Virus record (IMG/VR): IMGVR_UViG_3300032285_001944
Location: 1 to 26,035 of that record
Reading direction: 5' to 3' (one strand)
From: a virus
Length of the DNA: 26,035 nucleotides
Shown here: positions 1 through 26,035 of the stretch, in pieces
Numbering within the stretch: the first letter of the stretch is position 1
How the letters are laid out: the number at the start of each line of letters is the position of its first letter
Program-made: the position numbers and the translations under genes
The notes under the pieces: model-generated
What the model was told of the DNA's origin: nothing
What the model saw: the letters and a program-made list of their open reading frames with translations, nothing else
Database searches by the model: none

Positions 1-22
1 CTAAAACTAAGGAGACCATCTA

Positions 23-1561
23 ATGGCATTTGAACGCCCTGGGGTATACGTTCAGGAAACGTTAAACCCATCTCAATCAACAACTGGTCTAAGCTCAGAC
101 ACCATTGGTGCCTTTGTTGGACCGAACGACCGTGGACCAATCACACCTACACTAGTTACTTCTTGGAGCGACTACGTAAATAAGTTTGGTTCTTGGAACA
201 CAACAGCCTCAAACGACCTAGCCCTTGCTGTATTTATGTTCTTTGCAAATGGCGGACGTCAGGCTTACGTAAACCGCGTAGTTGGTTCTGGAGCAGTTGC
301 GGCTACCCGTACCCTTCTTGACCGCGCAGGTAGCCCAGCTAATACACTTACTCTTACAGCGGCTAACCCTGGTGTATGGTCAGTAAACAGCGGTGCATAC
401 TACGGCATCTCATTCTCAATCACTGATTCTGTTATCACAGGCTACTTTGATTTAACAGTGTATTTTGGTGGCATCACAGCCCCATATGTTGTTGAAAAGT
501 TTACAGACCTATCAATGACTTCAACAGATGCTCGCTATGCGCCATCTGTTATTAACACAGGCTCACGTTACCTAGTTGCATCAGCTGTATCAGCTAACAC
601 AGCAACAGGTGCTACAAAAAACCCAGCCCTTATTGCTGTAGCTTCTGGCTCACTTTCAGGTGGTAATGATGGAACGGCTGTTTCTTCAGTAACAAGTTAT
701 TCTGCATTTGATACTATCCGCAACCCGCTTCTACTCAACGTAGCAGGATTTACTGACGCTACTACAGTAAACGCAGCTATTGCGTACGCTGCAAGCCGCG
801 GAGATATCTTTGTTATCGTTGACGGTAAAGTTGCCTCAGACGGTACAGATGACTCAGTAGCTAACCAGCTCTCACTTGCAGCTACATACACAACAACATC
901 TTACGCAGCGGTTTACTACCCACGTGTAACTATTAGCGACCCTACCCGCGGAACAGGTTCTGCAACAGGGGCTACAAAGCTAGTAGGACAAGGTGGGGCT
1001 GTAGCCGGTTTGTTTGTGTCGACAGACAATTCACGCGGAGTCTTTAAGGCACCAGCTGGATTACAGTCACGCATCCAAGGCGCTGTATCTGTAACACCTT
1101 TAACTAATGCAAACCTTGATAGCTTGAACTCAGCATCTGCTCCAGTCAACGCTATTAAATTTGTACCTGGTTCAGGAATCGTAGTTATGGGCGCTCGTAC
1201 ATTAGACCCAGCGTACGTATCTCGTTATGTTCCTGTTCGACGTACACTCATCTATCTTGAGAAGGCTCTTTCTGACCTTACTCAATTTGCAATCTTTGAG
1301 CCAAACGACCCAGCTCTATGGCGCCGTTTACGCTCAACTGTTTCCAGCTTCCTTACGAACTTCTGGTCTCAGGGCGGTCTTCGCGGTGTCACACCTAGCC
1401 AAGCTTTCTTTGTAAAGATTGATGACACTAACAATCCGCAAGGAACAATCGATAATGGAGAAGTCCATATTGAAATTGGTGTGGCACTTCAACGCCCAGC
1501 TGAGTTCGTAGTAATTAAAATTGGTCAGTTTGACGGTGGAACCACCGTTACTGTGGCGTAA
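23..1561 (+). CDS. Contractile tail sheath protein
   Basis: This 512-residue protein forms the contractile outer sheath of the phage tail, which shortens at infection and drives the tube through the host envelope. The start of the protein (ERPGVYVQE) and the far C-terminal block (about residues 400-505, with RRTLIYLEKAL, FEPND and GVALQRPAEF) are hallmarks of the sheath family; the C-terminal block forms the sheath core domain. The middle (about 90-330) is Ser/Thr/Ala-rich and more variable, as is usual for the surface-exposed insertion. The ATG at 23 follows an AAGGAGA ribosome site at 9-15. The tube gene follows 15 bases downstream, the usual sheath-tube order. Length is within the normal range (about 400-700). 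Family assignment is secure; the exact subfamily cannot be told without a search. Confidence 0.96.
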   Translation: MAFERPGVYVQETLNPSQSTTGLSSDTIGAFVGPNDRGPITPTLVTSWSDYVNKFGSWNTTASNDLALAVFMFFANGGRQAYVNRVVGSGAVAATRTLLDRAGSPANTLTLTAANPGVWSVNSGAYYGISFSITDSVITGYFDLTVYFGGITAPYVVEKFTDLSMTSTDARYAPSVINTGSRYLVASAVSANTATGATKNPALIAVASGSLSGGNDGTAVSSVTSYSAFDTIRNPLLLNVAGFTDATTVNAAIAYAASRGDIFVIVDGKVASDGTDDSVANQLSLAATYTTTSYAAVYYPRVTISDPTRGTGSATGATKLVGQGGAVAGLFVSTDNSRGVFKAPAGLQSRIQGAVSVTPLTNANLDSLNSASAPVNAIKFVPGSGIVVMGARTLDPAYVSRYVPVRRTLIYLEKALSDLTQFAIFEPNDPALWRRLRSTVSSFLTNFWSQGGLRGVTPSQAFFVKIDDTNNPQGTIDNGEVHIEIGVALQRPAEFVVIKIGQFDGGTTVTVA

Positions 1562-1576
1562 AGGAGATAAAATATA

Positions 1577-2233
1577 ATGGCAAATCAAACAGCAGATAGC
1601 TTCATCACACGCTTTTCTACTTTAGCTACGGACCCGTTACGCTCGTTTCGGTTCATCGTAGAGTTTACAGACCCTGCTCAAAATGGCGAAACTGTGTTCA
1701 GCCCTAAGATTACCAGCACTGCTGATGCTAGAACATCTACTACTGCTATGTCTTCCGGTTTTGTTGGAGGTTTTGTATCTGTAGGTGGGCTTAACATCAC
1801 AACTCAAGCTATCCAGTATCGTGAAGGTGGTTACAACACCACAGTTCACCAGATTCCTGGAATGACTACATTCACACCTATTACACTACAACGTGGTGTT
1901 CTATACGGTAATGACCAAGCTATCACTTGGATGCGCGGTCTTTTTGCCGCTGTCTCAGGCGATGGTATTACATCAGGTGCTCTATCTAACAAGGGTTACC
2001 GTGTAAATGCAAAGATTTGGGTTATGGACCACCCAAATACTGCAGTGGGAAATACACCTCGTATGGGATTTGATATAAAGAATGCTTGGATTACACAGCT
2101 TAGCTACACAGACCTAAACGCTAATGACGGCGCTATCTTGTTTGAATCAATTAACTTGGTTCACGAGGGATTGTCAGTATTCTTTACTGACTCTAACTAC
2201 GCCCCAGTAGAACGCACATCAGCACTTAACTAA
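1577..2233 (+). CDS. Tail tube protein
   Basis: This 218-residue protein is the inner tail tube subunit, which stacks in hexameric rings inside the sheath to carry DNA. It has the features of the gp19/CIS-tube group: an N-terminal DPLRSFRFIVEF strand, the FSPKI and GGLNITTQAIQYREGG region, a central HQIPGMTTFTPITLQRG loop, and a C-terminal strand pair (ISYTD-like, then LVHEGLSVFF). This arrangement of FxV..F, YREGG and the P-rich loop is typical of tubes next to sheath genes. The start follows a strong AAGGAGAT at 1561-1568 that overlaps the sheath stop codon, so translation of sheath and tube is probably linked. Length compares well with known tubes (about 140-220 aa). The call rests on both motif and position. 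Confidence 0.93.
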   Translation: MANQTADSFITRFSTLATDPLRSFRFIVEFTDPAQNGETVFSPKITSTADARTSTTAMSSGFVGGFVSVGGLNITTQAIQYREGGYNTTVHQIPGMTTFTPITLQRGVLYGNDQAITWMRGLFAAVSGDGITSGALSNKGYRVNAKIWVMDHPNTAVGNTPRMGFDIKNAWITQLSYTDLNANDGAILFESINLVHEGLSVFFTDSNYAPVERTSALN

Positions 2234-2255
2234 TAACAACAAAGGAGCATAATAC

Positions 2256-3050
2256 GTGACGCAGATAATCACAGACGCAGAACTAGTACAGCAGTATGCA
2301 CAAAAAGCGATGGAGGAGCCAGCGCAACAGATTGTTACTAAGGCTCCTTCAGATACCACAGTAAGGCTTCCTGGCGGATACATTCTCCCAACAGGGGAAG
2401 TAGTAAAAACAGCGGAAGTTCGTGAGCTCAATGGGGCTGACGAAGAAGCTATTGCTAAGGTTGGCTCAACAGCTAAAGCTTTGAACATATTGTTGCAACG
2501 TGGCCTCGTCAAACTTGGTGATAAAGAAGTAACTAAAGACGACTTAGATGTTCTACTCTCTGGAGACAGGGACGCCATCTTGCTAGGCATTAGAAAAGTA
2601 ACTTTTGGGCCGCTAATCCCTCTAGTTATTCGATGCCCTCACTGCTCAACTGACCAAAACACGGAAGTTGATTTAGATGATGACGTCCCTGTCCGAGAGT
2701 TGTCAGACCCTATTGTTGACCGTTTTTGGGAAGTAACCACAAAGCAAGGAACTGTAAGACTTGGGCTACCTAACGGAATCACCCAGAAAAAACTTATGGA
2801 TAACATTGATAAGACAAGTTCTGAAATCAATACAATGATTTTGGGAGGTTGCATTATCTCTGTTAATGGTTCCCCTTCTATTGGTGCGCCAACAGCTCTT
2901 GCACTAGGTATGGCAGAACGTAGTGAGCTACTCACTTCAATTACAGACCGTAACCCAGGCCCACGCCTCGGGGAGGTGAAAAAGGTCTGCAAGGCATGCG
3001 GTGAGAATATTCCTCTACCACTTAGCCTTTTGGATTTGTTTCGCATATAA
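2256..3050 (+). CDS. Tail/baseplate assembly protein, gp26-like, with two CxxC zinc knuckles
   Basis: This 264-residue protein sits between the tail tube and tape measure genes, where tail assembly chaperones are usually found. The region around residues 50-125 (VRELNGADEEAIAKVG, then GDRDAILLGIRKVTFG) resembles the T4 gp26-type baseplate/assembly family. Two CxxC pairs, C127/C130 and C245/C248, could bind one zinc ion, and the protein ends in a short hydrophobic tail (LSLLDLFRI). The start is GTG at 2256 behind AAAGGAG at about 2241-2247. A second reading frame (+1) overlaps its last 50 bases and runs to 3195; see that entry. By position and frame overlap it may be the short product of a frameshifted chaperone pair. 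The family call is by pattern memory only. Confidence 0.75.
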   Translation: MTQIITDAELVQQYAQKAMEEPAQQIVTKAPSDTTVRLPGGYILPTGEVVKTAEVRELNGADEEAIAKVGSTAKALNILLQRGLVKLGDKEVTKDDLDVLLSGDRDAILLGIRKVTFGPLIPLVIRCPHCSTDQNTEVDLDDDVPVRELSDPIVDRFWEVTTKQGTVRLGLPNGITQKKLMDNIDKTSSEINTMILGGCIISVNGSPSIGAPTALALGMAERSELLTSITDRNPGPRLGEVKKVCKACGENIPLPLSLLDLFRI

Positions 3051-3195
3051 CCTAGGAGCTTATGAAAGGCTTCTTGATGAGTATGAGTTCTTAACAAGAA
3101 CATTTATTGGATGGACTCTAGCGGATATAAAAGCTTTATCCGTTAGAGAACGTACAAACTGGACTGAACGAGCACAGCGAAAAGTAAGGAGGTAG
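3001..3195 (+). CDS. Small tail protein (DUF6760-like pattern), overlapping frame, possibly made by +1 frameshift
   Basis: This frame of up to 64 residues overlaps the end of the upstream zinc-knuckle gene and stops three bases before the tape measure. After about residue 19 it reads AYERLLDEYEFLTRTF, GWTLADIKALSVRERTNW, a coding-like, charged helical sequence that resembles the small DUF6760-type proteins following gp26-like genes in contractile injection system clusters. It has no ATG in frame; the only ordinary start is GTG at 3001 with a weak AAGG upstream, and the first residues from that start are unusually hydrophobic. An alternative is that ribosomes enter from the upstream gene by a +1 slip at CTT-T (3027-3030) or TTT-C (3039-3042). 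The C-terminal part looks real; how it is expressed is uncertain. Confidence 0.6.
   Translation: MRIFLYHLAFWICFAYNLGAYERLLDEYEFLTRTFIGWTLADIKALSVRERTNWTERAQRKVRR
3027..3042 (+). promoter_or_regulatory. Candidate +1 ribosomal frameshift region
   Basis: In the upstream frame the codons are CTT (3027), TTG, GAT, TTG, TTT (3039), CGC, ATA, then stop TAA (3048). CTT followed by T, and TTT followed by C, are both tetranucleotides on which the P-site tRNA can re-pair one base forward; CTT-T is the type used in bacterial release factor 2 genes. Either slip leads into the open downstream frame that ends at 3195. A small inverted repeat (GTTCTT at 3087-3092, AAGAAC at 3096-3101) lies further downstream, probably too far to stimulate. 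This is inferred from frame geometry only. Confidence 0.35.
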
Positions 3196-3198
3196 CCA

Positions 3199-4887
3199 AT
3201 GTCTAGAGAGTCTATGAACATGGGTTCGTCTAACAACAATATTGTTAGCCAACTCAAGGCGACCATGCAAGAACTCCGACAGGGGTTCTCGGGCATGCGC
3301 CAAGAGATGTCTGGATTCTTCTCCGTAACTAATGCAGCTAGCTCAATGGTTGGCGGCCACGCAGGACAAGCTCATACAAATCAAGTGGCGCCAAACCCAG
3401 TATTTAATAATGCACCAAGCATTATTGGAATGACTGAATCCGGAAACATTGTAGCTGCGGGACCTTCTGCCTCTATGACTGCTGGTAGTGGGTTCTCTCA
3501 ACAAGCTCTTCCTGGCATGGAGAACTTAGGTCAATACGTAGCTAAAAACCCCGGGAGCGGTACTGTTTACACACCAGCTTCTATGGTCGGTGGTGGGGGC
3601 ACATCAAATGTAGTAGGTCAAACAGTAAATTATGACTCTTCAACAGGTAAAGCTATAGATACTGCACTGAAGTCGGGTGGTTTATTTGGAAAACTTGCGG
3701 CTGGATTAACAGGATACGGAATCGTTTCATCATTTTTACCTGGAACAGATGAAATGGTAGAAGCTGATTTGTTAATGAAACGGCTTGGATTTTTTGGTGG
3801 GAAAAATGTTGGCGGTGACAGGTCAAGTTCTGCATTAACTGACCTTGCTAAAACTGGAACAGTAACCTCTTCGTTAGACGCTTTAAACGCATTAGCTGCT
3901 GCTCAAACAATGGGGCTTGGTTCAGGAAACGATAAATTTAACACAGGTGTTGCAAATGTTTCAAACTTAACTCCAGGTATGGGTATTGAAGGCGCAATGC
4001 GAGCAACTGGCGCAATGCAACAAGCATCTAGCGTAAATATGTTACGAGGCATTGGTATTCAATTACGCGATGCTAATGGTAACATGGCTGCTCCAGATAA
4101 AGTAATTGATGATGTTTGGAATAAAATATGTAGAGATTATAAACAAGCATATGGTTCTGCGCGCAATGGTGGGGAACCAACATTTGATGAAGTACAAATT
4201 GCACTTCAACCCGGTAACTCTCTTGACTCCATGTTAGAGCAGTATTTTGGCAATGACCCAATGCTTAAAAATATGGTTATGAATGGTCTTCTTTATAGAG
4301 CTAAACCAGGAACCGGTACTTTAACAGCTGGGGTAAATACAAATATAACATCTACAGCAGCTATTAATTCACTATCCTCAAAGTATTCAAATACAACGTC
4401 GCTATTAACAACTAATGGGTCTCAAGGCGCTGCTGGTTTTACAGCAGCAACCAATTTAATTTCAGAATTAATCTTTGGCCTAAGTAAAGCGGGAGACTAC
4501 TCCGGTGTGGCTCAACTTGCTCTTTCAACAAAAGGCTTTTTGGACACAATTTTATCTGCGGCTGGTGGTGCACCTACGGATGCAATTTCAGCTTTAGCTA
4601 CTCTTTTTCCAGGTAAAGCTACCGGAGGCCCAGTACAAGAAGGAACTGCTTACATTGTAGGTGAGCGCGGCCCTGAGCTATTCGTTCCTGGTGTATCTGG
4701 TGCAATTGTACCCAACGAACAAATTATGCCTAATAAAGATAAAAACAGCGGAACAATTACTGGTAACTCTAATAACACTTATAATTTTAATATCAACATT
4801 CCAAACGCTAATACTCCAGAAGTTATTGGCGCGCTTCGTAAGCTTCTGTCCGACCTTGAGACTAACAAGATTGTGAGTGAGTCATGA
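3199..4887 (+). CDS. Tape measure protein
   Basis: This 562-residue protein is the probable tape measure, the extended scaffold inside the tube that sets tail length. It is rich in Gly, Ala, Ser and Asn, opens with a helical segment (IVSQLKATMQELRQGF, about residues 15-32), has a hydrophobic Gly-rich stretch near residues 155-180, and carries near its C-terminus the motif YIVGERGPELFVPG (485-498), very common at the ends of tape measure proteins. It ends with a helical tail (EVIGALRKLLSDLE). The start follows a strong AAGGAGG at 3185-3191. It is short for a myovirus; at the usual ~1.5 angstrom per residue it predicts a tail of about 80-85 nm (inference). It overlaps the next gene by four bases (ATGA). 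Confidence 0.88.
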   Translation: MSRESMNMGSSNNNIVSQLKATMQELRQGFSGMRQEMSGFFSVTNAASSMVGGHAGQAHTNQVAPNPVFNNAPSIIGMTESGNIVAAGPSASMTAGSGFSQQALPGMENLGQYVAKNPGSGTVYTPASMVGGGGTSNVVGQTVNYDSSTGKAIDTALKSGGLFGKLAAGLTGYGIVSSFLPGTDEMVEADLLMKRLGFFGGKNVGGDRSSSALTDLAKTGTVTSSLDALNALAAAQTMGLGSGNDKFNTGVANVSNLTPGMGIEGAMRATGAMQQASSVNMLRGIGIQLRDANGNMAAPDKVIDDVWNKICRDYKQAYGSARNGGEPTFDEVQIALQPGNSLDSMLEQYFGNDPMLKNMVMNGLLYRAKPGTGTLTAGVNTNITSTAAINSLSSKYSNTTSLLTTNGSQGAAGFTAATNLISELIFGLSKAGDYSGVAQLALSTKGFLDTILSAAGGAPTDAISALATLFPGKATGGPVQEGTAYIVGERGPELFVPGVSGAIVPNEQIMPNKDKNSGTITGNSNNTYNFNINIPNANTPEVIGALRKLLSDLETNKIVSES

Positions 4888-5975
4888 GTGCAGCACCAAT
4901 AACCGATTCAGGCGGAGGCAACCCAGTAGTCTCAACTACTTCGGCCGTGGGGGCAACAGCGTCTACTACATTGTCTACACAACGTCTACAAGCGTTGTCG
5001 GCTGCTATTAATACGGCTAGTGTTCTTAAAATACCTTACAACACGGATGCGTATTACACAGACCAACTTATAAATAGTGCTAATCCAGTCACTCCATCAA
5101 CTAGTACAGTTCCAACAACTCAAGTTGGAATTACGCAACCAATAAATTATAACTTTAATTTGCCTCCACATGACTGGAGTTTGCCTGTACGACCAACCAA
5201 TGTTGACCCTGACATCGTAGGCTATAACAATACTGCATCTTTCCACGGATTACGTAGAGGTCGTTTATGGTATTGGGCGGGTACCAACAACACCGGAGCA
5301 GTGTCTAACAGTGGAACCCCCTTAAACTTAGTTGATACAGCGTATGGATTTCAATTCCTATGGAACCCAACAAGTATCACAACAAGCGTTGCTAGAAATA
5401 TGAACATTACCCCGTCAAGCGCTGATGCTCTACGTGTTGTATCGGGCGTGTTCCCTGGACAGGAAACAGTTAGTTTAAATATTGTCTTAGATAGAACTAA
5501 TGATTTTGCTTGCATTAGAGCTGAAGCTCAAAACGCTGTTTTAGATTACGCCACTGGTGCAACACAAGGCGCGTCTCCAATTACGAATAATCTATCTTCT
5601 TTTAGTCGTCACTATAACTCTTTATATCCTGGGGCAAATCCTAGACAAAATATTGGAGACCAGATAGCTAAGCTAATGGCGCAAGGCACAATGGCCGACC
5701 TTGAATATCTATTTAAAGCTATTAATGGAAGCGGCAACGGTAACTTGGAGTGGACAACTCTTCTTGGAAAGAAAACCGCTAATGTTGGTTATCTAGCTCC
5801 TACCCTACTTGGAATTCAACTTGGGCCTAGTCTTGACAATTTATCTTATGTGGGCTGGGCGTCTAACATAAGTATCAATCACACAGCTTTTACAGAAACT
5901 ATGGTACCTATTAGGACGGAAGTATCTATTTCAATTCAATGCTTCTCTGGTTCTGGATTGACTTCGGGGGTTTAA
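4884..5975 (+). CDS. Baseplate tube-initiator/adaptor protein, CIS-tube-like
   Basis: This 363-residue protein most likely joins the tail tube to the baseplate hub, like the Afp7/Pvc7-type adaptors of contractile injection systems. The core contains FLWNPTSI (159-165) followed about 35 residues later by VSLNIVLDRTNDF (196-208); the pattern NPxSI plus LxLDxT is that of the CIS-tube N-terminal domain. The first ~90 residues are Ser/Thr-rich and low in complexity, and the C-terminal portion (SYVGWASNISINHTAFTE) looks like a closing beta sheet. Unlike Afp7, the LysM-type part is not on the same chain but in the small gene immediately downstream. It starts at the ATGA overlap with the tape measure gene. 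Family assignment by pattern, moderately sure. Confidence 0.7.
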   Translation: MSAAPITDSGGGNPVVSTTSAVGATASTTLSTQRLQALSAAINTASVLKIPYNTDAYYTDQLINSANPVTPSTSTVPTTQVGITQPINYNFNLPPHDWSLPVRPTNVDPDIVGYNNTASFHGLRRGRLWYWAGTNNTGAVSNSGTPLNLVDTAYGFQFLWNPTSITTSVARNMNITPSSADALRVVSGVFPGQETVSLNIVLDRTNDFACIRAEAQNAVLDYATGATQGASPITNNLSSFSRHYNSLYPGANPRQNIGDQIAKLMAQGTMADLEYLFKAINGSGNGNLEWTTLLGKKTANVGYLAPTLLGIQLGPSLDNLSYVGWASNISINHTAFTETMVPIRTEVSISIQCFSGSGLTSGV

Positions 5976-5977
5976 TA

Positions 5978-6259
5978 ATGTCTATTTACAAAGGCTCTAG
6001 ATACGAATACTCAACCATTGATTACTTTACAACAGTAATGAATGGGTCTGAAAAACCTACTGTGTTTTACACATTCTCTAACCTTGGGCTAACCAACTAC
6101 TGGGAACATGTGTATGTAAAGGGTGAACGTCTAGACCAGATTGCTTTTAAATACTATAACCGACCTGAGTATTGGTGGATTATCCCTGAGTACAACCCAG
6201 AGATTACGGACCTTAACAACATTGAGGGTGGGACGGTGTTAAGAATACCAAATGTTTAA
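5978..6259 (+). CDS. LysM / gp53-like baseplate protein
   Basis: This 93-residue protein has a LysM-like fold: VYVKGERLDQIAFKYYNRPEYWWIIPEYN (about 45-73) and a terminal GGTVLRIP. This is the pattern of the tail protein X/LysM and T4 gp53 groups, which act in the baseplate of contractile tails at the tube-hub junction rather than as free cell-wall binders. The start is taken as ATG at 5978, two bases after the upstream stop; a longer upstream in-frame extension from 5939 would lie entirely inside the preceding gene and encodes an unlikely hydrophobic leader. The ribosome site is weak (GGGGG at 5966-5970), suggesting coupling. It overlaps the following hub gene by eight bases. Location between the adaptor and hub supports the role. 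Confidence 0.82.
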   Translation: MSIYKGSRYEYSTIDYFTTVMNGSEKPTVFYTFSNLGLTNYWEHVYVKGERLDQIAFKYYNRPEYWWIIPEYNPEITDLNNIEGGTVLRIPNV

Positions 6260-7595
6260 TTACATCTCTGTTGACTTCCCTGAAACCACAATACAACCAA
6301 CTGTTGTATATCGCGCTGACCTTTTTCAAAAAGTATATGCGCATGAGATGGTTTCATTGTACTTTAAGGACTGGGGAGTTCAATATGATGTTGTTAAGCC
6401 GGGTTCTCCTGTTCACTTAGTCATAAACGGACTTAATCAACAGCGCGACCTTTACGGTTATGTGCACCACGTAAACATAGATAGAGCTCCGGGAAAGTAC
6501 TTTACTGAGGTGGTTGTTATAGGTGCGTCTTTCCCTATGAAACAACAAAGCCAGAATATCTATAAAAATATGACGGCTGACCAGATAGTTAAGTCCATAG
6601 CGGCTGACTATAACTTTGTATGTTATGCGGTGCCCCATCCAAGAGTTTATCCTCAAGTTGCTCAAGCTGGGCACTCTGACTGGGAACTATTAGTAAGGTT
6701 AGCTAAGCAGTGCGGCTACACACTACGTTCTATTAACACAGAGCTTTACTTCCAACCTATTATGGAAGATTACACGCGTTATAGAGAAGAAGCCCCTCAT
6801 TTTATTATGCGTGAAGCTAGCAACCCACAAGGCTCCACTCTTTACTCTTTTAGACCTATGATTGGTGAATCTGTTCCATATGCAGATGCTACTAAGGGCT
6901 CTGTGGCGGTTAACGGAGTAGATATTGTTAACGCAACACCCATTTCTATTACTCAACAAATACGCTCTGCAAAAACAAGACTTAAGCAACAAGTAGAATT
7001 CTTTGATAGATTTGATACAGCTACAGTAGCCAATACACCTTTGGTGGCACAGTATGAGGCAGAGGCCGCGGAAAATAGAAACTATTTTCCTTATCGCGCT
7101 ACTGTTGAAGTTTTAGGAAATCCTAATCTTCGACCAGATATGCCTGTATACCTAGAGGGTATTGGGGACCCTTATGCTGGTTACTGGGTTATATTAGAAG
7201 CTACTCACCATATTGTTGAAGAAGAGCTTAACCGCCAAAAATACACAACTACTCTTGTTGTTGGAACGGATTCTCTTGGCGCCGCTATTAAATGGACTGA
7301 TAGCAAAACTGTTAATTCACCAGATTACACACCAAAGAGAACAATTATACCTAACGTGCTTCAAACTAAAATTAAACCAGCTACCGTTCTTAATAAGAAA
7401 GTTAAATACGATAGCCCATCAAATACAGGAAGTTTTGGAGACCCACAGAATAGAGCAAAGCCCAGTGTAAACGGAAGAGCTAATGTGCCTTCTATGTGGC
7501 AAACCGATACTACAACATTAGACCCTGTTATCTATGAAGCTAATAAACCTCAGTTTATTACTGAACGATTAGCTATGAAGTTAGGTGTTCTATGA
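6252..7595 (+). CDS. Baseplate hub protein, gpD/gp27/VgrG N-terminal type
   Basis: This 447-residue protein is the central baseplate hub, the trimeric ring through which the tube attaches and below which the spike sits. It shows the gpD/VgrG pattern: an N-terminal barrel with YGYVHHVNIDRAPG (about 64-77), a middle helical domain (MTADQIVKSIAADYNF, then SDWELLVRLAKQCGYTLR) and a second barrel (YRATVEVLGNPNLRPDMPVYLEG). The C-terminal ~90 residues are Asn/Thr/Pro-rich and look flexible. In VgrG the OB-fold and spike follow on the same chain; here the OB fold is a separate gene, overlapping by four bases. Length is slightly above that of gpD. High confidence. Confidence 0.9.
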   Translation: MFNYISVDFPETTIQPTVVYRADLFQKVYAHEMVSLYFKDWGVQYDVVKPGSPVHLVINGLNQQRDLYGYVHHVNIDRAPGKYFTEVVVIGASFPMKQQSQNIYKNMTADQIVKSIAADYNFVCYAVPHPRVYPQVAQAGHSDWELLVRLAKQCGYTLRSINTELYFQPIMEDYTRYREEAPHFIMREASNPQGSTLYSFRPMIGESVPYADATKGSVAVNGVDIVNATPISITQQIRSAKTRLKQQVEFFDRFDTATVANTPLVAQYEAEAAENRNYFPYRATVEVLGNPNLRPDMPVYLEGIGDPYAGYWVILEATHHIVEEELNRQKYTTTLVVGTDSLGAAIKWTDSKTVNSPDYTPKRTIIPNVLQTKIKPATVLNKKVKYDSPSNTGSFGDPQNRAKPSVNGRANVPSMWQTDTTTLDPVIYEANKPQFITERLAMKLGVL

Positions 7596-7831
7596 GTTTT
7601 GATAAAAGATTTTATGGAATATACCAAGGACTTGTTGTAGACAACCAAGACCCTGAGGGGCGTGGTCGAATTACTGTGCAGGTCCCTCAAGTAACTGGTC
7701 AAGCGGTTACTGATTGGGTAGACGTCTGTAGCCAAGGGGGAGGGCTAGCTACAAGCGTTGGGGATGCTGTTTGGATTATGTATATTGCTGGAGACCCTAA
7801 CTTTCCAGTATGGATGGGAGTCCTTAAATGA
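7592..7831 (+). CDS. Spike-base OB-fold protein (gp5/gpV N-terminal domain), free-standing
   Basis: This 79-residue protein corresponds to the OB-fold domain at the base of the tail spike. It reads YGIYQGLVVDNQDPEGRGRI, VQVPQV, WVDVCSQGGG, VGDAVWIMYIAGDPNFPVWMGVL, which is the gp5 N-terminal/gpV/VgrG OB pattern (DPexRGRikV; GdxVwv.F..Gdp..Pv..G). It ends right after that domain, so there is no lysozyme domain, no triple-stranded needle and no PAAR-binding tip on this chain. It is chained by ATGA overlaps to the hub gene before it and the gp25 gene after it, so the three are likely made in fixed ratio. Identity of the fold is clear; whether another protein forms the needle is unknown. Confidence 0.9.
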   Translation: MSFDKRFYGIYQGLVVDNQDPEGRGRITVQVPQVTGQAVTDWVDVCSQGGGLATSVGDAVWIMYIAGDPNFPVWMGVLK

Positions 7832-8244
7832 GTAAAGCCTTATCACTACCGTTTCACTTTGATTCAGCATCAGGCGGGCTAGCTACTACTACTGACTCTG
7901 CTAAAATGTGGCAAGACAGAGTAATAGTGGCTGTTATGACTAACTTGGGTGAGCGCGTAATGCGCCCTACCTTTGGAAGCGATGCGCCTAAAACCTTAGG
8001 CCATAACATAAGTGATGCCGTATCTATTATTAATCAGAGCGTTAACGTGGCATTTGGTCGTTGGCTAACTGACCTAGAGCTACTAGAAGTTACAGGGTTT
8101 ACCGATGCTGTAGACGGTTATTTAGTTGTACAAATCAAATATAGGTACCGCGCTCAAAACATTAATCAGACTGTAAATATCAAAACTGCTATCCTTAGCC
8201 GAAGCGGTGACGTAATCCAGGAGGTAACACAAAATGGCCGATAA
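7828..8244 (+). CDS. Baseplate wedge protein gp25/gpW family
   Basis: This 138-residue protein belongs to the gp25/GPW wedge family, which connects the baseplate to the first sheath ring and triggers contraction. The typical segment is present: VAVMTNLGERVMRPTFGS (34-51), where GERxMxPxFG is the family signature, followed by a helical domain and a C-terminal strand region (YLVVQIKYRYRAQNINQTV). Length is normal for the family (about 100-140). It starts at an ATGA overlap with the OB-fold gene and its own end contains the ribosome site (AGGAGGT at 8219-8225) and start of the J-type wedge gene, overlapping it by 11 bases. High confidence. Confidence 0.93.
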   Translation: MSKALSLPFHFDSASGGLATTTDSAKMWQDRVIVAVMTNLGERVMRPTFGSDAPKTLGHNISDAVSIINQSVNVAFGRWLTDLELLEVTGFTDAVDGYLVVQIKYRYRAQNINQTVNIKTAILSRSGDVIQEVTQNGR

Positions 8245-9958
8245 ATATGTACCGCAAGTAGACTACACCTCTCGCGATTACGCAAGCATTAGAGACGATA
8301 TGACGTCTCTAATCCCTTCCTATGCACCTACTTGGACAACCCGTGACCCCGCGGATATAGGCATGACTCTGCTTGAGCTGTTCTCTTATATGGGAGACCT
8401 TCTAAACCATTACATTGACCGTTCGGCAAACGAAGCGTTTATCAGCACAGCTAGCCAGCGAGACAGTGTTCTTCAGCTTGCTCGTCTATTGGGCTACAAC
8501 CCTAAAGAAAACATAGCTTCAACTGTAACACTTACTTTCTATAATTCAACTGCCAGCGCAATTACCGTACCCGCAAAAACACAAGTAGCCACAACTGTAG
8601 TATCTAACAACGTAACTACTCAACTAGTTTTTGAAACAAACGCCGTTGCAACGGTGCCCGCTAAATCGGGTTCAGTTAACGGTAGCGTTCAGGTAAATGC
8701 TACTCAAGGCGTTACGACTACAGAAATTATTGGTACGAGTACAGGTTTAGCTAATCAAGTGTTTAAATTATCTAAAACCCCTGTTATAAATAACAGCGTT
8801 TCAATCACTGCTGGTGGCACTACATATACACAAGTACCTTACCTTATTGATTATTCTGGGTATGAAGCTGTGTTCTCTACCTATACAAATGCTGCTGGCG
8901 TAACATATGCTATTTTTGGAGACGGAATTAGCGGAAACATTCCTGCCAACACTTCAGTCATAACAGCAACATACCGTGTAGGCGGCGGTATTGCGGGTAA
9001 CGTATCTGCAAACACAATTAAAACAATTTTAACAAATGCTCAAGCTGGTTTAACTGTTTTAAATACAGCTTACGGAAGCGCTACAGACGATGGTTCAGCC
9101 ACAGGCGGCACAGATATTGAGTCTACTGACTCAATTCGTTTGAATGCGCCACTTAGCTTTAGAGCGTTAAACCGAGCGGTATCCCTGTCGGACTACGCAG
9201 CTTTGGCTGTAGCTGGAGGTGCCGCAAAGGCATCTGCTGTGGCTGAAGTTTATAGCAGTGTAACTATCTTCTTTGTTCCTTATGGAGACTCTGGGGTTCT
9301 AACCGATGGTGTAACACCTTCTACAGTTTTTACAAGCACTATTACCACCCTTAACTCATATTTAACAGATAAAGTTCCCGCAAATACAACAATTACATAT
9401 CAGCCAGCTAGCTATGCAAAAGTTCAACTTTTTGCAAACATAACTGTGCAACCTAAATACAATCAGACGTTGACTAAGTTAAATGTAGGATTGGCTGTAG
9501 CAAACTTATTTGCATTGGATAACGTTGCGTTCCAAGATACTATCTATCTATCTGACGTATTTGGGGCAATTACATCTGTACCTGGCGTAGGTTCTGTGCA
9601 GATTGTAAAGCTACTTCGTGGGGACCAAGACCAATCATTTAATATAAATAACAAAGCGCTTACAAGCAACATTGCTACAGTCACAACCAGCGCTACCCAC
9701 AATATCACTGTAGGCCAAACTATTTATATCTCTGGTGTAGGAACAGGTAATGGTGACTTTGACGGAACCTATACAGTTACTGCGGTAGGTGCAACAACAA
9801 TTAGCTATGTTAACGTTTATACAAACGTTGCTAGCACTGCAGTAAGCCCTGTAGGAAAAGTAACTGTATTAGCTGTTAAAGATATTAAGTGCGACGCTAA
9901 CGAAATCCCACAGCTTGATGGAACTAACTTAACCCTTACATATACTGGAGGGTTGTAA
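8234..9958 (+). CDS. Baseplate wedge protein gp6/gpJ family with extra C-terminal beta domain
   Basis: This 574-residue protein is the J/gp6-type wedge that forms the baseplate periphery with gp25. The N-terminus is characteristic: DYTSRDYASIRDDM, then DIGMTLLELFSYMGDLL and DRSANEAFISTASQRDSVLQLARLLGY. A central beta-rich region (about 100-270) leads to RALNRAVSLSDYAALAV (about 305-321), the usual J-family motif, and a further domain (VQLFANITVQPKYN). Residues about 474-545 (nt 9653-9870) form an extra unit, LTSNIATVT...THNITVGQTIYISGV...YTVTAV, of a kind also seen twice in the next protein, so this part looks like an acquired beta module. A strong AGGAGGT supports the start. It shares one base with the next gene (TAATG). 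Confidence 0.92.
   Translation: MADKYVPQVDYTSRDYASIRDDMTSLIPSYAPTWTTRDPADIGMTLLELFSYMGDLLNHYIDRSANEAFISTASQRDSVLQLARLLGYNPKENIASTVTLTFYNSTASAITVPAKTQVATTVVSNNVTTQLVFETNAVATVPAKSGSVNGSVQVNATQGVTTTEIIGTSTGLANQVFKLSKTPVINNSVSITAGGTTYTQVPYLIDYSGYEAVFSTYTNAAGVTYAIFGDGISGNIPANTSVITATYRVGGGIAGNVSANTIKTILTNAQAGLTVLNTAYGSATDDGSATGGTDIESTDSIRLNAPLSFRALNRAVSLSDYAALAVAGGAAKASAVAEVYSSVTIFFVPYGDSGVLTDGVTPSTVFTSTITTLNSYLTDKVPANTTITYQPASYAKVQLFANITVQPKYNQTLTKLNVGLAVANLFALDNVAFQDTIYLSDVFGAITSVPGVGSVQIVKLLRGDQDQSFNINNKALTSNIATVTTSATHNITVGQTIYISGVGTGNGDFDGTYTVTAVGATTISYVNVYTNVASTAVSPVGKVTVLAVKDIKCDANEIPQLDGTNLTLTYTGGL
9653..9870 (+). repeat. Protein-level beta unit, copy 1 (C-terminal part of J-type wedge)
   Basis: Residues about 474-545 of the J-type wedge read LTSNIATVT, THNITVGQTIYISGV, GTYTVTAV and TTISYV in order. 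The same order of elements occurs twice in the neighbouring fibre protein. Similarity is at protein level and seen by eye; boundaries are approximate. Confidence 0.55.
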
Positions 9959-12531
9959 TGGGTCGTTACGGTCTAAATCAATACGACTTAGCTTACTATG
10001 GAAATAGCGATGCAATTCCGTATGTGTCTACAGCGTTTAGAGCTCTTCCTGAAAAGTATGGGTATATCCACCTATCTTGGAACAGCCCCTATGGCCAGTG
10101 GTCTAAAATAAAATTAGTACGAAATACTTACGGATTTCCTGTGAATGCGTGGGATGGTGACGTACTAGATATTAAAAATGATAATAGTTATGTGGCGTTT
10201 AAAGAAACAGACCCGACTATGTATGATGACAAAGTTGGTCTTGGAACTAATATGTTCTACTACTATTCTTTATTTATCTTTGAAACTGTGACCTATACCT
10301 GGGTACGGGTAGGAAATGCTATTGCGCTTTCTCCAAAAGACTATGGTTATACAGATTTAATGTATGACGCTTTACCTGATGTATACAAAATAAACTCTTT
10401 AAATGACCCTTTCTCTAATCTTGACAATGAAGATTTATATAACTTTTTATCTTTATTTGGGTTCCAACTTAGCTACGACCATACCAACACTAACCTACTT
10501 ACAAATAGATACAATGTAGAAACTGTCGGCGGTATGCTTCTACCCACATTTATGCAGCAATTTGGGTTAGAGTACGAGCCAGAAATAGGATTACAGCAGT
10601 CCCGCGTTCTTATTAAGAATATAACTGAGATTTTAAAAGAAAAAGGAAGTAAAGCTGGTTTAAAGGAATACATTAAGTCATACACTGGTTATGGTATAAA
10701 CGACCCTTCAAGTTCCCCAAACCCCGGAACAAAAGGTTTAACTGTTGGGGCTAATATTATGCTTGACTACAACGATTCTTCTTTTGAAGAGTCTGTTGGC
10801 CGTTGGACATCCCCTAATAGTACAGCAGTTCTGTACTGCCTTAAAGAGAAAAAAGTAACTAAGTTAAGTCTGACTAGTAACGTGGCTACATTAACTATTG
10901 GAACCCATAGCTATCAAGTTGGAAACAAGGTCTTTACAAAGAACTTTTCTTTAGGATTATTTAACTCAGGAGCATCTGCTGTTACTATTACATCAATAAC
11001 TTCTACAACAATTTCATATGCTTTAACAGGCACTAATATTGTTACATCTAACGCATATAATAACGATTTAAATATATACCCTTCTGTTACACCTGAACCA
11101 TATCCTTATTCAGAAACTACTACCGCGTCTTCTTTGTACCCAAACAGACAAAAAGGAATAATGGCGGTAAAGAACGCAAACAGCACAGCTGGAACAATTA
11201 AAGTGTCTTGTGGTGTAGCAAGTACAACTGTTTCCCCTATTAGAGTGGGGGTACCTGTAACTGCTGGAACAGCCTATAGCTTTAGCGTTTATTCGGCTGC
11301 GGGGACAACCCTCAGGTCAATAACAGCTGGAATTGACTGGTACGACCGTTTTGGAGTTTATATTTCATCCAGCACAGGTACTGGTACAAACAACGCTACA
11401 GGTGAATTTTCAGTTAGATTGAAAGCTGAAAATAAAACAGCACCAACTGGTGCTTATTACGCAATTCCTACTCTTTCTATTGCTAGTGCGGCAGCGTCTG
11501 CGTCTAATGAATGGCAGTATTTTGATTGCGCTCAATTTGAAGCATCAGCAACAGCTAGTGCGTTTGGAGATGCGCGTTGCATTAACGTGACATTAACTGC
11601 TACAAGAGTTAATGAATTAATTAATCCACACTTTAATGGAAGTGGCTCGGCCGCACCATGGGTAGCGACAGGTGGAACTAGCACAATTGTTTCTAATTAT
11701 ATTGAACCTGGCGCTACCGTTTATACAGCAAATTACTTAACGCTTGCTTCAGGTGTTGCTACTCTAGAGTCACCTGTCACAAACGACTTAAAGTATGGTC
11801 AGACTATTTATGTAACGGGTGTAACTGGAATTACTAATGGTGTTTACACTGTTACTGGTTGGACGGCAGCAACTAGCTCTACATTTGCGTCAATTACTTT
11901 TAACTCCGGAGGGTCTACAACGGCGGCACGAACAGCGGTTACTGGGTCGTTCTACACATCTGGAAATGCTTTAAAGGTAACAGCATCTTCAGGGACAGTA
12001 ACTGTAAACTCTTGGGACGGTACAACTACGTCTCAACAAATGGGTATTTACTATCCAAACATTGGATACACATTTAGCGTTTATGCTAAAGGAACAACAT
12101 CTAGTGACTCGTCTACAGCAAGCATTATTTGGTATGACTCAAGCAATTCTGTAATTTCAACAGCTAATGGGTCTAGCACATCGCTTACAACATCTACTAC
12201 AGGATGGACTAGAGTTTCTGTTTCATCAGTGGCACCAGCAACAGCGGCATACGCCACGGTACGGGTGACAACATCTACCACTAGTGGAAACGTAATAGTA
12301 TTTGATTCTGGTTTATTTGAAAGAGAGTCTTTTGTTCTTCCATTCTTTAGCGGAAGCGCTGGAAATGGGCCTTCTACGGACTTCTTATGGGAAGGTACAG
12401 TAAACGCAAGCCGAAGCCATTACTATAAGAATTACTACAACGTTAGCGTACGAATGCTTAATGGAACCCTATCAGACCAGCTTCTTTTAGGCACAAGCAT
12501 TGCTATTAAGTACGCCCAACCAAAAACCTAA
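9958..12531 (+). CDS. gpI-like baseplate protein fused to tail fibre with duplicated sugar-binding-like modules
   Basis: This 857-residue protein is the probable receptor-binding fibre. Residues about 30-125 resemble a fibronectin III-like fold (YIHLSWNSPYGQW ... MFYYYSLFIFE). Residues about 130-250 look like phage tail protein I (ALPDVYKIN, LYNFLSLFGFQL, LLPTFMQQFGLEYEP, NITEILKEKGSKAGLKEYIK). The rest is Ser/Thr-rich beta structure with two parallel blocks: a beta unit at 302-354 followed by a jelly-roll-like module with YSFSVYS (440-446), IDWYD and FDCAQFE (522-528); then a beta unit at 592-648 followed by YTFSVYA (704-710), IIWYD and FDSGLFE (782-788). Such modules are common in carbohydrate-binding phage proteins. 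The N-terminal part anchors to the J wedge made by the gene just upstream. Confidence 0.82.
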   Translation: MGRYGLNQYDLAYYGNSDAIPYVSTAFRALPEKYGYIHLSWNSPYGQWSKIKLVRNTYGFPVNAWDGDVLDIKNDNSYVAFKETDPTMYDDKVGLGTNMFYYYSLFIFETVTYTWVRVGNAIALSPKDYGYTDLMYDALPDVYKINSLNDPFSNLDNEDLYNFLSLFGFQLSYDHTNTNLLTNRYNVETVGGMLLPTFMQQFGLEYEPEIGLQQSRVLIKNITEILKEKGSKAGLKEYIKSYTGYGINDPSSSPNPGTKGLTVGANIMLDYNDSSFEESVGRWTSPNSTAVLYCLKEKKVTKLSLTSNVATLTIGTHSYQVGNKVFTKNFSLGLFNSGASAVTITSITSTTISYALTGTNIVTSNAYNNDLNIYPSVTPEPYPYSETTTASSLYPNRQKGIMAVKNANSTAGTIKVSCGVASTTVSPIRVGVPVTAGTAYSFSVYSAAGTTLRSITAGIDWYDRFGVYISSSTGTGTNNATGEFSVRLKAENKTAPTGAYYAIPTLSIASAAASASNEWQYFDCAQFEASATASAFGDARCINVTLTATRVNELINPHFNGSGSAAPWVATGGTSTIVSNYIEPGATVYTANYLTLASGVATLESPVTNDLKYGQTIYVTGVTGITNGVYTVTGWTAATSSTFASITFNSGGSTTAARTAVTGSFYTSGNALKVTASSGTVTVNSWDGTTTSQQMGIYYPNIGYTFSVYAKGTTSSDSSTASIIWYDSSNSVISTANGSSTSLTTSTTGWTRVSVSSVAPATAAYATVRVTTSTTSGNVIVFDSGLFERESFVLPFFSGSAGNGPSTDFLWEGTVNASRSHYYKNYYNVSVRMLNGTLSDQLLLGTSIAIKYAQPKT
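10861..11560 (+). repeat. Fibre module pair A: beta unit plus jelly-roll-like domain
   Basis: Within the fibre protein, residues 302-354 (LTSNVATLTIGTHSYQVG ... STTISYAL) and about 400-534 (YSFSVYS ... IDWYD ... FDCAQFE) form a pair of domains that recurs downstream in the same order. Seen at protein level; the DNA is clearly diverged, so this is an old duplication or two independent acquisitions. Confidence 0.5.
11731..12340 (+). repeat. Fibre module pair B: beta unit plus jelly-roll-like domain
   Basis: Residues about 592-648 (YLTLASGVATLES ... YGQTIYVTGV ... NGVYTVT) and about 655-792 (YTFSVYA ... IIWYD ... FDSGLFE) mirror pair A. In both pairs the YxFSVY and FDxxxFE elements are spaced by nearly the same distance (about 80 and 76 residues). 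Confidence 0.5.
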
Positions 12532-12549
12532 AAACCTGTGCTATCGTGT

Positions 12550-12569
12550 GCCTCCCCTAACAAGGAGGT
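12550..12569 (+). promoter_or_regulatory. Possible hairpin hiding the ribosome site of the next gene
   Basis: In the 41-base gap after the fibre gene, CCTCC (12551-12555) can pair with GGAGG (12564-12568), with an added G-U pair (12550 with 12569) and an eight-base loop. GGAGG is the core of the very strong Shine-Dalgarno AAGGAGGT that serves the ATG at 12573. Pairing would mask it. The gap also separates late structural from replication genes. A weak extended -10-like TGCTATCGT lies at 12539-12547, with no good -35. Confidence 0.4.
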
Positions 12570-12572
12570 CCT

Positions 12573-13151
12573 ATGGACAAACTATATGTATTGGTTACAG
12601 GTAATGGAACTACCAGCCGAGCTAACCTAGAGGCAATACTGGAAGACTACTTCTTTAAAAAGAACACCGAAGTCGTACTAGTACTTTCTTACAGTGCGAT
12701 TCCTAGCCAAGGCCAAATCTTTGCGGCGCAGTTTGCTAAAGACAAAAGCAAAGACATTTTGGTGTTTGCGCCAAATGATTCATCATTGAAAGATATCCCA
12801 GGGTCTAGCTTTACAGTCAGCTCACACCCTATTAACGAAGCTACCGTATTTATCAAAGGCTCGGGTAAAGCTTTCATTTTATGGAACCCGTCAGATAGCG
12901 ACTGCACTCAGACACTTCAGCAATGCAACGCTATGGGCATTCCAGCTCATGACCTAACTACAGGTCTTGTCTCGTTGTCATCTAAGGATGCGGTAAAGGC
13001 TGAACCTGTTGTAGAGACGGTGATTGAAGAAAAGCCTGCCTCTACCCAAATTAGAGGAGAGGCCCTCACAGAGGCGCAGAAGGCCGAATTGACTAAACTT
13101 CTTACGGAGGCGTTTGGAGAAGCCGTCCGGGATGCCCTTAAAAAGGCATAG
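12573..13151 (+). CDS. Unrecognised protein, Rossmann-like / SLOG-like pattern
   Basis: I do not recognise this 192-residue protein with certainty. It begins with a hydrophobic strand ending in a Gly loop (LYVLVTGNGTTS, 4-15), a helix, another strand (EVVLVLSYS) and a third (KDILVFAP), an alternation typical of a nucleotide-binding Rossmann-like fold. Later, KAFILWNPSDSD ... QQCNAMGIPAHDLTTGL (about 98-129) resembles the end of SLOG-type nucleotide-binding domains (LWDG...A...G...V). A charged linker rich in Glu/Val follows, then a C-terminal helix (LTEAQKAELTKLLTEAFGEAVRDALKKA, about 165-192) likely to mediate protein contacts. It is the first gene of the replication block and overlaps none. 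Strong AAGGAGGT at 12562-12569 fixes the start. Function unknown. Confidence 0.8.
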   Translation: MDKLYVLVTGNGTTSRANLEAILEDYFFKKNTEVVLVLSYSAIPSQGQIFAAQFAKDKSKDILVFAPNDSSLKDIPGSSFTVSSHPINEATVFIKGSGKAFILWNPSDSDCTQTLQQCNAMGIPAHDLTTGLVSLSSKDAVKAEPVVETVIEEKPASTQIRGEALTEAQKAELTKLLTEAFGEAVRDALKKA

Positions 13152-13152
13152 G

Positions 13153-13992
13153 ATGGTCATTACAGCCCGCGCCATAGGCGTATTAGAGGAAATACTTATA
13201 AACCCCAACCATGGAGGCGCTAGAGGCCTCTCAGAGCTTTTGGGAGAGGGACGTGATGCGATTCAAAGCACCATATCTGACCTACGGGACCTAGGTCTAA
13301 TTGAGACAACCACAGTTAAGACTGGGCGGCTAGGATTTGCCCGTTCTATCAAAGTAACGGAGGCGGGTTATCAGTTCCTGAAAAGCCGTACATCTATACT
13401 GCAGATACAGCTAACTGTTAATAACAATCTATTACTAGATACTAATACACAGTTACTAAATCATAAACCGAATAGCAAAGCGGAGGAAAAAATGGAGTAT
13501 GAAGATACGCCCATGTACATTGACCCTGAGGATAGAGACGCTTACCGCGAAAAGGCTAGAGCCAAGAAGCATCAGGAAAAGCTTGAACGCCATAGCGCTC
13601 GTGCAGCTAACAACATGAAGCAGCGCGACCACGCGCACCCAGAGAACTGGTCTGTTACAGATTCAACCTTTGAGTTTGCTGAGCGTATGCATAATCTGTG
13701 GCACGTAGAGCCTTGGAAGGTTACACGCTCTCGGTTCCGTTTTGCCCTTAACGATAAGCGCAACGAGTACGGCACAGACGGTGCAGACGAGCGTCTCATG
13801 ATGGAAAAGTTCTTTAGCAAGCTTAAGCACGATACTCGTATAAATAATCCAGAGCTAATTTGGAAAAAGTTTATTATTGAGTTTGGTGACCTGCTAACCC
13901 AAGTAAACCGTGATAGCGTCACCCCCGAGCAGTTTGAGGCCGAGGTAACTCGTTCACAGAAGTCAAGGAGTAAACTACGTGTTCAAGAGTAG
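13153..13992 (+). CDS. Winged-helix DNA-binding protein, replication initiator candidate
   Basis: This 279-residue protein has an N-terminal winged-helix (about 1-80): ARAIGVLEEIL, then LSELLGEGRDAIQSTISDLRDLGLIETTT as the recognition helix region and GRLGFARSIKVTEAGYQFL as the wing. A low-complexity linker (about 82-112, many Leu/Asn/Gln) follows, then a charged C-terminal part (113-279) with NLWHVEPWKVTRSRFRFALNDKR and a helical LIWKKFIIEFGDLL. Its place directly before a DnaC-like loader suggests a DnaD/O-type origin-binding initiator. The ATG at 13153, just after the upstream stop, is preferred; an upstream TTG (13114) or ATG (13132) would only add residues inside the previous gene. An internal in-frame ATG at 13492 has a strong ribosome site. 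Role is inferred from domain and neighbours. Confidence 0.72.
   Translation: MVITARAIGVLEEILINPNHGGARGLSELLGEGRDAIQSTISDLRDLGLIETTTVKTGRLGFARSIKVTEAGYQFLKSRTSILQIQLTVNNNLLLDTNTQLLNHKPNSKAEEKMEYEDTPMYIDPEDRDAYREKARAKKHQEKLERHSARAANNMKQRDHAHPENWSVTDSTFEFAERMHNLWHVEPWKVTRSRFRFALNDKRNEYGTDGADERLMMEKFFSKLKHDTRINNPELIWKKFIIEFGDLLTQVNRDSVTPEQFEAEVTRSQKSRSKLRVQE
13482..13494 (+). promoter_or_regulatory. Internal in-frame ribosome site and start
   Basis: GGAGG at 13482-13486 stands five bases before ATG (13492-13494), in frame with the surrounding winged-helix gene. This would give a separate 166-residue product (MEYEDTPMY...) containing only the C-terminal domain, beginning exactly after the low-complexity linker. 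It is a better ribosome site than that of the full-length start. Confidence 0.5.
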
Positions 13993-14671
13993 CGAGATTA
14001 AAACAAGACGACAGTCCTGGTTAAAGCTAGCTCACATCCCTCCGCACCTTGTTGGTTGGGAACTTTCCGACTGTTCAGCCATCACACCAGAAGACATGGA
14101 AGACGTAAAGCTTTGGATTAAATCTGTTAAAGATAAAAAGATTATCCGTGTGCAAGGAAGCCGTCTATGCGGACAAGGGTTGATGTTTTACGGCACACCT
14201 GGTCAAGGAAAGACAACTTTGGCTTTAGCCGTTATTCAAGAAATTGTTCGTACGTTTTCTTTGGATGAGCTAGATGTCAAGGAGAACAACTCCCTTGTGC
14301 GTCCTTGCTTCTTTACCACCTATAACGAAATATTAAATATCAAAGGCGCCATAATTAATGGCTCAGCCACAGACGACCAAGACGTTATCTATAACGGCAT
14401 GCTCGGTGTGTGCGAACAAGATTCTTTTAATATCCGTGTACTGATTATTGATGACATCGGAAAAGAGCATGCAAGCCTTAGTGGATGGCAACGTAATTTA
14501 CTTCACGAGGTTTTGCGCACACGTTTTAATAAAGGATTGCCTACCATTGTTACTACCAATATCAAACTAGAAGATTGGGCTGCACTATATGGAGACGCTA
14601 CCGAAAGCTTTGCCAATGAAGCTTTTGTATATATTCCGATTGCTTCATCTTCAGGGGACCTTCGCAAATGA
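13979..14671 (+). CDS. DnaC-like AAA+ helicase loader
   Basis: This 230-residue ATPase most likely loads the DnaB-type helicase encoded two genes downstream. Walker A is G72-TPGQGK-T79 and Walker B is VLIIDDIG (154-161), with a sensor-1-like TIVTTN before KLEDW (about 192-202), the arrangement of DnaC/IstB-type ATPases. The N-terminus (QSWLKLAHIPPHLVGWEL) matches the short helicase-contacting arm of DnaC-like loaders. The start is GTG at 13979 behind AAGGAG (13965-13970), overlapping the initiator gene by 14 bases. The C-terminus lacks an obvious extra domain; length is typical. An arginine finger candidate is in LRTRFNKG. IstB is unlikely because no transposase is present. Confidence 0.9.
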   Translation: MFKSSEIKTRRQSWLKLAHIPPHLVGWELSDCSAITPEDMEDVKLWIKSVKDKKIIRVQGSRLCGQGLMFYGTPGQGKTTLALAVIQEIVRTFSLDELDVKENNSLVRPCFFTTYNEILNIKGAIINGSATDDQDVIYNGMLGVCEQDSFNIRVLIIDDIGKEHASLSGWQRNLLHEVLRTRFNKGLPTIVTTNIKLEDWAALYGDATESFANEAFVYIPIASSSGDLRK

Positions 14672-14979
14672 GGAGCAACATGCGTAGCAAAGTTAGGTTA
14701 CTTCAGGTATTCCTAAGCAAGACTCAAGTCCCTGGTCCATCAATCTACGAAGTATCTACAGATGATGACGGTAATCTATATTGCACTTGTTCTAGGTTCG
14801 AGGGCTCTCATGCATGCAAGCACACTAAGTTTGTAACCACTCGTATTGAGAGTAACAACGGCCATTATCCATTAGAAATTCTTAGCAAAGCTACTGAAGA
14901 AGAAGCCGACTTAGCTCGGATAGACAACGAAGCTTATAGAAGCTTTATTATTAAGTACGGGAAAATAGAGGTTTTTTAG
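14668..14979 (+). CDS. Small SWIM-type zinc-finger protein
   Basis: This protein of 103 residues (99 if it starts at ATG 14680, which has AGGAG four bases before it) contains C39-x-C41-x8-C50-x-H52, the CxCx(n)CxH signature of SWIM zinc fingers, which bind DNA or proteins. The N-terminal LLQVFLSKTQVPGPSIYEVS and the aromatic residue after the finger (KHTKFV) fit the fold, in which two short strands precede the zinc site. The C-terminus is helical and acidic (EEEADLARIDNEAYRSF). The longer start overlaps the loader stop (ATGA). Lying between helicase loader and helicase, it may help in replication, but no particular function can be read from the sequence. Domain call is firm, role unknown. Confidence 0.8.
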   Translation: MRSNMRSKVRLLQVFLSKTQVPGPSIYEVSTDDDGNLYCTCSRFEGSHACKHTKFVTTRIESNNGHYPLEILSKATEEEADLARIDNEAYRSFIIKYGKIEVF

Positions 14980-14981
14980 AT

Positions 14982-15389
14982 ATGAAAAATGGGGATATAA
15001 GTAATGATATGCCAAAGCGCATTATCGTTACTACTGATATTGTTATTCAAACAACGGTTTCGGTTAAGAAAAAATATAAGCTTTTGCCTGTAGTTTCTAA
15101 GATAAAAACATATAGAAGAGATTTATTAAGTTTTCTTTACTTAGTTACAACTAACCGGGGCGTTACTCTTGAGCTTGGTTCGTTTGACTATACACAAGAA
15201 GAACTTTCAGAGGTTATGCTTAATCTTGACGAGATGGGGACTAACCCATTTAGATACTGCACGGCTTATGGGTCTCCTGCAAAGCTTGTACAAGAGCTTC
15301 CTTACAGACCTGAGGTAGTTGGTGTTGTTGATACTGATGATAGGCTGTTACGATATGGAAAATGGGGATTGGGGTTTAACGAGCTATGA
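14982..15389 (+). CDS. Hypothetical protein
   Basis: I do not recognise this 135-residue protein. It has several hydrophobic strands (RIIVTTDIVIQTTVSV, 13-28; SFLYLVTTNRGVTLELGSF, about 50-68), a helical stretch (TQEELSEVMLNLDEMG) and a C-terminal PEVVGVVDTDDRLLRYGKWGLGF whose Asp-rich turn and aromatic end look conserved, but it shows no cysteine cluster, P-loop or membrane segment. The start ATG at 14982 has a weak AGAGG ten bases upstream; ATG at 15009 (MPKRIIV) is an alternative, giving 126 residues. It ends in a 4-base overlap with the helicase gene, so it belongs to the replication operon. Function cannot be assigned. Confidence 0.7.
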   Translation: MKNGDISNDMPKRIIVTTDIVIQTTVSVKKKYKLLPVVSKIKTYRRDLLSFLYLVTTNRGVTLELGSFDYTQEELSEVMLNLDEMGTNPFRYCTAYGSPAKLVQELPYRPEVVGVVDTDDRLLRYGKWGLGFNEL

Positions 15390-16621
15390 ACAATGAAGCT
15401 AGATTACTTAGCAAGGCTATTCAAGACCGTAGCATAAATTATCTTCTTGAGAACGGCGTATCTGAGTCATGGTTTCATGATGTTGAGGATAAGCGCGTAT
15501 TTAACTTCCTACAGAAGCACTATGCTAATTACGCAGAGACCCCAAGCGCTGAAGCCATCAATGAAATTATAGATAAGAACTTTCCTAACTATAAGTTAGT
15601 TCCTGTTGATGACAGTATTGATTATCTATTAGACAAGATTGTAGATGAGCGCCGTAAGGCAATTGTTATCCATACCCTTGATGCAGCTATCACAGCCGTT
15701 GAAAAAGATAAAGACCATGACAAGGCACTTAACCTACTTAGTTCTGCTGCGCTAAAGGTTGAACAAGAGGGCCTGTCTCATACTAACTTTATTGATATTA
15801 CTAAAGCCGCTGCTTTAGCAAAGCATGCTTATGAGCTCCGTAAAGCAAACCCAGGAATGCTTGGGTATTCAACAGGCTTTCCTACGATGGATGAAGCAAC
15901 GGCTGGAATGCAGGCAGGTCAGTTAATCTTTGTTGTTGCTCCGCCTAAAACAGGTAAGTCAACACTTGCTCTACAGATGGCCGCTACTGCGCACTTGAGT
16001 AACTTAAAGCCTATGTTCTTATCATTTGAAATGAGCAACCAAGAACAAGAGCTTCGTTATTATTCTATACGAGCCCGTATTTCTCACCATCGTTTGCGCA
16101 CAGGAACACTTAACCCTGAGGAAGAAGCACGTTTCTATATGAAGCTGGATTCTATCCAAGCGCAAGAAACAGCTTTTGCATTTGGTGACTCTTCAGGCGG
16201 TCTTACTGTAAGCGCTATAGCTAGCCAGGTACAGAACCATAAGCCTGACATTCTATTTATTGACGGTGTGTATTTGCTCCAAGATGACCAAGGGGCTGAG
16301 GCATATAACCAGCAGATGACTAACATTACTCGTGCCCTAAAGCACTTAGCAATGAAAGCAAAGATTCCTATTGTGGCTACTACACAGGTTCTTAATTGGA
16401 AGATGCGCAAGGGTCAAGTTACCGCAGATGCTATTGGTTACTCATCTTCATTCCACCAAGACGCTGACGTTATTTTTGGTCTACAGCGTGAAGATGAAAC
16501 TGTAGATGACACCAGAACTTTGAAGGTTATTGCAAACCGTAACGGTGGTTTCCATGAAGTTCCTCTGATGTGGAACTGGGACACAGGTCTATTTCGTGAG
16601 ATTGATGAGAGTGACCTATGA
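15386..16621 (+). CDS. DnaB-type replicative DNA helicase
   Basis: This 411-residue protein is the hexameric replicative helicase that unwinds the fork and recruits primase. The N-terminal domain (about 1-130) is helical, including a stretch resembling the DnaB N-terminal bundle (NEARLLSKAIQDRS, WFHDVEDKRVFNFLQ). The RecA-like motor has Walker A APPKTGKST (185-193), a FLSFEMS strand (H1a/Glu catalytic region), Walker B ILFIDG (289-294), VATTQ (about 332-336, motif H3) and VIANRNGG (about 388-395, H4). The motif order is that of DnaB/gp41 helicases. It is slightly shorter than DnaB (about 450-470). It is linked by ATGA overlaps to the gene before and to the primase after it. Very secure. Confidence 0.95.
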   Translation: MNNEARLLSKAIQDRSINYLLENGVSESWFHDVEDKRVFNFLQKHYANYAETPSAEAINEIIDKNFPNYKLVPVDDSIDYLLDKIVDERRKAIVIHTLDAAITAVEKDKDHDKALNLLSSAALKVEQEGLSHTNFIDITKAAALAKHAYELRKANPGMLGYSTGFPTMDEATAGMQAGQLIFVVAPPKTGKSTLALQMAATAHLSNLKPMFLSFEMSNQEQELRYYSIRARISHHRLRTGTLNPEEEARFYMKLDSIQAQETAFAFGDSSGGLTVSAIASQVQNHKPDILFIDGVYLLQDDQGAEAYNQQMTNITRALKHLAMKAKIPIVATTQVLNWKMRKGQVTADAIGYSSSFHQDADVIFGLQREDETVDDTRTLKVIANRNGGFHEVPLMWNWDTGLFREIDESDL

Positions 16622-17538
16622 CCGTAGACGAGATGAAAGATACGCTAACTCGTCTCGGTATTGAGTACTATTCTGAACGCGGGGATGAGGTACAGGCCGC
16701 TTGCCCTGCTCACAAAGACAGAACAGGTCATGAAGACCGCAACCCTTCGTTCTACATCAATGCGGACAGCGGCGCTTTTATTTGTTTTTCGTGTCAATGG
16801 AAAGGAAACGTTTACACTCTAGTTAATTACATTCATGGGGATGTAGACGCCAACACTTGGCTTAATGAAGGTGGCGGTCTTTCTATGCGCATGGAGCGCA
16901 TTACGAGAGTAGTTCCTAACATTCAAGAGCAGACACACATAACTGAGTCAATGTTAAGTGCTTTTACAGCTCCCCCAGAAGACGCTTTAAGGAGCAGAGG
17001 TTTAACCAAAGAGGCCGCTCAATATTTTGATTTACTATGGGATGCTAGAAACAAGAATTGGGTTATACCTATCCGTGACGTTGTAACTAATAAGTTACTT
17101 GGTTGGCAGGAAAAGGGATATGACCAAAGATACTTTAGAAACTACCCTACTGGTGTACAAAAGAGCCAAGCTTTATTTGGATATGGTCAATACGTCTCCG
17201 GCGACATGATTGTTGTTGAATCTCCACTGGACGTTGTTCGTTTGGCTTCTTTAGGCTTTACTGGTGGAGTTGCTACATATGGTGCATTAGTCTCATCCGC
17301 TCAATTTAATTTAATACGTGGTGGTGAGCGCGTAGTAATTGCTATGGATAACGATGAAGCTGGCCACAAATCTAGTATGAACCTTTATACCTTATGCCGT
17401 GAGATGGATAAAGAGGCTTGGTTCTTTAACTATAACCATCTTGATGTTAAAGATATTGGCGGCATGAGCTTAGATGAGGTAAGGTTTGGCATAGATAACG
17501 CTAAGCACATCGCTAAAGGGTGGAGAGCAGTTGTATGA
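16618..17538 (+). CDS. DnaG-type primase
   Basis: This 306-residue enzyme makes RNA primers for lagging-strand synthesis. An N-terminal CHC2 zinc finger is present (C29, H32, C56, C59, with NPSFYIN between). A central domain (RSRGLTKEAAQYFDL) is followed by a TOPRIM catalytic domain with VVESPLDVVRLA (E201) and AMDNDEAG (D244, D246); these acidic residues hold the metal ions. It is much shorter than DnaG (about 580) because the C-terminal helicase-binding domain is missing, as in many phage primases. The helicase gene is directly upstream with an ATGA overlap, so the two probably work as one unit, similar to T4 gp41/gp61. High confidence. Confidence 0.94.
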   Translation: MTVDEMKDTLTRLGIEYYSERGDEVQAACPAHKDRTGHEDRNPSFYINADSGAFICFSCQWKGNVYTLVNYIHGDVDANTWLNEGGGLSMRMERITRVVPNIQEQTHITESMLSAFTAPPEDALRSRGLTKEAAQYFDLLWDARNKNWVIPIRDVVTNKLLGWQEKGYDQRYFRNYPTGVQKSQALFGYGQYVSGDMIVVESPLDVVRLASLGFTGGVATYGALVSSAQFNLIRGGERVVIAMDNDEAGHKSSMNLYTLCREMDKEAWFFNYNHLDVKDIGGMSLDEVRFGIDNAKHIAKGWRAVV

Positions 17539-18056
17539 TTATTGGTCTTATTGGGTACGCACAGAGCGGTAAAGACACAGTTGCAAAGATTCTTGTAGAT
17601 AACTATGGCTATAAACGTATTGCTTTTGCTGACAAGATTCGTGAATTTTTATATGAAACTGGACCCGACTATATAAAATATCTTGTTGATGAAATAGGTT
17701 GGGAAAAAGCTAAACAAAATAGAACTGTCCGAGAGATGCTACAAACTACAGGCGTTGGGGCTCGTAATGTTTTTGGGGAAGACTTTTGGATTAATCAAGC
17801 TTTTAGTGGACTTAGAGATTTAGATAATGTAGTAATTACTGACGTCCGCTTTACAAATGAAGCAGACTATTTAAAAAGTTATCCAGGCTCACAGCTATGG
17901 CGTGTAGAAAGAAACGGTGTTAAGGCTGTTAATTCTCATGTATCAGAAACACAGTTGGATAACTACCCTTTTATTGACCAGACTTTTGTAAATAATGGGA
18001 CTATTGCAGACCTTGAGGTTTTGGTTTTACGTCGTTTGGCAGGTATGCCAGTATGA
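17535..18056 (+). CDS. Deoxynucleoside monophosphate kinase
   Basis: This 173-residue kinase phosphorylates dNMPs to dNDPs, supplying precursors for phage DNA. It has an N-terminal P-loop GYAQSGKDT (7-15), IAFADKIREFL (about 30-40), a helical lid with NRTVREMLQTTGVGARN (about 63-79) and VVITDVRFTNEAD (about 93-110), all features of the T4 gene 1-type dNMP kinase/AAA_33-like group. The lid region contains Arg residues expected to bind ATP phosphates. The start is ATG at 17535, overlapping the primase stop (ATGA); an upstream GTG at 17520 would only add five residues. Length is a little shorter than T4 gp1 (241). Fits with a phage that degrades host DNA or boosts dNTP supply. Confidence 0.88.
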   Translation: MIIGLIGYAQSGKDTVAKILVDNYGYKRIAFADKIREFLYETGPDYIKYLVDEIGWEKAKQNRTVREMLQTTGVGARNVFGEDFWINQAFSGLRDLDNVVITDVRFTNEADYLKSYPGSQLWRVERNGVKAVNSHVSETQLDNYPFIDQTFVNNGTIADLEVLVLRRLAGMPV

Positions 18057-19642
18057 CCTTCACGGGAACCCTTCTCCCTTATCAGCCTGAGGCCGTAGCT
18101 CGTATGTGCGAGCGCACAAAGATGCTAGTGGCTTATGACCTTGGGTTAGGTAAGACAGTTATCACCATTGCTGCTTTAGAAAAGTTAATGGATGAGGGTA
18201 AAGTTACTGAGCCAGGCCTTATAATTTGTTTATCCTCACTTAAATATCAGTGGGCTAATCAGATTGAGAAATTTACAGATGGAACTTCAAAAGCTTTGGT
18301 TATTGACGGAACGCCAAAGAAACGCTCAGAGCAATACAAAGCCGCTATGGACTGGCGGAATTCGGGGGTTGATTACATCATCCTTAACTATGAGCAAGTT
18401 GTTAACGACTGGAATTTCATCAAAGACTTACCAAGAGGATTTGTTGTCCTTGACGAAGCAACAGCCATCAAGTCTTTCAAATCTAAACGCTCAAAAGCAG
18501 TCAAGCGACTAATTCATACCCCGTACCGTTTTGCTTTAACAGGTACTCCTATTGAAAACGGTAAACCAGAAGAGCTATATAGCATTATGCAGTTTGTAGA
18601 CCCAACTGTATTAAAACGCTTTGACATCTTTGACTCTACCTTTATTGTTCGTAATAGCTGGGGCGGTGTGCAGCATTATCGTAACTTGTCAGTTCTTCAT
18701 GAGACTATGAAAGAGGCATCTGTTCGCAAAGCGCAGAAAGACCCTGACGTTGCGCCATTCTTACCCGATACTATTCATCAAGACCCTATTATGATTACGC
18801 TAGACCGTAAGACTTCTAAGTTATACAACCGAATCTCAATGGACCTTACAACCGACCTAGACGAAGCACAGGCTCTGTTTGGGGCTACCTTTAATATCCT
18901 TACCCACTATGGCGAAGAAGGCTCTAGAGGCGGTCCTGAGGATGAGATGCGCGGAAAGATAATGTCTAAGATTGGCGCTCTAAAGATGCTTTGCTCTCAC
19001 CCAGCGCTACTGACAACTAGCGCGGATAAGTTCACAAAGCTTAACGGCGAAGGTTCAGGGTATGCACACGAGTTAGTAGAACTAGGTTTACTAGAAGGCC
19101 TTACTACATCCCCTAAGTTAGATTATTTAATTCAATATGTAAAAGACTTCTTAGAACAAAACGAACAGAACAAGGTAGTCATATTTGCTACTTATGTAGA
19201 TATGTTAGATAAGATAGCTGAGGCATTAGGCCCAGAACAATGTCGTCTCTACTCAGGCAAGCTAGATGCTAAGACCAAGGAGGATAATAAGGTTGCGTTT
19301 AATACTGACTCTAATATTCGTGTACTCATTAGTTCCGACGCTGGTGGTTACGGGGTTGACCTTCCTGCTGCTAACCTATTGGTTAACTACGACCTCCCAT
19401 GGAGTAGCGGAGCAGCCGTCCAAAGAAATGGGCGAATCAAGCGAGCTTCATCAACATGGAAAACCATTGTAATTCAAGACATCATTGTCAAGGGAAGTAT
19501 TGAAGAGCGCCAATGGGATACCCTTCAGCATAAGTCAGCTGTAGCAAGCGCTGTTATTGATGGAGAAGGTATAGATGAAGACGGCGGAATTGCCATGAAT
19601 GTAGGCAGTCTTAAGCAGTTTTTGAACAGCGCTATCCTATAA
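18053..19642 (+). CDS. SNF2-type DNA helicase/translocase
   Basis: This 529-residue superfamily 2 ATPase shows the SNF2 motif set: a Q-like LLPYQPEAV (7-15), motif I DLGLGKT (29-35), Ia-like IICLSS, motif II LDEAT (133-137), motif III LTGTPIEN (162-169), and in the second lobe motif IV VVIFATYVDML, motif V SSDAGGYGVDL (427-437) and motif VI QRNGRIKR (457-464). It is a bare motor of normal length for phage SNF2 proteins with no nuclease domain on the chain. In phage replication regions such proteins probably assist fork remodelling or recombination (as T4 UvsW does); that role is inference. It is coupled to the dNMP kinase gene by ATGA. Confidence 0.92.
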   Translation: MTFTGTLLPYQPEAVARMCERTKMLVAYDLGLGKTVITIAALEKLMDEGKVTEPGLIICLSSLKYQWANQIEKFTDGTSKALVIDGTPKKRSEQYKAAMDWRNSGVDYIILNYEQVVNDWNFIKDLPRGFVVLDEATAIKSFKSKRSKAVKRLIHTPYRFALTGTPIENGKPEELYSIMQFVDPTVLKRFDIFDSTFIVRNSWGGVQHYRNLSVLHETMKEASVRKAQKDPDVAPFLPDTIHQDPIMITLDRKTSKLYNRISMDLTTDLDEAQALFGATFNILTHYGEEGSRGGPEDEMRGKIMSKIGALKMLCSHPALLTTSADKFTKLNGEGSGYAHELVELGLLEGLTTSPKLDYLIQYVKDFLEQNEQNKVVIFATYVDMLDKIAEALGPEQCRLYSGKLDAKTKEDNKVAFNTDSNIRVLISSDAGGYGVDLPAANLLVNYDLPWSSGAAVQRNGRIKRASSTWKTIVIQDIIVKGSIEERQWDTLQHKSAVASAVIDGEGIDEDGGIAMNVGSLKQFLNSAIL

Positions 19643-19651
19643 AATTGGAGT

Positions 19652-19798
19652 ATGCCTAACGCACCTAAGACGCCAACGCGCACAATACGGGTTTCTGATA
19701 CCCTTTGGAAAGCTGCTCAGGCTAAGGCTGCCCTTGAAGGGGTCAGCATTACCAGCGTGGTAATCGCAGCCCTAGAGGACTATTTGACAAAGGAATAG
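19652..19798 (+). CDS. Ribbon-helix-helix DNA-binding protein (48 aa)
   Basis: This short gene encodes 48 residues with the layout of a CopG/Arc-like ribbon-helix-helix regulator: a basic beta strand (TPTRTIRVSD, about 8-16), a first helix (LWKAAQAKAALEG, 18-30) and a second (SITSVVIAALEDYLTKE, 32-48), the turn between them at GVSI. Such proteins dimerise and bind short palindromes with the strand. It starts ten bases after the SNF2 stop; a GGAG lies only one base before the ATG, so expression may depend on re-initiation after the upstream gene. A palindrome overlapping the next promoter (19795-19821) begins at its stop codon and is a natural candidate target. Too short for most gene finders but compositionally convincing. 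Confidence 0.75.
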   Translation: MPNAPKTPTRTIRVSDTLWKAAQAKAALEGVSITSVVIAALEDYLTKE

Positions 19799-19812
19799 AG
19801 CGGTATTAGATT
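19784..19812 (+). promoter_or_regulatory. Sigma-A-type promoter
   Basis: A perfect -35 TTGACA (19784-19789) and, after 17 bases, TAGATT (19807-19812) form a good housekeeping promoter; the sequence around the -10 box (TATTAGATT) resembles the TATTAGACT of actinobacterial rRNA promoters. Predicted start of transcription is near 19819. The -35 lies in the last codons of the ribbon-helix-helix gene. It should drive the genes from 19837 on. Confidence 0.65.
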
Positions 19813-19821
19813 CTGCTCTAT
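19795..19821. promoter_or_regulatory. Inverted repeat over the -10 box (operator candidate)
   Basis: ATAGAGC (19795-19801) and GCTCTAT (19815-19821) form a perfect 7-base inverted repeat spaced by 13 bases that brackets the -10 element. A protein bound here would block the promoter. The small ribbon-helix-helix protein encoded immediately upstream is the obvious candidate. In RNA it would be only a weak hairpin. Confidence 0.5.
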
Positions 19822-19836
19822 AACAGGGGAGAATAT

Positions 19837-20232
19837 ATGGATATCAAATCTATAGCACGTCAGTACTTAAGCCTTAAAGATGAGGCTGCTTTACTTACTA
19901 ATCGCACTAACCAACTTAAAGAACAGCTGCTTGAGGCTGTTGAAAAAGAAGAGTTTGACGATAAAGGTCACAAAAGGCTCACTCTTCAAGATGACATCAA
20001 AGGCCAAATAACTCTTACAAAACAGCGCCGTGTATCTAAAAACTTAGATATGAGTGTTGCCGAAGACCTACTTACATCTAAAGGTATTAAAGATAAATGC
20101 CTTAAGACAATTTCAGTATTAGATGAATCAGCAATCATGGCAGCTTTTTACGAAGGTCTTCTTACTGAAGCAGATATTGATGCTATGTTTCCAGCTAAAG
20201 TTACTTATGCATTTTTGGTTGATAATAAGTGA
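19837..20232 (+). CDS. Hypothetical protein with N-terminal coiled coil
   Basis: I do not recognise this 131-residue protein. It begins with a coiled-coil-like helix (IARQYLSLKDEAALLTNRTNQLKEQLLEAVEKEE, about 5-38), followed by a beta hairpin-like stretch (HKRLTLQDDIKGQITLTKQRRVSKNLD) and a helical end (DESAIMAAFYEGLLTEADIDAMF). It is charged and soluble, with no cysteine motif and no P-loop. The N-terminal helix and strands recall phage proteins that bind nucleic acids or nucleases, but that is weak. It is the first gene after the promoter and palindrome, with an AGGGGAGA ribosome site, and overlaps the MerR-like gene by four bases (GTGA). Being first in this transcript it may be an early-expressed accessory factor. 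Confidence 0.72.
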   Translation: MDIKSIARQYLSLKDEAALLTNRTNQLKEQLLEAVEKEEFDDKGHKRLTLQDDIKGQITLTKQRRVSKNLDMSVAEDLLTSKGIKDKCLKTISVLDESAIMAAFYEGLLTEADIDAMFPAKVTYAFLVDNK

Positions 20233-20696
20233 CAGATGATTTAATAGATTCAATGTTTAGCGACGTTGACCAATACTATCCCGGTAGTAAACGTAAACGT
20301 AAACCAGTAGTGGCTAAGAAGCCCGAGGTGGAGCTTGACCTTAATTGGGATGCAAAACCTATAAAGAAAACATTACCCAATGGCAGAGACCTTGAAATGT
20401 TTACTATTGGCGCTATAGCAGCGGCGTTAGGTAGACCTGTAATAACTCTACGTGCCTGGATTAAAGAGGGCTACCTACCCGCTGCACCTTATAGACTTCC
20501 TTCTACAAAAGACGTAAACGGAAAAGAACACCAAGGGCGTAGATTATATTCACGCGCCATGGTCGAAAGAGTTGTGGAGATACTACGTACGGCTGGACTT
20601 CTTGAAATAAAGCGTATAGAGTGGTCTTTACACCGGCAGGTCAGCATTGACATTGCCGAGGCATGGACGCAAATCCGTGCAGATGAAACCAAATAA
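20229..20696 (+). CDS. MerR-like winged helix DNA-binding protein
   Basis: This 155-residue protein has a MerR/excisionase-type domain: MFTIGAIAAALGRPVITLRAWIKEG (57-81), YLPAAPYRLP (82-91) and RRLYSRAMVERVVEIL (about 103-118), where the pattern of a helix-turn-helix followed by a Tyr-Leu wing and RxYSxxxVexv is diagnostic. Upstream is a basic, Lys/Arg/Pro-rich segment (PGSKRKRKPVVAKKP, 18-32) that may touch DNA. It has no C-terminal effector-binding domain. The start is GTG at 20229, sharing GTGA with the upstream stop. It could be a transcription regulator of the replication or late genes, or a DNA architectural protein; which one is not visible. No integrase is nearby, so excisionase is less likely. 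Confidence 0.78.
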   Translation: MTDDLIDSMFSDVDQYYPGSKRKRKPVVAKKPEVELDLNWDAKPIKKTLPNGRDLEMFTIGAIAAALGRPVITLRAWIKEGYLPAAPYRLPSTKDVNGKEHQGRRLYSRAMVERVVEILRTAGLLEIKRIEWSLHRQVSIDIAEAWTQIRADETK

Positions 20697-20723
20697 AACA
20701 ACAACATATAAAGGATGATACAA

Positions 20724-21392
20724 ATGTCTGTAAATAGAACAGATGAATATATGCCAGAGCAAGATGAATTTGCTATGACCGATGCACCAATCACAGCTCG
20801 TCCACCACAGGCTACTGCAAGCACTGCAGTTGCATCAGGTTGGGACGCAGCTAATAAAGTAACTACTGGTACATACCCAACTGATTTTAAGTTTGGTGAT
20901 ACCCCTCAAATTATTAAGTTCATTGACCCAAGCGGCCCATTTGCCGTTTATCGCCAACACTTCTTGTCACAAAAGACAAGCGGACAGCGCTCGTATATCT
21001 CATTGGGTGCTAATGACCCATTGTGTGTAAAGCTTGGCAGCAAGCCAGAGCTAAAGCGCGCATTCAGCATTATCAATTTGAGTGCTGTTGGCGGTCCACG
21101 CCGTGAACGACTTATTGCATCCCCTCGTTTGTATGATGCGCTTCATGCAGCAGAGTTTTCACCTCAAGGCCCATTAACTAAAAACTACTGGGCTATCTCA
21201 CGTTCAGGAAAGATGCAGACAACCATGTATCATCTTAACGCAGTTAAGTCTCGCGACCTCGTAGAGGACTGGGGCATGACAGATATTGAGGCTATTGAAA
21301 AGTCACTTGCTGACATTCAGCCATTTGTAAGTTCCGACCTTAAGGAACCAACTTGGGAAGAGCTCGAAGCTGTTGCAGCTTCACTGCTCTAG
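20724..21392 (+). CDS. Probable single-stranded DNA-binding protein
   Basis: This 222-residue protein is not a recognisable OB-fold SSB, but its context and design suggest one. After a disordered N-terminus (about 1-35) comes YPTDFKFGDTPQIIKFIDPSGPFAVYRQHF (about 42-71), then SYISLGANDPLCVKLGSKPELKRAF, FSIINLSAVG and YWAISRSGKMQTTMYHLN, alternating strands rich in aromatics as in phage SSBs that act with a PolA-type polymerase. It ends in an acidic helical tail (SSDLKEPTWEELEAVAASLL), where SSBs carry their protein-binding tail. The start is ATG at 20724, eight bases after AAGGA (20711-20715); the ATG at 20715 overlaps that site and is not used. No other SSB is in the window. Function is inference. 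Confidence 0.6.
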   Translation: MSVNRTDEYMPEQDEFAMTDAPITARPPQATASTAVASGWDAANKVTTGTYPTDFKFGDTPQIIKFIDPSGPFAVYRQHFLSQKTSGQRSYISLGANDPLCVKLGSKPELKRAFSIINLSAVGGPRRERLIASPRLYDALHAAEFSPQGPLTKNYWAISRSGKMQTTMYHLNAVKSRDLVEDWGMTDIEAIEKSLADIQPFVSSDLKEPTWEELEAVAASLL

Positions 21393-21402
21393 CAAATAGA
21401 CC

Positions 21403-21454
21403 GCTGGAGGGTCAGGCGCTACATCCCCTGCCCCTGGCTCTCCAGCCTTATTTT
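21403..21454 (+). terminator. Terminator-like hairpin before the polymerase gene
   Basis: GCTGGAGGGTCAGG (21403-21416) pairs with CCTGGCTCTCCAGC (21433-21446) in a continuous 14-base-pair stem (two G-U pairs) with a 16-base loop, followed by CTTATTTT (21447-21454). This has the form of an intrinsic terminator and lies right after the SSB-like gene. It may limit read-through from a strongly expressed SSB into the polymerase. The polymerase ribosome site follows within ten bases, so it could also affect that start. Confidence 0.6.
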
Positions 21455-21465
21455 GGGGATACAAC

Positions 21466-23451
21466 TTGAATATTATTTTTACCAAAGAGCAGCTTGATGA
21501 GATGGTTGCTTATTACTTACAACAAGACGCATTTGCTTTTGACGTAGAAACCGTCGGCACTCATAGAGGTACTCCTGCGGTTAACGAAGTACTTTGGATA
21601 TCATTTGCTACACATGGCCGTGGAGATGTTATTCCTATGGGTCATCCAAACGGAGACTTTGTAGAGTTAATACGACCACTTACAGGTGTTGGTCAGAAAC
21701 GCTTAGATGCAGGTTTGCCTATTAGAGATACTGATTATTCTTCTGATGATAAAAAAGCTACTAAGGTGTTTACCCCAGGCCCTGAGCAACTGTTCCCTGC
21801 AGAAGTGTTTGAGGCTCTTAAGCCATTGATGTTTCATCCAAGCATTCTTAAGGTTGGCCATAACTTAGGGTTTGACCTTAGCTCTGTAGCAAAGTATTAC
21901 GACAATACCCCACCATGCCAACCATATTTTGACACGCTTATGGCATCTTTTTTATATGACAATAAGAACCGCGGAAAGCTTGGTCTAGACGATTGTTTGC
22001 AGCGCGAACTAGGTTTCAGCATGCAAAAAGGCATTGGCCATAAAGTAGAGGACTACTCGTTTGATGAGGTAGCTAAGTATGCTTATCTTGATGCCAAGTA
22101 CACCTTCTTGCTATGGAAGGTTCTTGTAGAAAAACTAGAAGCATCAGACGTTGTTCGAGTTATGAAGCTTGAGATGGATGTACTAGAGGTTCTTTGCTAT
22201 ATGAAGTTAGAAGGAACTTATATTGATATTGAGTCTTTAAAGTCACTCAACGTTAGATTAGAGGCTGATATTGAAACAGCAAAAGCCCACGCTTACAGCG
22301 TTGTTGGGCGGGTATTTAATATGAACTCAAATAGCGAAAAACAATACTTGCTATATGGCCCAAAAGAAGAAGGATGTAGAGGCCTGAAGGTTAGCCAGCT
22401 TACTGGAACAGGTCAGAAGAACGCTGTCATGTTGGGAGAAGAAGGCCTTACCCATAAAGATTATTCAGTTAACGCAGCCGCTTTGGAAGAACTTCGTTCA
22501 AAAGATGAGTTTGTAGACGCGCTATTAACCTACTCTGACCTTAATAAATTGCAGAGTACTTATGTCATTCCTTACTTGGGTGGCGAGGTTGTTAAAACTG
22601 TTAACGGTAAGTCTAAGATTGAAATTAGAGATAGTATGCTAGTCAACGGTAAGTTGTATGCAGATTTTATTCAGTGGGGCGCGGAGACCGGTCGTTTCTC
22701 TAGCCGAAACCCTAATTTGCAGAACATTCCAAACCCAGAGGCTAGTGAGAATGGTAAAGCCATTCGTAATTTATTTATTGCTCCTGAGGGTCATAAGTTA
22801 ATCGTTGCCGACTATTCACAGATTGAGCCACGTGTTATTGCCGCAATGTCTAAAGACCCAATTATGATGGATAACTATCTTACTGGCGGTGACCTTTACA
22901 CTACCGTAGGTAACACCGTGGGAGTAGACCGCAAAGCCGGTAAGGTTTTAGTTCTTGCTATGGCATACGGTGTAGGTCCAGATAAGATTTCAAGTCAGAT
23001 TGGCTGCACAGTTCAAGAGGCTAAGGCGCTCTTAAACGCTTTTGCTGAGAAGTTTCCTTCTGTGTCTAAATACAAACAAACAGTTGTAGGAGTATCTCGC
23101 AAGAAAGGCTATGTTACTACTATCATGGGCCGACGCCGTTACTTGCCAGACATTAACTCTAGAGTAATGAAGTTCAGGGCTAGCTCTGAGCGTCAAGCCT
23201 TTAATACCCGTATTCAAGGCAGTGCAGCAGACATTATTAAGCTTGCTATGATTAGGGCCTACGAGAGGCTACCAAAGGAGGCAAAGTTGATTCTTACAGT
23301 GCACGACGAACTTGTAACAATTGCCCCAGACCATCTTGTTGAACAAGCTAAAGAAGCCATTCGTGATGCTATGGAAGGTATTGACCTTCTGCCTATCCCA
23401 CTTATTTCTGATATTAACGTAGTTCAGCGTTGGGGAGAGGGCCACAAGTGA
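21466..23451 (+). CDS. DNA polymerase I family (PolA) with 3'-5' exonuclease
   Basis: This 661-residue replicative polymerase has an N-terminal DEDDy proofreading exonuclease: FDVET (D26, E28), VGHNLGFD (130-137; D137) and YAYLDAKY (Y205, D209). The polymerase part has motif A VADYSQIEPR (447-456; D449), motif B R489-xxx-K493-xxx-L497-xxx-Y501, and motif C LTVHDEL (610-616; D614). There is no 5'-3' exonuclease. Position 497 (equal to Phe762 of E. coli Pol I) is leucine. A thioredoxin-binding insertion as in T7 is not evident. The start is TTG at 21466 with GGGGAT just upstream, an unusual weak start behind a hairpin, so yield may be limited. It overlaps the next gene by four bases (GTGA). Confidence 0.95.
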   Translation: MNIIFTKEQLDEMVAYYLQQDAFAFDVETVGTHRGTPAVNEVLWISFATHGRGDVIPMGHPNGDFVELIRPLTGVGQKRLDAGLPIRDTDYSSDDKKATKVFTPGPEQLFPAEVFEALKPLMFHPSILKVGHNLGFDLSSVAKYYDNTPPCQPYFDTLMASFLYDNKNRGKLGLDDCLQRELGFSMQKGIGHKVEDYSFDEVAKYAYLDAKYTFLLWKVLVEKLEASDVVRVMKLEMDVLEVLCYMKLEGTYIDIESLKSLNVRLEADIETAKAHAYSVVGRVFNMNSNSEKQYLLYGPKEEGCRGLKVSQLTGTGQKNAVMLGEEGLTHKDYSVNAAALEELRSKDEFVDALLTYSDLNKLQSTYVIPYLGGEVVKTVNGKSKIEIRDSMLVNGKLYADFIQWGAETGRFSSRNPNLQNIPNPEASENGKAIRNLFIAPEGHKLIVADYSQIEPRVIAAMSKDPIMMDNYLTGGDLYTTVGNTVGVDRKAGKVLVLAMAYGVGPDKISSQIGCTVQEAKALLNAFAEKFPSVSKYKQTVVGVSRKKGYVTTIMGRRRYLPDINSRVMKFRASSERQAFNTRIQGSAADIIKLAMIRAYERLPKEAKLILTVHDELVTIAPDHLVEQAKEAIRDAMEGIDLLPIPLISDINVVQRWGEGHK

Positions 23452-23906
23452 GTTGGTTTCGTAAGAAAAAAGAACCTGATTATGAAGTAGAAACGCATGA
23501 TGTTCCATTAAGCACAATGGTCAGATGGTTTCTACATGATATCGGTTACGGAGAAGACCAGATTGATGATTTGATTGGCCTTAGCCCAATTAGTGAAGAG
23601 GGCATAGATAAAGAGATAGAGGACAGTAATAGACGACTTAGTTCTTTATACACTATTACCCCATACATTGAAACTATGGCTGAGATAGCCTCTAATGTTC
23701 TTTCTACAATTGCAATTAAAAGTGCTGAAGAGCATGGAGATTCATTAGATGATGAGAAAGATGCTGAGCTATTAAATAAGCTTTATTACTCTATTGCGCT
23801 GTCTTCAATAATTGGCGCTTTTTCAATTGCATCATCTTTAGGTATAATTGACGTATCAGCTATAGCTGCTGAGAGTAAAGATATAGGAGACATGTTCTAT
23901 GAGTAA
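23448..23906 (+). CDS. Hypothetical protein
   Basis: I do not recognise this 152-residue protein. The N-terminus is basic then acidic (SWFRKKKEPDYEVE), followed by helices (STMVRWFLHDIGYGEDQIDDLIGL; SNRRLSSLYTITPYIETMAEIASNVLSTIAIKSAEEHG, roughly 55-95) and, near the end, a hydrophobic stretch SIALSSIIGAFSIASSLGIIDVSAI (about 115-140) that could be a buried helix or a weak membrane segment. The overall acidic, helical make-up fits an accessory protein. The start is GTG at 23448 (GTGA overlap with the polymerase stop) behind GGAGAGG at 23434-23440. It lies between polymerase and a zinc-ribbon gene, so it may be a polymerase or replisome partner; nothing proves this. Confidence 0.7.
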   Translation: MSWFRKKKEPDYEVETHDVPLSTMVRWFLHDIGYGEDQIDDLIGLSPISEEGIDKEIEDSNRRLSSLYTITPYIETMAEIASNVLSTIAIKSAEEHGDSLDDEKDAELLNKLYYSIALSSIIGAFSIASSLGIIDVSAIAAESKDIGDMFYE

Positions 23907-24267
23907 CTCTGACTGGTGGGCAAAGAAGATGAACGTACCAGCACCAAGGCCTATTATGCCTGAGGTGCCAATGGCGCAGCCACAACCTGCGACATATGTT
24001 CAACCGCAACAGCCTCAATATCCGCCGACTCAACAGCGCACCCCTTCTGCAGACCGTTGCCCTGAATGCGGTAGCGGTAACTATGGTGGGGCTACTCCTG
24101 AATCTCGTAAACGATGCTACGATTGCGGCTACCCAATTCAACAGTCAGGTAGCGGTATGGGTAAAGGTATTATTGGTCAAGGCGGTCAATCGTCTGGGCC
24201 AGCACAGCCCGCTAGACAAGTACAATCAGGTGGCTTTAACCCAACAACAATCATTGGACACATTTAA
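23899..24267 (+). CDS. Proline/glutamine-rich zinc-ribbon protein
   Basis: This 122-residue protein has a short N-terminal SDWWAKKMN, then a disordered Pro/Gln-rich linker (13-50), then a zinc ribbon with C54-x2-C57 and C73-x2-C76 (CPECGS ... RCYDCGYP), and a disordered Gly/Gln/Ser-rich tail (about 80-122) ending in a small hydrophobic patch (FNPTTIIGHI). Zinc ribbons of this kind bind nucleic acids or proteins. Two flexible arms with short terminal motifs suggest a tether between partners. The ATG at 23899 overlaps the previous gene by eight bases, and its stop overlaps the recA start by one base (TAATG), so it is co-expressed with recA. Function unknown; domain call is sound. Confidence 0.75.
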   Translation: MSNSDWWAKKMNVPAPRPIMPEVPMAQPQPATYVQPQQPQYPPTQQRTPSADRCPECGSGNYGGATPESRKRCYDCGYPIQQSGSGMGKGIIGQGGQSSGPAQPARQVQSGGFNPTTIIGHI

Positions 24268-25328
24268 TGAAACTATCAGCAGACTTACTAAAAGTAGTTA
24301 ACGCCCTTAATAAGAAGATGGGGGACTCAACTGTAGTATTGGGTTCAGACATTATTGATAACCCAGCTCGTTTTACTACAGGGTCTTTGTCCATTGACTT
24401 AGCACTTGGTGGTGGTTGGCCCCCTAACCAGTGGCATGAACTAATTGGTGAGGCTAGCAATGGTAAGACCGCGCTTGCACTTAAGACTATTGCAGCTAAT
24501 CAAAAGCGTGACCCAGAGTTTACAACTGTGTGGGTTGCTGCAGAAGAGTGGGTAACTGGATACGCTGACCTTTGCGGTGTTGACTCATCACGAGTTTTTG
24601 TAATTTCTACAAACATTATGGAGGAGGCTTATGAAGCCGTCATTAAATTCGCTGAAAGTAAAGTGGTGGACTGTATCGTTGTTGATAGTCTTCCTGCCCT
24701 CGTACCTAGTGCAGAGGATGAGAAAGAAATGGATGAATCAACCGTAGGACGTTCAGCCCTTCTTACTAACAAGTTCTTCCGTAAGGTAGGCAAGGCATCT
24801 AAGAGGTCTTTAGTAGAACCAGAGAGACCTTTCATCGGCATCATTATTAACCAATGGCGCTCAAAGATTGGCGTTATGTATGGAGACCCACGCACTACGC
24901 CAGGCGGTTTAGGTAAAGACTATGCGTTCTTTACCCGTATGGAAGTACGTCGTGATGAATGGATTGAAGCTGGCACAGGTCAGGAAAAGCGACGTGTAGG
25001 CCAATCTATTAAAGCTCGTGTCATTAAGAATAAGTCAGCTGCTCCAGCACAGGTTGCCACAGTGGATTTCTACTTCTCAGAGGGCGCGGATGTACCTGCA
25101 GGCGAGTTTGATTTTGCTAAAGAAATTGTAGCCATGGGTATTCTTAACAAAGTTATTACTCGCGCAGGCGCTTACTACCGTTATGACTTTAATGGTGAGA
25201 CTCGTCAATGGCAGGGACAAGATGCCCTTCTTGCTTCAATTCGTGAAGAAATAGACCTTAAAGAGATTCTTGAAAAGGATGTATTAGATTCTATTAAGGC
25301 TAACTCAAAGTTTGTAAATGAGGAGTGA
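24267..25328 (+). CDS. recA: RecA-type recombinase
   Basis: This 353-residue strand-exchange protein shows the RecA core: SLSIDLALGGGWPPNQWHELIG leading to Walker A GEASNGKT (61-68), VAAEEW with the catalytic Glu region, Walker B CIVVDSLPAL (136-145), the polymerisation/DNA-binding signature INQWRSKIGVMYGDP...TPGG and GLGKDYAFFTRMEVRRDEW (loop L2 region). The C-terminus is a small helical domain. Walker A deviates from the bacterial consensus (GPESSGKT) as is common for phage RecA/UvsX proteins. It would repair breaks and support recombination-dependent replication. It lies between a zinc-ribbon gene and a PD-(D/E)XK nuclease that it overlaps by 11 bases, a recombination gene set. High confidence. 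Confidence 0.94.
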   Translation: MKLSADLLKVVNALNKKMGDSTVVLGSDIIDNPARFTTGSLSIDLALGGGWPPNQWHELIGEASNGKTALALKTIAANQKRDPEFTTVWVAAEEWVTGYADLCGVDSSRVFVISTNIMEEAYEAVIKFAESKVVDCIVVDSLPALVPSAEDEKEMDESTVGRSALLTNKFFRKVGKASKRSLVEPERPFIGIIINQWRSKIGVMYGDPRTTPGGLGKDYAFFTRMEVRRDEWIEAGTGQEKRRVGQSIKARVIKNKSAAPAQVATVDFYFSEGADVPAGEFDFAKEIVAMGILNKVITRAGAYYRYDFNGETRQWQGQDALLASIREEIDLKEILEKDVLDSIKANSKFVNEE

Positions 25329-25635
25329 GGGCCAGAAGCAATCTAAGAAGCACGAAGACCGCTTAGCCAAAGAGCTAGGTGGTCAACGTGTGGTTGCTAG
25401 TGGTGCTTTTTGGAGCCGTAAAGGCGATGTAAGGATGCCAGACGTCTTACTGGAACATAAGTGGACAGGTAAGAAATCCTTTACCCTTAAGTCAGATGTC
25501 CTTGAAAAGATAGTAAAAGAGGCTATTTTAGAAAGCCGTATGCCTGTCCTCGGCATAAGTTTAAATAATGAAAACTACATAGTTCTTACTGAGAACGATT
25601 ACCTAGAGCTACGCCAGCGCTTGGAGCAAATGTAG
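25318..25635 (+). CDS. PD-(D/E)XK nuclease, resolvase-like
   Basis: This 105-residue protein has a compact PD-(D/E)XK core: E13 in an initial helix (KKHEDRLAKELGG), SGAFWSRKGDVRMPDVLLEHK (about 28-48) with D37 or D42, E46 and K48 as catalytic residues, then SFTLKSDVLEKIVKEAILESRMPVLGIS, matching the order of Holliday-junction-resolvase-like and related phage nucleases. In that fold D42, E46 and K48 bind metal and catalyse phosphodiester cleavage. Overlap with recA by 11 bases suggests it processes recombination intermediates or branched replicating DNA. The start ATG at 25318 follows GTAAATG with no good ribosome site, so translation is probably coupled to recA. Substrate is inferred. Confidence 0.82.
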   Translation: MRSEGQKQSKKHEDRLAKELGGQRVVASGAFWSRKGDVRMPDVLLEHKWTGKKSFTLKSDVLEKIVKEAILESRMPVLGISLNNENYIVLTENDYLELRQRLEQM

Positions 25636-25650
25636 TAAATGTGTTAGACT
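25621..25650 (+). promoter_or_regulatory. Putative promoter upstream of whiB-like gene
   Basis: TTGGAG (25621-25626) and, after 18 bases, TAGACT (25645-25650). The -10 stretch TGTGTTAGACT is nearly the same as that of actinobacterial rRNA promoters. The -35 lies inside the preceding nuclease gene. Transcription would begin near 25657, inside the leader hairpin region. Confidence 0.5.
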
Positions 25651-25702
25651 TATATCCTCTGGGAGAGGAGGCTTTACCCCTCGACTTTCAGGAGCTGACA
25701 CA
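25640..25702 (+). promoter_or_regulatory. Structured leader before whiB-like start codon
   Basis: TGTGTTAG (25640-25647) can pair with CTGACACA (25695-25702) directly before the TTG start. Inside, CCTCT (25656-25660) pairs with AGAGG (25664-25668), or alternatively GAGG (25665-25668) with CCTC (25679-25682). The ribosome site AGGAG (25690-25694) is at the foot of the outer stem. If the promoter at 25621 is the only source, the outer left arm would not be transcribed, so this stem would form only on read-through RNA. Confidence 0.4.
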
Positions 25703-26011
25703 TTGTACGATGATGTTTACCATGACGAAGGCTGGCGCTATGATGCTAAATGCCGTGGCATGGATACAGAACTTTGGTTTCCACCAAGAGATAAAGCCAA
25801 ATACAAAACCATAGCCGATATATCTAAATCAGTTTGCTATGGCAAAGACGGTTTACCAGAATGTCCTGTACGTAAACAATGTTTACTTTACGCAGAAAAG
25901 ATGGATGAACAGCATGGTGTGTGGGGTGGCATGAGTCACCGAGAGAGAAACTCACTTAAGCGCAAAGCTGCTAAGCAAGGCCTAACACTTGAGGAGTGGG
26001 TAAATAGATGA
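25703..26011 (+). CDS. whiB: WhiB-family iron-sulfur regulator with widened CxC spacing
   Basis: This 102-residue protein is a WhiB-like transcription factor, a family that binds a [4Fe-4S] cluster through four Cys and contacts sigma A. The Cys are C17, C45, C54 and C60, followed by HGVWGGM (71-77), the family's signature turn, and a basic C-terminal tail (RERNSLKRKAAKQG) that would bind DNA. Spacing between the second and third Cys is eight residues (YGKDGLPE), whereas the norm is two. The start is TTG with AGGAG eight bases upstream. It is a strong indication of an actinobacterial host. Phage WhiB proteins can repress host WhiB genes (as shown for a mycobacteriophage). Last complete gene of the window. 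Confidence 0.92.
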   Translation: MYDDVYHDEGWRYDAKCRGMDTELWFPPRDKAKYKTIADISKSVCYGKDGLPECPVRKQCLLYAEKMDEQHGVWGGMSHRERNSLKRKAAKQGLTLEEWVNR

Positions 26012-26035
26012 TAGGTTGCCGTAATGAATTACAAA
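26008..26035 (+). CDS. Start of next gene (cut by window end)
   Basis: ATG at 26008 shares ATGA with the WhiB stop, as is frequent in this genome, and the frame stays open to the window end (MIGCRNELQ). Only nine codons are visible; nothing can be said about function. Confidence 0.4.

Follow-up and report, generated by a model that had tools for sequence, protein, structure and literature searches.

Between a set of helicase genes and a set of polymerase and RecA genes, a 26-kb viral contig carries a very small gene for a ribbon-helix-helix (RHH) protein, a promoter at the end of that gene, and a palindrome that brackets the −10 box of the promoter. How is the second set of genes brought into expression, and what part do the small regulator and the palindrome play in it? 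A sequence-only reading of this DNA had proposed that the RHH protein binds the palindrome as its operator and times the second operon. The comparison with related loci described here points instead to a junction with two promoters in tandem, in an actinobacterial phage, at which each gene would be translated only from RNA begun at its own promoter; we hold this model, which is built from sequence comparison and predicted folding, to be rather probable.

The window, by which we mean the whole stretch of 26,035 nucleotides that was analysed, runs from tail genes through a helicase loader, a DnaB-type helicase, a primase and an SNF2 helicase to the RHH gene, after which come the coiled-coil and HTH genes, PolA, a RecA-like gene and WhiB; the labels DnaB, primase and RecA were assigned by reading the translations. 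The presence of WhiB and the closest named relatives of the RHH protein (in Gordonia, Mycobacterium and Microbacterium phages, at 37–44% identity) make an actinobacterium the probable host. The surroundings first described, a helicase set before the regulator and a polymerase/RecA set after it, hold good, with the exception of the label SSB for the gene at 20715–21392, which had no match in Pfam, PHROG or NCBIfam. Rfam gave no match over 18000–22000, no cultured phage carrying the same locus was found, and the coiled-coil protein had no match in the phage collection; in Gordonia and Mycobacterium phages, Arc-like homologues lie in different gene surroundings. The features of the junction that the argument needs first, with P1 and P2 denoting the promoters before the RHH gene and at its end, are as follows.

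18053–19642, + strand: SNF2-type helicase gene, the final gene of the upstream set (Pfam SNF2-rel_dom, E 4e-36)
19640–19645, + strand: P1 −10 box TAAAAT, exactly 6 nt 5′ of the RHH ATG (spacing conserved)
19652–19798, + strand: RHH protein, 48 aa, phrog_6506, Arc-like (ORF, profile, predicted fold)
19784–19789, + strand: P2 −35 box TTGACA, within RHH codons 45–46 (DNA conserved across RHH frames)
19807–19812, + strand: P2 −10 box TAGATT, of the TANNTT class, after a spacer of 17 (sequence, lineage comparison)
19819, + strand: putative P2 transcription start, the 7th base after the −10 box (spacing analogy)
19837–20232, + strand: coiled-coil protein, 131 aa, first gene of the P2 operon (family search)
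20229–20696, + strand: MerR/HTH-like protein (Pfam HTH_17, E 4e-4, below the cut-off; sequence)

The start of the MerR/HTH-like gene overlaps the stop of the coiled-coil gene (20229 versus 20232), and translation of the two is likely coupled.

The regulator gene and its promoter

The identification of the small gene as an RHH gene is borne out by its reading frame, by its profile match (phrog_6506, E 3e-16) and by its predicted structure. The AF2 monomer (pLDDT 89) has the beta-alpha-alpha form of the class, an extended N-terminal strand followed by two helices, and its best matches in the PDB are CopG (1b01, TM 0.74) and Arc (1par, TM 0.76), with a probability of 0.99 and E values of only 0.07–0.1. 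Among solved proteins omega comes closest in sequence, a weak match (E 0.024) whose T-V-R-V ribbon resembles the T-I-R-V of the phage protein. The protein is thus like CopG and Arc in fold and unlike Arc, CopG and omega in the weakness of any sequence match and in its family-specific N-terminus, MPNAPKTP, a nearly invariant trait of the phage RHH proteins. The same eight residues occur in distant Streptomyces proteins that are otherwise different (L190, L196), and a search of bacterial genomes for the RHH protein returned only these and short cyanobacterial matches. At least 550 relatives are found in viral contigs, where the gene is very common, and their ribbon, TRTIRV, is almost invariant. 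The RHH gene is present in the available upstream sequence of 76 of the 79 loci found with the coiled-coil family, which supports a working link between the two. A toxin-antitoxin reading was set aside, as no toxin partner was seen beside the gene.

Directly before the RHH gene lies a promoter that was overlooked in the sequence-only reading. Of 51 lineages, 50 have a TANNNT element whose distance to the RHH ATG is exactly 6 nt, and none has a Shine-Dalgarno (SD) sequence; this is the arrangement of a leaderless gene, with the −10 box placed for a start at the ATG itself. In the window, the stop codon of the helicase gene (TAA, 19640–19642) forms the first half of this box. The spacing is kept whatever lies upstream, be it the helicase (which a motif check recognised in 36 of 45) or, in some other lineages, tRNA genes. 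P1 has the same form as the leaderless promoters of mycobacteria, in which TANNNT is centred 7–12 bp before the start, a 5′ leader is frequently missing and the −35 is weak or absent (PMC3898074); unlike those host genes, a single phage gene here holds an exact 6-nt spacing over about 50 lineages. The P1 transcript would accordingly begin at A19652, the first base of the ATG, and since the RHH mRNA would be leaderless, RHH protein should not be made from longer RNAs that come out of the helicase operon.

Two side observations concern the DNA just before P1. In L043, L080, L081, L122, L130, L132 and L179 it closely follows the end of phage tRNA genes (for Asn, Gly, Gln or others). In L016, L022, L042, L043 and L045 the dyad ACCCAAC-N7-GTTGGGT occupies the stretch from about 38 to about 17 bases ahead of the RHH start; it may serve as an operator or belong to a terminator, and was rejected as a shared operator at P1 on account of its confinement to one clade.

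The second promoter and the search for an operator

From one sequence, P2 does not exceed chance, with 15 promoter-like sites in the contig against 25 ± 5 in shuffles, and of the promoter described as a perfect TTGACA-17-TAGATT, the −35 box (6/6) and the spacing stand, while the −10 box matches at only 4/6. Across lineages, the claim of a genuine second promoter between the two gene sets is upheld: TTGACA or TTGTCA (or a one-base variant) is found 17–18 bases before TANNNT in 51 of 58 downstream lineages. Its position ranges from −23 to +29 relative to the RHH end, in several reading frames, and where the hexamer lies inside the RHH gene it encodes Leu-Thr in some lineages and (Leu/Val)-Asp in others, so it is the DNA that is conserved and not the protein tail. 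In lineages with an extra small ORF after the RHH gene, P2 lies further on, still ahead of the coiled-coil gene. This ORF, which is basic (M.KHHDKI.KAL.QR...GYKKPGSMNKKKTGYR), was seen between the RHH gene and P2 in L015, L017, L043, L055, L080 and L081.

In some lineages the P2 gene is itself leaderless, with its ATG exactly 6 nt after the −10 box. Because P1 and these leaderless P2 genes share that geometry, the P2 start was placed at the 7th base after the −10 box, or about 19819 in the window. In four lineages (L113, L117, L124, L132) the P2 leader is longer, about 46 nt, and contains two inner hairpins (GCTAA..TTAGC and CCCCC..GGGGG) enclosed by a TGTAC..GTACA stem adjoining the SD.

Does the RHH protein act on either promoter? 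It is possible, with the balance somewhat against it, that the protein regulates P2, P1 or both through a site other than the palindrome, perhaps over the −35 box, whose TTGACA is near-palindromic (TTG-A-CAA); such regulation would be compatible with the hairpin described below. The protein is a predicted DNA binder that accompanies nearly every coiled-coil locus, and the −35 hexamer is TTGACA without change in most lineages and TTGTCA in a few. However, recognition by sigma already accounts for TTGACA, and no conserved motif besides the promoter hexamers was found at P1 or P2 across lineages: k-mer, dyad and direct-repeat searches for an operator shared by the two promoters surfaced only those hexamers, the SD, and helicase and RHH codons. 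Within the RHH gene, synonymous choice is unusually narrow across lineages at codons 2–5 (19655–19666) and 35 (19754–19756), such that Ala4 is only GCA or GCG and Ser35 nearly always AGC; this constraint was judged insufficient to define an operator.

Predicted pairing at the ribosome-binding site and the palindrome

As the DNA from P1 to the next gene shows no evident terminator, P1 transcripts should continue through P2. What would such a read-through RNA do? Just 5′ of the P2 start lie bases complementary to the coiled-coil gene's SD, a second element that was overlooked before, and the hairpin that they can form, H2, has the following parts.

19810–19834, + strand: lock hairpin H2, with 5′ arm ATTCTgCTCT (19810–19819) and 3′ arm AGGGgAGAAT (19825–19834) over the SD (folding, covariation)
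19825–19831, + strand: SD AGGGGAG of the coiled-coil gene (sequence)

In the model that we favour, P1 would yield the leaderless RHH mRNA and P2 would drive the coiled-coil/HTH/polymerase/RecA set. In read-through RNA the left arm would pair with the SD and hide it; RNA begun at P2 would lack that arm and leave the SD open, so that the coiled-coil gene would be made only when P2 itself fires.

The pairing is widespread and varied in sequence. Among 44 lineages with a leader at P2, 41 have a predicted minimum-energy stem over the SD that uses left-arm bases 5′ of +1, formed by 37 different arms, and three have no such stem; many of the arms match over 7–12 bp, reaching beyond the SD core. Computed for RNA free of ribosomes on the RHH frame, the mean predicted openness of the SD is 0.209–0.22 in read-through RNA, 0.353 when arms are swapped among lineages and 0.570 in P2 RNA. 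Not one of 20,000 permutations equalled the natural pairing, and the same count (0/20,000) was obtained after thinning to below 70% protein identity (n = 23); it was 10/20,000 below 60% (n = 14) and 550/20,000 below 50%, where the test is weak with only 6 lineages. Bases −36 to −19 are not responsible for the closure (openness 0.464), and SD genes elsewhere in the same loci have a higher openness (0.454 versus 0.203, P = 1.6e-8). In 14 further lineages, the natural RNA was again more closed than P2 RNA (0.275 versus 0.578, with 13 of the 14 lower); here the swap test was significant by energy (66/20,000) and not significant on SD openness alone (3664/20,000), most of these arms being C-rich. 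Read-through RNA is the more closed form in 55 of the 58 lineages taken together.

Two other explanations of this complementarity have to be weighed. The hairpin might lie within the P2 RNA itself, as a 5′ stabiliser or the site of an autoregulator, with no lock on read-through RNA. The P2 start was placed by analogy, a start 3–6 nt further upstream would put the hairpin into P2 RNA too, and L113 and L124 do have longer structured leaders; yet the distance from −10 to ATG is exactly 6 nt both at P1 and at the leaderless P2 genes, and bases 5′ of the putative +1 account for 68% of the SD pairing, the partners peaking at −3 to +1, which makes this explanation unlikely. It is less likely again that the complementarity arises incidentally, as a by-product of G-rich SDs meeting C-rich sequence ahead of the start. 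Swapped arms do reduce SD openness relative to P2 RNA, as a by-product would predict, but a lineage's own arm outperforms the arms of others in the permutations above, and the 37 arms are distinct, many with matches that extend past the SD core.

The lock hairpin shares bases with the palindrome, here called H1.

19795–19821, + strand: palindrome H1, arms 19795–19801 and 19815–19821, 9 bp as RNA with inner pairs (sequence, folding)

The palindrome exists as it was described, ATAGAGC at 19795–19801 and GCTCTAT at 19815–19821. Judged from this sequence alone it does not stand out: perfect 7-base inverted repeats with gaps of 3–20 number 54 in the contig against 33 ± 8 expected, and the chance of one in a 61-nt stretch is P about 0.03. 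H1 and H2 compete for the same left-arm bases, and H1 is the stronger of the two when each is folded alone (−10.6 versus −8.1 kcal/mol). In the full P1 RNA of the window, the prediction gives 0.87 for H1, 0.12 for the lock (the 19816–19828 series) and an SD that is 0.66 open; because this RNA favours H1, the lock may be weakened in this contig. A ribosome finishing the RHH gene would cover the left arm of H1 and favour H2.

From this geometry a true switch can be imagined in the window lineage, in which a ribosome at the RHH stop would prevent H1, so that H2 closes the SD, while in the absence of RHH translation H1 would take shape and free the SD. The arms are mutually exclusive, the RHH stop (TAG, 19796–19798) lies inside the left arm of H1, and predicted SD openness is 0.48 with H1 and 0.18 with H1 blocked. 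Against this, H1 is not conserved, and the minimum-energy fold contains H2 and not H1 in L002, L003, L005 and L013; we regard the switch as quite improbable.

The fate of the palindrome in relatives is what decides its meaning. It is perfect only in the window and in three near-identical contigs (L002–L004), is 6/7 in L005–L007 and 5/7 in L013, where the RHH protein is 89–90% identical, and is absent in L008–L012 (79% identity) and in all other relatives. The changes in L005–L007 and L013 keep G-U pairs and break the DNA symmetry. Since the RHH ribbon is almost invariant, a true operator should persist in these relatives; its loss where both the RHH gene and P2 are kept is an outcome that the sequence-only reading had itself named as counting against it. 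The idea that ATAGAGC-N13-GCTCTAT is an RHH operator over the P2 −10 box that times the second operon has in its favour the dyad symmetry centred on that box, the RHH fold and the position of the gene, and is nevertheless highly improbable given the decay of the palindrome, its broken symmetry in close relatives and its single copy in the contig, where a check for further copies found none at up to 2 mismatches. By this comparison the palindrome is a hairpin of recent origin, peculiar to its lineage and in competition with the lock hairpin, and not a conserved operator.

Known systems and wider meaning

A precedent for the lock is found in phage T4, where an account of gene e (and of soc, 49 and I-TevI) describes an SD hidden in a helix of the longer, early read-through RNA, and late promoters that lie just 5′ of the ribosome site and make RNA without the 5′ part of the inhibitory helix (PMC3014915). 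The junction agrees with this logic in every feature that sequence can test: the SD lies in a helix in the longer RNA (as predicted for 41 of 44 lineages, and weakened in the window by H1), and the promoter is sited so that its own RNA would miss most of the pairing partners; the effect on translation is a prediction. It differs from T4 in using a vegetative TTGACA/TANNNT promoter where T4 uses a late one, in that the gene under the putative lock heads a replication operon, and in that some relatives are leaderless instead. The transposase genes of IS10 and IS50 are subject to fold-back inhibition, in which the ribosome site is hidden in transcripts that come in from outside and not in those begun at the element's own promoter. 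The phage junction would work likewise, with incoming RNA closed and own-promoter RNA open; the insertion sequences differ in that their arms come from the terminal repeat of the element, and they have no sequence relation to the junction.

A limited literature search found no description of such a lock in actinobacterial phages, and the unusual part is the alternation between lock and leaderless start. The leaderless P2 gene of some lineages would be a second route to the same end. It is a little short of an even chance, in our estimate, that in a large clade of uncultured actinobacterial phages the genes at this junction are translation-competent only in RNA from their own promoters, by way of either a leaderless start or a promoter-end hairpin, the two being interchangeable. 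In that reading, the firing of a promoter would gate translation as well as transcription in a dense genome without terminators.

The locus also carries a caution, in that a palindrome may catch the eye at a promoter and yet be an accident of one lineage, while the conserved element adjoining it is invisible in a single sequence. If the model is true, a sequence rule follows from it, namely that promoter-gated genes in other compact genomes would be found by the presence of anti-SD bases around positions −6 to −1 relative to an internal promoter, and the device of T4 gene e, known from few genes, would be standard and strongly selected in a very abundant group of phages.
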